Positions 1-64,000 of a stretch of DNA of 64,000 nt are shown here, piece by piece; the stretch's first letter is position 1; every line of letters begins with the position of its first letter. A model generated the notes under the pieces. It had not been told where the DNA came from, made no database searches, and saw only the letters and a program-made list of their open reading frames with translations. The translations under genes were made by a program, and so were the position numbers. Where the stretch lies: assembly GCF_026712245.1 (NCBI RefSeq), contig NZ_JAPPUY010000003.1, positions 186,001 to 250,000 of the forward strand, given 5' to 3'. Source of the DNA: Roseateles hydrophilus (GTDB lineage Bacteria; Pseudomonadota; Gammaproteobacteria; Burkholderiales; Burkholderiaceae_C).

Positions 1-145
1 ACTTGATGGAGGCGGTGTTGGCCGTGCGCCATTCGCTCTCGGCACCCACCTGGGAGAAGCCCATGGTCAACGGCGCGGCCAGCGCGGCGAAGGCAGGCAG
101 GGACAGCGCAGCTGCGATCAGCGCGCGGCGGGCAACGAGTTTCAT
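1..145 (-). CDS. YtfQ-like sugar ABC transporter substrate-binding protein (partial, N-terminus only)
   Basis: Only the first 48 codons lie in the window; the gene continues past base 1. The start is an ATG at 143-145 preceded by a CGGAGAC ribosome binding site. A signal peptide of about 22 residues ends AALAA, and the mature protein begins PLTMGFSQVGAESEWR, which closely matches the start of E. coli YtfQ (galactofuranose/arabinofuranose-binding protein). It would be periplasmic and deliver a furanose or pentose to an ABC importer whose other genes should lie to the left. It follows GH127 on the same strand and has its own promoter of the type shared across the arabinose island, which supports L-arabinose as a ligand. 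The ligand is inference. Confidence 0.8.
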   Translation of the reverse strand, partial: MKLVARRALIAAALSLPAFAALAAPLTMGFSQVGAESEWRTANTASIK

Positions 146-170
146 GGGTTTGTCTCCGGGTTGTGGGGCG

Positions 171-206
171 ATGCTAGGAAGGGCGGCGATGCAGCGCAAT
201 GACATT
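171..206 (-). promoter_or_regulatory. Predicted promoter of ytfQ-like gene with shared arabinose-island box
   Basis: Read on the minus strand, a -35-like TTGCGC (194-199) and a -10-like TAGCAT (171-176) are separated by 17 bp. An AATGTCATTG box (197-206) overlaps the -35. The same arrangement occurs upstream of three other genes of the island (4272-4308, 9496-9531, 13617-13653). Confidence 0.55.
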
Positions 207-231
207 TCCGCTCCTGGCGATATCCAATTCG

Positions 232-2586
232 TTATCGAAGCAGGCGCAAGCCGTACAAGCCACCGGCGATGGAGCCGGGCTGGGCGACGAACTTGACCTC
301 CAGCTTGCCGCCGGCGGCCTGCACCAGCGCAGCGGGCAGCGCGAAGTCGCGCGTGTAGATCTCCTCGCGGCTGGCGTCCGAGGCGAGCTCGATGTCGGCC
401 ACGTGCTGGCCGTTGAGCTGCAGCGCGAAGCGCCGCCCGGCGTCACGCGTGGAGAAGCTCAGGCGCAGCACGCGGGCCTCGGTCTTGGGGTCGTTCAGCA
501 CATAGCTGAACCACTGCCTGGCATGGCGCCAGCGGCCGGCCGGGGCGATGCCGTTCTCGGCGCCCTCGCCCTTGAAGAAGTGGTCGGACTCGGGCTGCTG
601 CTCGCCGGGGGCGACCTGGTCGATGGTCTGCGCATCCAGCGCCAGCCGGGCTTGCTCGGCCTGGGCGAGCTCGGCGCGGAGCAGGCTCTGCCGGGCCGGC
701 GTGCTGCGGCCCCAATAGAGCATGTAGCGGGAATCGTGCAGGCGGAAGAAGGGGATGAGCTGCAGGCGGTCGGCGCCGGGGCGACCCTGGATGAGGCCGG
801 GCGCGGTGAACGTCAGCGGCTGGCCGGGCACGGCGCGGAAGCGGCGCACGAAGTCGGCCTTGTCGCTGACGAAGACGGGCGCCGCGTCCTGCGGGCAGAC
901 GGCGCCGTGCGCGATGTGGCCCATGCGCGAGGCGTCAGCACGGAAGTTCAGCGTCTCGCCGGGCTGCGGCGTCTTGGCGGCCAGCACGATGGGGCCGTGC
1001 AGCACGGCGACGTAGTTCGTCAGCCCGGGCATGGGCTCCAGCGTCGTGCGCATGGGCAGCTCGACGTCGACGGTGTCCCCGCGCTGCCAGGTGCGGCTCA
1101 GCGTGACGAAGCCGCCGGGCCGGGCCGTCAGCGTCACCGGCTTGCCGTTGAGCTTGAGCTTCAGCGCGCCAGGTGCCACCCAGCCGGGGTAGCGCAGCTT
1201 CAGCACGAAGCGGCCCGTGCCGTCCACCGTCAGCCGCGTGCGCGACTCGTCGGGGAAGCGGGTGGCCTGGGTCAGCTGGATGCCGCGCTCGCGCCAGTCC
1301 AGCGTGGACGCAACGAAGAGGTTGACGAACAGCGTGTCGCCGTCGTGCGCGTAGATGAACTCGCCATGCCGCGCATGGCTCTCGATGCCGGAGCCCACGC
1401 AGCACCACATGCCCTCGTGCACCTGCGAGTAGACGCGGTAGTGCTGCGGCCGCATGGGCGTGAAGTAGACGAAGCCGCCCTGCGGGTGCTGGGACGCGAG
1501 GATGTGGTTGTAGAGCGTGCGCTCGTAGTAGTCCGCATAGCGGCCGGTCTCGGGCGCGGCCTGGGCCAGCAGCGCTGTCAGCTTCAGCATGTTGTAGCTG
1601 TTGCAGGTCTCCGGCCCTTCCACCTCGTTCAGCATGGGCTTGAAGTCGGTGTCGGGGTGGAAGTGCTCCTTGACGCTGTTGCCGCCGATGGCCACCGAGC
1701 GCTTGTCCACCACGGTGCGCCAGAAGAACTCGGCCGCCTGGCGGCCTTCGGGCTCCTCGGTGAGCTGCGCGATGCGCGCGAAGCCGATGACCTTGGGGAT
1801 CTGCGTGTTGGCGTGCAGGCCGGTCAGCTTGTCCTGGCTGCTGGCGAGCGGCTGCAGCACGGCCTGGTGCGAGAAGCGCCGCGCCAGCGCCAGGTAGCGC
1901 AGGTCGCCGGTCATCTGCGCCACGTCGGCCAGCACCTCGTTCATGCCGCCGTGCTCAGCCCGCAGCATGTCCTGCATCTGCGCGTCGGTCAGCGGCGTGG
2001 TCAGGCGCAGCGCCCAGTCGGACAGCTTGACCAGCATGGCCTTGGCGTCGGCATGGCCGGTGTGCACCCAGGCGTCGCGCAGACCCGCGAACATCTTGTG
2101 GACGTTGTACCAGGGCACCCAGCGGCCGTTGACGGAGAAGCTGTCGACCTTGAGCTGACCGGCGCCGACCTCGCCCCAGGCCTTGCCGCCGTCCGGAATG
2201 CCGCCGAGGTAGCCGGTGCCCAGCGCGTCCTGGCAGCGCTTGAGTTCGGCGATGACGTAGTCCAGCCGCTGACGGGCCTGCGCGTCGCCAGTGGAGGCCA
2301 CCATCAGCGCCAGCGCCGACAGGTAGTGCCCGCCCATGTGGCCGTCCAGGCCCGTGGACTCCCAGTTGCCGTAGCTGGGCGACTTCGCCGGCAGGCCGGC
2401 CTCGCGCAGAAAGGGCGCGAGCAGCCGGTCGGCGTCCAGCGCCAGCAGGTACTGCAGGTTGGTGGCCTGGGCCTGCTGGAAGGGGCCGTCCTGCAGCCGC
2501 ACGCGGTCCAGCGCAAAGAGCTGCGTCGCCGCGCCAGCCGCATGGGCACAAAGCACGAGGGCCAGCGAGGCGAGCAGCCGACCCAT
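232..2586 (-). CDS. GH127 beta-L-arabinofuranosidase (DUF1680 family)
   Basis: Predicted 784-residue exported glycosidase removing beta-L-arabinofuranose from arabinosides such as those on plant hydroxyproline-rich proteins. The start at 2586 gives a clear signal peptide (MGRLLASLALVLCAHAAGA); an in-frame extension to 2799 would overlap the upstream GH43 gene and lacks a signal peptide, so it was rejected. The GH127 metal and catalytic cysteine set is present: Glu326-x-Cys328 in GPETCNSYN, then Cys395-Cys396 in MWCCVGSGIE. These correspond to the Glu/Cys zinc ligands and cysteine nucleophile of Bifidobacterium HypBA1. The gene lies between the endo-arabinanase and the ytfQ-like gene. The 128-bp gap before it holds three hairpins. 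Exact linkage specificity cannot be read from sequence; some GH127 members act on other sugars. Confidence 0.88.
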   Translation of the reverse strand: MGRLLASLALVLCAHAAGAATQLFALDRVRLQDGPFQQAQATNLQYLLALDADRLLAPFLREAGLPAKSPSYGNWESTGLDGHMGGHYLSALALMVASTGDAQARQRLDYVIAELKRCQDALGTGYLGGIPDGGKAWGEVGAGQLKVDSFSVNGRWVPWYNVHKMFAGLRDAWVHTGHADAKAMLVKLSDWALRLTTPLTDAQMQDMLRAEHGGMNEVLADVAQMTGDLRYLALARRFSHQAVLQPLASSQDKLTGLHANTQIPKVIGFARIAQLTEEPEGRQAAEFFWRTVVDKRSVAIGGNSVKEHFHPDTDFKPMLNEVEGPETCNSYNMLKLTALLAQAAPETGRYADYYERTLYNHILASQHPQGGFVYFTPMRPQHYRVYSQVHEGMWCCVGSGIESHARHGEFIYAHDGDTLFVNLFVASTLDWRERGIQLTQATRFPDESRTRLTVDGTGRFVLKLRYPGWVAPGALKLKLNGKPVTLTARPGGFVTLSRTWQRGDTVDVELPMRTTLEPMPGLTNYVAVLHGPIVLAAKTPQPGETLNFRADASRMGHIAHGAVCPQDAAPVFVSDKADFVRRFRAVPGQPLTFTAPGLIQGRPGADRLQLIPFFRLHDSRYMLYWGRSTPARQSLLRAELAQAEQARLALDAQTIDQVAPGEQQPESDHFFKGEGAENGIAPAGRWRHARQWFSYVLNDPKTEARVLRLSFSTRDAGRRFALQLNGQHVADIELASDASREEIYTRDFALPAALVQAAGGKLEVKFVAQPGSIAGGLYGLRLLR

Positions 2587-2634
2587 GAAGCTCGCGGGCC
2601 GAGCGCCGGGCCGCTCCCAAGCCGGCCCGCTCTG

Positions 2635-2704
2635 GCGATGTGCTTGCGGCTCAATGCCGCAAGCATCGCCGTCCCCGCGGGGGACCGGCCAAGGTCGCCC
2701 TTGG
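2635..2704. repeat. Cluster of three adjacent hairpins in the GH43-GH127 gap
   Basis: Three inverted repeats follow each other. The first is GCTTGCGGC/GCCGCAAGC with a TCAAT loop (2642-2664), extended by GCGAT/ATCGC (2635-2639 and 2665-2669) after a 2-nt bulge. The second is GTCCCC/GGGGAC (2671-2685). The third is CCAAGG/CCTTGG (2689-2704). None has a T-tract. They may stabilise or process mRNA between the two genes, or form a REP/BIME-like element. No second copy was noticed in the window. Confidence 0.5.
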
Positions 2705-2714
2705 ACGAGGGGCT

Positions 2715-4235
2715 TCACGTCCTGATCGCCCACAGCGACACCCCGCCCGCCGACAGCGCGCTGAAGCTCACGACAAAGGCGCTGGCGTTGGTGTTCCACT
2801 GCCGGGACAGTACGCCCTTGTAGGTCGTGCCGCCGCTCACCACGCTGAGTTTGTTGGCGCCGTTGTGCGTCCAGGTGCCGGTCAGGCCGCCGCTCACGGT
2901 GCCGTCGGTGTTCAGCGTCACGTTGATGGAGCCCTTGGCCGCGGCCGCGATGTCCTTGCCGTGGTTGACCAGCTTGTAGCTGCCGGCCGCCTGCGCGGCA
3001 CTGACGTCGGCCGTCTGTGCGGGGCTCGCCAGGCTCAGCGGGGCGTAACGCAGCGGTGCGATGACGGGCCAGCCGTCCTCGTTCAGGTGCATCTCGTGCA
3101 CGCGGATCTCATGCGCCTCGCCCATGCCGGGGAAGCGCGTGTGGAAGATCATGAAGAGCTGGCCCGTGGCCGCATCCAGGTAGGCCGAGTTGTGGCCAGG
3201 CGAGATGTAGCCCAGTGCCGTGCCGGTCTCGCCGCTGGCATTGGCGAACTGGTGGGCACCCATCAGCTTCATGCCGTGCGGCGCGATGCTGGCGTCGTCG
3301 AAGAAGGTGCCGGCCGCGCCCTTCACGGTGGACATGTCCTTGCCGGCGCCGTCCACATAGGGGCCGTCGGGCGACAGCGAGCGTGCCACGCGCACGTTGT
3401 AGCCGCCGTCGGTACCGGCGCCCAGGCCGCCGAAGGAGACGAACAGGTAGTAGTACTTCGTGGCCGGGCTGTACAGCACATAGGCGCCCTCGATGCGCGC
3501 ATGGTTGCCGCCCATCAGATGCTTGCCGTAGCCCTGGCCGGCCAGCGGCAGGCCGGTCGTCGCGTTGAGCTGCAGGATGAAGATGCCGCCCGAGTACGAG
3601 CCGTAGATCATCCACAGCTTGCCCGTCGCGTCGGGGAAGACCGAGGGGTCGACGACGTTGGGGTGGATGTTGGCGTTGTAGGTGCTGCCGTCCTCGCTGG
3701 CGCCGGCCATGCCGGACTTCAGCAGCAGCTGCTTGTTGACGTAGGGCCCGTCGACCTTGTCGGCCACGGCGATGCCCAGCGCCGACAGCGGCGAGTCGCC
3801 CTTGCAGGCGCAGTAGTACATGTAGAACTTGCCGTCGGCCAGCTTGGTGACGTCGGGCGCCCACAGCGTGTCGGTCTTGGCCCAGGCCAGCGCCTCGGCC
3901 AGCTCGGTCGTCACCTTGTTGCCGAAGATGGGGTTGGCGTTGTTGACGCCGTCGCCGATCTTGGTCCAGTTCATCAGGTCCGTCGTCTTGGCGGCCGCGA
4001 GGTGCGAGCCGAAGACGTAGAACGTGCCGTCGGCCTTGATGACGGAGGGGTCATGCACCCCAGCGTTGCCGAATGTCAGCGCCGTCTGCGTCGGGTTGCT
4101 CGGCGTGGGCGTGACGACGGGGGGCGTCGCGACGGGCGGGGTGGTGGCGCTGCTGCCACCGCCGCCGCCACCACAGGCGGTCAGGGCGAGGGCGGCCGAG
4201 CCGGCGAGGAAGTCGCGGCGGTTGTGAAGGGCCAT
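2715..4235 (-). CDS. GH43 arabinan endo-1,5-alpha-L-arabinosidase, Tat lipoprotein
   Basis: 506 residues. The N-terminus carries a twin-arginine motif (NRRDFL, Arg6-Arg7) and a lipobox ending in Cys21 (LTAC), followed by a Gly/Ser/Pro/Thr linker to about residue 50, so it should be a Tat-exported lipoprotein. The GH43 five-bladed propeller shows the catalytic base Asp62 (VHDPSVI), the pKa-modulating Asp196 (VVDPSVF) and the general acid Glu249 (HARIEGAY). Residues of about 418-506 look like the beta-barrel domain found C-terminal in endo-arabinanases (GH43_C). It would cut the arabinan backbone at the cell surface, supplying oligosaccharides to the TonB receptor and to GH51/GH127. It is preceded by its own promoter of the island type and by the GH51 terminator. 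Confidence 0.9.
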   Translation of the reverse strand: MALHNRRDFLAGSAALALTACGGGGGGSSATTPPVATPPVVTPTPSNPTQTALTFGNAGVHDPSVIKADGTFYVFGSHLAAAKTTDLMNWTKIGDGVNNANPIFGNKVTTELAEALAWAKTDTLWAPDVTKLADGKFYMYYCACKGDSPLSALGIAVADKVDGPYVNKQLLLKSGMAGASEDGSTYNANIHPNVVDPSVFPDATGKLWMIYGSYSGGIFILQLNATTGLPLAGQGYGKHLMGGNHARIEGAYVLYSPATKYYYLFVSFGGLGAGTDGGYNVRVARSLSPDGPYVDGAGKDMSTVKGAAGTFFDDASIAPHGMKLMGAHQFANASGETGTALGYISPGHNSAYLDAATGQLFMIFHTRFPGMGEAHEIRVHEMHLNEDGWPVIAPLRYAPLSLASPAQTADVSAAQAAGSYKLVNHGKDIAAAAKGSINVTLNTDGTVSGGLTGTWTHNGANKLSVVSGGTTYKGVLSRQWNTNASAFVVSFSALSAGGVSLWAIRT

Positions 4236-4271
4236 GTCAATGTCTCCGGGTCTGGTTGTTCTGGCGCGCGC

Positions 4272-4308
4272 AGCCTAGGGGCCAGGGCTGCAGCGCACCA
4301 ATGACATT
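4272..4308 (-). promoter_or_regulatory. Predicted promoter of the GH43 endo-arabinanase with shared box
   Basis: On the minus strand, AATGTCATTG (4299-4308) overlaps a -35-like TTGGTG (4296-4301), followed after 18 bp by TAGGCT (4272-4277). The box is identical over 10 bases to the one upstream of the ytfQ-like gene. It lies downstream of the GH51 terminator, consistent with a fresh start of transcription. Confidence 0.55.
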
Positions 4309-4364
4309 GCAGGCGCGGTCGATCCTGGTTTTGATATGCCCCATGCGGGGCACGCACGCAGCGC

Positions 4365-4400
4365 AAAGCCTGGGCCAACAACATGGCGGGCCCAGGCTTT
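4365..4400 (-). terminator. Terminator-like inverted repeat after GH51
   Basis: A perfect 12-bp inverted repeat, AAAGCCTGGGCC (4365-4376) and GGCCCAGGCTTT (4389-4400), with a 12-nt loop. A/T triplets flank the stem on both sides, so it could act in either direction. It sits 39 bp beyond the GH51 stop codon. Confidence 0.65.
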
Positions 4401-4438
4401 CTCAGGTCGGCAGGAGGTGCTTGCCGAGGGGCTGGCGA

Positions 4439-5983
4439 TCAGCCCTCGACCGCCACCACAACGATGGACTTGGCCGGCAGCTTGATCGTCAGCTTGCCGT
4501 CCGTGGCCTTGGCCTCGAAGGGCTGCGGCACGACCTGCGCGGCCTTGCCCAGCTCGTTCTGCGCGTCCATGGCGCCAGCCGTCAACACCTGGCCCTTGAC
4601 GGTCTTGGGCGCGCCCGCGCCGACCTGCAGGTCCAGCTCTGCCGCCTGCGTGGCGTTGGCGTTCACCAGGCCCACGTAGAGCTTGCCGTCCTTGGCGCGG
4701 CCGGCCGTCACGGACAGGCCCGGCATCTCGAACTTGTCGTGCTTGTAGACGGGGTTGTTCTCGATCTTGACGGGCAGCGAGGTCGCGTCCTGGAAGGGCG
4801 TATAGAGCTTGAACGCGTGGTAGGTCGGCGTCAGCACCAGCTTGTCCTTGCTGGTCAGGATCATGGCCTGCAGCACGTTGACCATCTGGGCCACGTTGCT
4901 CATCTTCACGCGCTCCGCATGGCTGTGGAACACGTGGAAGTGCAGCGCCGCCAGCAGCGCGTCACGCAGCGTGTTGCGCTGGACCAGGAAGCCGGGGTTG
5001 CTGCCGGGCTCGGGGTCGTACCAGCTGCCCCACTCGTCGAAGTAGATGGCGAGCTTCTTGGCCGGGTCGTTCTTGTCGAGGATGACGCGGCTCTTGGCCA
5101 GCGTGTCGTCGATCTTCTTGACCTGCGACAGCATGGAGATCCACTCAGCCTCGGGGAAGCCGGCGGCCGCGCCCTTGCCTTCCCACTTGCCGCTGGGGAA
5201 GGTGTAGGCGTGGTGGGCAATGCCGTCGAAGTTGTGCTTGACGTTCTTGCTCAGCACCTCGGTCCAGGTGGTGTCGACATCGTTGCCGCCGCTGGCGATG
5301 AACTGCGGGCGGTTGTGGGCCGGCGTCTTCAGGAAGGTGGCCCAGTGGCGATACAGGTCGGCGTAGTACTCGGGGCGCATGTTGCCGCCGCAGCCCCAGG
5401 TCTCGTTGCCCAGCGCGTAGTAGTGCACGCGGAAGGGCTTGTCGCGGCCGTTCTTGCGGCGCTGCTCGACGATGGTGGCATTGCCCTCGCCGGTCATGTA
5501 CTCCAGCCACTCGGCCGCTTCCTGCGGCGTTCCGGTGCCCATGTTGGCGTTCACGTAGGCCTCGGCGCCCAGTTGCTCGACGAGGTCGAAGAACTCGTGC
5601 GTGCCGACGGCATTGTTCTCGGGCACGCCGCCCCAGTGGGTGTTGACCTTGACCGGACGCTTGTTGCGGGGGCCGATGCCGTCACGCCAGTGGTACTCGT
5701 CGGCAAAGCAGCCGCCGGGCCAGCGCACCAGCGGCACCTTCAGGTCCTTGAGCGCCGCGACAACGTCCTTGCGCCAGCCGCGCACGTTGGGGATCTTGCT
5801 CTCGGGGCCCACCCACATGCCTTCGTAGATGCCGGTGCCGAGGTGCTCGGCGAACTGGCCATAGATGTTGCGGTGGATGACGGGGCCCGGCTGGTCGGCG
5901 CTGACGACGACCTTGATGTCGGCGGCCAGCGCACCTGCGCTCACCGCCAGCATGGCCGCGAGGGCCAGCAGTGGTTTCTTCAT
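4439..5983 (-). CDS. GH51 alpha-L-arabinofuranosidase (exported)
   Basis: 514 residues from the ATG at 5983, which has an AGGAGAC ribosome binding site and opens a Sec signal peptide ending GALA-A (residues 1-20). The GH51 clan-A barrel shows the acid/base Glu194 in GNETWG and the nucleophile Glu317 in YFDEWG. A C-terminal beta-sandwich of about residues 430-514 completes the family architecture. It would release alpha-L-arabinofuranose from arabinan or arabino-oligosaccharides in the periplasm or outside. Many GH51 enzymes are cytoplasmic, so the signal peptide is notable. It follows the semialdehyde dehydrogenase after a 102-bp gap holding a strong hairpin, and is closed by a 12-bp-stem terminator. 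Confidence 0.92.
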   Translation of the reverse strand: MKKPLLALAAMLAVSAGALAADIKVVVSADQPGPVIHRNIYGQFAEHLGTGIYEGMWVGPESKIPNVRGWRKDVVAALKDLKVPLVRWPGGCFADEYHWRDGIGPRNKRPVKVNTHWGGVPENNAVGTHEFFDLVEQLGAEAYVNANMGTGTPQEAAEWLEYMTGEGNATIVEQRRKNGRDKPFRVHYYALGNETWGCGGNMRPEYYADLYRHWATFLKTPAHNRPQFIASGGNDVDTTWTEVLSKNVKHNFDGIAHHAYTFPSGKWEGKGAAAGFPEAEWISMLSQVKKIDDTLAKSRVILDKNDPAKKLAIYFDEWGSWYDPEPGSNPGFLVQRNTLRDALLAALHFHVFHSHAERVKMSNVAQMVNVLQAMILTSKDKLVLTPTYHAFKLYTPFQDATSLPVKIENNPVYKHDKFEMPGLSVTAGRAKDGKLYVGLVNANATQAAELDLQVGAGAPKTVKGQVLTAGAMDAQNELGKAAQVVPQPFEAKATDGKLTIKLPAKSIVVVAVEG

Positions 5984-6056
5984 CTGTCTTGTCTCCTGAA
6001 TGTCGCGGTTCGAGTGATCTCCGACAGGCCCTGTGCCGGGCCCTTGTGTCTCTGGC

Positions 6057-6080
6057 GCTCGTGCGGTGGGGCGCACGAGC
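6057..6080 (-). other. Strong hairpin after the semialdehyde dehydrogenase stop
   Basis: A perfect 9-bp stem, GCTCGTGCG (6057-6065) and CGCACGAGC (6072-6080), with a 6-nt loop begins 6 bp past the stop codon of the dehydrogenase. No T-tract follows on the minus strand, so partial termination or 3'-end protection ahead of GH51 is more likely than full termination. Confidence 0.5.
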
Positions 6081-6085
6081 TGTCA

Positions 6086-7672
6086 TCAGTTCCGGGTCAG
6101 CGCGCCATCGCGGCGGCGCCAGACGCCGCGCTCGTTGGGCTCGCGCAGCACCGCCGGCAGCAGCGCGCGCGGCAGGTTCTGGTAGCTCACGGGGCGCAGG
6201 AAACGCTGGATGGCGGCCGTGCCGACCGAGCTACTGCGGCCGTCGCTGGTGGCCGGGAAGGGGCCGCCGTGCACCATGGCCGTCGACACCTCGACACCCG
6301 TCGGGAAGCCATTGGCCAGGATGCGGCCCACCTTGCGCTCCAGCGCGGGCAGCAGCGCGCGCGCGGCGGCGATGTCGGCCTCGTCGTCGTCCTGCAGCTG
6401 CAGCGTGGCGGTCAGCTGGCCTTCCAGGCCCTCGATGACGGCCAGCAGCTCGGCTTGATCCTCACAGGCCACCAGCAGCGACGTGGGGCCGAAGATCTCG
6501 GCGGACATCGCATGGTTGGCCAGGAAGGCCGCGCCGGTGGTCTTGAACAGGCTGGGCGCGCCCGTGCAGGCGGCGGATTCACCGCGCAGCAGCGCATCCA
6601 CCTGCGGCTGGCCGGCCAGGGCGGCCTCGCCGCGCTGGTAGGCGCCGGCGATGCCGGGGGTCAGCATGGTGGCGGCCGGCACGGGCTTGAGCGCCTCGGC
6701 CGCAGCAACGGCGAAGCGGTCGAAGTCGGCCCCGGCAATGCCCAGCACCAGGCCGGGGTTGGTGCAGAACTGGCCCACGCCCATCGTCAGCGAGGCCGCA
6801 AAGCCGGTCGCGATCTCGGCGCCACGGGCCTTGAGCGCACCGGGCAGCAGGATGGTGGGGTTGATGCTGCTCATCTCCGCGTAGACGGGGATGGGCTGCG
6901 GGCGCGCGGCGGCCACCGCCATCAGCGCCAGGCCGCCAGCGCGCGAGCCGGTGAAGCCCACCGCCTGGATGGCCGGGTGCTGCACGAGCGCCGTGCCGAT
7001 GTCATTGCCGTTGCCCGGCAGCAGCGCGAACACGCCGGCCGGCAGGCCCGACAGCTTGACGGCCTCGGCCACCGCACGACCGACGAGTTCCGACGTGCCG
7101 GGGTGGGCCGGGTGGCCCTTGACGACGACGGGGCAGCCGGCGGCCAACGCGGCGGCGGTGTCGCCACCGGCGACCGAGAAGGCCAGCGGGAAGTTGCTGG
7201 CACCGAACACGGCCACGGGGCCCACGCCGATGAAGCGCAGGCGCAGGTCCGGCCGCGGCGGCGTGCGCGTGGGCAGGGCGGTGTCGATGCGGGCGTCCTG
7301 CCAGCTGCCTTCGCGCAGCAGTTCGGCGAACAGCTTGAGCTGGTTCATCGTGCGGCCGCGCTCACCTTCCAGGCGGGCACGCGGCAGGCCGCTCTCGGCC
7401 ATGGCGCGCACGATGAGGTCGTCACCCAGCGCGAGGATCTGCGCAGCAATCAGGTCCAGGAAGTCGGCGCGCTCGTGGTCGCTGGTGGCGCGGAAAGCGT
7501 CGAACGCCGCATTGGCCAATTCGCAGGCCTGGGCGACCTGGGCGACGTCCACCGAGTGGAAGTCCGGGCCCAGCGCTTCGTTCTTGCTCGGGTCAAACGC
7601 CTGGAAGGCCGCGCCGTGGCCGCGCACGGCCTCGCCGCCGATCAGGGCCAGGCCGTGGATCGTGTTGCTCAT
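6086..7672 (-). CDS. 2-ketoglutarate semialdehyde dehydrogenase (2,5-dioxovalerate dehydrogenase)
   Basis: 528-residue aldehyde dehydrogenase oxidising 2-oxoglutarate semialdehyde to 2-oxoglutarate with NAD(P)+, the last step of non-phosphorylative pentose oxidation. The ATG at 7672 was chosen because it starts the conserved domain and lies 13 bp after the upstream gene. Catalytic residues are visible: Asn160 in FGASNFP, Lys185 in VVKGHP, Glu266 in YAEMSS and the nucleophile Cys303 in GQFCTNPG. The variants around the cysteine and glutamate are those of the KGSADH subfamily rather than generic betaine or succinic aldehyde dehydrogenases. It is cotranscribed with the L-arabinonate dehydratase, which fixes the pathway. 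The preceding 2-keto-3-deoxy-arabinonate dehydratase is not in the window. Confidence 0.9.
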   Translation of the reverse strand: MSNTIHGLALIGGEAVRGHGAAFQAFDPSKNEALGPDFHSVDVAQVAQACELANAAFDAFRATSDHERADFLDLIAAQILALGDDLIVRAMAESGLPRARLEGERGRTMNQLKLFAELLREGSWQDARIDTALPTRTPPRPDLRLRFIGVGPVAVFGASNFPLAFSVAGGDTAAALAAGCPVVVKGHPAHPGTSELVGRAVAEAVKLSGLPAGVFALLPGNGNDIGTALVQHPAIQAVGFTGSRAGGLALMAVAAARPQPIPVYAEMSSINPTILLPGALKARGAEIATGFAASLTMGVGQFCTNPGLVLGIAGADFDRFAVAAAEALKPVPAATMLTPGIAGAYQRGEAALAGQPQVDALLRGESAACTGAPSLFKTTGAAFLANHAMSAEIFGPTSLLVACEDQAELLAVIEGLEGQLTATLQLQDDDEADIAAARALLPALERKVGRILANGFPTGVEVSTAMVHGGPFPATSDGRSSSVGTAAIQRFLRPVSYQNLPRALLPAVLREPNERGVWRRRDGALTRN

Positions 7673-7685
7673 GGGAACCTCGGAA

Positions 7686-9440
7686 TCAGTGGGAGTGGCG
7701 CGGGACAGCGGAGCCGCGGCAGCCGCGCAGGAAGTCGAAGTCGCAGCCCTCATCGGCCTGCAGCACGTGGTTCACGTAGAGGTGGCGGTAGCCGGTCGCA
7801 TCCGCCGGGTCCACGGTCTGCGCGGCGGCCCAGGCTTCCAGGCGCTTGGCCAACTCTTCCTCGGAGACGTCCAGATGCAGGCGGCCAGCGGCGCAGTCCA
7901 GCTCGATGAAGTCGCCTTCCTGCACCACCGCCAGCGGGCCGCCGGCACGCGCTTCGGGCGACACGTGCAGCACGACGGTGCCATAAGCCGTGCCGCTCAT
8001 GCGGGCGTCGGAGATGCGCACCATGTCCTTCACGCCAGTGGCGAGGATCTTGGGCGGCAGGCCCATGTTGCCCACCTCGGCCATGCCGGGGTAGCCCTTG
8101 GGGCCGCAGTTCTTCATGACGAGGATGCAGCTGGCGTCCACATCAAGGTCGGGGTCGGCGATGCGGGCCTTGTAGTCGTCGAAGTTCTCGAACACCACGG
8201 CGCGGCCGCGGTGCTTCATCAGCTCGGGCGTGGCGGCCGAGGGCTTGAGCACGGCGCCGCGCGGCGCGAGGTTGCCGCGCAGGATGCAGATGCCGCCGTC
8301 GGCGATCAGCGGCTTGTCCAGCGGGCGGATGACCTCGTCGTCGTAGATGGGCGCGTCGACGCAGTTGTCCCACAGGCTCTTGCCGTTGACGGTCAGCGCA
8401 CCCGGGTTGGGCAGCAGGTTGGCTTCGCCCAGGCGGCGGATGACGCCCGGCAGGCCGCCGGCGTAATAGAACTCTTCCATCAGGAAGCGGCCCGAGGGCA
8501 GCAGGTCCACGACGGTGGGCGTGCCGCGGCCGATGCGGGTCCAGTCTTCCAGCTCCAGGTCCACGCCGATGCGGCCGGCGATGGCCTTCAGGTGGATGAC
8601 GGCGTTGGTGGAGCCGCCGATGGCGGCGTTCACGCGGATGGCGTTCTCGAACGCTTGCTTCGTGAGCACCTTGGACAGGCGCAGGTCTTCCCACACCATG
8701 TCGACGATGCGCATGCCGGACAGGTGGGCCAGCACATAACGGCGTGCATCCACGGCGGGGATGGCGGCGTTGTGCGGCAGCGAGGTGCCCAGCGACTCGG
8801 CCATGCAGGCCATGGTGGACGCGGTGCCCATGGTGTTGCAGGTGCCGGCGGAGCGCGAATGGCCGGCCTCGGCGGCCAGGAAGTCGTGCATCTTGATCTC
8901 GCCGGCCTTGACCTGCTCGTGCAGCTGCCACACGGCCGTGCCCGAGCCGATGTTCTTGCCGTTGAGCTTGCCGTTGAGCATCGGCCCGCCGGTGACGACG
9001 ATGGCCGGCACGTCGCAGCTGGCCGCGCCCATCAGCAGCGCGGGGGTGGTCTTGTCGCAGCCGGTCAGCAGCACCACGGCGTCAATGGGGTTGCCGCGGA
9101 TGCTTTCCTCGACGTCCATGCTGGCGAGGTTGCGCGTCAGCATGGCGGTGGGGCGCAGGTTGCTCTCGCCGTTGGAGAACACCGGGAACTCGACCGGGAA
9201 GCCGCCCGCCTCCAGGATGCCCTTCTTCACATGCTCGGCGAGCTTGCGGAAGTGCGCATTGCAGGGCGTCAGCTCGCTCCAGGTGTTGCAGATGCCGATG
9301 ATGGGCTTGCCCTGGAACTCATGGTCGGGGATGCCCTGGTTCTTCATCCAGGAGCGGTACATGAAGCCGTTCTTGTCCTGCGTGCCGAACCACTCGGCGG
9401 AACGCAGCTTGACCTTGCTCTTCTTGTCCTCAGTCGTCAT
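7686..9440 (-). CDS. L-arabinonate dehydratase (IlvD/Edd family)
   Basis: 584 residues. It should dehydrate L-arabinonate to L-2-keto-3-deoxyarabinonate in the cytoplasm. Three cysteines at the positions expected for the iron-sulfur ligands of the sugar-acid subgroup are present: Cys60 (LTPCNAH), Cys128 (TGCDKTTP) and Cys201 (GTCNTMG), with Asp129-Lys130 at the metal site. The length and N-terminal SAEWFGT segment fit sugar-acid dehydratases rather than IlvD (dihydroxy-acid) or Edd. The start at 9440 follows a CGAGACAAGAC leader resembling those of other genes in the island. It is the first gene of a dehydratase-KGSADH(-GH51) unit with a predicted promoter at 9496-9531. D-xylonate or L-fuconate as substrate cannot be excluded from sequence alone; context favours arabinonate. 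Confidence 0.88.
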   Translation of the reverse strand: MTTEDKKSKVKLRSAEWFGTQDKNGFMYRSWMKNQGIPDHEFQGKPIIGICNTWSELTPCNAHFRKLAEHVKKGILEAGGFPVEFPVFSNGESNLRPTAMLTRNLASMDVEESIRGNPIDAVVLLTGCDKTTPALLMGAASCDVPAIVVTGGPMLNGKLNGKNIGSGTAVWQLHEQVKAGEIKMHDFLAAEAGHSRSAGTCNTMGTASTMACMAESLGTSLPHNAAIPAVDARRYVLAHLSGMRIVDMVWEDLRLSKVLTKQAFENAIRVNAAIGGSTNAVIHLKAIAGRIGVDLELEDWTRIGRGTPTVVDLLPSGRFLMEEFYYAGGLPGVIRRLGEANLLPNPGALTVNGKSLWDNCVDAPIYDDEVIRPLDKPLIADGGICILRGNLAPRGAVLKPSAATPELMKHRGRAVVFENFDDYKARIADPDLDVDASCILVMKNCGPKGYPGMAEVGNMGLPPKILATGVKDMVRISDARMSGTAYGTVVLHVSPEARAGGPLAVVQEGDFIELDCAAGRLHLDVSEEELAKRLEAWAAAQTVDPADATGYRHLYVNHVLQADEGCDFDFLRGCRGSAVPRHSH

Positions 9441-9495
9441 GTCTTGTCTCGAGTGTTCGTGTTCTCGGGCACGCGCGGAAATGCGCTCTGAAACG

Positions 9496-9531
9496 ATGCT
9501 AGGCGGCGTGGAAATTGCAATCCAATCAATT
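9496..9531 (-). promoter_or_regulatory. Predicted promoter of the arabinonate dehydratase operon
   Basis: On the minus strand, TTGGAT (9520-9525), an 18-bp spacer and TAGCAT (9496-9501). A diverged copy of the shared box, AATTGATTGG (9522-9531), overlaps the -35. The TAGCAT is followed by CG, as it is upstream of the ytfQ-like gene. Confidence 0.5.
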
Positions 9532-9560
9532 CGCCGCCCGTATCGATGCCAATTTGGATA

Positions 9561-10514
9561 TCAGTCGCGGCGGGAAGGCCGGCCGAACAGCGGCATGCCG
9601 TCCGCGCTCCAGCGCAGCGGCTTGACGAAGGTGTGGCGATCGGGGTTCCACAGCGGGTCGCCCTCGATCTCGGTGTAGGTGCGCGCGTGGTAGACCAGCA
9701 GCACCTCGTCGGGGTTGTCGGTCTCGGTGAAGCTGTTGTGGCCCGGGCCGAAGACGCTGTCCTCGGCGGCACTGCGCATCACCGGCTCCGGCGACTTGTG
9801 CCAGCTGGCCGGGTCCAGCAGGTCGGCGTTCTCGTCGGCCCACAGCAGGCCCATCGCGTAGTTCTCGTCGGTCGCGCTGGCCGAGTAGCTGATGAACACC
9901 TTGCCATGCCGCTGCAGCACCGACGGGCCCTCGTTGACCAGGAAGCCGCGGCATTCCCAGTCGAACTCGGGCTTGCTGAGCATCACGGGCGCGCCGGCCA
10001 ACTGCCAGGGCGTGCTCATCGGCGCGATGTAGAGGTTGGAGTTGCCGGCGATGGCGCGGTCCTTCTGCGCCCACAGGTAGTACAGCTGGCCGCGGTGGGT
10101 GAAGGTCGTCGCGTCCAGGCAGAAGCTGTCGATGCCACTGTCCACCTGGCCCAGGAACTCCCACTCGCCGGTGAAGGGATCGGCCGCGACGTTGCGGATC
10201 GCGTACATGCGGTGCTGGAACATGCCCAGCGCGTCCAACGCCCGCGTGTGCGCGGCCGCGAAGTAGACATACCAGGCGCCCTGGTTGAAGTGCAGTTCCG
10301 GCGCCCAGATCAACTCGCTCCAGGGCCCGGTGTCGGGCTTGCGCCAGGCGACATAGGCCGGCGCGTTGGTGAGGCCGTCGATGCTGGTGGCCCGGCGCAG
10401 CTCGATGCGGTCGTACTGCGGCACCGACGCGGTGAAGTAGTAGACGCCGTTGCCATGACGGGAGATGTGCGGGTCGGCCCGCTGCGGGATCAGCGGCTGG
10501 ATCAGGTCAGACAT
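9561..10514 (-). CDS. GH43 family glycosidase, cytoplasmic (probable exo-arabinanase/arabinofuranosidase)
   Basis: 317 residues from the ATG at 10514; no signal peptide, so it should act inside the cell on imported arabino-oligosaccharides. Propeller motifs show catalytic base Asp14 (RADPHISR), Asp134 (CLDATTFT) and acid Glu195 (VNEGPSVL), the standard GH43 triad. The sequence resembles the arabinan-exo/arabinofuranosidase branch rather than beta-xylosidases, but substrate is inferred mainly from context. It lies downstream of the TonB receptor on the same strand, with a strong intrinsic terminator between them and no evident promoter of its own, so expression may depend on read-through. The longer in-frame extension to 10565 runs into that terminator and was rejected. 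Confidence 0.82.
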   Translation of the reverse strand: MSDLIQPLIPQRADPHISRHGNGVYYFTASVPQYDRIELRRATSIDGLTNAPAYVAWRKPDTGPWSELIWAPELHFNQGAWYVYFAAAHTRALDALGMFQHRMYAIRNVAADPFTGEWEFLGQVDSGIDSFCLDATTFTHRGQLYYLWAQKDRAIAGNSNLYIAPMSTPWQLAGAPVMLSKPEFDWECRGFLVNEGPSVLQRHGKVFISYSASATDENYAMGLLWADENADLLDPASWHKSPEPVMRSAAEDSVFGPGHNSFTETDNPDEVLLVYHARTYTEIEGDPLWNPDRHTFVKPLRWSADGMPLFGRPSRRD

Positions 10515-10525
10515 GGGCGGCTGCC

Positions 10526-10570
10526 GAAGAAAAGAAAAAGGGCGTTGCCCGGGAGGCCCGTGCAACGCCC
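10526..10570 (-). terminator. Intrinsic terminator after the TonB-dependent receptor
   Basis: A perfect 9-bp stem, GGGCGTTGC (10540-10548) and GCAACGCCC (10562-10570), with a 13-nt loop. On the minus strand the stem is followed by TTTTTCTTTTCT (10528-10539), a textbook T-tract. It lies about 85 bp past the receptor stop codon. Confidence 0.88.
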
Positions 10571-10654
10571 GAACGAGGATGAGTCCAGCCTCGACAACAG
10601 GGGAGCAGGTCCGGTCGCGTGCTCGGGCCGCGCCGGACGTGCCGGATGCCTGCC

Positions 10655-13525
10655 TTACAGCTTCCAGCGGAAGCCCACCGAGACCGAGCGGCCGGTCTGC
10701 ACCGTGCCGAAGTTGGTCAGCTCGGGGCTGCCGGCGTCGCCGAACTTGTAGTACTGCTGCTGCATCTCGTTGGTCAGGTTCACGCCGCTCAGATCCACCG
10801 ACATGCTGTCGTTGATCTTGTAGCTGAACTGCAGGTCCACGCTCTTCTCCGGCTGGCGCCAGATGCCGATCGGGTTGGCGAACAGCGCGGCCTCGTTGGC
10901 AGCCAGGAAGCTGGAGCGACGGACATACGACAGGCGGGCGCCGATCGGGCCCTTGTCATAGGCCAGCGTGGCGTTCCACGACAGCTTGGACACGCCGAAG
11001 AACGGTGTCTCCAGTTGCGAGACGATGTTGCCGGCGCTATCGGCGGTCGGCACGTTCTGCGACGAGGTCAGGCGCGTCATGCTGCCCTGGAAGCCCACGC
11101 CGTCCAGGTACCACGGCAGGCCCTTGGGGAAGTAGATCGCGCCCAGCTCCACGCCGCTGATCTTGCCGTTGGAGGCATTGACCGGCGAGCTGATGACGTA
11201 GTCGTAGCCGTTGCTGTGGTCGCCGCCCGAGGTGGAGTTGCGGAACGGGTCATTGGCGGGGTCCACGCGCACCTTGCGGCGCAGCGGCACGACCAGGCCG
11301 TCGATCTTGCGCTGGAACACCGTGCCGTACAGCGCGCTGTCCTTCTTGAAGTACCACTCGCCCGTCAGGTCCAGGTTCTTGGAGCGGGTCGGCTCCAGGC
11401 CCGGGTTGCCGCCGCTGCCGCCGCCGTAGCCCACGCGGGACACGTCGTCGCTGAGTTGCAGCACCGGGTTCAGCGCGCCGAACGCCGGGCGACGCAGCGT
11501 CTCGCCGTAGTTCAGGCGAACCAGCACGTCCTTGACCGGCTCGTAGCGCAGCGTCAGGCTAGGCAGGAACTTCTTGGCCGTCTTCTCGCCGTTCTTGGGC
11601 GTCGCCACCTTGGTGGTGGCGTTGACGTCATAGGCGGTCATGCTGGTGTCCACCTGCACATAGCGCACACCGAAGTTCGCGCGCAGCGGGCGACCCAGCA
11701 GCTCGTGCTCGGCATCTGCCATCACGAACAGGTTGGTCGTGTCTTCCTTGACCTCGAAGATCTTCTGCAGATAGAGCTTGTCGGTCGTCAGGAAGTTCGC
11801 GTCGGCCGCGTTGTACATCTTGCGCCAGGCGTCGATGTTGTCGCGGATGTAGTACGCGTTGGGCTCGATCCAGGAGCGCGGCACGTCCGAGATGTCCGAG
11901 CCGAAGTCGGAGTTGACGTGGTAGTAGTTCGCGCCCAGCGTGGCCAGGTTGCGCCCCAGGAAGGCCGACTGCTCACGCTTGGCTTCCGAGGCCTTGCGGC
12001 TATCAAAGCGGAAGCCGAAGTTCAGCGTCTTCACCGGGCCCCAGTCGGCGTCGTAGGTGCCGTTCAGGCTCGCGGTCGCGGCGCTGCCTTCGTTGCGGTT
12101 GGCGTTGTCGTAGAACTGCGCGACGTTCCACTTGGTGGGGTCTGCCAGGTCCGCGTTGTTGTTGAACTTGAACGCCATGTTGCCGCCGCCCGAGTTGAAG
12201 TCGACGGTGATCTGCGGCGCAACGCGATCGATGCGGGTGGCGGTGAATTCCGAATGGAACTTGCTGGTCTGGTAGGACACGTCGCCATCCAGACGCAGGC
12301 GGTCACCCAGGTTCCACTTGCCGTTCAACGCGTAGACATACGAGTCGGTGGCCGAGGTCGTGTAGTCGCCGCTGTTGAAGCCATAGACGTCATTGACGAC
12401 GCGCGTCTTGATGACGTTGGTGCCCGGGAAGGTCGTGATCGTGCTGGCCGGGTTGCTACCCAGGCTGCCCCACCAGTCCACGAAGCTGAACAGCAGCCGG
12501 TTGAACGCCTTGTCGCGGTAGCCGTTGTACATGGCCTCGAACGTGTAGACAGCGTCCTCGTTGGGCTGCCATTGCAGCGCGAGGTTGGCAGCCGGGCGCT
12601 CGCGCTGGCCGGCGACGTCGCTCTGGAACACCGCGTCACGGGCCAGGTAGAAGGGACGGGCCGTGCCATTGAAGCTCAGCGTCGAGCCGGCCTTCTGCGG
12701 CAGGCCGGTGTAGGTGCCGGGCGTCCAGATGTTGTTGTCGAAGATGCGCTGCAGCGGCGTGTAGCCCGCCGGCACCTCTGCCGCATTCGGGCTCGTGAAC
12801 GGCACCATGGCGCCCGGCGTCACGCTCTCGTTGCGATAGTCGGTCTTGACCATGGACAGGTTGACCAGCGCGCCGACGTCACCGAAGCTGGTCTTCCAGC
12901 GGTTGCTGGCCATGCCGCTGAGCTGCGGATTCCACTTCTTGGCCGGGTCCAGGTAGGTCTCACGGGCCAGCAACGAGAACTGCGCGCCCTTGAAATCGAA
13001 GGGGCGCAGCGACTTGACGTCGATCTGGCCGGCGATGCCGTTCTCCAACTGGCTGGCGTCGCGGGTCTTGAACACGTCGATCTGGCGCACCAGCGTCGAC
13101 GGGATGTCCTGCAGCGCCACCTGCGTGCCGGACGCGGTGAAGATGTTGCGGCCGTTCCAGGTGGTGGCGATGTCCGGCAGGCCACGGATGGAGATGGCAC
13201 CCACCTCGCCACCGGCGCGGTTGGTGACCTGGATACCCGTCACGCGCTGCAGCGCCTCGACGACGTTGTTGTCCGGCAGCTTGCCGATGTCTTCAGCCAC
13301 CACCGATTCGACGACCTGCTCGCTGGTGCGCTTGATGGCCAGGCTCTTGGTCAGCGAGGCGCGCACGCCAGTCACCGTGACCGTCTCCAGCGACTCGGCC
13401 TTGGGGGCCTCCTGGGCCACAGCGATGGACGACAGCGCGGCCAGTGCGGCGGCGGCGGTCAGGCTCAGGGCAAAACGGGTGGACGTGGCGGACGCGCGCG
13501 GCGACGCCTGGGCGGGCTTGTTCAT
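10655..13525 (-). CDS. TonB-dependent receptor for arabinan-derived oligosaccharides
   Basis: 956 residues from the ATG at 13525 (GGAGACAAG leader). A signal peptide ends SIAVAQ near residue 37, followed by a TonB-box-like ETVTVTG and a plug domain with GKLPDNNVVEALQRVTGIQV, the signature of the large carbohydrate TonB receptors of Caulobacter and Xanthomonas. The rest is a 22-strand barrel with many aromatic/Gly-rich strands, ending GFRWKL. It should take up arabino-oligosaccharides across the outer membrane, powered by TonB/ExbBD encoded elsewhere. It is the first gene of the island, has a promoter carrying the shared box, and ends in a strong terminator. The in-frame extension to 13618 overlaps the promoter and was not used. 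Substrate is inference from the six carbohydrate genes downstream. Confidence 0.9.
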   Translation of the reverse strand: MNKPAQASPRASATSTRFALSLTAAAALAALSSIAVAQEAPKAESLETVTVTGVRASLTKSLAIKRTSEQVVESVVAEDIGKLPDNNVVEALQRVTGIQVTNRAGGEVGAISIRGLPDIATTWNGRNIFTASGTQVALQDIPSTLVRQIDVFKTRDASQLENGIAGQIDVKSLRPFDFKGAQFSLLARETYLDPAKKWNPQLSGMASNRWKTSFGDVGALVNLSMVKTDYRNESVTPGAMVPFTSPNAAEVPAGYTPLQRIFDNNIWTPGTYTGLPQKAGSTLSFNGTARPFYLARDAVFQSDVAGQRERPAANLALQWQPNEDAVYTFEAMYNGYRDKAFNRLLFSFVDWWGSLGSNPASTITTFPGTNVIKTRVVNDVYGFNSGDYTTSATDSYVYALNGKWNLGDRLRLDGDVSYQTSKFHSEFTATRIDRVAPQITVDFNSGGGNMAFKFNNNADLADPTKWNVAQFYDNANRNEGSAATASLNGTYDADWGPVKTLNFGFRFDSRKASEAKREQSAFLGRNLATLGANYYHVNSDFGSDISDVPRSWIEPNAYYIRDNIDAWRKMYNAADANFLTTDKLYLQKIFEVKEDTTNLFVMADAEHELLGRPLRANFGVRYVQVDTSMTAYDVNATTKVATPKNGEKTAKKFLPSLTLRYEPVKDVLVRLNYGETLRRPAFGALNPVLQLSDDVSRVGYGGGSGGNPGLEPTRSKNLDLTGEWYFKKDSALYGTVFQRKIDGLVVPLRRKVRVDPANDPFRNSTSGGDHSNGYDYVISSPVNASNGKISGVELGAIYFPKGLPWYLDGVGFQGSMTRLTSSQNVPTADSAGNIVSQLETPFFGVSKLSWNATLAYDKGPIGARLSYVRRSSFLAANEAALFANPIGIWRQPEKSVDLQFSYKINDSMSVDLSGVNLTNEMQQQYYKFGDAGSPELTNFGTVQTGRSVSVGFRWKL

Positions 13526-13894
13526 CTTGTCTCCGGGATCGTTATGGAAGGAGCGGCCAACCTCGGCAGCCGTCCGGCCCTCGTAGGGAGGCCGGTGAGG
13601 CTCGGGTATGGATTTCATGCTATGGATCCAAGCGATCCCGCACTAATCACATTTTTGGACTTCACGATGCTGATTCGCGCATCACTGTTCCGGGTTAGCC
13701 CGTGGTTTTCCTAGGAAACATGGCCCTGTTGCCACCAGGGGCAGCCGCCCGGGCAGGGCGCCGCGCGGCGCGGCTTGTGGAGCTCGCGCAACAGTGTCCC
13801 GCAGGTGCCAGGCGCACGAGCCCACGCCCGCGCGCTCACGCGTGGCGGTGGTGATCGGTGGTGGCAGGCAGGGCCGCCGTCCGGCGGCGAGGCT
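13526..13894. other. 369-bp intergenic region upstream of the TonB receptor
   Basis: No convincing gene. It contains the receptor promoter (13617-13653), a 7-bp direct repeat TATGGAT (13607-13613 and 13621-13627) overlapping that promoter's -10, and a perfect 12-bp palindrome TTTCCTAGGAAA (13707-13718). No regulator gene for the arabinose island is present here. Confidence 0.6.
13617..13653 (-). promoter_or_regulatory. Predicted promoter of the TonB receptor with shared box
   Basis: On the minus strand, AATGTGATTA (13644-13653) overlaps a -35-like TTAGTG (13641-13646); an 18-bp spacer leads to TAGCAT (13617-13622). The box differs from those of the ytfQ-like and GH43 promoters at two positions. 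The transcript would have a 5' leader of about 85 nt. Confidence 0.55.
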
Positions 13895-14128
13895 TCAGCG
13901 GCCGTGGGGCCAGGTGCCCTGCGTGGCCGGCCCCTTGGCGGCCTTGGTGCGCGACACCCACAGCTTGTAGGCGGCCGGCGTCAGCTCGCGCTTGAGCAGC
14001 GCCACCAGCTCGCCATGGCCGATGCCGTGCTCCACCAGCACGCGGCGGAACGGCGGCTTGTCGTCCCAGGCCGTGGCGATGACGCGCTGGGTTTCTTCGG
14101 GACTGAGTCGGGGGGCTTGCTTGGCCAT
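13895..14128 (-). CDS. DUF2805 / TIGR03643 family small protein
   Basis: 77 residues starting at the ATG at 14128 (MAKQAPRLS). The conserved pattern of the family is clear: AWDDKPPF near residue 20, then HGIGHGELVALLKREL and a KLWVSRTK segment, typical of small helical proteins annotated TIGR03643. Such proteins are presumed DNA/RNA-associated because of a helix-turn-helix-like pattern, but no function is established. A 93-residue version starting upstream adds a poorly conserved stretch and was rejected. It sits alone between the arabinose island and the acyl-CoA dehydrogenase. Confidence 0.85.
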   Translation of the reverse strand: MAKQAPRLSPEETQRVIATAWDDKPPFRRVLVEHGIGHGELVALLKRELTPAAYKLWVSRTKAAKGPATQGTWPHGR

Positions 14129-14195
14129 GGGCGCATTGTCGCGGCAAGGGCGCCCAAGCGCCCCTGCCACGCTCACGCCATGCCCGCGTTGCGCG

Positions 14196-15458
14196 TCAGG
14201 CGCCGCGCGTGACGGGCATGCGGATGCCGTCGGTCGGCAGCTTCATGTGGCGGGCCAGCTCCAGCTTGGCCAGCGAGTTGCGGTGCACCTCGTCGGGGCC
14301 GTCGGCCAGGCGCAGCGTGCGCTGGTGCGCCCACATCATGGCCAGCGGCGTGTCCTGGCTCACGCCGGCACCGCCGAACACCTGGATGGCCCAATCGATG
14401 ACCTGCAGCGCCATGTTGGGCGCCACGATCTTGATCATCGCGATCTCGGCCTTGGCAACCTTGTTGCCCACGGTGTCCATCATGTAAGCGGCCTTGAGCG
14501 TCAGCAGGCGGGCCTGCTCGATCATGCAGCGCGCCTCGGCGATGCGCTCCTGCGTGACGGTCTGCTGCGCCAGCGTCTTGCCGAAGGCGGTGCGTGCGAT
14601 GGCGCGCTCGCACATCAGCTCCAGCGCCCGCTCGGCCGCGCCGATGGAGCGCATGCAATGGTGGATGCGACCCGGGCCCAGGCGCCCCTGAGCGATCTCG
14701 AAGCCCCGGCCCTCGCCCAGCAGGATATTGCTGGCGGGCACGCGCACGTTCTTCAGCTCGACTTCCATGTGGCCATGCGGCGCGTCGTCGTAGCCGAACA
14801 CGCTCAGCGGGCGGATGACGGTGATGCCCGGCGTGTCCGCCGGCACCACGATCATGGATTGCTGCTCGTGCTTGCCCGCCTCGGGGTTGGTCTTGCCCAT
14901 CACGATGTAGACGGCGCAGCGCGGGTCGCCCGCACCGGAGCTCCACCACTTGCGGCCGTTGATGACGTAGTCGTCCCCGTCGCGCTCGATGCGGCATTCG
15001 ATGTTGGTGGCATCGCTGGACGCGACGGCCGGCTCGGTCATCAGGAAGGCCGAGCGGATCTCGCCCTTGAGCAGCGGCTCCAGCCAACGGTCCTTCAGCG
15101 CCTCGGAGGCGTAGCGCTCCAGCGTCTCCATGTTGCCGGTGTCGGGGGCCGAGCAGTTGAAGACCTCGGGCGCCCAGAATGCGCGGCCCATGATCTCGCA
15201 CAGCGGCGCGTACTCGAGGTTGGACAGGCCCTCCGGCGCCCGCGTGCTCTTGGGCAGGAAGAGGTTCCACAGGCCTGCGGCGCGCGCCTTGGGCTTGAGC
15301 TCCTCGATCACCTGCGTCGGCAGCCAGGGGTTGCCCGCGCGGCGGTTGGCCTCGACTTCTTCCAGGTAACGACGCTCGTTGGGCGTGATGTGTTCGTCGA
15401 AGAAGGCGAGCAGGCGTTCGCGCATCTGCGCGACCTTGGGGCTGTAGTCGAAGTTCAT
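14196..15458 (-). CDS. Acyl-CoA dehydrogenase (ACAD10/11-like)
   Basis: 420 residues from the ATG at 15458. The three-domain acyl-CoA dehydrogenase fold is evident: an N-terminal helical domain, a middle beta domain with [15 protein letters not shown] and [10 protein letters not shown], which bind FAD and substrate, and a C-terminal helical domain with [26 protein letters not shown] and [20 protein letters not shown]. That last motif is typical of the branch related to ACAD10/11 and several Burkholderiales FadE-like proteins. It would oxidise an acyl-CoA to the trans-2-enoyl-CoA using FAD and electron-transfer flavoprotein. No acyl-CoA synthetase, thiolase or phosphotransferase lies beside it, so chain length and pathway are unknown. 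Confidence 0.9.
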
Positions 15459-15554
15459 GGCGCGGCTCCTGTGGGGCGGACGCCAGTGTGGCCCAGCACT
15501 GCGCGCGCGCTTGTCACCGAGGCGGCAGGGCCCCGGCAACACGCAGACGGTTGC

Positions 15555-17354
15555 TCAGAACAGCCGCTTGAGCCGCAGCTGCGCCTCGCGCCGTGACAGC
15601 TCGCCCTGCTGGCGCAGGGTGTAGCCGCCCACCAGCGTCCAGTGGCGGCCGATGTACTTGGCCTGAGTCCACTGCCACTCGCGCACCGTGCGGCCGTCGC
15701 CCAGGCCGTTGTGCAACAGGCTGAAGCTGACCACCGCCTTCATGGCGAACACCTGGCGCAGCACAAAGCCCACGCTGGGCTGGGCGTACAGGTAGGCGCC
15801 GCTGCGGGCGCCCACGCCGGCCGTCGCCATCGCAAACACATCCACATCGCGGCCCAACCGCTGGGTGAGGCCCAGGCCGCCTTCGACGAGCAGGCTGCCA
15901 CGGCTGCGCAGGTCACCCCCGGCCTGCGGCTCGTGGCCGATCTTGAAGCGCCCGGACAGGCCGCCACTGAAGCGGTCGCGCGGCAGCAGCGACTCCACGG
16001 CGTAGACCGTGGCCCGCTCCACCCGCGCGCCGCGGCCGCGCAGCGACTGCGTCAGCGCGAGCTCGAACAGCCGCAGCGCGCTTTCGTTGAAGTACATGTC
16101 GTTGCGGTCTTCCAGCCGGTGCGAGGCGGGCAGGAACTCCAGCAGCAGCGCCTCGTCGCCATCACGGCGCAGCAGGCCCACGCTGATCTGCGCATCGGGC
16201 GGCGCCGCGCTGGGGCTGAGCGCCGGGCTGCTGGTCAGCGTGAGGTCGTCCTGCGCGGCGGCCTGCAGGCGGCGCTGGTAGGCCGCACCGACCTCGGGCG
16301 CGCGCTGGCCGTTGCTGACCCACTGCTGGTTCAGCGCCAGCGCAGCTTGCTGGCGCAGGAAGCCGCGCGGGTCCTGCGGCGCGGCTGGGGGCAGGTCTTG
16401 CGCCGCCACGGCCTGCTGCACGCGGGCCACGTCGTCGGCGCTCAGCGCGGGGTCCAGCAGGTGCAGGGTCCAGCGCGGCGCGCTGAGGGCGCGGGCCGGC
16501 TCCAGCATGCCGGCGGCCTGCGCCGCCCGCACGACGTCCTTGGGCGTGGTCCAGAGGTCGGGCGTGGACAGCACCTCGGGCCGCGCCACCGCCAGCACCT
16601 GCTTGACCAGCGTGGCGCAGTTGTAGCGCTGGAAGTAGTAGGTGAACTGCACCGGCCGCAGCTCCATCAGGTGGGCCTGCAGCAAACGGCGCTGGGCCGC
16701 GTCCAGGCGCAGCGGGTGCTCCCACAGGCTGCGGCCCTCGCGGCCGATGTAGCCCTGCACCTGCTCGGCGTACGGGCCCAGCGTGAAGTAGCCCGGCATG
16801 CCGGCCACCAGGCTGCGCCAGAACAGGCGCGGCAGGTTCCAGGTCACCGGCTCGGTGAAGAAGGAGATCGCGTGCTCGCGGGCCTGGCCCGCAGCATCGT
16901 TGCCGCTGAGCTTCAGAAACACGTGCCCCATCATGCTGGAGGGCTGGCTCAGCGTCTCGGAGGCGAACACCAGCGCCACCTCGTCCATGGGCGCGCGGGC
17001 ATTGAATTCGGTCAGGTCGGCGCAGTGCGCGAGCGAGCGCTCGGGCAGCACGCCCTGGCGGTGCAGCCAGAGGTAGCGGGCGGGAAAGCGGCACAGGCTC
17101 TGCGCGTCAGGCCCTTGCAGCAGCGCCACGGTGGCCTGCAGCTCGGCGCGCGGCGAGAACTGCGGCAGCGACAGCAGGAAGGCCGGGTCGCGCACCATGG
17201 GCTGGCCGTCGCTCACATGCAGCAGCGCCGCCCAGCCGGGGTCGGCGGCCACGGTGTCGAGGTCGGCCGCCGCCACCGGGGCAGCGGCGACGCACAGCCA
17301 TGCAAAAGCGGCCCGAAGGCCGCTTTGCATGCGCAAGCGCAGGCGGGAGATCAC
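15555..17354 (-). CDS. DUF4105 / Lnb N-terminal-type periplasmic domain protein
   Basis: 599 residues, starting at a GTG (17352-17354) that overlaps the TGA of the upstream lipoprotein gene (GTGA), so the two are translationally coupled. A signal peptide ends APVAA-A at about residue 29. Residues of about 110-300 carry the DUF4105 signature: PSSMMGHVFLKLSG and FYNCAT-like YFQRYNCATLVK, with the His and Cys expected for a papain-like NlpC/Lnb fold. The C-terminal third is beta-rich and ends RRREAQLRLKRLF-like, suggesting an outer-membrane or periplasmic barrel. The Pfam family is named after the N-terminal domain of lipoprotein intramolecular transacylase Lnb, but membrane segments of Lnb are not evident here. 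Unusually, a terminator-like hairpin lies within the signal-peptide codons. Confidence 0.82.
   Translation of the reverse strand: MISRLRLRMQSGLRAAFAWLCVAAAPVAAADLDTVAADPGWAALLHVSDGQPMVRDPAFLLSLPQFSPRAELQATVALLQGPDAQSLCRFPARYLWLHRQGVLPERSLAHCADLTEFNARAPMDEVALVFASETLSQPSSMMGHVFLKLSGNDAAGQAREHAISFFTEPVTWNLPRLFWRSLVAGMPGYFTLGPYAEQVQGYIGREGRSLWEHPLRLDAAQRRLLQAHLMELRPVQFTYYFQRYNCATLVKQVLAVARPEVLSTPDLWTTPKDVVRAAQAAGMLEPARALSAPRWTLHLLDPALSADDVARVQQAVAAQDLPPAAPQDPRGFLRQQAALALNQQWVSNGQRAPEVGAAYQRRLQAAAQDDLTLTSSPALSPSAAPPDAQISVGLLRRDGDEALLLEFLPASHRLEDRNDMYFNESALRLFELALTQSLRGRGARVERATVYAVESLLPRDRFSGGLSGRFKIGHEPQAGGDLRSRGSLLVEGGLGLTQRLGRDVDVFAMATAGVGARSGAYLYAQPSVGFVLRQVFAMKAVVSFSLLHNGLGDGRTVREWQWTQAKYIGRHWTLVGGYTLRQQGELSRREAQLRLKRLF
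17300..17330 (-). other. UUCG-capped terminator-like hairpin inside the DUF4105 signal-peptide codons
   Basis: On the minus strand ATGCAAAGCGGCC (17330-17318), loop TTCG (17317-17314), then GGCCGCTTTTGCAT (17313-17300): a 13-bp stem with one bulged base and a cUUCGg tetraloop, with TTTT within the descending arm. It begins 20 nt after the lipoprotein stop codon, where a terminator for that gene would be expected. Confidence 0.6.
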
Positions 17355-17713
17355 TGGCAGCTGACGACCACCGAGTCAGCGTACTTCCACATGCGCTCGG
17401 TCGAGTAGTCGGTCGTGGAGCCCAGGGCGCCACCGCTCAGGATGTTGATGAAGAACTTGGAGTCCACCGAGCTGGCGACGGTGGTGTTCTTGGCGCAGCC
17501 GGCGGTGTCGACGGTCACGATCTTGTCGCCCTTGGCGCGGGTGAACTGCACCACGCCCGGGCCGGTGAAGGCCTTGCCATCGACGGTGCCGGTGATGGGC
17601 TTGCCGGTGGACGAGGTGATGTTGACGCCTTGGGTCTGGTCGTTGAGGATGGAAGCGCAGCCGGTGGACAGGACAGCGATGGCAACCAGGGCGGCAGCGT
17701 TGAGTTTCTTCAT
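17351..17713 (-). CDS. Small lipoprotein of unknown function
   Basis: 120 residues from the ATG at 17713. MKKLNAAALVAIAVLSTGC is a lipoprotein signal with Cys19 as lipidation site, followed by ASILND-TQGVNI, a start common among small Burkholderiales lipoproteins. The mature part is a short beta-rich domain with VQFTRAKGDKIVTVDTAGC and a hydrophobic Gly-rich FFINILSGGALGS stretch. A second cysteine pair (in DTAGC and the C-terminal SCQ) could form a disulfide. It overlaps the DUF4105 gene by 3 bp, suggesting a joint envelope role. Related sequences are sometimes mislabelled adenosine deaminase; nothing here supports an enzyme. Confidence 0.8.
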   Translation of the reverse strand: MKKLNAAALVAIAVLSTGCASILNDQTQGVNITSSTGKPITGTVDGKAFTGPGVVQFTRAKGDKIVTVDTAGCAKNTTVASSVDSKFFINILSGGALGSTTDYSTERMWKYADSVVVSCQ

Positions 17714-17983
17714 GGGTGTTGAAGCAAAGGTTGGAAACAAGGATGCGGCCAACCGCTGCGACGACCGGCAACGAGACGAAAGACCGCCGCACCGCGCTTG
17801 CGCGATGCGCCTGTTGCCCTCCTCCCTCACTGCAGGCCGTTGTGCCACGGCTGAACGCGGCGCGACTGTAACCAAGGCTTTGTCGCTGGCCGCCAACAAA
17901 TCCAGGGCAACAATGCCCAGGCCCACCCTCACCCGCGTGGGCCGCCATCCGGCGCACAGCCAGCTGGTGGCGGCGGCTTGTGC

Positions 17984-19975
17984 TCAGGCCTTCAACAGCT
18001 TCTCTTCGGCCAGCACCAGCGCCGCCGGCGTGCCGCTGATGACCAGCGTGTCGCCGCCGGCGAGCGTGGCGCCGTCGACGAGCTGGCCTTTGCCATCGGC
18101 GCGGCGCAGCGACACCACGGCCACGCCGATCGCATGCAGCGCCAGGTCGTCCAGCGGCCGGCCGGCGTGCGCCGAGGCCGTGGGCAGCGTGACGGAGGAC
18201 AGCCGCGCCTGCTCGATCTCGTCCACCGTGTCGTCGTCCGCGCCGTGGAAGTAGCCGCGCAGCAGGCCGTAGCGCTTGTCGCGCGCGTCGCGCGTGATGC
18301 GGATGACGCGCCGCATCGGCACGCCCACCAGCGCCAGCGCATGGGACGCCAGCATCAACGAGCCCTCGATGGCCTCGGGCACCACCTCGGTCGCGCCGGC
18401 CGCCTTGAGGCGCTCCAGGTCGCTGTCGTCAATGGTGCGCACCACCACCGGCACGCGCGGCGCATGCGCGCGCACCAGGTCCAGGATCTTCAGCGCCGAC
18501 GGCGTGTCGTGATAGCTGACGACGACCGCGCTGGCCCGCGCCAGGCCTGCCGCCATCAGGCTCTGCACCTTGGCAGCATCACCGAACACGACGCTCTGGC
18601 CGGCCGCCGCCGCCTGGCGCACGCGGTCGGGGTCCAGGTCCAGTGCCATGTACGGAATGTGCTCGCCTTCCAGCAGACGTGCCAGGTTTTGCCCCGAGCG
18701 GCCGTAGCCGCAGATGATGACGTGGGCTTCCTGCTTGATGCTCTTCTTGGCGATGGTGGTCAGCTGCACCGACTGCATCAGCCAGTCGCTGCTGGACAGC
18801 TTCATGACGATACGGTTGCTGTACAGGATGAGCAGCGGCGTGGCCAGCATGGACAGCACCATGCTCGCCAGCACCGGGCTGACCCAGTGCGGCGCGATGA
18901 GCTGGTGCTGCGCGCCCAGCGTCAGCAGCACAAAGCCGAACTCACCCGCCTGCGCCAGGTACAGGCCCGTGCGCAGGGCCACGCCCGGCGGCGTGCGGAA
19001 CAGTCGCGCCAGCCCGGCGATGAGCACGAACTTGGCCAGGATGGGCAAGGCCGTGAGCAGGATCACCAGCCACCAGCTGTCCACCAGGGGGCGCCAGTCC
19101 AGCTTCATGCCGATGGTGATGAAGAACAGCCCCAGCAGCACGTCGTGGAAGGGCCGGATGTCGGTCTCCACCTGGTGACGGTACTCGGTCTCCGAGATCA
19201 GCATGCCGGCCACGAACGCCCCCAGCGCCAGGCTCAGGCCGGCATGCTCGGTCATCCAGGCCAGGCCCAGCGTGACGAGCAGCAGGTTCAACATGAACAG
19301 CTCGTCGCTCTTGCGCCGCGCCACCAGCGTGAGCCACCAGCGCATGAGCTTCTGGCCACCGTACAGCAGCAAGCCCAGCAGCACGATGGCCTTGAGCGCC
19401 GCCCAGGCCAGCGCCTCGGCCATCTGGCCGCCGCTGCTGTTCAGCGCCGGGATCAGCACCAGCAAGGGCACCACCGCCAGATCCTGGAACAGCAGCACGC
19501 CCATCACCAGCTTGCCGTGCGGGCTCTCCAACTCCAGCCGCTCGGCCATCAGCTTGACGACGATGGCCGTGGAGCTCATGGCCATGGCGGCGCCCAGCAC
19601 CAGCGCGCCCTCCCACTGCAGCTCCCACACGCCGCCGAGCAGCGCGTAACCGGCGATCAGCAGCGCGTTGCCGACCATCGCGCCGGCAACGGTCAGCACC
19701 ACCTGCGACATGCCCAGCCCGAACACCGCCGTCCGCAGCGCGCGCAGCTTGGGCAGGTTGAACTCCAGCCCGATGGCGAACATCAGAAACACCACGCCGA
19801 ACTCGGCCAGGTACTGGATGCCGGCCGAGTCCTGCGCGAACGCCAGTGCGTTGGGGCCGATCAGCACCCCCACCGCCAGATAGCCCAGCATGGGCGGCAG
19901 CTTCAACGAACGGCAGACGACGACGCCCAGCACGGCGGCGACGAGATAGAGCAAGGCGAGGTCGAGCGAGGTCAC
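17984..19975 (-). CDS. Monovalent cation:proton antiporter, KefB/KefC type
   Basis: 663 residues from a GTG at 19975 (VTSLDLALLYL); no ATG is available at the start of the domain. Residues of about 1-385 form the CPA2 transmembrane exchanger with 12-13 hydrophobic segments and motifs LGYLAVGVLIGP and MAMSSTAIVVKL. A Rossmann TrkA_N/RCK domain follows from about residue 405 (HVIICGYGRSGQNLARLLE), and a TrkA_C domain closes the protein (residues about 575-663). This is the architecture of glutathione-gated Kef K+/H+ antiporters and of YbaL. No KefG/KefF partner is adjacent. The gene is divergent from a lipoprotein operon over a 158-bp gap. The 270 bp downstream (17714-17983) hold no feature I can support. 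Confidence 0.88.
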   Translation of the reverse strand: MTSLDLALLYLVAAVLGVVVCRSLKLPPMLGYLAVGVLIGPNALAFAQDSAGIQYLAEFGVVFLMFAIGLEFNLPKLRALRTAVFGLGMSQVVLTVAGAMVGNALLIAGYALLGGVWELQWEGALVLGAAMAMSSTAIVVKLMAERLELESPHGKLVMGVLLFQDLAVVPLLVLIPALNSSGGQMAEALAWAALKAIVLLGLLLYGGQKLMRWWLTLVARRKSDELFMLNLLLVTLGLAWMTEHAGLSLALGAFVAGMLISETEYRHQVETDIRPFHDVLLGLFFITIGMKLDWRPLVDSWWLVILLTALPILAKFVLIAGLARLFRTPPGVALRTGLYLAQAGEFGFVLLTLGAQHQLIAPHWVSPVLASMVLSMLATPLLILYSNRIVMKLSSSDWLMQSVQLTTIAKKSIKQEAHVIICGYGRSGQNLARLLEGEHIPYMALDLDPDRVRQAAAAGQSVVFGDAAKVQSLMAAGLARASAVVVSYHDTPSALKILDLVRAHAPRVPVVVRTIDDSDLERLKAAGATEVVPEAIEGSLMLASHALALVGVPMRRVIRITRDARDKRYGLLRGYFHGADDDTVDEIEQARLSSVTLPTASAHAGRPLDDLALHAIGVAVVSLRRADGKGQLVDGATLAGGDTLVISGTPAALVLAEEKLLKA

Positions 19976-20133
19976 CGGGCGATGGTATTCGTCACCATCA
20001 CCGCAAGCCTGGGGATAGTGCGGGCCTGCGACGCCGTGGCATGTCCCTATAGTCCGCGCCGCTGCGTAAGCCCGCCTTGCGACGAGGCCGCGGTTGCAGG
20101 CAGCGCGTTCCATCCAAGACACAAGGGAGTTCC

Positions 20134-20745
20134 ATGTCCGTACTGATGAAGTGGGCGCGCCGAACCGCGCTCGGCCTGTTCCTGACCACCACCGCCCTGC
20201 TGGGCGGCTGCGCCAGCGCCTACCTGGACGGCAGCACCAAAGAAATTCCCGCCGCGCAGTTCAAGAAGCCGGCCAGCCCGGCGCCGGTGCAGGTGCTGTT
20301 CGACTTCCAGACCAAGGGCGTGGCCAACGCGCACGCAACCGCGCTGCTGCGCGACCGTGTCATCGCGCAGGTCAAGGCCAGCGGCCTGTTCAGCGACGCC
20401 AGCACCAACGCCACGCCCAACGGCGCCGTGCTCAGCATCACGGTGAACAACGTGCCGCTGACCGATGACGCGTTCTCCAAGGGCTTCGTGACCGGTCTGA
20501 CCTTCGGCCTCGCGGGCTCGCAGGTTTCGGACGGCTATGTCTGCACCGCCACCTACCGCGCGTCCAACAACGCCGCGCCGCTGACCAAGCAGGCCCGTCA
20601 CGCCATCCACACGACCATGGGCGCAGCCGCCACACCCGGCAACGCGACCAAGATGCCGGACCACCAGGAAGCCGCCTTCCAAATGACCACCCAGGTCGTG
20701 AGCAACCTGCTCAACCACCTGTCGCACGACGCCAACTTCAAGTGA
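20134..20745 (+). CDS. Predicted outer-membrane lipoprotein, unknown function
   Basis: 203 residues, ATG at 20134 with a GGGAG ribosome binding site. A lipobox LLGGC places the lipidated cysteine at about residue 26. The mature part shows VQVLFDFQTKGVANAHATALLRDRVIAQ, a pattern of alternating strands and a helix, then NGAVLSITVNNVPL and a Gly-rich FSKGFVTGLTFGLAGSQ segment. I do not recognise a named family. It is followed immediately by a second lipoprotein gene (14 bp after the stop), and the pair ends at an intrinsic terminator, so they are probably one operon and may act together in the envelope. Confidence 0.78.
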   Translation: MSVLMKWARRTALGLFLTTTALLGGCASAYLDGSTKEIPAAQFKKPASPAPVQVLFDFQTKGVANAHATALLRDRVIAQVKASGLFSDASTNATPNGAVLSITVNNVPLTDDAFSKGFVTGLTFGLAGSQVSDGYVCTATYRASNNAAPLTKQARHAIHTTMGAAATPGNATKMPDHQEAAFQMTTQVVSNLLNHLSHDANFK

Positions 20746-20759
20746 ACCCACCGACCACC

Positions 20760-21356
20760 ATGAACATCACGATGAACCCTTCGCGCGCGCTGTGCCAGCG
20801 CCTGGCCCTGGTCGCCCTGCTGGCCGTGCTGACGGGCTGCGCGTCCGTGACCATGCCGGCTGCCGCGCCCAGCGCCGCCAATGCCGAGAAGCTGCGCGCC
20901 ACCAAGCTCGCGCCCGCGCAGATGGGCAGCTTCAAGCTGGCTGCCGGCAAGCCGGCCGACATGGACACCACGCTCGGCGGGCTGCGCGGCTCGTCGGTCA
21001 GCCCGGCCAACGGCAGCTTCGCGGGCCAGCTGCGCGATGAGATCGCGTCGGAACTGGCGGCCGCGGGCCTGCTGGACCCCAAGTCCGGCATCGTCATCGA
21101 AGGGCAGCTCACCGACAGCATGGTCGACGCCGGCATGAGCACCGGCAAGGGCCGGCTGGCGGCCAAGATCCAGGTCAAGCGCGGCGGGCAGACGCTGTTC
21201 GACAAGGAGATCGTCGCCGAGGCCACCTGGGAGTCGTCCTTCGTTGGCGCCATCGCGCTGCCGGCGGCCATCAACCAGTACGGCGCCCTCTACAAGACCC
21301 TGGCCGGCAAGCTGTTTGACGACGCCGACTTCAAGCGCGCCCTGGCGGCCAAGTAA
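20760..21356 (+). CDS. Predicted lipoprotein, unknown function
   Basis: 198 residues from the ATG at 20760; a GTG at 20742 overlapping the previous stop and an ATG at 20772 are also possible. The signal RLALVALLAVLTGC has its lipid-attachment cysteine in LTGC. The mature part includes LAPAQMGSFKLAAGKPADMDTT, a helix around GQLRDEIASELAAAGLLDP and IVIEGQLTDSMVDAG, then QVKRGGQTLFDKEI; the order of strands and helix resembles that of the upstream lipoprotein. No named family recognised. It is the second gene of the operon and stops 20 bp before a strong terminator. Confidence 0.78.
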   Translation: MNITMNPSRALCQRLALVALLAVLTGCASVTMPAAAPSAANAEKLRATKLAPAQMGSFKLAAGKPADMDTTLGGLRGSSVSPANGSFAGQLRDEIASELAAAGLLDPKSGIVIEGQLTDSMVDAGMSTGKGRLAAKIQVKRGGQTLFDKEIVAEATWESSFVGAIALPAAINQYGALYKTLAGKLFDDADFKRALAAK

Positions 21357-21376
21357 ACCGGCGACGCGCCACGACC

Positions 21377-21401
21377 AACCCGGCTCTGGCCGGGTTTTTT
21401 T
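21377..21401 (+). terminator. Intrinsic terminator of the two-lipoprotein operon
   Basis: CCCGGC/GCCGGG stem (21379-21384 and 21389-21394) with a 4-nt loop and seven T residues after it (21395-21401). It starts about 20 bp after the stop codon. Confidence 0.92.
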
Positions 21402-21449
21402 GTGCCTTGGGTGCGCGGCCACCAGTGGAATTCCGCACGGTTTCATGGG

Positions 21450-21472
21450 GCTCATGCATTGCTTGCATGAGC
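21450..21472 (+). promoter_or_regulatory. Perfect inverted repeat upstream of glutamate dehydrogenase
   Basis: GCTCATGCA (21450-21458), loop TTGCT, TGCATGAGC (21464-21472). It is centred about 97 bp before the ATG of the glutamate dehydrogenase gene, a plausible operator position. No T-tract follows, so termination is unlikely. A second small hairpin GCGAAG/CTTCGC lies closer to the start codon. Confidence 0.45.
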
Positions 21473-21557
21473 GCATGACCAGTTGGCTAGACAAGTTGTT
21501 GAGGCGAAGCCAGCCTTCGCGCTACCGTTCGCCCCACCAAAAATTACGGAGCGTTTC

Positions 21558-22829
21558 ATGCCCAACCTGTCCTTCGTCTCGCCGACGCGCAACAGCCCCT
21601 GGGGCACGTATCTGTCGCAGATTGATGCGGTGGAGCCCTACCTGGGCCACTTGAGCAAGTGGGTCGAGACGCTGCGCCGCCCCAAGCGCGCGCTGATCGT
21701 GGACATCCCCATCGAGATGGACAACGGCACGGTGGCCCACTTTGAGGGCTACCGCGTGCAGCACAGCCTGACGCGCGGCCCCGGCAAGGGCGGCGTGCGC
21801 TACCACCCGGACGTCACGCTGGAAGAAGTGATGGCCCTGTCGGCCTGGATGACCATCAAGAACGCCGCGGTCAACCTGCCCTACGGCGGCGCCAAGGGCG
21901 GCATCCGGCTGGATCCGGCGCTGCTGTCCATGAAGGAACTGGAGAAGGTGACGCGCCGCTATACCAGCGAGATCGGCATCATCATCGGCCCGCAGCAGGA
22001 CATTCCGGCGCCGGACGTGAACACCAACGGCAAGATCATGGCCTGGATGATGGACACGTACTCGATGAACACCGGCGCCACGGCGACCGGCGTCGTCACG
22101 GGCAAGCCCATCGAGCTGGGCGGCTCGCTGGGCCGCGTGGCCGCCACCGGCCGCGGCGTGTTCGTCGTGGGCCGTGAAGCCATGCGCCGCCTCAACATCA
22201 ACATGGAAGGCGCCCGCATCGCGGTGCAGGGCTTCGGCAACGTCGGCTCCATCGCCGCCAAGCTGTTCGCCGCCAACGGCGCCAAGATCGTTGCCGTGCA
22301 GGACCACACCGGCACGCTGGTCAACAGCAACGGCTTCGACATGGCCGACCTGCTGGACCACGTGGCCAAGACGCGCGGCATCGCCGGCTTCAAGGGCGGC
22401 GACATGATCGCCAACGAGGACTTCTGGGACGTCAAGAGCGACGTGCTGATCCCCGCCGCGCTGGAAGGCCAGATCACCGCCGATCGCGCCAAGCGCATCT
22501 CCACCCGCCTGGTGCTGGAAGGCGCCAACGGCCCGACGACGCCCGACGGCGAGGCCGTGCTGGCCGACCGCGGCATCGTGGTGGTGCCGGACGTGATCGC
22601 CAACGCCGGTGGCGTGACGGTGTCTTACTTCGAGTGGGTGCAGGACTTCTCGTCCTTCTTCTGGACCGAGGACGAGATCAACCTGCGCCTGGACAAGATC
22701 ATGATCGGCGCGTTCAAGCACATCTGGGAAACGGGCGAGCAGCACCGCATCCCGCTGCGCACCGCCGCTTTCACGGTGGCCTGCACGCGCGTGCTGCAGG
22801 CGCGCGAAGAGCGCGGCCTCTACCCCTGA
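21558..22829 (+). CDS. gdhA: Glutamate dehydrogenase, probably NAD-dependent
   Basis: 423 residues starting at the ATG at 21558; a longer frame from 21483 adds a non-conserved stretch overlapping the upstream inverted repeat. The enzyme interconverts glutamate with 2-oxoglutarate and ammonia. The substrate domain has [12 protein letters not shown] and the catalytic Lys113 in PYGGAKGGI. The nucleotide domain has GFGNVG (225-230) and an acidic residue at the end of the second strand (Asp249 in VAVQDH), which usually indicates NAD rather than NADP preference. Length matches the hexameric class of about 420 residues. It is monocistronic with its own terminator. 2-Oxoglutarate also arises from the arabinose and arginine routes in this window, but the link is only metabolic. 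Confidence 0.93.
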
Positions 22830-22850
22830 GCCGCCGGCCTCGTCCCAGCC

Positions 22851-22875
22851 GCAAGCCCGCCCCGTGCGGGCTTTT
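22851..22875 (+). terminator. Intrinsic terminator of glutamate dehydrogenase
   Basis: GCCCGC (22853-22858), loop CCCGT, GCGGGC (22864-22869), then six T residues (22870-22875). Only the plus orientation has a T-tract. Confidence 0.92.
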
Positions 22876-22881
22876 TTGTCC

Positions 22882-23325
22882 TCAACCCTTCAGCACGGCG
22901 CCCGTGCTGTCCAGCACGCGCAGCGCCACCGGGATGGCGCCGGCCACGCTCTGCGTGACGGTGCAGTAGTCCTCGAAGGTGTCGAGCACCCGCTGCAAGT
23001 GGGGCAGTTCGGCCGCCGGGCGGCCCAGGTGCAGGTCCACCGCCAGGCCCAGCACCCGCATGCGGTTGCGCTCGTTGCGGCCGACCGTCGCCTTCACGTC
23101 GGCGCGCAAGCGGCCGGGCTCGTCCTTGTACTTCTGGCAGGCGAACAGCAGCGACGCGCTGAGGCAGTTGCCCACGGCCGACGCCAGCAGCTCCACCGGG
23201 TCGGGCCCCAGGCCCGTGCCCAGCGGCGCGGGCTCGTCGGACAGCAGCACCGGGATGTCCGGGCCAAAGCGGTGTTCGAACTGGTAGCCCTGGCGCTGGG
23301 TCAGGGTGACGCTGGGTTGGTCCAT
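22882..23325 (-). CDS. OsmC/Ohr family protein
   Basis: 147 residues from the ATG at 23325 with a GGAGG ribosome binding site 5 nt upstream. It has the family pattern: an N-terminal beta strand pair, then GLGPDPVELLASAVGNCLSA carrying the conserved cysteine (C-L-S-A-S), and a second cysteine in FEDYCTVTQS near the C-terminus. The two cysteines form the peroxidatic/resolving pair in OsmC and Ohr hydroperoxide reductases. The sequence is nearer the general OsmC-like group than to Ohr, so the substrate (organic hydroperoxide or otherwise) is uncertain. It is convergent with glutamate dehydrogenase and divergent from the DUF2242 lipoprotein. Confidence 0.88.
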   Translation of the reverse strand: MDQPSVTLTQRQGYQFEHRFGPDIPVLLSDEPAPLGTGLGPDPVELLASAVGNCLSASLLFACQKYKDEPGRLRADVKATVGRNERNRMRVLGLAVDLHLGRPAAELPHLQRVLDTFEDYCTVTQSVAGAIPVALRVLDSTGAVLKG

Positions 23326-23418
23326 GAAGCCTCCGGAATGAGGCCGCCATTCTGTGCCTGTCATCGCGCGGCCCGCCGCGTCCGTTGCGTCACGGCCCCG
23401 CTGTGGCGGCGCTGAATA

Positions 23419-23988
23419 ATGCACCCCATGCCACGTCTGCTTTCGTTGTTCCTGCCCCTGCTGCTCACCGCCCTGCTCGCGGGCTGCGGCGGCCTCCCCA
23501 AGGCGGCCGACAAGTCCAAGAAGGTCTACCAGGGGGAGAGCTTCGCCGCCGAGGAGACCTTCTCACGCCTGTTCGACGCCGGGGTGGACGACACCTGCGA
23601 GGCCGCGCGCCGCGCGCTGCTGAGCCAGGGCTACGTCATCAGCAAGGCCGCCAGCGGCATGGTGCAGGGGGCCAAGCGCTTCCAGCCCGAGGGCGAGGTG
23701 CATGTGGAGATCGGCTTCAACGTCGTCTGCGTGGGCGACGGCCCCAAGCAGCAGGTTGCCACCGCCTACGTCAGCGCCCAGCAGGACCGCTACGTGCTGA
23801 AGAAGAACGCGCAGGCCGCCAGCCTGGGCGTCAGCGCGCTGGGCTCCATCTCGGTGCCGCTGTCGTCCACCGAGGACTCGCTGGTCAAGGTGGCCTCCGA
23901 GACCATCCCGGCCGGCGAGTTCTACGACCGCTTCTTCACGCTGATGAGCCGCATGCTGCGCGAAAACACCACGGGCGAGCCCCGCTGA
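23419..23988 (+). CDS. DUF2242 lipoprotein
   Basis: 189 residues from 23419; an ATG at 23428 gives the same lipoprotein signal (LLLTALLAGC, cysteine near residue 23). The mature part begins GGLPKAADKSKKVYQGESF and continues with TFSRLFDAGVDDTCEAARRALLSQGYVI, matching the DUF2242 family found as single-copy envelope lipoproteins in betaproteobacteria. The domain has a helix-strand repeat ending EIPAGEFYDRFFTL-like. Function is unknown. Its TGA overlaps the ATG of the downstream M14 peptidase by one base, so the two are translationally coupled. Confidence 0.85.
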   Translation: MHPMPRLLSLFLPLLLTALLAGCGGLPKAADKSKKVYQGESFAAEETFSRLFDAGVDDTCEAARRALLSQGYVISKAASGMVQGAKRFQPEGEVHVEIGFNVVCVGDGPKQQVATAYVSAQQDRYVLKKNAQAASLGVSALGSISVPLSSTEDSLVKVASETIPAGEFYDRFFTLMSRMLRENTTGEPR

Positions 23989-25727
23989 TGCGCGCGCTGC
24001 TCACCACGCTGGCACTTGCCGCCGCCGCGGGCCACAGCCTGGCCGCGCCGCCCCTCACCACGCAGGCCGAGCGCAGCGGCTTCGTGCAGACCGGCCGCTA
24101 CGACGAGGTCGCCCAGCTGTGCCGCGACTTTGCCCGGGCCCACCCGGCGCAGGTACGCTGCGAGCGCTTCGGCACCACGCCGCAGGGCCGGCCGATGTGG
24201 GCGCTGGTGGCCAGCCAGTCCGGCGCGCTGACGCCGGCCGCCGCGCGCCGCGCCGGGTTGCCGGTCACACTGGTGCAGGGCGGCATCCATGCCGGCGAGA
24301 TCGACGGCAAGGACGCAGGTTTCCTAGCGCTGCGCGAGCAGCTGGCCCGGCCCGGCGCGCTGCGCCACCAGGTGCTGGTGTTCGTGCCGGTGTTCAATGT
24401 CGACGGCCATGAGCGCTTCGGCCCCTGGCACCGCCCCAACCAGCGCGGCCCCGAGCAGATGGGCTGGCGCACCACCGCGCAGAACCTCAACCTGAACCGC
24501 GACTACGTCAAGGCCGACGCGCCCGAGATGCAGGCCATGCTGGGCCTGGTGCGCGCCTGGGACCCGCTGGTCATGGTGGACCTGCACGCCACCGACGGCG
24601 CGCAGTTCGAGCACGACATCGCCATCATGGTGGAGCCCGTGCACGCGGGCGATGCCGCGCTGCGTGAGGCCGGCCGCGCCTGGCGCGACGGCGTCATCGA
24701 CGCGCTCGCGGCCCAGGGCGGGCTGCCGCTGCCGTTCTACCCGTCCTTCGTCGAGATGGACAACCCGGCCAGCGGCTTCCGCGACGGCGTGCCCACGCCG
24801 CGCTTCTCGCAGGGCTACTTCCTGCTGCGCAACCGGCTGGGCATGCTGGTGGAGACGCACAGCTGGCGCCCGTACCCGCACCGCGTGCGCCAGACCCGCC
24901 AGACCATCGACGCGGTGCTGGACCAGGTGGCCCGCCACGGCCGCGACTGGCTGCGGCGCGCCCACGCGGCCGACGCCCGGCCGCCCGCCGAGGTGGCGCT
25001 GACCTGGCGCACACGGCCCGAGGCGCGCGAGATCGAGTTCCGCGGCTATGCCTACACGCGCACGCCCAGCGAGGTGTCGGGTGCGCTGATGACGCGCTAT
25101 GACGAGACGCGGCCGGAAGTCTGGCGCGTGCCGCTGCGCGACCGCATCGAGCCCGACCTCGTGCGCGCCGCGCCCCGCGCAGGCTACCTGGTGCCGGCCG
25201 AACACGCGGCCTGGGTCGGCGAGAAGCTGGCGCAGCACGGCGTGCGCTTCGAGCGCCTGGCCCGGGGCCGCACGGCGCTGCCGGTGCAGGTCTGGCGCGC
25301 CAGTGCCGTCAAGCGCGACGCCGCCTCCACCGAAGGCCACCACCGCATGGCGCTGGCCGGCCAGTGGGCCGCCGAGGCGCGCGACCTGCCCGCCGGCAGC
25401 CTGTTCGTGCCGGCACAGCAACCGCTGGCCGCGCTGGCCATGCACCTGCTGGAGCCCGACGCGCCCGACTCGCTGGCCAGCTGGGGCCGCTTCGCGCCGG
25501 CCTTCGAGCCCAAGGAATACATGGAGCCCTACGTCGCCGAGCAGGTGGCCCGCGAGCAGCTGGCCGCCAGCCCGGCGCTGCGCGAGGCCTTCGCCACCCG
25601 GCTGCGCGACGACGCCCGCTTCGCCGCCGACCCGCAGGCGCGGCTGGACTTCTTCTACCGCCGCGCACCCAGCTGGGACGAGCGCTTCAACCTCTACCCG
25701 GTGCTGCGCACGGATCAGCGCCCCTGA
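23988..25727 (+). CDS. M14-family zinc carboxypeptidase-like protein, exported
   Basis: 579 residues, ATG at 23988 overlapping the previous stop (TGATG). A signal peptide ends HSLAA-P near residue 20. The M14 zinc site is present: His101 and Glu104 in GGIHAGEIDGKD and His200 in VMVDLHATDG; the catalytic Glu is probably Glu289 in MLVETHSW. The C-terminal half (about 330-579) is a separate domain found in large proteobacterial M14 proteins of this kind. It would cleave peptides or amide bonds in the periplasm. The metallopeptidase call is firm, but carboxypeptidase versus amidase activity on cell-wall peptides is open. Coupling to DUF2242 suggests an envelope role. Confidence 0.85.
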   Translation: MRALLTTLALAAAAGHSLAAPPLTTQAERSGFVQTGRYDEVAQLCRDFARAHPAQVRCERFGTTPQGRPMWALVASQSGALTPAAARRAGLPVTLVQGGIHAGEIDGKDAGFLALREQLARPGALRHQVLVFVPVFNVDGHERFGPWHRPNQRGPEQMGWRTTAQNLNLNRDYVKADAPEMQAMLGLVRAWDPLVMVDLHATDGAQFEHDIAIMVEPVHAGDAALREAGRAWRDGVIDALAAQGGLPLPFYPSFVEMDNPASGFRDGVPTPRFSQGYFLLRNRLGMLVETHSWRPYPHRVRQTRQTIDAVLDQVARHGRDWLRRAHAADARPPAEVALTWRTRPEAREIEFRGYAYTRTPSEVSGALMTRYDETRPEVWRVPLRDRIEPDLVRAAPRAGYLVPAEHAAWVGEKLAQHGVRFERLARGRTALPVQVWRASAVKRDAASTEGHHRMALAGQWAAEARDLPAGSLFVPAQQPLAALAMHLLEPDAPDSLASWGRFAPAFEPKEYMEPYVAEQVAREQLAASPALREAFATRLRDDARFAADPQARLDFFYRRAPSWDERFNLYPVLRTDQRP

Positions 25728-26086
25728 CCCACGCCTAGACGCAGCGCGGGGCCGGGCCGGCGGCCCGCGGTCAGGCGTGGCCGCCGGGCATTCACTGGCG
25801 ATGAGCCCCCCCTGACGATCAGCCGAGCGCTGACGCGGGACGCTGCCCGCTCATTTCTTCGCCGGTCGCACCGGCCCGTTGTGGTGCTGGTGCAATCGAT
25901 GCGCAGCGTCGGCGCCACAGTCGCCCCGCGCAGTGGGAACAAATCCACGCCCATCGCGCGATGCGTTGCGAAAAATCACAGGGCCTCATCACTTTTGACG
26001 AAACACTCGCGGCGCCGCAACGGCTTTCCGTCTCCGAAGGTCCCGCCGCGCCCCCCGCGCCACGGGCCGCTGACCGCACATCGTCC
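25728..26086. other. 359-bp gap upstream of the first chemoreceptor gene
   Basis: No gene with coding features was recognised. An open frame in phase with the chemoreceptor extends to 25961 but lacks a ribosome binding site. AT-richer stretches around 25930-25995 may hold the promoter; I could not identify a convincing sigma-28 or sigma-70 site. Confidence 0.4.
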
Positions 26087-28060
26087 ATGTCTCATCCGCG
26101 CGCTTCCCTGCCCTCCGAGCCCAGCAGCACCCCGTCATGGGCCCGCCCGGGCGTGTCCTGGTTCCGCAACATGCGCTTCACGGCCAAGGCCACCGTGATC
26201 CTGCTGTTCCTGCTGGTGCCCATCCTGTTCACGACCTACCTGCTGGTTGCCGACCGCCAGGCCGCCATCGCGGCCACGCAGCTGGAGCGCACCGGCCTGC
26301 GCGGCGTGCAGTTGGTGATCCCGGCGATGGACGCCACGCAGCTGCTGCGCCGCGCGCTGGTGGACCAGGCCAATGGCGTGGAACGCCCCGATGTGGCCGA
26401 ACTGCGCCAGCGCTTCAAGGCGGCCATGGACGCGCTCGCCAAGGACGGCAAGCCCCTGCTGGACACCCTGCCCGACCCCGGCACCGAGCACTGGCAGGCC
26501 CTGACGGCCGCGCGCCAGGCGGCGGACAGCCAGGCCAGCGGCCTGAGCGCTGCCGAGGTGCGCAAGCCCTATGTGGAGATCAGCGCGCAGCTGGGCGAAT
26601 TGACCCAGCATCTCGTGGACGTGAGCGGCCTCGCGCTGGACCCCGAGGGCGACTCCTACTACCTGATGATGGTCGGCACCGTGCACCTGCCTGACCTGCT
26701 GGAGAACCTGGGCCTCACGCGTGCCGCGCTGGCCAGCCTGGCCGCCGACCCACAGAACGCCCGGCTCACCGCACAGGCCGCCGCCCGCATGGCGGTAGAC
26801 AAGAAGCTGGTCGAGACCGTGGCGTCCGAGTTGGGGCGCGTCACCGAGTTCAACCCCACACTGCCGGTGGCCCAGCACCTGGATCACCTGAAGCCCGTCA
26901 AGGCGTTGATCGCGCAGCTGAGCCCGCTGGTCATGCAGCAGGCGGCCGAGCTGCCCGCGCCGGCCGAGATCGTCAAGCAAGCCTCGGCGGCCATCCAGTC
27001 GCTGAGTACGCTGCAGCGCGACGTGGCCAACGAGCTGGACGGCCTGCTGCAGGCCCGCGAGGAGCGCCTTGTGTCGCGCATCACGGTGGCCATCGCCATC
27101 GTCAGCGTGATGGTGCTGGGCGGGCTGTACTTCTTCTACTGCTTCTACCTGTCGATGAAGTCCGGCATGCGCACGCTGACCCGCCGCATGCACGCCATGG
27201 CCACCGGCGACCTGACCGACACGCTGGTCCCCAAGGGCAGCGACGAAACCGCCGACCTGCTGCGCTCGCTGGCCGAGATGCAGACCTCGCTGCGCGGCAC
27301 CGTGCGCGACGTGCGCGAAGCGGCCGACGCCATCATGCAGTCGTCGCAGGAAGTCGCCGAAGGCAGCCTGGACCTGTCCCGCCGCACCGAGCAAGCCGCT
27401 GCCAACCTGGAGGAAACCGCCTCGGCGATGGAGCAGATCAGCGCCACCGTGGCCAGCACCACCGACGGCGCCGGTCAGGCCGCCCGCTCGGCCGATGGCA
27501 ACGCGCAGCTGGCCCAGCGCGGCGGCGAGGTCATCGCTCAGGTGGTGGACACCATGTCTGGCATCGAAACCTCCAGCCGCCGCATCGGCGAGATCATCGG
27601 CGTCATCGACAGCATCGCTTTCCAGACCAACATCCTCGCGCTGAACGCCGCCGTCGAAGCCGCCCGGGCCGGCGAGCAGGGCCGGGGCTTTGCGGTCGTG
27701 GCGAGCGAGGTGCGCGCGCTGGCCCAGCGCAGCGCGTCGGCCGCACGCGAGATCAAGCAGCTCATCCTGGAAAGCGGCGAACGCGTCGACGGCGGCCAGC
27801 GCATCGTGGCCGAGGCGGGCACCACCATCCGCGCCATCGTGGACAGCACCCACCAGGTGGGCGAGCTGCTGGGCAGCATCGCCAACGGTGCCCGCGAGCA
27901 GTCGCAAGGCATCGCCCAGGTCGGCGCCTCCATCCAGGAGCTGGACCAGATGACGCAGCAGAACGCCGCGCTCGTCGAGCAGACCGCCGCGGCAGCCAGC
28001 TCGATGCGCCAGCAGGCCGAGCAGCTGGCGGCCGCCGTGGGGGTGTTCCGGCTGCCCTGA
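26087..28060 (+). CDS. Methyl-accepting chemotaxis protein
   Basis: 657 residues from the ATG at 26087. A short cytoplasmic N-terminus, a first transmembrane helix (about 30-50, ILLFLLVPILFTTYLLV), a roughly 290-residue periplasmic helical sensor, a second transmembrane segment (about 330-350), HAMP and a full signalling domain. The hairpin tip is recognisable as [20 protein letters not shown], and the methylation helices are Glu/Gln-Ala-rich. The protein ends GVFRLP without a CheR-tether pentapeptide. Residues of the periplasmic part resemble the four-helix bundles of other Burkholderiales receptors; the ligand is unknown. No che genes are adjacent. It is the first of three such receptors in the window. 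Confidence 0.92.
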   Translation: MSHPRASLPSEPSSTPSWARPGVSWFRNMRFTAKATVILLFLLVPILFTTYLLVADRQAAIAATQLERTGLRGVQLVIPAMDATQLLRRALVDQANGVERPDVAELRQRFKAAMDALAKDGKPLLDTLPDPGTEHWQALTAARQAADSQASGLSAAEVRKPYVEISAQLGELTQHLVDVSGLALDPEGDSYYLMMVGTVHLPDLLENLGLTRAALASLAADPQNARLTAQAAARMAVDKKLVETVASELGRVTEFNPTLPVAQHLDHLKPVKALIAQLSPLVMQQAAELPAPAEIVKQASAAIQSLSTLQRDVANELDGLLQAREERLVSRITVAIAIVSVMVLGGLYFFYCFYLSMKSGMRTLTRRMHAMATGDLTDTLVPKGSDETADLLRSLAEMQTSLRGTVRDVREAADAIMQSSQEVAEGSLDLSRRTEQAAANLEETASAMEQISATVASTTDGAGQAARSADGNAQLAQRGGEVIAQVVDTMSGIETSSRRIGEIIGVIDSIAFQTNILALNAAVEAARAGEQGRGFAVVASEVRALAQRSASAAREIKQLILESGERVDGGQRIVAEAGTTIRAIVDSTHQVGELLGSIANGAREQSQGIAQVGASIQELDQMTQQNAALVEQTAAAASSMRQQAEQLAAAVGVFRLP

Positions 28061-28104
28061 GTGGCCTGGCCGGTGGCGGCTGGCGGTGTAGATTCGCGGC
28101 CGCC

Positions 28105-28770
28105 ATGAACCGCCTGCTCACCGAACTGCAACGCCTGTACCCGCCCGCCGACGCCGGCCTCACCCACACGCTGGTGCTGGAGCTGGCCCGGCCGGCCGAC
28201 TGGACCGCCCTGGGCCCGCTGTGGCGCGGCGTGCAGGCCGACCTGGGCCTGCCCGCGCCGGCCATTGCCGTGTCTGGCACCGACGGGCTGCAGCTGTGGT
28301 TCTCGCTGCAGCAGCCCGTCACCACCGCCCGTGCGGCCGACTTCCTGGCCGCGCTGCAGGCCCGCTACCTGCCCGATGTGGCACCGGCCCGGCTGCGGCC
28401 CTGGGCCGACGGCAGCCGGCCCACGCTGCCGGCGCAGGACGCCGCCAGCGGCAACTGGTCCGCCTTCATCGCGCCCGACCTCGCCCCTGTCTTCGCCGAC
28501 ACGCCCTGGCTGGACATCCCGCCCAGCGCCGACGGCCAGGCCGACCTGCTGGGCCGGCTCACCAGCATCCCGCCCGCCGCCTTCGACGCCGCACTGCGCG
28601 CGCTGCAGCCCGTAGCCCCCATCAGCGCGGCACCGGCAGCAACCACCACCGCCCCCCAGCCCGGCCCGCGGCTGGACCCGCGCCAGTTTCTGCAACGCGT
28701 GCTGGACGACGAGAGCGCGCCGCTGGCCCTGCGCGTCGAGGCCGCGCGCACGCTGCTGCAGCACCCATGA
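28105..28770 (+). CDS. Conserved-looking protein of unknown function
   Basis: 221 residues, no signal peptide or membrane segments. The first 170 residues form one domain with THTLVLELARPADWTALGPLW, DGLQLWFSLQQPV and PARLRPWADG motifs; the second of these looks like a strand-turn-strand around an aromatic core. A Pro/Ala-rich linker (about 173-187) leads to a C-terminal helical segment LDPRQFLQRVLDDESAPLALRVEAARTLL-type. I do not recognise a family. Its stop overlaps the ATG of the PAP2 phosphatase (ATGA), so the two are cotranscribed and translationally coupled. Codon use matches its neighbours, supporting a real gene. Confidence 0.7.
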   Translation: MNRLLTELQRLYPPADAGLTHTLVLELARPADWTALGPLWRGVQADLGLPAPAIAVSGTDGLQLWFSLQQPVTTARAADFLAALQARYLPDVAPARLRPWADGSRPTLPAQDAASGNWSAFIAPDLAPVFADTPWLDIPPSADGQADLLGRLTSIPPAAFDAALRALQPVAPISAAPAATTTAPQPGPRLDPRQFLQRVLDDESAPLALRVEAARTLLQHP

Positions 28771-29417
28771 GCGCCCGCAACACGGCACGCCGCCCGCTGG
28801 GCCTGGCGCTGATTTTCTTCATCGGCTTCGGTCTGCTGGGCCTGGCCATGCACCACGGCGCCACCGCCGGCTGGGACCAGGCTGCGCTGCAACTCGCCCA
28901 GCAGTGGCGCGCCGCCCACCCGGCCGTGACGCGCGCCATGCTCGACGCCAGCAGCCTGGGCGGCACGCCGGTGCTGACGCTGTTCACCCTGCTGGCCGCC
29001 GGCTACCTGCTCAGCGTGGGCCGGCCCGCGCGGGCGGCCGCCGTGGCTGCGGCCATGGTCAGCGGCGTGCTGGCGCTGGACGGGCTGAAAGCCGTGTTCG
29101 AGCGCGCCCGGCCCGACCCCGCCTTCGCCGCGCTGGTGCAGGACGGCCTGAGCTTTCCCAGCGGCCACGCCAGCATGTCGGCCGTGTTCTACCTGACGCT
29201 GGGCGTGCTGCTCGCGCAACGCCACGGCCGGCGTGCCGAGCGGCTCTACCTGCTCGCCGTGGCGACGCTGCTGGCCGCGCTGATCGGCACCAGCCGCGTC
29301 GTGCTGGGCGTGCACTGGGCCAGTGACGTGCTGGCCGGCTGGGCCTTTGGCGTCGGCTGGGCGGCGCTGTGGTTCAGCCTCGCGGCACGCCTGCGCGACG
29401 CACGCGGCCCGGGCTGA
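28767..29417 (+). CDS. PAP2-family membrane phosphatase
   Basis: 216 residues with about five to six transmembrane helices. All three phosphatase motifs are present: KAVFERARP (Lys108 to Arg114-Pro115), PSGH (131-134) and SRVVLGVHWASD (Ser176-Arg177, His183, Asp187). The active site would face the periplasm. Substrates of this class include phosphatidic acid, phosphatidylglycerol phosphate and undecaprenyl diphosphate; which applies here cannot be told. The gene overlaps the upstream unknown gene by 4 bp, and its stop is 5 bp from the end of the convergent arginine operon. Confidence 0.9.
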   Translation: MSARNTARRPLGLALIFFIGFGLLGLAMHHGATAGWDQAALQLAQQWRAAHPAVTRAMLDASSLGGTPVLTLFTLLAAGYLLSVGRPARAAAVAAAMVSGVLALDGLKAVFERARPDPAFAALVQDGLSFPSGHASMSAVFYLTLGVLLAQRHGRRAERLYLLAVATLLAALIGTSRVVLGVHWASDVLAGWAFGVGWAALWFSLAARLRDARGPG

Positions 29418-29422
29418 CGCGC

Positions 29423-30079
29423 TCAGCCCGGCGCACGCCACACCAGCACCGGCCCGCCGTCGTCGATGCGCGCATGCACCGGCCGCTGGAAACCGGCGGC
29501 GCGCAGCGCGGCCAGTGCCGGCAGCGCGCGGTCGTCGGCGCGGGCCAGGCTGGCCTCGGCCGCGGCACCGAGGAAGGACAGGTAGATGGTCTGACGCGGC
29601 AGCAGCGCAGCCAGGTGGCTGCGCCAGGCCGCGCCCAGCCGGGCCTGCGCCTCGGCCGGGTCGCCGGCGTAGAAGCGCGCGCCCAGCGCCTGCCAGAACG
29701 GCGACGCGCCCGCAGCATCGCGCCAGCCCGGCAGCTCGGCCACCAGCGCGTCGCCGAAATCCTGCGGGTGCTGCTGCATGAGCGCCTGGGCGGCGGCGAT
29801 GAGCGCGCCCAGCGCGGCCGTCTGCTGCGCGGCGCCCAGGCCGGGCGCGAGCTGCAGGTCGGCCAGCTCGGCCTGGCCCGTGTGGTCGTTGCCCAGCAGC
29901 AGCGTGGTCTGCACGCGGAACAGCGCGAGCTCCTGCGCCGCGTGCACGACGCGGCCGATGTGGAAGTGGTAGCGCGGCAGCGCCAGGCCCAGCCGCGGCA
30001 CCAGCCGCAGCGACGCGCTGCCATCGGGCAGGGCCAGCCGGTGGCCATCGGCCGTGGTGTCGATGCGCAGGTCGCTCAT
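29423..30079 (-). CDS. AstA-like protein, core domain only (second arginine N-succinyltransferase subunit?)
   Basis: 218 residues, coupled to astA by an ATGA overlap. From about residue 38 to the end it aligns by eye with AstA: YHFHIGRVVHAA to AstA YSYRNEFVVHAS, then LLLGNDHTGQAELADLQL to LHLCHDLTGATLLTSFYL, ASPFWQALGARFY to QSPFWDAVGRRFF, and a final ARIDDGGPVL to VDIFDGGPTV. Compared with AstA (340 residues) it lacks about 60 residues at the N-terminus and about 90 at the C-terminus. Pseudomonads carry two full-length subunits, AruF and AruG; this gene may be a reduced partner or a degenerate paralogue. It has no frameshift or internal stop. Catalytic competence alone is doubtful. Confidence 0.7.
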   Translation of the reverse strand: MSDLRIDTTADGHRLALPDGSASLRLVPRLGLALPRYHFHIGRVVHAAQELALFRVQTTLLLGNDHTGQAELADLQLAPGLGAAQQTAALGALIAAAQALMQQHPQDFGDALVAELPGWRDAAGASPFWQALGARFYAGDPAEAQARLGAAWRSHLAALLPRQTIYLSFLGAAAEASLARADDRALPALAALRAAGFQRPVHARIDDGGPVLVWRAPG

Positions 30080-31098
30080 GCCTGGCCCTCCGGTTGCAGC
30101 GGCACGGCCAGCAGCCGCTCGCCGGCACTGGCGGCCATGGCGCCGGTGTCCTCGGGCGTGGGCTGGTCGCCCGCGCGGGCCAGCACGGCGGCGAAGCGCT
30201 CGCGCGCCGGCCGCACCAGCAGCTGCAAGCGGCGCGGGCCGTCCGCCGCCTCGGCCTGCACCGTCACCTCGCGCGCCAGCCGCACGCTGCGCAGCGAGGC
30301 CAGCGGCGCCTCCACAGTGGGGCCGCCGTCGAAGATGTCCACATAGCTGTCGGCGTCGAAGCCCTCGTCCTGCAGGATGCCGAACGGGATCTCGCCCACC
30401 GGGTGCAGCTGGCCGATGGCCCACTGCGCGGCTTCGGGCAGCAGCGCCACGTAGACGGGCGACGGCGGCATCAGCTCGGCGATGCAGGCGCGGCTGCGGC
30501 CGCCGATGACGGCCTCGGCCTCGGGGTAGTCCATGCCGAAGAAGCGCCGGCCGACGGCGTCCCAGAACGGGCTCTGGCCGGCGGCGTCGGTCACGCCGGG
30601 GCTTTCGGCCGCGATGCGCTCGGAGAAGCGCTCGGCATGCGCCTGGATGAACAGCAGCCGCGCCCGGCTCAGCAGCTGGGCGGCCGGGCCGTGTTCGTAG
30701 GCAGGGTCGAGGTAGAACGAGGTCAGCAGCGTGGCGCCGGTCAGGTCGTGGCACAGGTGCAGCGTGTGCATGCGCTGCGACACGCCCAGCGCGGCGCTCG
30801 CATGCACGACGAACTCGTTGCGGTAGCTGTAGAAGCGGTCGAAGAAGCCGGCGCTGGCGGCGATGCCCGAGCAGCCCACGAGCCGGCCGGCGCTGGTGTC
30901 CTCCAGCACGAAGAGGTAGGTCTCCTCGCCGCTGGCGTCGTCGGGGCTGGCGAAGGCCTGCAGCGACGCGGCGATGCGCCGGCGCAGCTTGGCCTCATCG
31001 TTGGGCAGCGAGCTGATCGCATCGGCGCTGGCGGCGGCCATGCGGTGCAGGTCGGCAAGGTCGGCCGCCGCCACGGGGCGCAGCAGCAGGTGGTTCAT
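30076..31098 (-). CDS. astA: Arginine N-succinyltransferase
   Basis: 340 residues from the ATG at 31098. It catalyses succinyl-CoA + L-arginine to N2-succinylarginine, the first step of the AST pathway. Family landmarks are clear: LRPVAAADLADL at the start, SYRNEFVVHASAALGV, GATLLTSFYLDP, SPFWDAVGRRFFGMDYPEA, IAELMPPSPVYVALLPEAAQ and DSYVDIFDGGP, all typical of AstA/AruG. Start and stop overlap its neighbours (ATGA on both sides), so it is translationally coupled to the ArgR-type regulator upstream and the AstA-like gene downstream. astB and astD are not in the window, so the rest of the pathway must be encoded elsewhere, or the product has another fate. Confidence 0.9.
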   Translation of the reverse strand: MNHLLLRPVAAADLADLHRMAAASADAISSLPNDEAKLRRRIAASLQAFASPDDASGEETYLFVLEDTSAGRLVGCSGIAASAGFFDRFYSYRNEFVVHASAALGVSQRMHTLHLCHDLTGATLLTSFYLDPAYEHGPAAQLLSRARLLFIQAHAERFSERIAAESPGVTDAAGQSPFWDAVGRRFFGMDYPEAEAVIGGRSRACIAELMPPSPVYVALLPEAAQWAIGQLHPVGEIPFGILQDEGFDADSYVDIFDGGPTVEAPLASLRSVRLAREVTVQAEAADGPRRLQLLVRPARERFAAVLARAGDQPTPEDTGAMAASAGERLLAVPLQPEGQA

Positions 31099-32087
31099 GA
31101 GGTCTCTCCCGTGGGGGTGCCGCTGCGCCAGGCGAGCGCGCGGCGGCTGCGCTCGTCGCGCGGCGTGTGGCCGAAGTGGGCCTTGTAGGCGTTGGAGAAA
31201 TGCGGCCCCGACGCGAAGCCGCTGGACAGGCCGATCTGCAGGATGGACTGGCTGCTCTGCTGCAGCAGCCGCTGCGCGCGGGCCAGGCGCAGCGCGAGGT
31301 AGTGGCGCGAGGGCAGCGTGTCCAGGTGCTGCTTGAACAGCCGCTCCAGCTGCCGGCGCGACACGCCCACCAGCCGTGCCACCTCCTCGGTGGGCAGCGG
31401 CTCGGCGAGGTTGGCCTCCATCAGCGCCAGCGCCTCGGCCAGCTTGGGGCTGCCGGCGCCGCGCTGCTCGCTGTAGCCGGCGCGCTGGCGCTCGTCGCGC
31501 GGCCGCAGGCCCTTCAGGCCCAGCGCCTGCGCCAGCTCCTGGCCGACGCGCTCGCCATGCTGCGCGGCCAGCCAGGCGCAGCACAGGTCCAGGCTGGCGG
31601 TGCCGCCGGCGCAGCTGAGCTGGCGGCCGTCCGCGGCGATCTCCCACAGGCCGGCCGCCCAGGCGACCGCGGGGTAGGCGTCGGCCAGCGTGTCCAGCTG
31701 CGCCCAGTCGGCGCAGGCGCGCTGGCCGTCCAGCAGGCCGGCCGCGGCCAGCGCGGCGGCGCCGGCGTCCACGCCCGCCAGCACGGCGCCCTGCGCGGCC
31801 CAGGCGCGCAACGCGGCCGACAGCAGCGGGTCGGCCGGCCCGGCCTCGGCGCTGAGCAGGAAGACGGCATGCCAGTCGGCGGCCAGCGCCCAGGGCTGGG
31901 TCAGCGCCTGCAGCCCGCTGGACGACGCCACCGGCCCGCCCGCGGCGGACAGGCAGTCGGCGCGGTAGCAGGCCTCGTCCTGCAGCGCGTTGACGGCGGC
32001 CAGGCTGTCGAGCACGCCCGCCAGCGCGAGCGCCGGGAAGCCGGGCTGCAACACCAGGCCGACACGGCGCAGCGGGGCGGGGGTCAT
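31095..32087 (-). CDS. AraC/GlxA-family regulator similar to Pseudomonas ArgR
   Basis: 330 residues. An N-terminal DJ-1/PfpI-like domain (about 5-185; VGLVLQPGFPALALAGVLDSL) precedes a double helix-turn-helix AraC domain (about 210-310; PTEEVARLVGVSRRQLERLFKQHL and FASGPHFSNAYKAHFGHTPRDE). This arrangement is that of ArgR in P. aeruginosa, which activates aru genes in response to arginine. Its position inside an arginine-catabolic operon, overlapping astA by 4 bp and 19 bp after the permease, supports the same role. Targets are likely the operon's own promoter and the divergent TonB receptor. Effector identity is inferred. Confidence 0.85.
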   Translation of the reverse strand: MTPAPLRRVGLVLQPGFPALALAGVLDSLAAVNALQDEACYRADCLSAAGGPVASSSGLQALTQPWALAADWHAVFLLSAEAGPADPLLSAALRAWAAQGAVLAGVDAGAAALAAAGLLDGQRACADWAQLDTLADAYPAVAWAAGLWEIAADGRQLSCAGGTASLDLCCAWLAAQHGERVGQELAQALGLKGLRPRDERQRAGYSEQRGAGSPKLAEALALMEANLAEPLPTEEVARLVGVSRRQLERLFKQHLDTLPSRHYLALRLARAQRLLQQSSQSILQIGLSSGFASGPHFSNAYKAHFGHTPRDERSRRALAWRSGTPTGETS

Positions 32088-32106
32088 GCGCGCATTGTGG
32101 CCGCCG

Positions 32107-33495
32107 TCACGCCCAGCCCATGCTGGCGGCGATGGCCAGCAGCGCCAGTGCCATGACGAGGTAGGCCGCCTGCAGCGGCAGCATCCAGCGCACCCAGGTG
32201 CCGTAGGGGATGCCCGACAGCGCCAGCACGCCCACGGTGATGCCGGACGTCGGGATGACGGCCGTCGTCAGCTCGCCGAACTGGAAGGCCAGCACGGCGG
32301 TCTGGCGCGTGATGCCCACCAGGTCGGCCAGCGGCGCCATCAGCGGCATGGTCAGCGCCGCCTGGCCGGTGCCGGAGTGGATGAAGAAGTTGATGACCGA
32401 CTGGATCAGGAACATCTTCTGCGCGGCGAACACCGGGTTCTCCGAGCCCACCAGCGGCGCCAGCGCATGCAGCATCGTGTCGATGATCTGGCCGTCGCGC
32501 AGCAGGATGACGGTGGCCTTGGCCAGCGCGATGACGAGGGCCGTGCCGACCAGGTCGCGCGCGCCGTGCAGGAAGGCGGCGACGATGTCGTCGGCCGACA
32601 GCCGCGCCACCAGCCCCACCGCGACGGCCATGACGAGGAACAGCGCGGCGATCTCCTCGATGTACCAGCCCCAGCGCACGACGCCCGCGATCATGCCCAC
32701 CAGCGTGGCGGCGAACAGCCACAGCACGGCGCGCTGGCGGCCGGTCATGCCGGCGAAGGCCTCGAAGCTGGCCAGGTCCAGCGTGCGGCGGCGCTCCTCG
32801 TCCAGCGCGAAGCTGGGGCTGAGCTCGGGCTGGCGGCGGATGCGCGCGGCCCACCACATCAGGAAGGCGATGGTCAGCCCCGTCGCGATGGCCCAGCAGA
32901 TCGCGCGGTAGCCGATGCCGGAGAACAGCGGCACGCCGGCGATGCCCTGCGCCACGCCGACGTTGAACGGGTTCAGGAAGGCGGTGGCGAAGCCCACCTG
33001 CGAGCCGACGAAGGGGATGGCCACGCCGGTCAGCGAGTCCAGCCGCAGCGCCAGCGCCAGCGGGATGAAGATCAGCACGAAGGGGATGGCCTCCTCGGCC
33101 ATGCCGAAGGTGGCGCCGCCCAGCGAGAACAGCGTGACGAAGCCAGGGATGACGGCCGCCCGCACCCACGCGGATTGCCGGTGCGCGCGGGCCACGGCCT
33201 TGATCATCGCGTCGATGGCCTCGGTCTTCTGCAGCACGGCGAACGCGCCGCCGACGATGAGCACGAAGCCGATGATGAGCGCCGCCTCCACGAAGCCCTT
33301 GATGGGCGCGGTGAGGAAGGCGACCACCCCCTGCGGCTTGGCCGCGGCGGGCTGGAAGCTGCCGGCGACGACGACCGGCTTGCCGTTGACCAGCTCGGTC
33401 TCGAAGCGGCCGCCCGGCACCACCCAGGTGGCCAGCGCAATGAGCGCCAGCAGGGCCAGCAGCAGGACGAAGGTGTTGGGGAGCTTGAGCTTCAT
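32107..33495 (-). CDS. YfcC/DcuC-family permease (candidate arginine or dipeptide transporter)
   Basis: 462 residues with about 11-12 transmembrane segments. The N-terminal LLALIALATWVVPGGRFE and the central GGATFGMAEEAIPF and GSQVGFATAFLNPFNVGVAQ motifs belong to the YfcC (DcuC superfamily) permeases; VINFFIHSGTGQAALTMPLMAPL near residue 380 is the matching C-terminal half-repeat signature. Members are found next to arginine deiminase and peptidase genes and are thought to move arginine, ornithine or small peptides, but few have been tested. Its ATG overlaps the stop of the AstE-like gene (ATGA), placing it firmly in the cyanophycinase-ast operon. Confidence 0.82.
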   Translation of the reverse strand: MKLKLPNTFVLLLALLALIALATWVVPGGRFETELVNGKPVVVAGSFQPAAAKPQGVVAFLTAPIKGFVEAALIIGFVLIVGGAFAVLQKTEAIDAMIKAVARAHRQSAWVRAAVIPGFVTLFSLGGATFGMAEEAIPFVLIFIPLALALRLDSLTGVAIPFVGSQVGFATAFLNPFNVGVAQGIAGVPLFSGIGYRAICWAIATGLTIAFLMWWAARIRRQPELSPSFALDEERRRTLDLASFEAFAGMTGRQRAVLWLFAATLVGMIAGVVRWGWYIEEIAALFLVMAVAVGLVARLSADDIVAAFLHGARDLVGTALVIALAKATVILLRDGQIIDTMLHALAPLVGSENPVFAAQKMFLIQSVINFFIHSGTGQAALTMPLMAPLADLVGITRQTAVLAFQFGELTTAVIPTSGITVGVLALSGIPYGTWVRWMLPLQAAYLVMALALLAIAASMGWA

Positions 33496-34610
33496 GGCGA
33501 CAGCAGGTTGCCGCTGCGCCACGGGGTGGCGCCGGCGATCTTCATGAGCCGCATGCCGCGCGTGGCGTAGCGGCGCGACGTGCGGGCAAAGCAGCGGCCG
33601 GCGGCGCGGGCGTGCAGCGGCGTGCGCGCATCGGACAGCGGGCAGACGAGTTCGGCCACCAGCTCGCCGGCGGCCACCCAGTCGCCTGGCGCCTTGGCGA
33701 ACACGACGACGCCGGGCACGGGCGCGGTGACCGGCTCCACGCCCTCCAGCGGCGTGGCGGCACAGGCCGGCGGCGCGGGTGCGGCGTCGCCCCGCACATG
33801 GCCGGTGTCCTGCAGAAAGGCCAGCAGCGCGTCGGCGTCCTGCTCGGCCAGCGCCTGCGACACCTCGGTCTCGCCGCGCAGCTCCACGGTGGCGGCCAGG
33901 CAGCCCAGCGGGTCGATGGGGAAGCGGCCGTCGAAGTGCGCGGCCAGCTCCCACCAGGTGCGCGCCACGGTCTCGTCGAAGGGCTCGTCGCCCGACACCT
34001 CGGCCACCAGCAGCGCCTGCGCGCCCAGCCGGGCGGCCAGCGGCGCGAGGGCCGCGGCCTGCGGCGTGGCGGTGTAGACGTGCATGACGGCCTCGTTGTC
34101 GCAGTGCAGGTCCAGCACCAGGTCGGCATCGACCGCCAGGCCTTGCAGCAGCCGCTTCAGCGCCTCGGCGGCATCGGCCGGCTGCCAGGCCTGCAGCAGC
34201 GCGGCGCTGGCCGCGCGGATGGCGCGCGCATTGGCGTCGCGGTCGGCGCCCAGCCGGCCTTCCAGCCGCGGGATGAGCGCCGCCGTCAGGTGCCTGAAGC
34301 GGCGGTTGAAGTTCAGGCCCGTGGCGAGGTCGAAGCGGCCGAAGGCGCTGCCTTGCAGGTGCTGCGCCAGGCCCAGCGGGTTGGCCATGGGCACCAGCAC
34401 GATCTCGCCGTCGATGGCGCCGGCGTCGTCCAGCGCCTGCAGCCGCTGCGCCAGCGCCTGCGCAACCAGCATGGGCGGCACCTCGTCGGCATGCAGCGCG
34501 GCCTGCAGATAGGCCTTGCGGCCGGACACGCCGCGTCCGAAGTGCAGGCTGCGCAGGCAGTGGGTGGTGCCGGCACTGGCGGCCGGCAGGTCGTGGATCA
34601 GGGTTCGCAT
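33492..34610 (-). CDS. Succinylglutamate desuccinylase/aspartoacylase family zinc hydrolase
   Basis: 372 residues, no signal peptide, so cytoplasmic. Zinc ligands are His40 and Glu43 (LHADEVPP) and His169 (LDLHCDNE); the catalytic Glu is probably Glu243 in TVELRGETEV. A C-terminal beta domain (about 285-372) with PVPGVVVFAKAPGDWVAAGELVAEL resembles the biotinyl-like barrel of the larger M14-type AstE/aspartoacylase subgroup. Canonical AstE hydrolyses N-succinylglutamate, but this is the extended, divergent subgroup. It lies between the cyanophycinase gene (12 bp gap) and the permease (ATGA overlap). Hydrolysis of beta-aspartyl-arginine or another N-acyl amino acid is an alternative to the AST role. 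Confidence 0.82.
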   Translation of the reverse strand: MRTLIHDLPAASAGTTHCLRSLHFGRGVSGRKAYLQAALHADEVPPMLVAQALAQRLQALDDAGAIDGEIVLVPMANPLGLAQHLQGSAFGRFDLATGLNFNRRFRHLTAALIPRLEGRLGADRDANARAIRAASAALLQAWQPADAAEALKRLLQGLAVDADLVLDLHCDNEAVMHVYTATPQAAALAPLAARLGAQALLVAEVSGDEPFDETVARTWWELAAHFDGRFPIDPLGCLAATVELRGETEVSQALAEQDADALLAFLQDTGHVRGDAAPAPPACAATPLEGVEPVTAPVPGVVVFAKAPGDWVAAGELVAELVCPLSDARTPLHARAAGRCFARTSRRYATRGMRLMKIAGATPWRSGNLLSP

Positions 34611-34622
34611 CGGGCAGGGCGC

Positions 34623-35849
34623 TCAGGGCGCGGTGATCGGCGTCACGAAGGGCGTGGCCACGCGCACGGGCTGCACGTCCAGCCGCGCGTTCAGCACGGT
34701 GTAGTCCTCGCCGCCCAGCGCGCCGCTGAACCAGCCCGTCAGACCCGCGCCCTTGTAGAGCCGGAACTCGAAGCCCACGTCGGGCGCAGCGTCGCCGCCG
34801 CGCGGCCGCGCGCGCCAGGCCAGGCCGCGCACCTCGGGCGCCGGGCTGTCCAGCAGCTGGGCCATCGCGGTGACGAGGGTGTTGTCGCCGAGGATGTCGA
34901 GGAAGTAGGTGTCGGCGCGCAGGTAGGGCTTGTAGTCGCTGGCGGTGGGGTCGATGCGCGGCTCGCGCAGCTTGTGCGCGGCGGGCGTGGTGACGCCGGT
35001 GGCGAGGTCGTGGCGATCGCCGCGGTCCAGGTAGCTCAGGCGTGCGCCGCGCAGGTTGAAGTGCGGCAGCCGCGCATCGCTGCTGGCGTCGGACAGGTCC
35101 ACCAGCAGCGCGCCGCGCGCGCCGATGACCTCCACCGCCGTGCCCTTGACGACGATGGCCGAGTCCTCCTCCACGCCCAGGCCCAGCCGGTAGCCGAAGG
35201 CGCGCATGGCCGGCAGCATGCGGCCGATGCGGCCGCGCTTGAGGAAGTGCTGGTCGATGAAGAGGTCGGGCCCGACGAAGCCCAACCCGCGGTCGTACTC
35301 GCGGCGCTCGCGCCAGCGGCCCTTGAGGATGTCCAGGTTGTCCTGCGCGTCGCGGAACATCATGCGGCTCATGATGGCCGCACCGGCGCTGGTGCCGGCC
35401 ACGACACCACCGCCGTCGAACACCTCGCGGATGGCCTTCAGCATCGCGGTGGGCTGGCCGCCGGGCTGCAGCGTGTCGACGATGAGCTCCTGCGCGCCGC
35501 CGGAGAAGAACACCGCGCGCGCGGCCTTGACCTGCGCGATCAGCGCGGGGTCGGCCAGCTTGGCGGCCAGGTCCACGCCGGCCAGGCGCGGCGCCACCGG
35601 GATGACTTCGGCCTGCGCGCCGCGGCGGTTCAGCGCGGCGGCGATCTGCGCACCGCTGCGCGCCGGGTTGGCGGCCGCCGTCGCGAACACGGCGATGCGC
35701 GCACCCGCGCCGCCGGCCTCATCGACGATGCGCTGCCAGACGGCGTCGTTGTCGGTTTTCAGCGCGCCGCCGATGACGATGGCCGTGCCGGCCTGCGCGG
35801 CGCCGGCGGCCAGCAAGGCGGCCAACAAAAGGGGTTTCACGAACTTCAT
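34623..35849 (-). CDS. cphE: Cyanophycinase, exported (peptidase family S51)
   Basis: 408 residues with a Sec signal peptide (MKFVKPLLLAALLAAGAAQA). The S51 fold is recognisable: IVIGGAL at the start of the mature protein, FFSGGAQ, the nucleophile Ser154 in AGTSAGAA, Gln200-His201 in DQHFLKRGR, and GLGVEEDSAIVV. These match extracellular cyanophycinases, which release beta-aspartyl-arginine dipeptides from multi-L-arginyl-poly-L-aspartate. A C-terminal region of about 100 residues beyond the catalytic domain is extra compared with cytoplasmic CphB. It is the first gene of the arginine operon and divergent from a TonB receptor. The family also contains dipeptidase E-like enzymes, but the signal peptide and QHF motif favour cyanophycinase. 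Confidence 0.88.
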   Translation of the reverse strand: MKFVKPLLLAALLAAGAAQAGTAIVIGGALKTDNDAVWQRIVDEAGGAGARIAVFATAAANPARSGAQIAAALNRRGAQAEVIPVAPRLAGVDLAAKLADPALIAQVKAARAVFFSGGAQELIVDTLQPGGQPTAMLKAIREVFDGGGVVAGTSAGAAIMSRMMFRDAQDNLDILKGRWRERREYDRGLGFVGPDLFIDQHFLKRGRIGRMLPAMRAFGYRLGLGVEEDSAIVVKGTAVEVIGARGALLVDLSDASSDARLPHFNLRGARLSYLDRGDRHDLATGVTTPAAHKLREPRIDPTASDYKPYLRADTYFLDILGDNTLVTAMAQLLDSPAPEVRGLAWRARPRGGDAAPDVGFEFRLYKGAGLTGWFSGALGGEDYTVLNARLDVQPVRVATPFVTPITAP

Positions 35850-36096
35850 GCAGCCATGTTGTCAGCGGGCCTGTGCGGCGGCCACAGGGTTGGGCCCCGC
35901 ATCGGTGCGCCATGCACCGCGGACGCAATTGCATGTCGCTTCAACGCAAGCGCTGTGGCGAGGCCGCCCGGCCCGCTTGCCGGGAAGCGACGCGCATTTG
36001 CGCGCAAGCGACCGGCGCGCCCAAACCCCATAGGCAAGTCGCGACGCGCCTCCCTAACCTGATTGGCATCCGCTCACCGCCACACCCCGAGGCCCT
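35850..36096. promoter_or_regulatory. Divergent control region between cphE and the TonB receptor
   Basis: 247 bp without a gene. It must hold both outward promoters. A perfect 10-bp palindrome TTGCGCGCAA (35998-36007) lies about 90 bp before the receptor ATG, and repeated CGCAAGCG words occur at about 35945 and 36003. I could not identify -35/-10 pairs with confidence. Confidence 0.45.
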
Positions 36097-38868
36097 ATGA
36101 CCCCAGCCCGTTCTTTCTCGCTGCACACGCTGGCCCATGCCGCGCTGCTCACCGTCACCGCGCTCACCGCGCATGCCCAGGACCAGAAGCTCGAACGCGT
36201 GGAGGTCACCGGCTCCAGCATCAAGCGCATCGACGGCGAGGCCGCGCTGCCGGTGGACGTCATCAAGCGCGCCGACATCGACAAGGCCGGCGTGACGACG
36301 GCCGCCGAGCTGCTGCAGAAGATCACGTCCAACGTCGGCGGCCTGACCGACGGCGCCAGCGTGACCGACCAGACCGGCGGCCAGCGCGGCTTCAACGGCG
36401 CCAACCTGCGCGGCCTGGGCGTGTCCAGCACGCTGGTGCTGCTGAACGGCCGGCGCCTGGCCAACTTCGCCTCGCCGGGCGACAACGCCGGCGTGGACCT
36501 GAACAACATCCCCACCGGCGCCATCCAGCGCGTGGAAGTGCTGAAGGACGGCGCCTCCGCCATCTACGGCACCGATGCGATGGGCGGCGTCATCAACTTC
36601 ATCACCCGCAAGGACTACCAAGGCGCCGACCTGAGCGTCTACGGCCTGCGCACGCAGGACGGCGGCGCCGGCAAGACGACGTTCAGCGCCTCCGGCGGCT
36701 TCGGCGACCTCGCGCGCGACCGCTTCAACGTGTTCGCCGCGCTGGACGTGCAGCAACTCGACGCGCTGGACGCCAGCCAGCGCGACTTCATCCAGGCATA
36801 CAGCCTGCCCACGCGGCTGCCGCCGCAGACGTCCAGCAACAGCTTCCCGGCCAACGTGGACCTGACGTCCGGCCAGCTCAGCGCGCTGAACGCCTTCGTG
36901 CTGGCCAACCCCAACACCGCCCTCAAGGGCAGCAACGCCAACGGCACCTGGAACCCGGGTGGCGTGAACTCCGGCTCGCGCCGCGTGAACTTCGGCAAGG
37001 CCTCGTGCACCGGCGGGCTGAACCCGAATTCCGTGCAGCCGCTGGGCCTGGGCGGCCGCGAGGGCTGCTCCTACGACTACGTCGCCGGCTCGGAGATCTA
37101 CCCCAAGTCCGACAAGGCCAGCGTCATCGGCCGCGCGACCTTGCAGCTGGCCGAGGAGCACCAGCTGTTCATCGAGGCGCTGTTCGCCAAGACCGACACC
37201 GACTACGCCGCCTCACCCGCCACGGCGCGCTTCCGCACCGCCTCGGGCATCACGCTGCCGGCGTCGCTGCAGGCCGTCACCGGCATCACCAGTGCGGTGG
37301 ATTTCCGCTTCCGCCTGGAAGACGCCGGCAAGCGCATCAGCCGCGTGGAGAGCCAGGCCACCCGCGTCGTGGCCGGCGCCAACGGCCGTTTCGCCGACTG
37401 GGACTACGACGTCGCGCTGAACCACAGCGTCAACAAAGCCACCGACACCAACCTCGACGGCTGGGTGTCACTGACAAAGCTGGAAGCCGGCATCAAGGCG
37501 GGCGCCTACAACCCCTTCCAGCGTGCCAGCGACGCCAGCGCCGGCCGCGCCTTCATGAACAGCATCCGCATCGACGGCGCCGCGCGCATCGCCGAGGGCA
37601 GCAGCACCAGCCTGGACGGCAAGCTGACCCGCGCGCTCACCACGCTGGCCGGCGGCGACCTGATGCTGGCCGTGGGCGCCGAGCTGCGCCGCGAGAAGCT
37701 GCAGTTCCGCGCGACCGATGCGCTCAAGAGCAACGACGTCAACAACGACCGCTCCAGCTCCGGCCCGCTGCTGGCCGACACCGACCACCACCGCGACGTG
37801 ATGGGCGCCTTCGCCGAGCTGAGCGCGCCGTTCACCAAGCAGTGGGAAGGCCAGTTGGCGCTGCGCCACGACCGCTACGACGGCATCTACGACGCCGCCA
37901 CCAACACCACGTCGCCCAAGCTCAACACCACCAACCCCAAGCTGGGCCTGAGCTTCCGCCCCGACCGCACGCTGCTGGCGCGCGCGTCCTACGGCACCGG
38001 CTTCCGTGCGCCGACGGTGTCGGAGCTGTTCCGCCCGCTGCGCTCCGGCATCACGGCCAGCTTCGTGAAGGACCCGGTGTCCGGCGAGGTCGCGCAGATG
38101 GCGGTGGACCGCTACTCCAACCCGGCGCTCAAGCCCGAGAAGAGCAAGCAGTTCAACATCGGCATGGTGTTCGAGCCGAACAAGCAGTGGAACGGCAGCG
38201 TCGACTACTGGGCCATCCGCAAGACCGACATCATTTCCGAGATCGGCGAGGAGACCATCTTCACCAACCCGATCTACTACAACGACCCCACCATCGTGAA
38301 GCGCTTCTCCGACGGCTTCGTCGAGTTCGTCAACGTGAAGAAGGAGAACCGCGGCAAGCTCGACACCTCGGGCCTGGACGTGTCGCTGGCCTGGCGCGGC
38401 GAGAACACCGCCTACGGCCGCTTCGGCGCCAGCCTGGCGGGCACGCTGATCACCGAGTACAAGTTCAACACCGACCCGCGCTCGCCCATGGTGGACGGCC
38501 TGGGCAAGTTCCGCGACGACAAGGCCGTGCAACGCTGGCGCCACAAGCTCAGCGTGGACTGGGACCTGCGCGACGTCGGCCTGACGCTGGCCAACACCTA
38601 CCTGTCCGGCTACCGCGACCAGAACACGCCGGGCCTGGCCGCGCCGGAATGGAACGACCGCGACGTGAAGCCCTACTCGCTGTGGGACCTGACGGGCAGC
38701 TACCGCATCACGCCGCAGCTGCGCCTGCGCGCCGGCGTGCTGAACCTGGCCGACACGGCCCCGCCGTTCACCAACCAGTCGCGCTACTTCCAGGTCACCT
38801 GGGACCCGACCTATGGTGACCCGCGCGGCCGCAGCTACTTCGTCAGCCTGAGCTACGCGATGCGCTGA
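36097..38868 (+). CDS. TonB-dependent receptor, candidate for cyanophycin fragments or basic peptides
   Basis: 923 residues. A signal peptide ends LTAHAQ near residue 28, followed by a TonB-box-like LERVEVTG, then a plug domain with ELLQKITSNVGG, GANLRGLGVSSTLVLLNGRRLA and VEVLKDGASAIYGTDAMGGVINFIT, typical of the iron/peptide/vitamin-type receptors seen in Xanthomonadales and Burkholderiales. The barrel fills the rest and ends SYFVSLSYAMR. It is divergent from the cyanophycinase operon, which suggests uptake of beta-Asp-Arg peptides or related nitrogen polymers. No siderophore genes are nearby. Ligand is inference from context only. Confidence 0.88.
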   Translation: MTPARSFSLHTLAHAALLTVTALTAHAQDQKLERVEVTGSSIKRIDGEAALPVDVIKRADIDKAGVTTAAELLQKITSNVGGLTDGASVTDQTGGQRGFNGANLRGLGVSSTLVLLNGRRLANFASPGDNAGVDLNNIPTGAIQRVEVLKDGASAIYGTDAMGGVINFITRKDYQGADLSVYGLRTQDGGAGKTTFSASGGFGDLARDRFNVFAALDVQQLDALDASQRDFIQAYSLPTRLPPQTSSNSFPANVDLTSGQLSALNAFVLANPNTALKGSNANGTWNPGGVNSGSRRVNFGKASCTGGLNPNSVQPLGLGGREGCSYDYVAGSEIYPKSDKASVIGRATLQLAEEHQLFIEALFAKTDTDYAASPATARFRTASGITLPASLQAVTGITSAVDFRFRLEDAGKRISRVESQATRVVAGANGRFADWDYDVALNHSVNKATDTNLDGWVSLTKLEAGIKAGAYNPFQRASDASAGRAFMNSIRIDGAARIAEGSSTSLDGKLTRALTTLAGGDLMLAVGAELRREKLQFRATDALKSNDVNNDRSSSGPLLADTDHHRDVMGAFAELSAPFTKQWEGQLALRHDRYDGIYDAATNTTSPKLNTTNPKLGLSFRPDRTLLARASYGTGFRAPTVSELFRPLRSGITASFVKDPVSGEVAQMAVDRYSNPALKPEKSKQFNIGMVFEPNKQWNGSVDYWAIRKTDIISEIGEETIFTNPIYYNDPTIVKRFSDGFVEFVNVKKENRGKLDTSGLDVSLAWRGENTAYGRFGASLAGTLITEYKFNTDPRSPMVDGLGKFRDDKAVQRWRHKLSVDWDLRDVGLTLANTYLSGYRDQNTPGLAAPEWNDRDVKPYSLWDLTGSYRITPQLRLRAGVLNLADTAPPFTNQSRYFQVTWDPTYGDPRGRSYFVSLSYAMR

Positions 38869-38880
38869 AGGGCCGCGGCC

Positions 38881-38928
38881 TGAACCGGGGCGGGCATCGG
38901 GCGCCGCACCGGTTCACGCACCGGTTCA
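38881..38928. repeat. TGAACCGG inverted/direct repeats between convergent genes
   Basis: TGAACCGG at 38881-38888 pairs with CCGGTTCA at 38909-38916 or at 38921-38928; the last copy overlaps the sigma-factor stop codon. The mutually exclusive 8-bp stems could terminate or protect both convergent transcripts, though neither has a T-tract. Confidence 0.4.
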
Positions 38929-40185
38929 GTTGGCCAGGCGCGTCGCCCGCTCCAGCAGCAGCGCGCGCTGCACCTCGTTGTGCTGCAGCTCCGCAGCGCG
39001 CAGGTAGGCCTCACGGGCCTCGGTCACGCGGCCCAGGCGCTCCAGCACATCGGCCTGGGCGCCGGCCAGGTAGGGGTAGCGCTGCAGCTGCGGCTCGGCG
39101 GCCAGCGCGTCCAGCAGCGGCAGCGCGGCGGCCGGGCCGTCGGCGAAGCTGATGGCCAGCGCGCGGTTCAGCGCGATGACGGGCGAGGGGTTCAGCGCCA
39201 GCAGGCGGTCATAGCCCTGCACGATGGCGCGCCAGTCGGTGTCCTCGGCGCGCGCCGCGCGCGCATGGCAGGCCGCGATGGACGCCTGCAGCGTGTACGG
39301 CCCGGGCTCGCCCAGCGCCAGCGCTTGCGTGAGCGCCGCCAGGCCGCGCTGGATGAGCAGGCGGTCCCACTTGCGACGGTCCTGGTCGGGCAACAGCACG
39401 GGGCGGCCTGCGGCGTCCAGCCGCGCGGGCAGGCGCGAGGCCTGGATCTCCAGCAACGCGGCCAGGCCGTGCACCTCGCCGTCCTGCGGCAGCAGGTGCT
39501 GCAGCTGGCGGGCCAGGCGCAGGGCTTCGTCGCACAGCGCCGGGCGCAGCAGCGTCGCGCCGCTGCCGGCGCTGTGGCCCTCGTTGAAGATCAGGTAGAC
39601 CACGGCCAGCACGGCGCCCAGGCGCTGCTCGCGCTCCTCGGCCGGCGGCAGCTCATAGGCCTGGCCGTTGAGCGCCTTCTTGGCGCGCACGATGCGCTGC
39701 GCGACGGTGGCCTCGGGCTGCAGGAAGGCCCGGGCGATCTCGGCGGTCTCCAGCCCGCCCAGCAGTCGCAGCGTCAGCGCCACCTGCGCCTCGCGCGGCA
39801 GCACGGGGTGGCAGGCGATGAAGATGAGCCGCAGCAGCTCGTCGCCGATGGCGGCCTGGTCGCGCGCGGCGTCGAGCTGCTCGGTGAAGTCGGGCACGAC
39901 GTGGGTGCCATAGGCCGCGTCGTCGGCCGCGAGGTGCTCATGCTCGCGCGCCAGCATCGCGCGGCGGCGCAGCCGGTCCAGCGCCTTGTTGCGGGTGGCG
40001 GTCATCAGCCACGCGGCCGGGTTGGCGGGCTGGCCGTCGCGCGGCCAGCTGTCCAGCGCGGCGATGAGGGCGTCCTGCGCGCAGTCCTCGGCCTCGTCCA
40101 GGTCGTGCAGCAGCTTGGCCGCCGCGCCGACAAGGCGGCTGCGCTCCAGGCGCCAGACGCCGGCGGCGATGTCGGCATGGCTCAC
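38926..40185 (-). CDS. ECF RNA polymerase sigma factor, ECF42-type with C-terminal TPR-like extension
   Basis: 419 residues, far longer than a standard ECF sigma factor of about 190. Residues of about 10-85 are region 2 (DLDEAEDCAQDALIAALDSWP, NPAAWLMTATRNKALDRLRR); about 115-175 is region 4 (REAQVALTLRLLGGLETAEIARAFL and VAQRIVRAKKAL). From about 190 to the end is a helical DUF6596/TPR-like domain (AVVYLIFNEGHSA, NPSPVIALNRALAISFADG). No anti-sigma gene is present. The architecture and five upstream genes, including two DGPF proteins, match the ECF42 group, whose C-terminal domain is thought to control activity. It is the last gene of the cluster, 4 bp after the upstream stop. Confidence 0.9.
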   Translation of the reverse strand: MSHADIAAGVWRLERSRLVGAAAKLLHDLDEAEDCAQDALIAALDSWPRDGQPANPAAWLMTATRNKALDRLRRRAMLAREHEHLAADDAAYGTHVVPDFTEQLDAARDQAAIGDELLRLIFIACHPVLPREAQVALTLRLLGGLETAEIARAFLQPEATVAQRIVRAKKALNGQAYELPPAEEREQRLGAVLAVVYLIFNEGHSAGSGATLLRPALCDEALRLARQLQHLLPQDGEVHGLAALLEIQASRLPARLDAAGRPVLLPDQDRRKWDRLLIQRGLAALTQALALGEPGPYTLQASIAACHARAARAEDTDWRAIVQGYDRLLALNPSPVIALNRALAISFADGPAAALPLLDALAAEPQLQRYPYLAGAQADVLERLGRVTEAREAYLRAAELQHNEVQRALLLERATRLAN

Positions 40186-40189
40186 GCGC

Positions 40190-40675
40190 TCACTGCCCGT
40201 CGTAGGCGCGCTGCAGCGCGGCGAGGTCGATCTTCTCCATGGCCCAGATCGCCTGGAACACGCGCTGCACGCGGGCCGCGTCGGGGTCCCGGATCATGTC
40301 GAACCAGGCTGCGGGGATGATCTGCCAGGACAGGCCCCACGCGTCCTCCACCCAGCCGCAGGCCTTGGGCTTGCCGCCCTGGGCCTGCAGCTGTTCCCAC
40401 AGGTGGTCGATCTCCGCCTGGTCCTCGCAGGCCACCATCAGCGAGAACGCTTCGGTGAGCTTGAAGTGAGGGCCGCCGTTGAACGCCGTCATCTGCTGGC
40501 CCAGCAGCTCGAACTGCACCACCATGACGCTGCCGGCCGCACCGGGCGCGTTCTCGCCCCAGCGCTGCGTGTGAATGACCTGGCCGCTGCCAAACACCTG
40601 CAGGTAGTGCGCCACCGCGTCTTCGGCACCCTGCTCGTACCAGATGAAGGGGGTGAGCTTTTGCTGGATTCGCAT
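40190..40675 (-). CDS. VOC-fold PhnB-like protein
   Basis: 161 residues of the PhnB/3-demethylubiquinone-methyltransferase-like VOC group: QKLTPFIWYEQGAEDAVAHYLQVF at the start, MVVQFELLGQQMTAFNGGPHF in the middle and CGWVEDAWGLSWQIIP towards the end. Despite the family name no methyltransferase activity is expected. Members of this group commonly accompany ECF42 sigma factors and DGPF proteins. Spacing is 10 bp from the upstream VOC gene and 4 bp to the sigma gene, so it is cotranscribed. Function unknown. Confidence 0.85.
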   Translation of the reverse strand: MRIQQKLTPFIWYEQGAEDAVAHYLQVFGSGQVIHTQRWGENAPGAAGSVMVVQFELLGQQMTAFNGGPHFKLTEAFSLMVACEDQAEIDHLWEQLQAQGGKPKACGWVEDAWGLSWQIIPAAWFDMIRDPDAARVQRVFQAIWAMEKIDLAALQRAYDGQ

Positions 40676-40685
40676 GGCTGGCGCC

Positions 40686-41087
40686 TCAGGCGGGGCTGCC
40701 GGTCATGCAGGCCAGCTCCCAGATGTGACCGTCCAGGTCCTCGAAGCCGTGGCCGTACATGAAGTCGCCGTGGATCTGCGGCTCACGCGGCACGGCGGCG
40801 CCCGCGGCGCGGGCCTTGGCGACGAGGCTGTCCACCTGCTCGCGGCTCTCGCAACTCAGGCACACCAGCACTTCCGTGGCGGTGGTGGCGTCCACCAGCG
40901 GCTTGCTGGTGAAGCCGCGCGCGAAGTCTTCGGTCAGCAGCATCGCGTAGAGGTTGGGGCCCAGCTCCAGGCAGGCACCCACTTCGTTGCTGAACTGCGG
41001 GTTGAAGCTGTAGCCCATCGCCTCGAAGAAAGCGCGGCTGCGCGGCAGGTCCTTGACGGGCAGGTTGACGTAGATCTGTTGGTGCAT
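40686..41087 (-). CDS. VOC-family (glyoxalase/bleomycin-resistance fold) protein
   Basis: 133 residues: QIYVNLPVKDLPRSRAFFEAMGYSFNPQFS then GHGFEDLDGHIWELACM, the two beta-alpha-beta-beta-beta halves of a VOC fold. The pattern PRSRAFFEAMGYSFN is that of lactoylglutathione lyase-like proteins of unknown substrate, common in DGPF/ECF clusters. A metal site is possible through His/Glu pairs, but the N-terminal metal histidine of true glyoxalase I is not evident. It lies 11 bp after the SRPBCC gene. Confidence 0.85.
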   Translation of the reverse strand: MHQQIYVNLPVKDLPRSRAFFEAMGYSFNPQFSNEVGACLELGPNLYAMLLTEDFARGFTSKPLVDATTATEVLVCLSCESREQVDSLVAKARAAGAAVPREPQIHGDFMYGHGFEDLDGHIWELACMTGSPA

Positions 41088-41098
41088 GGGGTGTCCGG

Positions 41099-41542
41099 TC
41101 AGTGGGTGGATTCGGCCAGGGCCTTCAGGCGCTGCAGCGCGCGGGGCCAGGTGTCTCGCAGGAAGGCAAGGAAGCCGTCATTCCAGCTTTGCAGGTGCAC
41201 CGTCAGCTGCGTGCCACCCCCGGGCAGGGCGCTGAACTCGTAGCGCTCATGGGCCGGCGTGGCGGCCAGCGGGCTGTCGGCCACGGGCCGGCCGGCGCTG
41301 ATCTCGCCCACCAGGCGCAGCGACAGGCGCTCATGCAGCCGGTGCTCGTCGACGATGGCCTCCATGCCGTTGCCGTCCGGGTCGCGGAACACGATGCGCG
41401 CGCCCTGCGCCCACGAGCCCTCGTAGGTCGAGCCCTCGCAGAAGGCACGCGTCCAGTCGGCGTAGGTGGTGGCGTCGAACATGCAGTCCCACACGCGCGC
41501 CACGGGCGCGGCGATGACGATGTCGTAGTGCAGGTCTTGCAT
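41099..41542 (-). CDS. SRPBCC (START/AHSA1-like) domain protein
   Basis: 147 residues. The START/AHSA1 pattern is visible: YDIVIAAPVARVWDCMFDATTYADWTRAF at the N-terminus and a long C-terminal helix with GFLAFLRDTWPRALQRLKALAE. The ATG at 41542 was chosen because a GAGGAG ribosome binding site lies 6 nt upstream; the ATG at 41548 would leave no spacing. Such proteins bind hydrophobic ligands; the ligand is unknown. It belongs to the ECF42/DGPF cluster, 10 bp after the second DGPF gene. Confidence 0.85.
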   Translation of the reverse strand: MQDLHYDIVIAAPVARVWDCMFDATTYADWTRAFCEGSTYEGSWAQGARIVFRDPDGNGMEAIVDEHRLHERLSLRLVGEISAGRPVADSPLAATPAHERYEFSALPGGGTQLTVHLQSWNDGFLAFLRDTWPRALQRLKALAESTH

Positions 41543-41552
41543 GCGCATCTCC

Positions 41553-41957
41553 TCAGGCGCCGCCGATGGCCATGTCGCCACCGGGCGCGAAGTCGGCCTC
41601 TTCGTACAGCCGGCGCACCTCGATCTCGCAGGCGATGCCGACGAAAGGCATGGGGAAGCGGCGGGCCCAGGCGCGGGCCTCGGCCTCGTCGCGCACCTGG
41701 ATCAGCGTGTAGCCGGCGATCAGCTCCTTGGCTTCGGCGAAGGGGCCGTCCAGCACCTCCACGCGGCCGTCGGCGCCGTAGCGCTGGCGCCAGCCGTCGC
41801 GGCTGGGGCGCAGGCCGGCACCGTCCAGCAGCACACCGGCGCGGGCCATTTCGCCGTGGAAGGCACCCATGGCCTCGAACAGCGGGGCGTACTCAGGGCC
41901 GGGTGGGTCGCCGCGCTCGCTGACGGCATTGGCGCGGACTTGGATCATGAATCGCAT
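41553..41957 (-). CDS. YCII-related DGPF protein (second copy)
   Basis: 134 residues starting at the ATG at 41957, with AGGAGA 8 nt upstream. It carries the family hallmark VLDGPFAEAKELIAGY and the N-terminal MRFMIQVRAN strand of the dimeric ferredoxin-like YCII fold. The DGPF family is the usual companion of ECF42 sigma factors and their main predicted regulatory target, but no biochemical function is established. 147 bp separate it from the first DGPF gene, so an internal promoter is possible. Confidence 0.88.
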   Translation of the reverse strand: MRFMIQVRANAVSERGDPPGPEYAPLFEAMGAFHGEMARAGVLLDGAGLRPSRDGWRQRYGADGRVEVLDGPFAEAKELIAGYTLIQVRDEAEARAWARRFPMPFVGIACEIEVRRLYEEADFAPGGDMAIGGA

Positions 41958-42104
41958 CGAGGGCTCTCCTGAAAGGTGGCGGGCAGGCGGTACGCGCTGC
42001 CTTCCAAGCCACGACGATCGAGGCACACCGGCCTCGACAGCCCCCGGGAAACTACCGAATCTCCGGGCCGCCCGCGTCCAGCGGGGCGGTACCCGGCGAA
42101 GGGC

Positions 42105-42464
42105 TCACAGGTAGCAGGGGCCCACGCCGCGCACTTCCACGGTGGCCCACTCCGCCGCCGGGCAGCGGGCCGCCCAGGCCAGCGCGACGTCCGGGTCGTC
42201 GGTGTCGAGCAGGAAGTAGCCGCCCACCATCTCCTTGGCCTCGGCGAACGGACCGTCCAGCACCTGCACCGAACCGTCGCGTTTGGCCAGGCGTCTGGCC
42301 GCCGTGCCCAGGGAGTTGACGCCCAGCAGCAGGCCCTCGGCCTGCAGCAGGCCGGCAAAGTCCAGCATGCGCTGGTAGGCCACCTCGCCGTCGGCGCGGC
42401 CGCGTTCGGCGCGCTGGCCCGGGGGTTCGACGATGAGCAGCATCTGCGGCATGGCGGCATCCAT
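42105..42464 (-). CDS. YCII-related DGPF protein (first copy)
   Basis: 119 residues from the ATG at 42464; an ATG at 42452 (MPQMLLIVEP) is equally plausible, and neither has a strong ribosome binding site. The DGPF hallmark is VLDGPFAEAKEMVGGYFLLD. It shares fold and motif with the downstream DGPF gene but differs over most positions, so it is an old duplication rather than a recent one. It is the first gene of the ECF42 cluster. A TGTCGC word (42494-42499 on the minus strand) lies 30 bp before the ATG and might be part of an ECF-type -35, a weak observation. Confidence 0.85.
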   Translation of the reverse strand: MDAAMPQMLLIVEPPGQRAERGRADGEVAYQRMLDFAGLLQAEGLLLGVNSLGTAARRLAKRDGSVQVLDGPFAEAKEMVGGYFLLDTDDPDVALAWAARCPAAEWATVEVRGVGPCYL

Positions 42465-42565
42465 CTTGGATAGGAACGGGCGGCGATTCTGACGCGACAC
42501 CGGGGCCCGCCGCCACAGCGGCTGGGGTGTAATCTGCCTAAGCACGCGACTCTGTGGAGGACGTG

Positions 42566-44263
42566 ATGGACGACATGACCCATGTCGCGATCTTGCTGGT
42601 GACGGCCACGCCCGGGCTGCCCATCCTCGGCGCGGCCTCCGGGCACGCCAAGGTGCTGGGCTACGACCCGCAGGCGCTGCGCGACATGCCGCTGGCCGCG
42701 CTGTGCCCGACCCACCAACCCGACGGCCGCGCATCCGCCGCGCTGCTGGACGAACTGCTGGCCCAGGTGCAGCAGGACGGCGCCGCGAGCCTGCGCTGGA
42801 CCTTCGAGACCCGCAACGGCGAGCATCGCCCCCACGAACTGCACCTGACCCTGAACCTGCGCGACGACGGCGCGCAGCTGGCCGTGTGCATGGTGGACAT
42901 CAGCCGCATGCAGTTCGCCGAACGGCTGAACGAGGCGAAGAACGAGCTGTTGGAGATGGTGGCCACCGGCCAGCCGCTGTCGCCCGTGCTCGCGCGGCTG
43001 ACGGCGCTCATCGAGGCGCCGTTTGATGGCCTGTACTGCACCGTGCTGCTGCTGGACCTGGACGGCCGCCACGTGCGCCCCGGCGCCGGGCCGCGCATGC
43101 CGGCCGAGTACATGCAGGCGCTGGATGGCGCCGAGATCGGGCCCACGGCGGGCTCGTGCGGCACGGCCATGTTCGATGACCGCGTGGTCATCGTCGACAA
43201 CATCGCCACGCACCCGCTGTGGACGAACTACCGCGACCTGGCACTGCCCTACGGCTTCAAGGCCTGCTGGTCGGCGCCGATCCACGGGCCGCAGCGCGGC
43301 GTCATCGGCAGCTTTGCGATGTACTACCGCGAGGTGCGCCGCCCCACGCCCGAGGAACTGGCGGCGCTGCACGCGGCCAGCCACCTGGCCGGCATCGCCA
43401 TCGACCAGGCGCGCCGCAGCGAGGAACGCCAGCGCGCCGCGCAATGGCTGGAAGAGCAGGTGCAGGCGCGCACCCGCGAGCTGCTGGCCGCGCAGGACGA
43501 GCTGGTCAACAGCCGCAAGCTGGCCGCGCTGGGGCGGCTGCTGTCCGGCATCTCGCACGAGCTGAACACGCCGCTGGGCAATGCGCTGCTCAGCGCCAGC
43601 GCGCTGCGCGCGGGCAGCGCCGGCTTCGCCGAGCGCCTGGCGGGCGGCCAGCCGCTCAAGCGCCAGGAGCTGACCGACTGGCTGACGCAGACCCGCGAGG
43701 GCGCCACGCTGGTGGAGCAGAACGTGGACCGCGCGCTGCGGCTGATCAGCCGCTTCCGCCAGCTCACCGACGGCAGCGGCCATGCCGAGCGCACGCGCTT
43801 CGACCTGCGCGACGCCGTGCTGCGCGCCTGGGCCCGCGTGCAGGCGCGGCTGAGCGTGGAGCAGGTGCAACTGGCCTGCGAGCTGCCCGCCGGGCTGATG
43901 CTGGACAGCTATCCCGAGGCGCTGCTGCAGGTGCTGGAGCAGCTGATGGAAAACGCCTGCCTGCATGGGCTGCAGCCACTGGGCAGCGGCCGGCCCGCGC
44001 AGCTGCGTGTCAGCGTTCGTCGGTGCGCCGATGAGCGCCGGCTCGCGCTGCTGCTGCAGGACAACGGCGTGGGCATGCCCGCCGCCGACGTCGCCCGCGC
44101 CTGCGAGCCCTTCTTCACCACCACCTTCGGCCGCGGCGGCAGCGGGCTGGGTCTGTTCGTCGCACACAGCCTGGTGGGCGGCATGCTGGGCGGCAGCCTG
44201 CAGCTGGACAGCCAGCCCGCCGAGGGCACGACCGTGCGGCTGGAGCTGCCCCTGGCCTTGTAG
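42566..44263 (+). CDS. PAS-GAF sensor histidine kinase (orphan)
   Basis: 565 residues from the ATG at 42566, preceded by GGAGG; a GTG at 42554 is too close to that site. No membrane segments, so cytoplasmic. A PAS-like domain (about 8-120), a GAF domain (about 135-285; AGSCGTAMFDDRVVIVDNI, a motif seen in light or redox sensing GAF domains), a coiled coil (about 285-315), a HisKA dimerisation helix with His331 in ISHELNTPLGN, and an HATPase domain with LMENACLHGL, DNGVGMP and GSGLGLFVAHSLV. No response regulator is adjacent, and the kinase is divergent from the DGPF cluster across about 100 bp. Signal and partner unknown. Confidence 0.9.
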   Translation: MDDMTHVAILLVTATPGLPILGAASGHAKVLGYDPQALRDMPLAALCPTHQPDGRASAALLDELLAQVQQDGAASLRWTFETRNGEHRPHELHLTLNLRDDGAQLAVCMVDISRMQFAERLNEAKNELLEMVATGQPLSPVLARLTALIEAPFDGLYCTVLLLDLDGRHVRPGAGPRMPAEYMQALDGAEIGPTAGSCGTAMFDDRVVIVDNIATHPLWTNYRDLALPYGFKACWSAPIHGPQRGVIGSFAMYYREVRRPTPEELAALHAASHLAGIAIDQARRSEERQRAAQWLEEQVQARTRELLAAQDELVNSRKLAALGRLLSGISHELNTPLGNALLSASALRAGSAGFAERLAGGQPLKRQELTDWLTQTREGATLVEQNVDRALRLISRFRQLTDGSGHAERTRFDLRDAVLRAWARVQARLSVEQVQLACELPAGLMLDSYPEALLQVLEQLMENACLHGLQPLGSGRPAQLRVSVRRCADERRLALLLQDNGVGMPAADVARACEPFFTTTFGRGGSGLGLFVAHSLVGGMLGGSLQLDSQPAEGTTVRLELPLAL

Positions 44264-44301
44264 CCCGGGCGCGGCCGGCTGGCCCGAAAATCGCCGCCAC
44301 C

Positions 44302-44610
44302 ATGAGCGCCGCCTTCGATTGCCAGCGCTGCGGCGCTTGCTGCGCGCAGTTCCGTGTGTCCTTCTACTGGGCCGAGGCCGATGACGCGCCCGGCGGCACC
44401 GTGCCCGTGGCGCTGACCCGGCCGGTCGGCACGCTGCACCGCTGCATGGCCGGCACCGAGGCCCGCCCCGTGCGCTGCGTGGCGCTGCAGGGCGAGGTGG
44501 GGCGGGCGGTGGGCTGCGCCATCTACGCGCAGCGCGCCAGCACCTGCCGCGAGGTGCAGCCTGGCGACACGCAATGCCTCAAGGCCCGCGCGGCCCACGG
44601 TCTGGGCTGA
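44302..44610 (+). CDS. YkgJ-family cysteine cluster protein
   Basis: 102 residues with a Cys-rich start, Cys7, Cys10, Cys13, Cys14 (CQRCGACC), and further cysteines in HRCMAG, VRCVAL, VGCAIYAQR and STCREVQPGD. This spacing is the zinc/iron-binding pattern of YkgJ (UPF0153-type) proteins, some of which resemble ferredoxin-like or metal-chelating domains. Function is not established. It follows the histidine kinase by 38 bp and is convergent with the arsenic operon. Confidence 0.88.
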   Translation: MSAAFDCQRCGACCAQFRVSFYWAEADDAPGGTVPVALTRPVGTLHRCMAGTEARPVRCVALQGEVGRAVGCAIYAQRASTCREVQPGDTQCLKARAAHGLG

Positions 44611-44623
44611 GCGGGCGCGCGCC

Positions 44624-45055
44624 TCAGCGAACAAGCGAGCGACGGTGGCCGTTGTCGTGGATGAGTTCGCCGTCTTCCTTGGTGAACGGCGGCAACGGGC
44701 CCACCGGCAGCAGCGCCAGCACCGCCTCGGACGGCCGACACAGCGCCGTGCCCAGCGGCGTGACGACAAGCGGCCGGTTCAGCAGCACCGGGTGCTGGGC
44801 GATGGCGTCCAGCAGCGCGTCGTCGCCCAATGCCGGGTCGGCCAGGCCGAGTTCGGTGAACGCAGCCTCCTTCTCGCGCAGCAGCGCACGCAGCGGCTGG
44901 CCCGTGGCGGCAGCCAGCGCGCGGATCTCGTCGCGCGTGGGCGGCGTCTTCAGGTACTCGACGACGCGGGGTTCGAGGCCGGCATGGCGGATCAGCGCGA
45001 GCACATTGCGCGAGGTGCCGCAGCGGGGGTTGTGGAAGACGGTGATGTCGCTCAT
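44624..45055 (-). CDS. arsC: Arsenate reductase, glutaredoxin-coupled ArsC type
   Basis: 143 residues with the thioredoxin fold of the E. coli plasmid ArsC/YfgD class: ITVFHNPRCGTSRNVLALI with the catalytic Cys12, and FTELGLADPALGDDALLDAI, then LLNRPLVVTPLGTALCRPSE where the arginine following NRP is a substrate ligand. It reduces arsenate with glutathione and glutaredoxin. The start overlaps the aquaporin stop (ATGA). It is the second, unrelated arsenate reductase of the same operon; the other is the low-molecular-weight phosphatase type. Confidence 0.88.
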   Translation of the reverse strand: MSDITVFHNPRCGTSRNVLALIRHAGLEPRVVEYLKTPPTRDEIRALAAATGQPLRALLREKEAAFTELGLADPALGDDALLDAIAQHPVLLNRPLVVTPLGTALCRPSEAVLALLPVGPLPPFTKEDGELIHDNGHRRSLVR

Positions 45056-45702
45056 GGCCGGAAAGCGCCCAGGGCGCGGTGAGCCAGCACTGCCAGCGCC
45101 GCGCCGGCCAGCTGCGCGGCGACGAAGCCGGGCACGCAGGCCGGCGCAATGCCGGCGAAGCTGTCGCTGAACATGCGGCCAAAGGCCGCCGCGGGATTGG
45201 CGAAGGACGTGGACGCCGTGAACCAGTAGGCCGCGCCGATGTAGGCGGCCACCATGGACGAAGCCCGGCCCGCCGGCGCCCGCAGGATGACCAGCAGCAG
45301 GCCGAACGTGGCCACCGCCTCGGCCACCCATTGCCCGGTGCCACTGCGCAGCTTGGTGGAGAACTGCAGCAGCGGCAGCTCGAACATCGCATGCGCCAGC
45401 CAGGCGCCCAGCACCGCGCCCGCCAGCTGCGCCAGCACATAGGGCGGCAACGCGGCGCGCGGCAGCTCGCCACGCCACGCCATCACGGCGCTGACGGCGG
45501 GGTTGAAGTGCGCGCCGCTGATCGGGCCGAACACCTCGATCAGCACATACAGCCCGCCCACGGTGGCTGCCGTGTTGGCCAGCAGTGCCAGCGCGACATT
45601 GCCACCCGACAGCTGTTCGGCCATCACGCCGGAGCCGATGACGATGGCCAGCAGCAGCGCCGTGCCCAGGCCCTCGGCGGCCAGCTTGCGAACCAGCCCC
45701 AC
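45052..45702 (-). CDS. MIP-family channel, AqpS-like (arsenite aquaglyceroporin)
   Basis: 216 residues starting at a GTG at 45702, two bases after the upstream arsC stop; no ATG precedes the first membrane helix. Six hydrophobic segments and two NPA boxes are seen: GAHFNPAVSAVMAWRG and SFANPAAAFGRMF. It lacks the usual Arg directly after the second NPA, having Ala instead and Arg a few residues later, as in ars-associated MIP proteins that pass arsenite. In S. meliloti AqpS replaces ArsB and lets arsenite made by ArsC flow out down its gradient. The context here is the same: ars genes on both sides and no ArsB or Acr3 in the operon. Confidence 0.85.
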   Translation of the reverse strand: MGLVRKLAAEGLGTALLLAIVIGSGVMAEQLSGGNVALALLANTAATVGGLYVLIEVFGPISGAHFNPAVSAVMAWRGELPRAALPPYVLAQLAGAVLGAWLAHAMFELPLLQFSTKLRSGTGQWVAEAVATFGLLLVILRAPAGRASSMVAAYIGAAYWFTASTSFANPAAAFGRMFSDSFAGIAPACVPGFVAAQLAGAALAVLAHRALGAFRP

Positions 45703-45704
45703 GG

Positions 45705-46208
45705 TCAGCGCCCGGCGATGTCGGTCAGTGCCTGCTGCAGCGCAGCGCGGTCCATGCTGGCCAGCGGCAGCTGCAGCAGTTGCAACATGCGATAGCCAAT
45801 GGCCTGGCGCGTCAGCTCGAACGCGCGGCGCTTGCCTTCGTCGCCGCCCTCGGCGTTGGAGGGATCGGGGTAGCCCCAGTGCACCTTGACCGGCTGGCTG
45901 TTGCCGCCGAAGAACACCGGGCACTGTTCGGCCGCCGCGCTGTCGCACACCGTGATGACGATGGCCAGCGGCGGCGCGTCAGGCGTCGTGAACTCATCCC
46001 AGCTCTTGCTGCGATAGCCGCTGGTGTCCACGCCCGCGTTGCGCAGCGCCTCCAGCGCGAAGGGGTTGATGCGGCCACTGGGCGCGCTGCCGGCGCTGTG
46101 GGCCTGCACGTCGACACCCAGGCGGCGGGCCCAGTGATTGAGCATGCCCTCGCTGAGCACGCTGCGGGCGGAGTTGTGGGTGCAGAGGATGAGAACGTGG
46201 GTGGTCAT
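45705..46208 (-). CDS. arsC: Arsenate reductase, low-molecular-weight phosphatase type
   Basis: 167 residues. The P-loop LCTHNSARS holds catalytic Cys9, with Arg in the loop, and the redox pair Cys88 and Cys96 (ITVCDSAAAEQCPVF) matches the three-cysteine relay of thioredoxin-coupled ArsC. The C-terminus (HWGYPDPSNAEGGDEGKRRAFELTRQ region) carries the Asp-Pro general acid of the fold. It lies 3 bp after arsI and 2 bp before the aquaporin gene. Together with the second reductase, arsenate can be reduced using two different electron donors. Confidence 0.9.
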   Translation of the reverse strand: MTTHVLILCTHNSARSVLSEGMLNHWARRLGVDVQAHSAGSAPSGRINPFALEALRNAGVDTSGYRSKSWDEFTTPDAPPLAIVITVCDSAAAEQCPVFFGGNSQPVKVHWGYPDPSNAEGGDEGKRRAFELTRQAIGYRMLQLLQLPLASMDRAALQQALTDIAGR

Positions 46209-46211
46209 GGA

Positions 46212-46688
46212 TCAGCAGCAGCTGTTGTTGGACTTGACGGCAATGCCCACCGGCTTGCCGCGCGACGGGGTGGGGCAGCAGGCCGACGCAGCTTGCGGCG
46301 CCGCCGCCTGGCTGGCGCTGAAGGTGGGGATGTCGGACAGGGTCTGGAAATGCTCCCAGGCAATGCCCTGGGGGTCGGTCACCCAATGCTTGTCGCTGGC
46401 GGCGTAGCAGCAGGTGGTGGCGCCTTCGTCCAGCAGCGCGGCGTCGGCCACGCGGGCGCGGGCCTTCAGCTCGGCCAGTTCCTCGGGCGTGTCGGCCTGG
46501 ATGCCGAGGTGATCCACGCCGGGCTTGCCGCCGCGCGAGGAAATCGCGAAGTTGATGCGCGGGTCGTCCAACATCCACTTGGCGTAGTCGGCCTCCAGCC
46601 GCGTGGGCGCCACGCCGAACAGCTTCTCGTAGAAGGCCACGCTGGCCTGCAGATCCTCGACATGGGCATGCACATGGAAACGCTTCAT
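46212..46688 (-). CDS. arsI: ArsI/CadI-family C-As lyase
   Basis: 158 residues from the ATG at 46688 with AGGAG upstream; the frame from 46706 overlaps arsR and is not used. It is a two-module VOC dioxygenase: KRFHVHAHVEDLQASVAFY at the start, vicinal Cys93-Cys94 (ATTCCYAASDKHW) that bind trivalent organoarsenicals, and iron ligands probably His5, His60 and Glu112. This is the signature of ArsI, which cleaves the carbon-arsenic bond of methylarsenite and aromatic arsenicals to give arsenite. A C-terminal tail with additional Cys pairs (SACCPT and NNSCC) may help capture arsenic. It lies between arsR and arsC. Confidence 0.9.
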   Translation of the reverse strand: MKRFHVHAHVEDLQASVAFYEKLFGVAPTRLEADYAKWMLDDPRINFAISSRGGKPGVDHLGIQADTPEELAELKARARVADAALLDEGATTCCYAASDKHWVTDPQGIAWEHFQTLSDIPTFSASQAAAPQAASACCPTPSRGKPVGIAVKSNNSCC

Positions 46689-46699
46689 CACAAGCTCCT

Positions 46700-47026
46700 T
46701 CAACAACAGGACGGGGATGCGCCAGCGGGCACGGCACAGGCCGAGCCCTGGCAGCAGTTCTCGGTCAGGTAACCGAGCACGGCATTCATGCGCCCGTAGG
46801 CGGCGCGGTAGATCAGGTGGCGGCTGGCACGCTCCTGCGTGACGAGGCCGGCATTCACCAGTTCCTTCAAGTGGAAGGACAGCGTGTTGGCCGGCATGCC
46901 CAGGCCCTCGGCCATGGTGCCGGGCGTGAGGCCGGCGTCACCCGTCACCACCAGCGCGCGGAACACCTTCAGCCGCACGGGCTGGGCCAGCGCAGCCAGG
47001 GCCTTGATCACGTCTTGCTCGTCCAT
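46700..47026 (-). CDS. arsR: ArsR-family arsenic-responsive repressor
   Basis: 108 residues from the ATG at 47026. A winged helix-turn-helix (about 8-85; EGLGMPANTLSFHLKELVNAGLV is the recognition region) is followed by C-terminal Cys91-Cys92 and Cys97 (ENCCQGSAC) plus Cys107-Cys108. The CC-x4-C group resembles the C-terminal arsenite site of Acidithiobacillus AfArsR rather than the ELCVC site of E. coli ArsR. It heads the arsR-arsI-arsC-aqpS-arsC operon and should repress it until arsenite binds. The likely promoter overlaps its start almost directly, so the transcript may be nearly leaderless. Confidence 0.92.
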   Translation of the reverse strand: MDEQDVIKALAALAQPVRLKVFRALVVTGDAGLTPGTMAEGLGMPANTLSFHLKELVNAGLVTQERASRHLIYRAAYGRMNAVLGYLTENCCQGSACAVPAGASPSCC

Positions 47027-47032
47027 ATTTCC

Positions 47033-47061
47033 AGAATACTCGAATTGTTGTGGCGGCACAA
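47033..47061 (-). promoter_or_regulatory. Predicted arsR operon promoter
   Basis: On the minus strand TTGTGC (47056-47061), 17-bp spacer, TATTCT (47033-47038), the last ending 6 bp before the arsR ATG. An ATTCGAGTATTC stretch overlapping the -10 is a plausible operator. If correct, transcription starts at or next to the start codon. Confidence 0.5.
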
Positions 47062-47209
47062 GACACGCAAGCCTCGTACTCGCGTCGTCGCGGCCGCCCG
47101 GGTCTGCACGGCCGCTGCACCCGGTTACACAGCACCGACATCAGGGTGCCACGCGCTTGTGTTCCACTCGACCCCAGCTTGACGATGCCAAGCGCTTGCG
47201 GAGATCTCG

Positions 47210-47452
47210 ATGATCCTGACTGCCCCGGCCACCACGCGGCGAGACATGCTGCGCGACCGATTGCTCGCCACCGTGGACCTGCTCAAGCAGCGCCGGGCGG
47301 CCGAGATCGCTGAGGGCTTCATCGATGACTACGTCGAACTGCACTGGATGGAATGGCGCGGCGGTTCGCTGGCGCTGACGACCACCGGGGAAAACCTCTG
47401 CAAGCACCTGCGGGCGCTGCTGAGCCAGGGCGACAAGCGCGCCGGACGCTGA
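47210..47452 (+). CDS. Small hypothetical protein
   Basis: 80 residues, ATG at 47210 with GGAG 7 nt upstream. It is mainly helical with a charged centre (RRDMLRDRLLATVDLLKQRRAAEIAEGFIDDY) followed by YVELHWMEWRGGSLALTTTGENL, suggesting a small soluble alpha/beta protein. No family recognised. It occupies the gap between arsR and the helicase gene and runs in the same direction as the helicase, 52 bp upstream of it. Codon use is like its neighbours, and no competing frame is better. Confidence 0.55.
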   Translation: MILTAPATTRRDMLRDRLLATVDLLKQRRAAEIAEGFIDDYVELHWMEWRGGSLALTTTGENLCKHLRALLSQGDKRAGR

Positions 47453-47504
47453 CGGCACCCGCCGGGCAGCGCCGTGGCGGCGCGGGCTGTGTTCCACTTC
47501 CGGC

Positions 47505-49745
<2,241 letters not shown>

Positions 49746-49846
49746 CCAGGCCGGGCAGCACGCACGGGCACCTCCCTTGGGATGATCACGCATCAAGCGT
49801 TGCCGCCCGCCAGGCCATCACGCACTCGTCAGGCATGAGGCAGGCG

Positions 49847-50644
49847 TCAGCAGCCGGGTGAAGGGGCCTGACGTTGCCGTCTGCGCAGGCCCAGCATGGC
49901 AACACCAAGCAGAGCCAAGGTACCGGGCTCCGGCAGTTGGCCGACCGGGCCCACGAAGTGCATGAACAGCCCGTCCACCGGATTGGAAAACTGCTTCTCG
50001 AAGTCATTCACGACCTCGAAGGCTGAGCAGCTCGAGCCCGTCTCCGTGCAGTCGTGACTCTGGAACAGTGAGATGAAGACGTCGTTGCCCAACAGGTCAA
50101 ACAGGGTCAGCCTGGCGCCGTACAAGCTCGCATAGGCCGAGTAGGGCGTGTAGGCTGCCAGGTACCCGGGGTAGTCCCCGCTGCCGGGGAAGGCCGGATG
50201 CGCGACGACATCCTTGAGCGGCGCCTGCCCAGAGCCCGGCGGGAATTCGCCAACCGGCGCCAATGCGTCGTTGAAATACCAGTCGAGCGCGTAGGAGCCG
50301 CTCCGCACGCCTCCCTGGAACAGGTGCCCGCTGATGGTCCGGCATTTGTCGACGCAGTAGGAATCGGTGCCGCTGCGAATGGCGCTGACGCTGGTGACGT
50401 TGCCCGCCCCAAGGATGCCGACACCGGAGAAACTCGCATGCTGCAGGTTGGCGCTGGAGAAAAGGCCCTCTGCATCACCACGCAGGATGGCAGCGAGAGA
50501 GGTCGAGCTCAGCGTATTCGCGTCGGGGCCGCTGCGGTCGCCGAAGCTCAGGCTCATGTGCAGCGGTGCCGCCGAGATGCCTAGGCTGACGGTGGCCAGG
50601 ACGGCAGCGACGCTGCGCAACAGGCCAAGAGAAGTGGATGCCAT
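49847..50644 (-). CDS. PEP-CTERM anchored exported protein
   Basis: 265 residues from the ATG at 50644 with an AAGGAG ribosome binding site. A Sec signal peptide ends LGISAA, the body is Ser/Gly/Tyr-rich with two likely disulfides (YCVDKC and HDCTETGSSCSAF), and the C-terminus is PEPGTLALLGVAMLGLRRRQ, i.e. the PEP motif, a hydrophobic helix and an Arg cluster recognised by exosortase EpsH. It would be sorted to the surface or to exopolysaccharide. The body has no recognised domain. A longer frame upstream overlaps the divergent gene and is not supported. Confidence 0.85.
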   Translation of the reverse strand: MASTSLGLLRSVAAVLATVSLGISAAPLHMSLSFGDRSGPDANTLSSTSLAAILRGDAEGLFSSANLQHASFSGVGILGAGNVTSVSAIRSGTDSYCVDKCRTISGHLFQGGVRSGSYALDWYFNDALAPVGEFPPGSGQAPLKDVVAHPAFPGSGDYPGYLAAYTPYSAYASLYGARLTLFDLLGNDVFISLFQSHDCTETGSSCSAFEVVNDFEKQFSNPVDGLFMHFVGPVGQLPEPGTLALLGVAMLGLRRRQRQAPSPGC

Positions 50645-50794
50645 GGTCTGCTCCTTGAAGCGTGGTTGAGAGAACGCAAAACGATCAGACCGAAGCGGTG
50701 CACCATTCATGCCGCGCGCCGAACCTCCGGCACGGCACGACAGAACCGCTGTCGCGGCACACCTGCCACACCCCAACCATCTCGCTGATGCCCC

Positions 50795-51274
50795 ATGTGT
50801 GCCACACCCGACCTGGATCTGTTGCCCCTTCAACGCGCCTGGCATGTCGCAGCACAGCGGGATGACGAGGCGCGATATCAGCACCGTCTTCTGGCAGTGC
50901 TGCTCGTGGCGCAGCACCACAGTTGCATGCACGTCGGCGCATGGCTGGCCTGCAGCCCGCGCAGCATCGAGCGCTGGGTGAGCGCCTACCGTTCCGGCGG
51001 TTGCGCCGCACTGCACATGCTTCGCGCTGGTGGTCGGCCAGCCCGGTTGACGGCCATCCAGCAGATGCGGTTGAGTGCTGACCTGGCGGGTCCCCCCAGC
51101 GCCGTGGGTTTTGTCCAGACCGGCTGGTGCGGCAAGTTGCTGGTCACGCATCTGTCGCGCAGTTACGGCCTGGCGCTCAGCCTGCGTCAATGCCAGCGCA
51201 TGATCCGCCAGTCACACCTAGAGCATGGCGAGACCGCCGCCATGCGACAGGGGTTGCGGCGTTATGAGGGCTGA
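50795..51274 (+). CDS. Helix-turn-helix protein resembling the DNA-binding part of IS630-type transposases
   Basis: 159 residues. A helix-turn-helix (MHVGAWLACSPRSIERWVSAYRSGG) is followed by LRAGGRPARLTAIQQMRL and a winged-helix-like segment with GWCGKLLVTHLSRSYGLALSLRQCQRMI, the pattern of the N-terminal DNA-binding half (HTH_29 / HTH_33) of IS630/Tc1 transposases. The catalytic DDE domain is absent, and no terminal repeats or target duplication were seen. It could be a transposase remnant or a domesticated regulator. The gene is divergent from the PEP-CTERM gene; TGCCACACCC occurs twice around its start (50764-50773 and 50800-50809). No clear ribosome binding site. Confidence 0.65.
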   Translation: MCATPDLDLLPLQRAWHVAAQRDDEARYQHRLLAVLLVAQHHSCMHVGAWLACSPRSIERWVSAYRSGGCAALHMLRAGGRPARLTAIQQMRLSADLAGPPSAVGFVQTGWCGKLLVTHLSRSYGLALSLRQCQRMIRQSHLEHGETAAMRQGLRRYEG

Positions 51275-51376
51275 ACCAGCGCCGGGCCGCCCCGCCCCCC
51301 GCACCGACCTGCCGGTCTTGTCAAGTTTCTCGACAGACAGGATGTTCCTGCGGGCGCAGCCTTGCTGAATGGCACG

Positions 51377-52414
51377 TCAACGTGTTGGCCCCATGCCCAG
51401 GGCCAGCAAATCCCTAGCCGACGCCAGGATGGCCTCCCGCGGCGCCCGCGGCACCCAGCCCAGCACCTCGCGGGCATGGCTGGCATCCTGGTGTCGTGTC
51501 GTGCCCAACTCGCTGGCCGCATTGCGCACCAGCGGGCTGACCTTGGCCATCAGCCGCACGCTCCAGTCGGGCAGCTGCAGCGTGGGCACGCGGCGGGCAT
51601 CCGCGCCCAGTTCCTCGCGCAGCACGGCAGCGATGTCGCGCAGCCACGTGAAGCCACCGCAGGCGATGAAGCGCTCGCCGGCCATGCCGGGCGCGGTGAG
51701 CGCCAGGCGGTGCAGCTCGACCACGTCGCGCACGTCGACGATGCCGAAGCCGATGCGCGGCAGCGCCGGGATGCGCCCCTGCAGCAGGCTCTGCACGATG
51801 ACGACACTGGCCGAGTAATCGGCGCTGGCCACGGGCCCGAGCACCACCGACGGGTTGACGGTGCAGAACTCCAGGCCGCCGCCCTCGCGCGCCACCCAGT
51901 CGCGCGCGGCACGCTCGGCGACCGTCTTGGATTGCACGTAGGGCGGGACGCCGGGCGCGGCGAGGTTGGTCCAGTCGCGCTCGGTGAAGTGGCGATCGCC
52001 GGGGCCGTGGCCATAAGCGATGGCGGCGACGGAGGACGTCATCACCACCCGCTGCACGCCGGCATCGCGCGCGGCCTTCAGCGCGCGCAGCGCGCCATCG
52101 CGGGCGGGCACGATGAGCTCGTTGGCATCGCGCGGCACGCCGGTGGGCAGCGGGGACGCCACATGCGCCACATGCGTGCAGCCGGCCGCAGCCTCGGCCC
52201 AGCCGGCGTCGGCCATCAGGTCGGCGGCGAAGCAGCGCAGCTGGTCCTTCTTCACGCCGCGGCTGGCGCCGAGTGCCTTGCGCAGCGCCGGCTCGCGGGC
52301 CAGGTCGCGCACGGTGGTGTGCACCTGCCAGCCGTCGGCCAGCAGCTGGCGGATCAGCACACCGGCGATGTAGCCGGTGCCGCCGGTGACGAGGATGCGG
52401 GACGGGGTGCTCAT
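51377..52414 (-). CDS. NAD(P)-dependent epimerase/dehydratase, dihydroflavonol-reductase-like
   Basis: 345 residues of the extended short-chain dehydrogenase family. Nucleotide motif TGGTGYIAG near residue 10, VVMTSSVAAIAYG with the catalytic Ser, and the active-site YVQSK (Tyr-x-x-x-Lys) near residue 160, followed by CTVNPSVVLGP. The arrangement fits cinnamoyl-CoA/dihydroflavonol reductase-like aldehyde reductases in bacteria. Substrate is unknown. It is a single gene convergent with the IS630-like gene and divergent from the potassium channel gene by 50 bp. Confidence 0.88.
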   Translation of the reverse strand: MSTPSRILVTGGTGYIAGVLIRQLLADGWQVHTTVRDLAREPALRKALGASRGVKKDQLRCFAADLMADAGWAEAAAGCTHVAHVASPLPTGVPRDANELIVPARDGALRALKAARDAGVQRVVMTSSVAAIAYGHGPGDRHFTERDWTNLAAPGVPPYVQSKTVAERAARDWVAREGGGLEFCTVNPSVVLGPVASADYSASVVIVQSLLQGRIPALPRIGFGIVDVRDVVELHRLALTAPGMAGERFIACGGFTWLRDIAAVLREELGADARRVPTLQLPDWSVRLMAKVSPLVRNAASELGTTRHQDASHAREVLGWVPRAPREAILASARDLLALGMGPTR

Positions 52415-52464
52415 GCGGGCTCCAGGGTGGCCGGCGATTCTCGGCGACGGGCTAGCATGGCCCG

Positions 52465-53409
52465 ATGAGCTCGCGCCCGCCGCCCACCCCCGACACCGCC
52501 CCCGCCAACCCGCATGCCGGCTGGCGCCTGCGCCTGTACACGGTGATCTTCGAGGCCGACACGCGCGCCGGCCGGGTGTTCGACCTGGTGCTGATCGGCC
52601 TGATCCTGGCGAGCGTGGCCGTCGTGATGCTGGACAGCATTGCCAGCGTGCATGCCCGCTGGGGCCCGGTGTTCACGGTGCTGGAGTGGGGCTTCACGCT
52701 GATCTTCACGGCCGAGTACATCGCCCGCCTGAGCTGCGTGAAGCACCCGCTGCGCTACGCACGCAGCCCCTTCGGCATCATCGACCTGGTGGCCGTGCTG
52801 CCCACCTACCTGGCCATCCTGGTGCCGGGACTGCATGCGCTGATCGATGTGCGCGTGCTGCGGCTACTGCGGCTGTTCCGCATCCTCAAGCTGGGCGCCT
52901 ATGTGCACGAGTTCGCGATGCTGGGCCGGGCGCTGATGGCGTCGCGGCGCAAGATCCTCGTATTCATGTCCTTCGTGCTGATGGTGGTCACCATCATGGG
53001 CACGCTGATGTACGTGGTCGAAGGCCCCGAGCACGGCTTCACCAGCATCCCGGTGGGCGTGTACTGGGCCATCACGACCATGACCACGGTGGGCTTTGGC
53101 GACATCACGCCCAAGACCGACCTGGGCCGCGTGATCGCCTCGGCCATGATGCTGCTGGGCTGGGGCACGCTGGCCGTGCCCACCGGCATCGTCAGCGCCG
53201 AGTTCACGGCCCAGCGCATGGGCACGCCGCCCACCACGCGCACCTGCCACGAGTGCCTGAGCGAAGGCCATGCGCCTGACGCGCGCTTCTGCCGCGACTG
53301 CGGCGCTCCGCTGCCCAGCTGGCAGCATGATGACGAGCATGCCCAGCGCCCGGACGGCGCAGCAGGCCTGTCGCCAGCGAGCCACTCGCCAACGCGGCCA
53401 ACCCGGTAA
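52465..53409 (+). CDS. Six-helix voltage-gated-type potassium channel with C-terminal zinc ribbon
   Basis: 314 residues. Six transmembrane segments with an S4-like arginine ladder (Arg130, 133, 136, 139 in DVRVLRLLRLFRILKL) and the selectivity filter TVGFGD (208-213), which marks K+ selectivity. Instead of an RCK domain, the cytoplasmic tail carries a zinc ribbon with Cys261-x2-Cys264 and Cys276-x2-Cys279 (CHECLSEGHAPDARFCRDCG region), followed by a Ser/Pro-rich disordered end. Bacterial Kv-like channels with such a tail are known in annotated genomes but the ribbon's role is not defined. No partner gene is adjacent. Confidence 0.9.
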   Translation: MSSRPPPTPDTAPANPHAGWRLRLYTVIFEADTRAGRVFDLVLIGLILASVAVVMLDSIASVHARWGPVFTVLEWGFTLIFTAEYIARLSCVKHPLRYARSPFGIIDLVAVLPTYLAILVPGLHALIDVRVLRLLRLFRILKLGAYVHEFAMLGRALMASRRKILVFMSFVLMVVTIMGTLMYVVEGPEHGFTSIPVGVYWAITTMTTVGFGDITPKTDLGRVIASAMMLLGWGTLAVPTGIVSAEFTAQRMGTPPTTRTCHECLSEGHAPDARFCRDCGAPLPSWQHDDEHAQRPDGAAGLSPASHSPTRPTR

Positions 53410-53497
53410 TACGCCACGCTGCCCTGCCGGTGCTGGGTTGACGCAGCCCCGTTGAGCCAAGCCGCTCGATACATTCGTCCGCCGTTGGAGGTGGAAC

Positions 53498-55825
53498 ATG
53501 CGTCTGCGTGAGTTGCTTTATCCCGGCATGTGGGCGGTGCGCCGGCTGCGCTTTGGCACCAAGCTGACGTTGTTGTTCTTCATCGTGGCGATTCCCCTGC
53601 TGGTGAGCGCAGCCTTGCTGCTGACGCGCACGCTGGACGACCTGACGCTGACCCGCCACGAGCTGGACGGCATCGACCGCCTGGAGCGCGTGTACGACCT
53701 GACGCGCCAAGTCCAGGCCCACCGCGGGCTGACCAACATGGTGCTGCTGGGCGATGCGGCCCAACAGCCACGCCGTGACGCGGCCCGCGCCGAGATGAGC
53801 AAGGCGCTGGCCACGCTGGATCGCACGCTTCAGGACGCCGGCTTTGAAGCCTCCAAATCTTGGCCCACCCTGCGCAGCCGGCTGCAGGGCCTGCCCGCGC
53901 AGCTGGAGGGCCTGCCGGCAGACAAGGCGTTCGCGCTGCACACCGAGCTGGTGGAAGCGCTGGGGCGAACCACCTTTGAAGTGGCCGAAAGCTCCAGCCT
54001 GCTCTACGACCCCGACCCGCTGACCTATCTGCTGATGGACATGTCGGTGCTGCGCCTGCCCGTCTGGCGCGACCAGCTCGGCCGGCTGCGCGGCAAGGGC
54101 GCCGGCCTGCTGACTTCACCCGTGCTGGACGAGGCCGACTCGGCCGTCGTGAAGAGCTGGGTCGACGAGCTGGCTGGCACCACACGCAGCATCCAGCATG
54201 CGCACGACATCATCACCAGCAAAGGGCTGACGCCCGCAGGCTTCGACAAGGCCGTCGCGGCCGTTCAGCAGTTGCTGGAGGACAGCCGCGCCCGCTTCCG
54301 CTCCGGCGAGCGCTCGGGGTCGGCGGAAAGCTACTTCGCCTCGGCCAGCGGCGCGCTGGAGGCCGTGGGCAGCTACCAGCGGGCCATCAACAGCGGCATG
54401 CGGGCCTCGCTGGAGCAGCGCCAAGCCGCGCTGGTGCGCAAGGCCTGGCTGGCCGGGGTGGGTGCCTCGGTGGTCATCCTGGCGTTCAGCTACCTGATGC
54501 TGGCCTTTCAGGTCAGCTTCCTGGCCGACCTGCGCCAGGTCTTGCACTTCATGGAGAACACCGCGCAGGGCAACCTGCAGCATGTGGTGCGCATCCGCGG
54601 CAAGGACGAGCTGTCCGACATGTCCGCCGCCATGTCGGTGATGGTGAACAACATCTCCTTCATGGTGGCCGCCGTGCGCAGCAATGCGGCGCTGCTGTCG
54701 GGCTCGGGCGATGTGCTGGTGCAGGGCAATCATGCGCTGTCAGAGCGCACCGAACAGCAGGCTGCCAACCTGGAAGAAACCTCGGCCAGCGTGCAGGAGC
54801 TGGCCGCCACGGTGCAGATCAATGCGCAGGCAGCGCAGGCCTCGGATGCCTCGGCCCAGGCCGTCAGCCAGACGGCCGAGCAGGGCGCGGCCGGCATGAA
54901 GGCTGCCGTCGACGCCATCGAAGCCATCGCGGCCAGTGCCCGACGCATGGACGAGATCGTCGGCGTCATCGACTCGCTGGCCTTCCAGACCAACATCCTG
55001 GCGCTGAACGCCGCCGTCGAGGCCGCCCGCGCGGGCGAGGCTGGGCGCGGCTTTGCCGTCGTGGCCACCGAGGTGCGCACGCTGGCGCAGCGCTCGGCTG
55101 CCTCGGCCAAGGAGATCCGCCAGCTGATCACGGCATCGTCCGAGCAGGTGAATGCCGGCGTGGGCATGATCCGCGGCGCCGGGCAGCGCATCGAGGCCAT
55201 CGCCGACGGCGTGCGTTCGGTGGCCGAGCACATGTCGCAGATCTCGGCCTCCAGCGCCGAACAGAGCGCCAGCCTGACCGAGATCACGTCCGCCATCCGC
55301 CAGCTGGACACGCTGACCCAGCGCAACGGTGCCATGGTGGAGCAGGCGGTGGCCCAGGCCACGGAACTGCAGGAGCGCGCCAAGGTGCTGACAAGTTCGG
55401 TGTCCGCGTTCAAGTTGCCGCAGGGCACGGCTGACGAGGCCCGCGAACTGGTGGATCGCGCGCTCGACATGCGCCGCGAGGCCGGCAGCCGCGATGCGCT
55501 GCTGCGCCGCATCAATGCGACCGACAGCGGCCTGTTCGACCGCGACATGTACGTCTTCGCGCTGGACGCGCAGGGCCGCTACCAGGGCTTTGCGGGCAAC
55601 CCGGCCCGGGTGGGCCAGCGCGTGCAGGACGTGATGAAGGGCGGTGCCGGCGAGCAACTGCTGCAAGCCATCATCGAGCAGGCCGAGAGCGGGCCGGGAT
55701 GGGTGCAGTACACCATCGCCCATCCGCAGACCGGCGAGCCGCAGCAAAAGATGTCTTACGTCGTCAAGGTAGACGACCTGTACCTAGGCTGCGGCGTCTA
55801 CAAGGGCTCGATGCGGGCGCTGTGA
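53498..55825 (+). CDS. Methyl-accepting chemotaxis protein with C-terminal Cache-like domain
   Basis: 775 residues, ATG at 53498 with a GGAGG ribosome binding site. Transmembrane helix at about 24-43, a long periplasmic helical domain of the nitrate/PilJ-like type with a [16 protein letters not shown] motif, second transmembrane helix (about 320-345), HAMP, and the signalling hairpin [20 protein letters not shown]. After the signalling domain (ending around 645) comes a further domain of about 130 residues with [36 protein letters not shown] and [15 protein letters not shown], which looks like a single Cache (Cache_2-like) domain on the cytoplasmic side. This is unusual because Cache domains are normally periplasmic. 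Ligand unknown. Confidence 0.9.
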
Positions 55826-55862
55826 GGCGCACGGCCGGCAGGCCGTCCCTACACTGCGCCGC

Positions 55863-56531
55863 ATGATCACCGTCCACCACCTGAACAACTCCCGCTCGCA
55901 GCGCGTGCTGTGGCTGCTGGAAGAACTCGACTTGCCCTACGAGGTGAAGCGTTACGAACGCGACGCCAAGACCTCGCTGGCGCCCCTGGAACTCAAGGCC
56001 GTGCACCCGCTGGGCAAGAGCCCCGTCATCACCGACGGCAGCCTCACGGTGGCCGAGAGCGGCGCCATCCTGGAGTACCTGGTGGACAAGTACGGCAGCG
56101 GCCGCCTCAAGCCCACCGGTGAGCAGGACGCGCTGCGCTACCGCTACTTCCTGCACTTCGCCGAGGGCTCGGCCATGCCGCCGCTGGTGATGAAGCTGGT
56201 GTTCAACAAGATCAAGCGCAGCCCCATGCCCTTCTTCGTGAAGCCCATCGCCAAGGGCATCGCGGACAAGGTGCTGGCCAGCTTCGTGCAGCCCAACATC
56301 GACAACCAGTTGCGCTTCCTGGAAGCGGAGCTGGCTGCGCGCCCCTGGTTTGCCGGCACCGAGTTCAGCGCAGCGGATGTGCAGATGAGCTTCCCTCTGG
56401 AAGCCGCCGCGGCGCGTGGCGGATCGCTGGACGGTTTCCCGAAGATCCAGGCCTTCCTCGCCCGCATCCATGCGCGGCCGGCCTATCAGCGCGCGCTGGA
56501 GCGCGGCGGTCCCTACGACCTGTTGAGTTGA
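55863..56531 (+). CDS. Glutathione S-transferase
   Basis: 222 residues. A thioredoxin-like N-terminal domain has the YHLNNSRSQRVLWLLEELDLPYEV-type start with the likely catalytic Ser10 (NNSRSQRV) and glutathione-binding KSPVI, AESGAILEYL. The helical C-terminal domain includes RPWFAGTEFSAADVQMSFPLEA, the N-capping and hydrophobic staple box of GSTs. It conjugates or reduces with glutathione; substrate unknown. It follows the MCP by 37 bp on the same strand and is convergent with the RlhA gene. Confidence 0.9.
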   Translation: MITVHHLNNSRSQRVLWLLEELDLPYEVKRYERDAKTSLAPLELKAVHPLGKSPVITDGSLTVAESGAILEYLVDKYGSGRLKPTGEQDALRYRYFLHFAEGSAMPPLVMKLVFNKIKRSPMPFFVKPIAKGIADKVLASFVQPNIDNQLRFLEAELAARPWFAGTEFSAADVQMSFPLEAAAARGGSLDGFPKIQAFLARIHARPAYQRALERGGPYDLLS

Positions 56532-56553
56532 GGCAAGCGCCCTGCGGGTGCGC

Positions 56554-58539
56554 TCAGCCCGCCGGGCGGCTGCGGTAGAAGCGCACCGGCTCGGCCTTCA
56601 TCTGGCTGTTGAGCTGCTTGAGCACATGCTTTTGCATGCTGCCCACCACGTGCATTTCGCAGGGCTTGCAGTCAAAGCGCAGGGTGAAGTGGTCGTCGCC
56701 GTGCTGCAGCGTCAGCGGCTCGGCGCGCACCGTGCCTTGCACGCCGGTCACGCCCTTGGCCTGCTTGGGGCACAGGCTCAGGCTCCAGCGCACGCAGTGC
56801 TTGGTGATCATCAGCGGCACCTCGCCCAGTTCCTCGTGGCTTTCGTAGGCGGCACCGATCACCTTCACGCCGTGGCGGGCGTAGAACGCGGCGGCCTGGG
56901 CGTTGTAGACGTTGGCGAGGTAGGTGAGCGTGTCATCCGGGTAGGGCACGGGCGGCTCCACCGGCGCGTGGCGCGGCAGGCGCCGGAAGGCGGCCTCGCG
57001 GGCGGCCTCCAGCGCGGCCACGCCGTCGCGGCGCAGGGCGTTGAGCTTGCTCACCGGCAGGAAGTAGGGCTCGCGCATGGCCAGCCGCACGCGGCGGGCG
57101 TCGAAGATGGTGTCGCCCAGCTTGGCCAGGTGCTCCTTGTACTGGGCCTCGGCCTGCTGCGGGTTGCGCGCGGGCTCCAGCGCGTGCGGCAGGCGCACGG
57201 CGGCCTTCACGCCGGTTTCGTCTTTGAGGCTGAGCTCGAAGCCGTCGGCCACCTGCGCCAGCGTCACGTCCACGGCGATGCGGCGGTCGGCGCTGGGCTT
57301 GGCCAGCAGGCGCTCCCAGGCCATGTCGCGGTTGCGGTTGAGCGCGGTGCCGGGGAAGAGGTCCTTCAGGTCGCTGAACTGCTGGCCCTTGGACAGGTTG
57401 GGCTCGATGCGCCAGGCCGTGCCGCCCAGCGGCGTCGCCACGTTCACCGGCACGCCCTGCAGCTCGCCCTGGCGGTCCCACCAGGTCAGCGCGTCGCCGT
57501 TGTTGACCACCCGGGTCGCGTCGCCCGTGTCCACGTCGAAGCTGTCGGGCCCCACGCGCTTGACCTCGCCCAGCGGCATGCCCGCGTGCTTGGGGCTGTC
57601 GAAGGCGCCGATGTCGATCTTGCGGCCGTTGACGAAGTAGTCGGTGCCGCCGCGGTTGAAGGCCTGCTCGGGCTCGGGCGTGAAGGTGTAGCGGCAGCGG
57701 CCGTCGCTGCTGCGGGCCAGCTCCGGTCGGCGGTCGATGATGGCGTCCAGCAGCGTGCGGTAGTGGGCCGTGACGTTCTTGACCGTGGCCATGTCCTTGT
57801 AGCGGCCTTCGATCTTGAAGCTGCGGATGCCGGCGTCAATCAGCGCCTCCAGGTTGGCGCTCTGGTCGTTGTCTTTCAGGCTGAGCACGTGCTTGTCATG
57901 CGCCACCACGCGGCCCTGGCCGTCCACCACGGTGAAGGGTTGGCGGCACTCCTGACTGCACGAGCCGCGGTTGGCGCTGCGGCCGGTCATGGCGTGGCTG
58001 ATGAAGCACTGGCCGCTGTAGGCCACGCACAGCGCGCCGTGCACGAAGAACTCCAGATGCGCGTGCTGCACCTGCTCGCGGATCGCGCGGATCTGCTTCA
58101 GGTCGAGCTCGCGGGCCAACACCATCTGCGAGAAGCCGACGTCCTGCAGGAAGCGCGCTTTCTCGGGCGTGCGGATGTCGGTCTGCGTGCTGGCGTGCAG
58201 CTGGATGGGCGGCAGGTCCAGCTCCAGCAAGCCCATGTCCTGCACGATGAGCGCGTCCACACCGGCGTCGTGCAATTGCCACGTTAGCGTTCGTGCCCCC
58301 TCAAGTTCGTCATCGCGCAGGATCGTGTTCAAAGTCACAAAGATGCGCGCGTTGAAGCGGTGCGCGTGGCGCACCAGGCGGGCGATGTCCTCGATGGCAT
58401 TGCCTGCCTTGTCACGCGCGCCAAAGCCCGGACCCCCGATGTAGACGGCATCGGCGCCGTGATTGATGGCCTCGATGCCGATATCGGCGTCGCGGGCGGG
58501 GGCGAGAAGTTCGAGACGGGTCATGGGCGTGGCGGGCAT
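56554..58539 (-). CDS. rlhA: U32-family protein, RlhA-type (23S rRNA C2501 hydroxylation)
   Basis: 661 residues from an ATG at 58539; an ATG at 58524 (MTRLELLAPARDADIG) would also serve and neither has a strong ribosome binding site. The U32 TIM-barrel half has LLAPARDADIGIEAINHGADAVYIGGPGFGARD and the iron-sulfur region with GALCVAYSGQCFISHAMTGRSANRGSCSQECRQP, then a second domain of about 350 residues ending with MHVVGSM-type motifs, matching the length of E. coli RlhA/YdcP. RlhA makes 5-hydroxycytidine in 23S rRNA. The C-terminal cysteines (RFDCKPCEM) fit the family. Alternative: another U32 hydroxylase, but length and motifs favour RlhA. Confidence 0.85.
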   Translation of the reverse strand: MPATPMTRLELLAPARDADIGIEAINHGADAVYIGGPGFGARDKAGNAIEDIARLVRHAHRFNARIFVTLNTILRDDELEGARTLTWQLHDAGVDALIVQDMGLLELDLPPIQLHASTQTDIRTPEKARFLQDVGFSQMVLARELDLKQIRAIREQVQHAHLEFFVHGALCVAYSGQCFISHAMTGRSANRGSCSQECRQPFTVVDGQGRVVAHDKHVLSLKDNDQSANLEALIDAGIRSFKIEGRYKDMATVKNVTAHYRTLLDAIIDRRPELARSSDGRCRYTFTPEPEQAFNRGGTDYFVNGRKIDIGAFDSPKHAGMPLGEVKRVGPDSFDVDTGDATRVVNNGDALTWWDRQGELQGVPVNVATPLGGTAWRIEPNLSKGQQFSDLKDLFPGTALNRNRDMAWERLLAKPSADRRIAVDVTLAQVADGFELSLKDETGVKAAVRLPHALEPARNPQQAEAQYKEHLAKLGDTIFDARRVRLAMREPYFLPVSKLNALRRDGVAALEAAREAAFRRLPRHAPVEPPVPYPDDTLTYLANVYNAQAAAFYARHGVKVIGAAYESHEELGEVPLMITKHCVRWSLSLCPKQAKGVTGVQGTVRAEPLTLQHGDDHFTLRFDCKPCEMHVVGSMQKHVLKQLNSQMKAEPVRFYRSRPAG

Positions 58540-58645
58540 ACCGAATTTTATGAATTCGCCCGCTGGGCTTGATGGCATCTGTTGCGGCGCAGCATGAGTC
58601 CAGATAGTCTTTTCTAGCGCTACCAACGGCGCAGGGAGACATGGC

Positions 58646-60577
58646 ATGAAGACCTGGATCGAACGACTGGGCGTGAGCCGGAAACTGGCCGCTGTGGCAT
58701 GCGTGAGCGCCTTGATGGGCCTGGTGCCCTCGGTGCTGTACGTGCGGGAGGCTGTGCAAGCGGAGCGGCAGATCAGCAAAGAAGCCAATGCGCTGCCCGC
58801 CGTCACGCTGGGCCTGAAGGTGGCGCGGCTGACTGCCCAGCACCGCGGGCTGGCCAACAGCCAACTGAACGGCGACGCGGCTGCGGAAGCCAAGCGCAAC
58901 GAGGTGTGGCGCAACTTGCTGGCGCTGAAGGCGCCCAGCCTCGCTGCCACCGAGGCCGCGTTGAATCCCGCGCTGCTTCGCGAGCTGCAGGACTACTGGC
59001 GCGGGCAGGAGCAACTGGCCGCAGACATCAGCAGCCGCAGCATCACAGCGCCGGACAGCTTCCGCCGGCATACCGAGCTGATCGACGCCCGGCTGGCCTG
59101 GCTGTACGAGGCGGCCGTGGCGTCGGAGATGGTGCTGCACCCGTTCGCCAACGGCTACTTCCTGCAGGACGCTGCGCTTCAGCACCTGCCGCGCAGCGCG
59201 GAACTGCTGGGGCGCTTGCGGGGCGCCGGCATGGGCATGCTGGCCAAGGGCGAGCTGACCCCGGCCGACAAGCAGCGCCTGGTGGTGGCGCTGGAGCGGG
59301 CGCTGGCCGACCAGGCCAACGCCATGCGATCGCTGCGCCACGTCGTTCTGCCCAGCGCCGAGCAGCAAAAACTCACCGCGCTGACCGAACAGTTGACCGG
59401 CCGCCTGAACGAGGCGCGCCAGCTGGCGCTGAAGGGCCTGATCGAGCCGGAATCGCCGCAGGTCAAGGCGCCCGACTGGTGGGCCGCGACCACGGCCGCC
59501 ATCGATGCGCAGTACGCCCTGGGCGACGCCGCCATGGCCGCGCTGGAGCAGGACCTGATCGACACGCTGGCCTACGACCGCCGCATCGTCATCGGTGGTA
59601 CGCTGTTCTTCCTGCTGCTGGCCGCAATCGGCGGCTGGCTGCTGTGGGTCATCGCGCGGCAGACCTCGCGTTCCATGGGCCGCGCGCTGGGCATTGCCCA
59701 GGCCGTGGCCGACGGCAATCTGGCGCATGCGGGCGATGTGGACCGCCGTTCGCAGGACGAGGGCGAGCGCCTCACCGCTGCGCTGCTGGACATGGCGGCC
59801 AAGCTGGGCGACGTGGTCTGCACCGTGCGCAGCCGCGCCGACGAGGTGGCCACCGCCAGCCAGCAGATCGCCTCGGGCAGCGCCGACCTGTCGGCCCGCA
59901 CCGAGACGCAGGCCGCCGCGCTGGAGCAGACCACCGCCTCGGTAGACACCGTGCGCCACGGCCTGGAGCAGGGCGCCCAGCAATCCGGCCACGCCGCCGA
60001 GCTGGCCACCGAGGTGCGCAAACTCGCGGAGTCCGGCGGCGGCCTGGTGAGCACGCTGGCCGTCACGTTGCGAGACATCCAGACCAGCTCGCAGAAGATT
60101 GCCGACATCATCGGCACCATCGACGGCATTGCCTTCCAGACCAACATCCTGGCGCTGAACGCCGCCGTCGAGGCAGCCCGCGCGGGCGAGCACGGCCGTG
60201 GCTTTGCCGTGGTGGCCAGCGAGGTGCGCGCGCTGGCGCAACGCGCGGGCGCGTCGGCCAAGGAGATCCGCACACTCATCGGCGCCAGCGTGGAGCGCGT
60301 CGGCGCCGGCCATGCACAGGGCGAGGAGGCCGCCGCGCTGATGCAGCGCGTGGTGGAGGCCGTCACGCGCGTGACCGGCGTCATCGGCGAACTCAGCACG
60401 CTGTCGCGCGATCAGCACCTCAGCATGGACGAGGTCGGCGTGGCCATCCACCAGATGGACGACACCACGCAGCAGAACGCCGCGCTGGTGGAAGAGAGCG
60501 CTGCCGCCGCCGAGAGCCTGAAGCGCCAGGCCGAGGCGCTGCGCCAGGCCATGGCGGGCTTTCGCACCGCCGGCTGA
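58646..60577 (+). CDS. Methyl-accepting chemotaxis protein
   Basis: 643 residues; the ATG at 58646 is favoured because the ATG at 58641 is followed by an in-frame stop after two codons, and a GGGAGA site precedes. N-terminal transmembrane helix (about 15-33), a roughly 280-residue periplasmic helical sensor with a [17 protein letters not shown] motif like that of the previous receptor, second transmembrane helix (about 314-333), HAMP, and the signalling hairpin [20 protein letters not shown]. The C-terminus (AMAGFRTAG) lacks a CheR tether. It is divergent from rlhA and convergent with the GGDEF gene. Confidence 0.92.
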
Positions 60578-60599
60578 ACGGGCGCGGCCGGCCGGCGGG

Positions 60600-63500
60600 T
60601 CAGGCGGGCTGGGCGTCGCGCTGCGCGCTCGTGATCACCTGCAGCCGCGCCTCGCGCCGCCAGCCGGCCAGGCTGGTGGGCGCCTCGCGTGGCGCCAGGC
60701 CCAGGCTGTCGATGGCGCCCACAAAGCCGTCGCGGCCCTGTGCCTTGGCGGCGTACAGCGCCGAGTCGGCCAGGCCCAGGCAGGCGCGCCAGTCCCACAG
60801 GCGCGGCTGGCGCGGGTCCAGCGGGAAGGCGCAGAAGCCGATGGACACCGTCACCTGCACGGTCTCGCCGGGGCCGATGTCGAACGGCCGCTCGCGCACG
60901 GCGGCGCACACGCGCGCCGCCAGGTCAGCGCCATCGCGGCGCTCGGTTTCGCGGGCCAGCACCAGGATCTCCTCGCCACCCCAGCGCACCAGCGAGTCGG
61001 TCTCGCGGAACACCTGGCGCAGGCGCTGCGCGAGCTGCACCAGCACCGCATCGCCCGCTGCATGGCCGTGCTCGTCGTTGATGCGTTTGAAGTGGTCCAG
61101 GTCCAGCAGCATCAGCAGCAGGTCGGCCCCTGGGCCGGGGCCATCGCCGTCGGGGGTCTCGAAGCGGCGCAGGCACAGCGCCAGGTCGTCGTCCAGGCGC
61201 AGCTCCAGGTAGCGGCGGTTGCGCAGGCCGGTCAGCGTGTCGGTGAGGCTGAGCTCGCGCAGCTCGGCGGTGCGCTCGGCCACCAGTGCCTGCAGCTCGG
61301 CTTCGTGCCGGCGCAGCTGGCGGGTGCGCCAGCCGGTCCAGGTCCAGATCACAGCCAACAAGGCCAGCAGGCCGGCGACATGCGCCGGGCCGGTTTCCCA
61401 CCAGGCGGGCTGCAACTCGATGGGCAGTTGCAGCGGCTCGCCATCCCAGCGCGCGTGGTGGGCCGTGGCGCGCACCTGCAGCGTGTAGCGGCCGGGCTTC
61501 AAGGGCCCGAAGCTGGGCTGACGGCCGGCGGCGTCCACGCGCGTCCAGTCGTCATCCAGGCCCTGCAGGCGGTACTCGTAGCGCAGCCGAGACGGGTCCG
61601 CATAGTCCAGCGCCGCGAACTCCACCGACAGCATGCGCCGGCCTGGCGGCAGCGTCAGCACACCCTGGCCCTGCGGCCAGGGCTGGCCATTCACGCGCAG
61701 GCTGCTGACCACCAGCGGCGGGCTCGTGCGCAAGCTCTGCCAGGCCTCGGGCTGCACGCGCAGCAGGCCCCGGCTGCCGCCGAACAGCAGGCCACCGCCG
61801 GGCAACTCGGCGCTGGCGAAGAGCCAGAAACTGCCGAAATGCCCGCCATCGGCACCGCCGAAGGCGTCCAGCCGGTCGGTCTGCGGGTCGTAGACATGCT
61901 GCTGGCTCCAAATGCGGCCGCGCGCGTCCTCGTGCAGGTGGCCGCCAAACAAGCCGTCCACGCCCAAGCGCTCGCTGATGGACTCGAAGCGTGCACGGCC
62001 CTGGCCATCCCAGCCCTTGAGGCGGTGCAGGCCGGCCACGGTGGTGTCGGCATACAGCCGGCCGTCGCGGGCCCACAGCAGGGCCATGACGGCGGGGCTG
62101 CCCAGCGCCTCGCCCGGCGCCTGCGGCACGGGTGCGAGCACGCCGCCAGCGGCCGCTTCCTCGCGCAACAGACCGGCCTGGCCGCCCACCCACAGGCGCC
62201 CGTCCGGCGCCTCGCGCAGCACGTAGATGCCGCCATGCAGCGGCGCGTCGCCCTGCAGGTGCACGCGTTCCAGCGCCGTCGCCTGCGCACCGGCCAGGCG
62301 GTACAGGCCTTCCTGCATGCCCAGCCACACGCTGCCGTCGGCACGCAGCAGCAGCTGCTGGGCCCGGCCGCCATCCAGCGCCCAGTCGCGCAGCAGGCGG
62401 CCATCGGCGGCGCGGTGCTCCAGCCGGCCGGCAGCGGCCATCCACAGGCTGGCGTCGGGCGCCTCGGCGAGGTGCTCGACCACGGTCTGCCGCTCCCGCG
62501 GCCAGGTGCCCAGCGTGGCCAGCTCGCGGCCCGGGCGGCCGTCCAGCCGCACGACGCGGCCGGTCTGCGTGGGCGCCAGCACCTCGCCGTTGCGCAGCGC
62601 CAGCAGCGCGCGCACATCGGCCTCGGCCAGCGGGCCGCTGCCATCGGCATCGGGGCCGCGCACGGCCAGTGCCGGGTGGTGCAGGTGGCGCTGCACGCCC
62701 AGCCCGTAGCCGCTCACCCACATGGCGCCACTGGCGTCGCGCAGCACGGCGCTGAAGTCATTGCCCGCCAGGCCCATGGGGCGGCGCGGGTCCTGGCGCA
62801 AGCGGGCCTGCACGGCGCCGCTGGCCGTATCGACCCAGAACAGGCCGTTCTTGCTGCCCACCCAGAGCTGGCCGTCGTACCCCTCGGCCAGTGCCTGCAC
62901 CGGCAGCCCCAGCGACTGCACCCAGCGCACGCGTCCCTGCTCGACAACGCCCAGCTGCCCGCTCTGCGTGCCCAGCCAGAGCCGGCCGCCGCTGTCCTCG
63001 GCCAGCGCCAGCACCGTGGCGCCGGCGGGCAGGCCCGGCAGTGGCACGTCCTCCCAGCGCTCGCCGACACGGCGCGCCAGGCCGCGCCAGTGGCCGGCCC
63101 AGACGCCGCCGTCCCGCGCAGCGAGCAGCGCGAGCACGCGACTCTCGGCCTCGCCGCGCCAGGTCAGCACCTGCGACTCGACCCGGCCGCTGCGCGGCTC
63201 GTAGCGGTACAGGCCCCGGCCCACGGTGCCCACCCAGACGGCGCCCGCACGGTCCTCGGCCACGGCGCGGATGGGGGCCTGGGGTGCGCCTGGTGCATGG
63301 CGCTGCACGCGGTCTTGCGCCGGGTCGTAGGCCACCAGGCCCAGGAACTCGGTGCCTATCCACATGCGTCCGTCGGCGGCCGGCGCCATCGCCCGCACCC
63401 AGCCCAGGCCACGCCGCGCGCCCGTCTCGGGCGGCAGCTCGATGGGGCGCAGCCGGTAGCCGTCGTAGCGCGCCAGGCCCTTGGTGGTGGCAATCCACAG

Positions 63501-63659
63501 CAGCCCTGCGCGGTCCTGGGCAATGGCGGGCACCGCGTCCTGAGGCACCGGCACACTGCGGAACTGCACCTCCAGCGGGCCAGCGCCGGCATCTGCCCGC
63601 GCCGCGCTCAGCGCCAAGGCAGCCAGCAGCGCAGCGACACTACGAACTAGGGGATGCAT
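60600..63659 (-). CDS. Diguanylate cyclase with periplasmic propeller sensor
   Basis: 1019 residues from the ATG at 63659. A signal peptide (about 1-20) is followed by a long region of repeated W-x-G-T-type blades (for example LLWIATTKGLARYD, MWIGTEFLGLVAYD, VWVGTVGRGLYRYE), i.e. two-component-regulator propellers, then a Y_Y_Y-type beta-sandwich (LRYEYRLQGLDDDW), one transmembrane helix (about 760-780), a short coiled coil and a GGDEF domain. The active site is GGEEI (894-898), an accepted active variant, and the inhibitory I-site RETD lies five residues before it. It would make cyclic di-GMP in response to a periplasmic signal and be product-inhibited. No phosphodiesterase is adjacent. Confidence 0.92.
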   Translation of the reverse strand: MHPLVRSVAALLAALALSAARADAGAGPLEVQFRSVPVPQDAVPAIAQDRAGLLWIATTKGLARYDGYRLRPIELPPETGARRGLGWVRAMAPAADGRMWIGTEFLGLVAYDPAQDRVQRHAPGAPQAPIRAVAEDRAGAVWVGTVGRGLYRYEPRSGRVESQVLTWRGEAESRVLALLAARDGGVWAGHWRGLARRVGERWEDVPLPGLPAGATVLALAEDSGGRLWLGTQSGQLGVVEQGRVRWVQSLGLPVQALAEGYDGQLWVGSKNGLFWVDTASGAVQARLRQDPRRPMGLAGNDFSAVLRDASGAMWVSGYGLGVQRHLHHPALAVRGPDADGSGPLAEADVRALLALRNGEVLAPTQTGRVVRLDGRPGRELATLGTWPRERQTVVEHLAEAPDASLWMAAAGRLEHRAADGRLLRDWALDGGRAQQLLLRADGSVWLGMQEGLYRLAGAQATALERVHLQGDAPLHGGIYVLREAPDGRLWVGGQAGLLREEAAAGGVLAPVPQAPGEALGSPAVMALLWARDGRLYADTTVAGLHRLKGWDGQGRARFESISERLGVDGLFGGHLHEDARGRIWSQQHVYDPQTDRLDAFGGADGGHFGSFWLFASAELPGGGLLFGGSRGLLRVQPEAWQSLRTSPPLVVSSLRVNGQPWPQGQGVLTLPPGRRMLSVEFAALDYADPSRLRYEYRLQGLDDDWTRVDAAGRQPSFGPLKPGRYTLQVRATAHHARWDGEPLQLPIELQPAWWETGPAHVAGLLALLAVIWTWTGWRTRQLRRHEAELQALVAERTAELRELSLTDTLTGLRNRRYLELRLDDDLALCLRRFETPDGDGPGPGADLLLMLLDLDHFKRINDEHGHAAGDAVLVQLAQRLRQVFRETDSLVRWGGEEILVLARETERRDGADLAARVCAAVRERPFDIGPGETVQVTVSIGFCAFPLDPRQPRLWDWRACLGLADSALYAAKAQGRDGFVGAIDSLGLAPREAPTSLAGWRREARLQVITSAQRDAQPA

Positions 63660-63832
63660 GGGAGCGCATCCTAAGGTAAGCACTGGCAACAACACCCCGG
63701 CGCTCGATGCGTCCACCTGGGGCGGACGCGGGGGTAAAGCCCCGGAATCCGTGACGGATGCCGGCAAATCATTGATGGTGCCCGCAGTGAGCGGGTGTTA
63801 GGCTGCCCGGCCTAGACGCAGGGGATGGAGAG

Positions 63833-64000
63833 ATGTTTCACGAGTTGCAGGAGTTGCTGGGCGCGTACCTGATGCCGGTGCTGATCGCGATCCCGCTGGC
63901 CATCATCGTGCTCATCGCCGCCTTCAAGCGTGACGACTACCGGCCGCCACGCGAGTACACGCCGCCGCCGCGCCCGCCGGAGGGCCAGCGCACTCGCGCG
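63833..64000 (+). CDS. Small single-pass membrane protein (partial)
   Basis: 56 codons are visible and the frame is still open at the window edge. The ATG at 63833 is preceded by GGGATGGAG. The sequence begins with an amphipathic start, then one hydrophobic segment (MPVLIAIPLAIIVLIAAF), a basic turn (KRDDYRPPRE) and a Pro-rich tail. No family recognised. It is divergent from the GGDEF gene. Confidence 0.55.
   Translation, partial: MFHELQELLGAYLMPVLIAIPLAIIVLIAAFKRDDYRPPREYTPPPRPPEGQRTRA

Follow-up and report, generated by a model that had tools for sequence, protein, structure and literature searches.

Why would an operon that opens with a cyanophycinase gene also carry an arginine-type regulator and two AstA-like genes? 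We addressed this question in a 64,000-nucleotide stretch of a contig of the betaproteobacterium Roseateles hydrophilus (the window); cyanophycin serves other microbes as a nitrogen-storage polymer. A preliminary description had placed the locus at 34623–38868; all genes it named are present, but this interval holds only cphE and the TonB receptor gene, and the operon runs on to 29423. We consider it likely that the genes form an arginine-responsive cyanophycin-scavenging operon in which a pair of AstA subunits was kept after loss of the arginine succinyltransferase (AST) pathway, and the cyanophycin reading as such is well supported.

Gene content and predicted cyanophycin hydrolases

On the minus strand, from 35849 to 29423, lie cphE, an AstE-like hydrolase gene, a DcuC/YfcC permease gene, an AraC-type argR, AstA-alpha and a short AstA-beta, with ATGA overlaps at the CphZ/permease, ArgR/AstA-alpha and AstA-alpha/AstA-beta junctions. 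The TonB receptor gene is divergent from this operon. At the level of sequence, the content, order and families of these genes are established, which bears out the earlier proposal of a single co-directional operon with an exported cyanophycinase, a receptor, an inner-membrane permease and an ArgR-type regulator.

The product of cphE (34623–35849, minus strand) has a Sec-type signal peptide, identified by eye, and about 150 extra C-terminal residues. It matches Peptidase_S51 (PF03575) with 33.4 bits (cut-off 23.9) and the cyanophycinase family TIGR02069 with 126.6 bits, exactly the cut-off of 126.6, which counts against the reading. Alignment with the solved cyanophycinases 7UQV and 3EN0 revealed the GTSAGA motif and DQHF region, which we take to be catalytic. 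CphE is predicted to hydrolyse cyanophycin to beta-Asp-Arg, presumably after its export.

The AstE-like protein (33492–34610, minus strand) carries an AstE_AspA_cat domain (PF24827). Its best matches are PDB 8EIN and 8EIP (E 1.6e-66 and 1.1e-65), far nearer than other solved AstE relatives (E 1e-66 versus 1e-19), so that the earlier statement that no recognisable isoaspartyl dipeptidase is present does not hold. Both structures, deposited as 'Succinylglutamate desuccinylase', are presumably CphZ. Residues H40, E43, H169 and E243 were invariant in all 24 aligned sequences; we take the HxxE motif and the His to be the metal site of CphZ, and the Glu that differs from Ala between 8EIN and 8EIP, as is visible in the alignment, to be functional as well. 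These similarities place this M14 hydrolase among the cyanophycin dipeptide hydrolases (CphZ), a group described only recently; it is predicted to share their beta-Asp-Arg/Lys specificity and would split beta-Asp-Arg into Asp and Arg. A statement on the M14 hydrolase group in the available part of a 2023 Sci Rep article (PMC10206079) counts for the CphZ reading. CphZ alone does not imply a cyanophycin-scavenging system, since 20 of 80 CphZ loci showed, over the distances applied, neither tested transporter and no cphE, receptor, ArgR or AstA; a further 23 had ABC genes only. Separately, in a search of a plasmid collection, CphZ-like matches turned up in 49 records and weak CphE-like ones in 21.

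The AstA pair and the missing AST pathway

The AstA profile PF04958 matched twice in the operon (353.8 and 124 bits). Only the AstA/AruF-like alpha subunit (30076–31098, minus strand; 340 aa; PDB 1YLE, E 2e-91) is full length; in the AstA/AruG-derived beta subunit (29423–30079, minus strand; 218 aa), the profile match covers only positions 77–260 of 337. Both miss their subunit models (alpha, TIGR03245, 382.3 versus 458.8; beta, TIGR03244, 121.1 versus 391). TIGR03245 is a weak test for alpha, as alphas of operons with AstB miss it too (L171, 447.1; L116, 348.2), whereas TIGR03244 is passed by the betas of both operons (431.4 and 416.9). In five fetched pair operons with AstB in the stretch or genome (L116, L117, L170, L171 and L201), betas measured 339–353 aa. 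The gene previously called an AstA fragment is indeed short, but its relatives are short as well, without a local frameshift: short betas of 200–292 aa occupied 31 rows and formed one tree group (support 100/97). This tree left out 27 of the 126 collected rows, namely 19 wrong-frame, fragment or duplicate rows and all rows of L119–L124, L129 and L130, which repeat L087–L113; for each subunit, the two rows from L073 and L169 are identical proteins.

In the window genome (98.66% complete), neither AstB (PF04996) nor the AstE hybrid domain (PF04952) was found, with positive E. coli controls for both, and no AstD scored above cut-off (TIGR03240, best 263.9 versus 579.3). AstA therefore cannot feed the standard AST pathway; AST catabolism as in Pseudomonas was rejected, and the first arginine-degrading step that had been proposed for the locus is not supported. 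AstB was above cut-off in none of 250 family genomes. In the operons of L171 and L201, cphE and the receptor gene are joined to AruC, AruF, AruG, AruD and AstB, with AruC, AruD and AstB above their cut-offs. Given that such fuller operons, with cphE next to aruC-F-G-D-B, are found outside the window, the window type, whose kinship to them is evident from sequence comparison, is probably their trimmed descendant. The AstA pair would be a remnant of an ancestral cphE-aot-argR-aruCFGDB operon, the other AST genes having been lost. AstA without AstB also occurs beyond this family: in a class sample, AstB is lacking from G000 and from 7 of the remaining 29 AstA genomes, two of the 7 being 67 and 85% complete. 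AstA was the sole match in the seven stretches fetched (L119–L124 and L134).

Why a bacterial group should keep a two-subunit arginine or ornithine acyltransferase without a known use for its product is a sharp question. The alpha/short-beta pair may act as an acyl-CoA:arginine or ornithine N-acyltransferase, and the arginase of the window genome may supply ornithine to it. Under a rival reading, an ornithine bypass, arginase yields ornithine, the pair succinylates it and non-orthologous enzymes complete the route to glutamate. We hold this to be possible yet doubtful: the arginase is above cut-off, and the Acinetobacter AstA homologue AstO is required for ornithine use according to the available part of PMC12375414, but AstD above cut-off and the AstE hybrid domain are lacking here, and Acinetobacter has a complete AST operon as well (same source).

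Somewhat more tentatively, the pair could be a distinct heteromeric acyltransferase that has split from the AST pathway, shares its active site across subunits and serves the cyanophycin system, e.g. by converting freed arginine to N-succinylarginine in order to reset ArgR, steer CphZ or provide a permease counter-substrate. As an observation in its own right, N-succinylarginine is the desamino analogue of beta-Asp-Arg.

That both subunits are functionless, decaying leftovers appears improbable. The missing AstB, AstD and AstE would fit decay, as would a truncated, fast-evolving beta whose predicted catalytic His survives in just 3 of the 31 short sequences and which, compared between the window and seven relatives, has with ArgR the highest pN/pS of the operon (0.52–0.77 and 0.59–0.73). 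Against this, alpha reaches only 0.39–0.51 in the same comparison, dN/dS in seven pairs of closer relatives is 0.04–0.37 for beta and 0.06–0.19 for alpha, and the subunits are kept together in all 25 AstA genomes, have lost different conserved residues and yield, for beta, a structural model with a pLDDT of 88.6. A local frameshift or pseudogene of AstA-beta was rejected on the single short-beta group and the dN/dS values, its pN/pS from the window notwithstanding.

Operator-like sites, transport and occurrence among relatives

The regulator of the Pseudomonas ArgR type (31095–32087, minus strand) has an AraC-type helix-turn-helix domain (PF12833); its best NCBIfam match, GbdR, reached 223.6 against a cut-off of 480. 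Using the ARG-box consensus TGTCGCN6GNAA from the available part of PMC10963909, we looked for tandem half-sites 5 bp apart near the target genes, leaving out cphE matches starting past residue 40 or below 150 bits. Two such half-sites with a 21-bp period lie at 35977–36013 on the minus strand, oriented to cphE, with G and C instead of T as first base, and a single, full site, TGTCGCTTCAACGCAA, lies at 35934–35949 on the plus strand, oriented to the receptor gene. No tandem pair arose in 100 dinucleotide shuffles. Upstream of cphE, a tandem pair was present in 19 of 32 ArgR-bearing regions (window included) versus 3 of 57 others; among the three exceptions, L055 and L177 stop at the contig end before the place of ArgR, and L079 comes from G011, which has ArgR on another contig. 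Hence, ARG boxes beside cphE track with the ArgR-type gene, and the tandem boxes are new here. A genome-wide scan gave two exact matches; with at most one mismatch, the tandem pattern was no commoner than its reversed control (12 versus 30), which counts against the reading and leaves no basis for defining a regulon. The regulator is predicted to bind the sites between cphE and the receptor gene in response to arginine, most plausibly the arginine released by CphZ.

The receptor (36097–38868, plus strand), with plug and barrel domains above cut-off (PF07715 and PF00593), would move soluble polymer pieces or the dipeptide across the outer membrane. The insolubility of cyanophycin granules counts against the reading. 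Dedicated TonB/ExbBD genes beside the receptor were considered and rejected: at L045, the one locus profiled, the recurrent neighbours were an SDR dehydrogenase, DUF480, a thioesterase and ETF-QO.

The inner-membrane permease (32107–33495, minus strand) matches DcuC (PF03606) with 332.9 bits and the YfcC equivalog NF008611 with 366, under its cut-off of 500; no solved relative was found at E 0.01, and a literature search found nothing tying YfcC to cyanophycin. It occupies the place that in sister operons is taken by an AotJQMP ABC importer around CphZ, by family of the arginine/ornithine/histidine type. Beside CphZ, in 80 named loci, YfcC and ABC genes are mutually exclusive (YfcC 27, ABC 31, both 0, neither 22), a pattern that is new here. 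The inner-membrane importer of the cyanophycin operon would accordingly be an exchangeable module and the DcuC/YfcC protein a candidate beta-Asp-Arg permease, importing the dipeptide, or possibly arginine, to the cytoplasm.

The gene set recurs elsewhere: loci of like make-up were found among relatives, with AstA in 25 of the 250 family genomes and thereby in 15 of the 141 genera. All 25 carry cphE (P 1e-18, relatedness ignored), and such P values overstate because the loci are related. Counting against the scavenging reading, 33 of the 58 cphE genomes of the family sample lack AstA, and among the four genomes sampled from the window's genus, only the window genome has AstA, the other three carrying cphE alone. 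The exact window order was found in 11 of 36 fetched ArgR-bearing loci (window locus outside the 36).

Two other readings of the operon were weighed against scavenging of foreign polymer. That it recycles the cell's own cyanophycin, from periplasmic spill or lysed siblings, is unlikely. CphA is above cut-off in the window genome, where CphA and CphA' lie side by side; of the 250 family genomes, 152 have it above cut-off, including 20 of the 25 with AstA; however, CphE carries an export signal while the product of CphA is cytosolic, and a TonB receptor is unnecessary for own granules. Furthermore, four of the 25 AstA genomes (G011, G140, G143 and G224) have no real cyanophycin synthetase, nothing scoring better than 1e-12 to 1e-27, and G160 is also under the cut-off; the operon thus also occurs without own polymer. 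Less likely still is a general arginine or arginyl-peptide uptake system to which cyanophycin is incidental: the ABC version belongs to an arginine-type family, the regulator is of an arginine-responding kind and ARG boxes govern ordinary arginine genes in Pseudomonas (PMC10963909, in the part available), but cphE is present in 31 and the divergent receptor in 28 of the same 36 loci, and the hydrolase sides with 8EIN/8EIP.

Comparison with known systems

The preliminary description knew of no account of this gene combination, but it is partly known, because its core resembles the Pseudomonas operon aotJQMOP-argR-aruCFGDBE. CphZ, ArgR, AruF and AruG stand there in the same order as in the window, which differs by CphE and the receptor, one permease for the ABC genes, a truncated beta and the lack of aruC, D, B and E. 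All nine named Pseudomonas loci had the order J-Q-M-CphZ-P, and no ArgR or AstA match was found in their stretches.

The astNOP locus of Acinetobacter, as far as the available part of PMC12375414 describes it, is a second, incomplete AST locus that, like the window operon, includes a permease and an AstA homologue, but with a complete AST operon elsewhere in the genome, unlike the AstB-less window genome. In Citromicrobium JLT1363, a TonB receptor likewise lies near a cyanophycinase and cyanophycin uptake was proposed; the part of PMC3400609 at hand describes no ArgR, AstA or CphZ context. The 'cyanophycin utilization locus' of L21-Spi-D4 (Ben Hania et al., as cited in the available part of PMC10206079) also combines cyanophycinase, dipeptidase and transporter for scavenging, with iadA as the dipeptidase instead of CphZ. 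The CphZ clusters of Sharon and Schmeing (2023; PMC10206079, same part) share the M14 AstE/AspA-type hydrolase beside a cyanophycinase, to which the window adds the cyanophycinase export signal, TonB receptor, DcuC/YfcC permease, ArgR-type regulator and AstA pair. One unit would thereby link polymer-level cyanophycin use, through cyanophycinase and TonB receptor, to an arginine regulator with predicted operator sites and to CphZ.

Gene content and recurrence of the locus

A cyanophycin or arginine-polymer utilisation locus had been proposed at 34623..38868 in the preliminary description; every gene it listed is present on the window DNA, but its coordinates ended at cphE while the operon runs further. 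In transcription order, the minus strand carries cphE (35849-34623), an AstE/AspA-type hydrolase gene (34610-33492), a DcuC/YfcC-type permease gene (33495-32107), the AraC-family regulator gene argR (32087-31095), AstA-alpha (31098-30076) and, last, a short AstA-beta (30079-29423), with ATGA overlaps at three gene junctions. A TonB receptor gene diverges from this operon on the plus strand (36097-38868). Read by eye, an RNA polymerase sigma factor-like gene follows the receptor gene immediately downstream and is encoded on the other strand (38926-40185). Cyanophycin scavenging under arginine control is our best reading of the locus, and we consider it likely.

CphE matches (E up to 1e-10) were found in 58 of 250 family genomes. 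AstA is absent from 33 of these 58, including all three of the other genomes sampled from the window's genus, and the AstA-bearing set is not general among cphE genomes. Across 40 compared loci (38 from relatives and two paralogous cphE loci of the same genome) and 20 more stretches, the set CphE-[transport]-CphZ-ArgR-AstA-AstA2 beside a receptor recurs in many genera. The window order was the commonest among 36 fetched regulator-bearing loci, the window not counted (11/36); 31 of the 36 carry cphE and 28 a divergent receptor. The named loci that resemble the window come from Roseateles (L136, L138) and Mitsuaria (L137), in the last of which the contig end falls before AstA. In two relatives, a divergent cyanophycinase-like gene, 28-33% identical to CphE, lies just behind AstA-beta (L047:2825-4276, L048:2776-4200). 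Genome G111, which has the full set (L061), holds as a second copy a mini version, receptor/CphE-ArgR-AstA-AstA2, with no CphZ or transporter match (L127:8863-12826).

Hydrolase and transport module

The top solved relatives of the hydrolase are 8EIN (E 1.6e-66) and 8EIP (E 1.1e-65), deposited in the PDB as succinylglutamate desuccinylase, followed by two AstE structures at E 2e-19 and 5e-19. 8EIN and 8EIP reportedly represent the cyanophycin dipeptide hydrolase CphZ (PNAS 2023). All 24 aligned sequences share H40, E43, H169 and E243, and E243 aligns with the site at which 8EIN differs from 8EIP. Given this closeness, the earlier statement that no recognisable isoaspartyl dipeptidase is present does not hold: the dipeptidase is not missing, the AstE-like hydrolase being the predicted CphZ.

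The transport part is YfcC, an arginine/histidine-type ABC set (by family) or neither, with AotJ-Q-M of the ABC set mostly placed before CphZ and AotP after it. Among the best 80 of at least 579 matches to CphZ in named loci, 27 had YfcC, 31 the ABC type, none both and 22 neither. In 21 of these 80, from Massilia, Duganella, Pseudoduganella, Janthinobacterium, Rugamonas, Undibacterium or 'Oxalobacteraceae' by title, CphZ-YfcC lies near CphE and a receptor, without ArgR and AstA. In Oxalobacteraceae loci (L140, L141, L143, L144, L146-L149 and others) the CphZ-YfcC pair adjoins the receptor, ArgR/AstA are absent and the opposite strand carries a single CphE gene or two; several have 1.2-1.6 kb without annotation between receptor and CphZ.

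Probable arginine control and arginine genes

The cphE-receptor gap contains GTCGCN8AA twice, without mismatch and with a 21-bp period, on the cphE strand (35977-36012); the tandem also came up, independently, among direct repeats. With up to one mismatch allowed, the window is expected to hold 0.02 such tandems, and two of 100 shuffles contained one. A full TGTCGCTTCAACGCAA lies on the strand opposite to cphE (35934-35949). The P. aeruginosa ARG box is given in PMC10963909 as TGTCGCN6GNAA, in tandem and 5 bp apart. Among 89 regions upstream of cphE, all different in sequence but from related and hence not independent loci, the tandem pair occurred in 19 of 32 ArgR-bearing regions versus 3 of 57 others, and in none of 100 dinucleotide shuffles. 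The exceptions are L055 and L177, whose contigs stop short of the position expected for ArgR, and L079, whose genome has ArgR on another contig. A scan of the whole genome at one mismatch was uninformative, with 12 matches to the pattern and 30 to its reversed control.

The genome also encodes a true arginase, which exceeds the TIGR01229 cut-off (289.4 vs 227.6), and ornithine is therefore available. CphA exceeds the TIGR02068 cut-off and adjoins a shorter, CphA'-like synthetase gene (L231:8843-13601, contig C6), and the organism is probably a cyanophycin producer in its own right. Across the family, 152 of 250 genomes have a CphA over the cut-off, as do 20 of the 25 AstA genomes; of the remaining five, G011, G140, G143 and G224 offer matches of 1e-12 to 1e-27 at best, and the CphA match of G160 falls short of the cut-off. 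Three further cphE copies, 75, 64 and 56% identical, lie on C6 (131351-132544, L042) and C10 (95268-97784, L043), the C10 pair being in tandem and divergent from its own TonB receptor, with no ArgR or AstA match nearby.

AstA subunits, probable descent and known systems

L125 and H229 are predicted catalytic residues of Acinetobacter AstA (PMC12375414), the numbering being matched through primer sequences in a table of that paper and a neighbouring motif. In the alignment, the L125 column holds F in 31/31 cyanophycin-type alphas and L in 20/31 short betas; the H229 column holds H in 30/31 alphas, 3/31 short betas and only 18/25 single AstA proteins; this last count makes either the assignment or the local alignment less secure. 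In the strand of L125, a Glu present in 31/31 single AstA and full betas is missing from every alpha and retained by 30/31 short betas. Arg7, Asp13 and Arg147 occur in 31/31 alphas, while the first two positions fall in gaps in 26/31 short betas and the third is Arg in 0/31. This partly complementary pattern would fit one site made of both chains.

Fuller operons occur in betaproteobacterial and Rhodocyclaceae MAGs (L171, L201), in the order receptor, CphE, AotJQM, CphZ, AotP, ArgR, AruC, AruF, full-length AruG, AruD, AstB, with AruC, AruD and AstB above their cut-offs. A Chitinimonas locus (L170) reads AotJQM-CphZ-AotP-ArgR-AruF-AruG-AstB, with reading frames at the aruC and aruD places that fit these genes by size; CphE and receptor were not found within this stretch. 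A tree of 99 AstA proteins (97 different, midpoint root for drawing) places the 31 alphas from operons lacking AstB in one group beside L171/L201, on a branch that is not one of the best supported (96/76); the short betas, also 31, form one group (100/97). The simplest account would be descent of the window-type operon from a cphE-bearing aot-argR-aru operon in which aruC, D and B were lost and beta was shortened; we infer that it ran from the fuller to the trimmed operon. In a different family of the class sample (f116), genomes lacking AstB carry single AstA genes (L121, L122, L124), in stretches where CphE and CphZ were not matched; these genes may reflect another non-AST use of AstA.

A receptor, an exported cyanophycinase, the permease swap, ARG boxes and an orphan two-subunit acyltransferase were not found combined in the open-licence papers listed by literature searches. 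Known CphZ clusters, together with the aot-aru operon of Pseudomonas, already account for the parts and much of the order, and the window operon is therefore a variant of something known.
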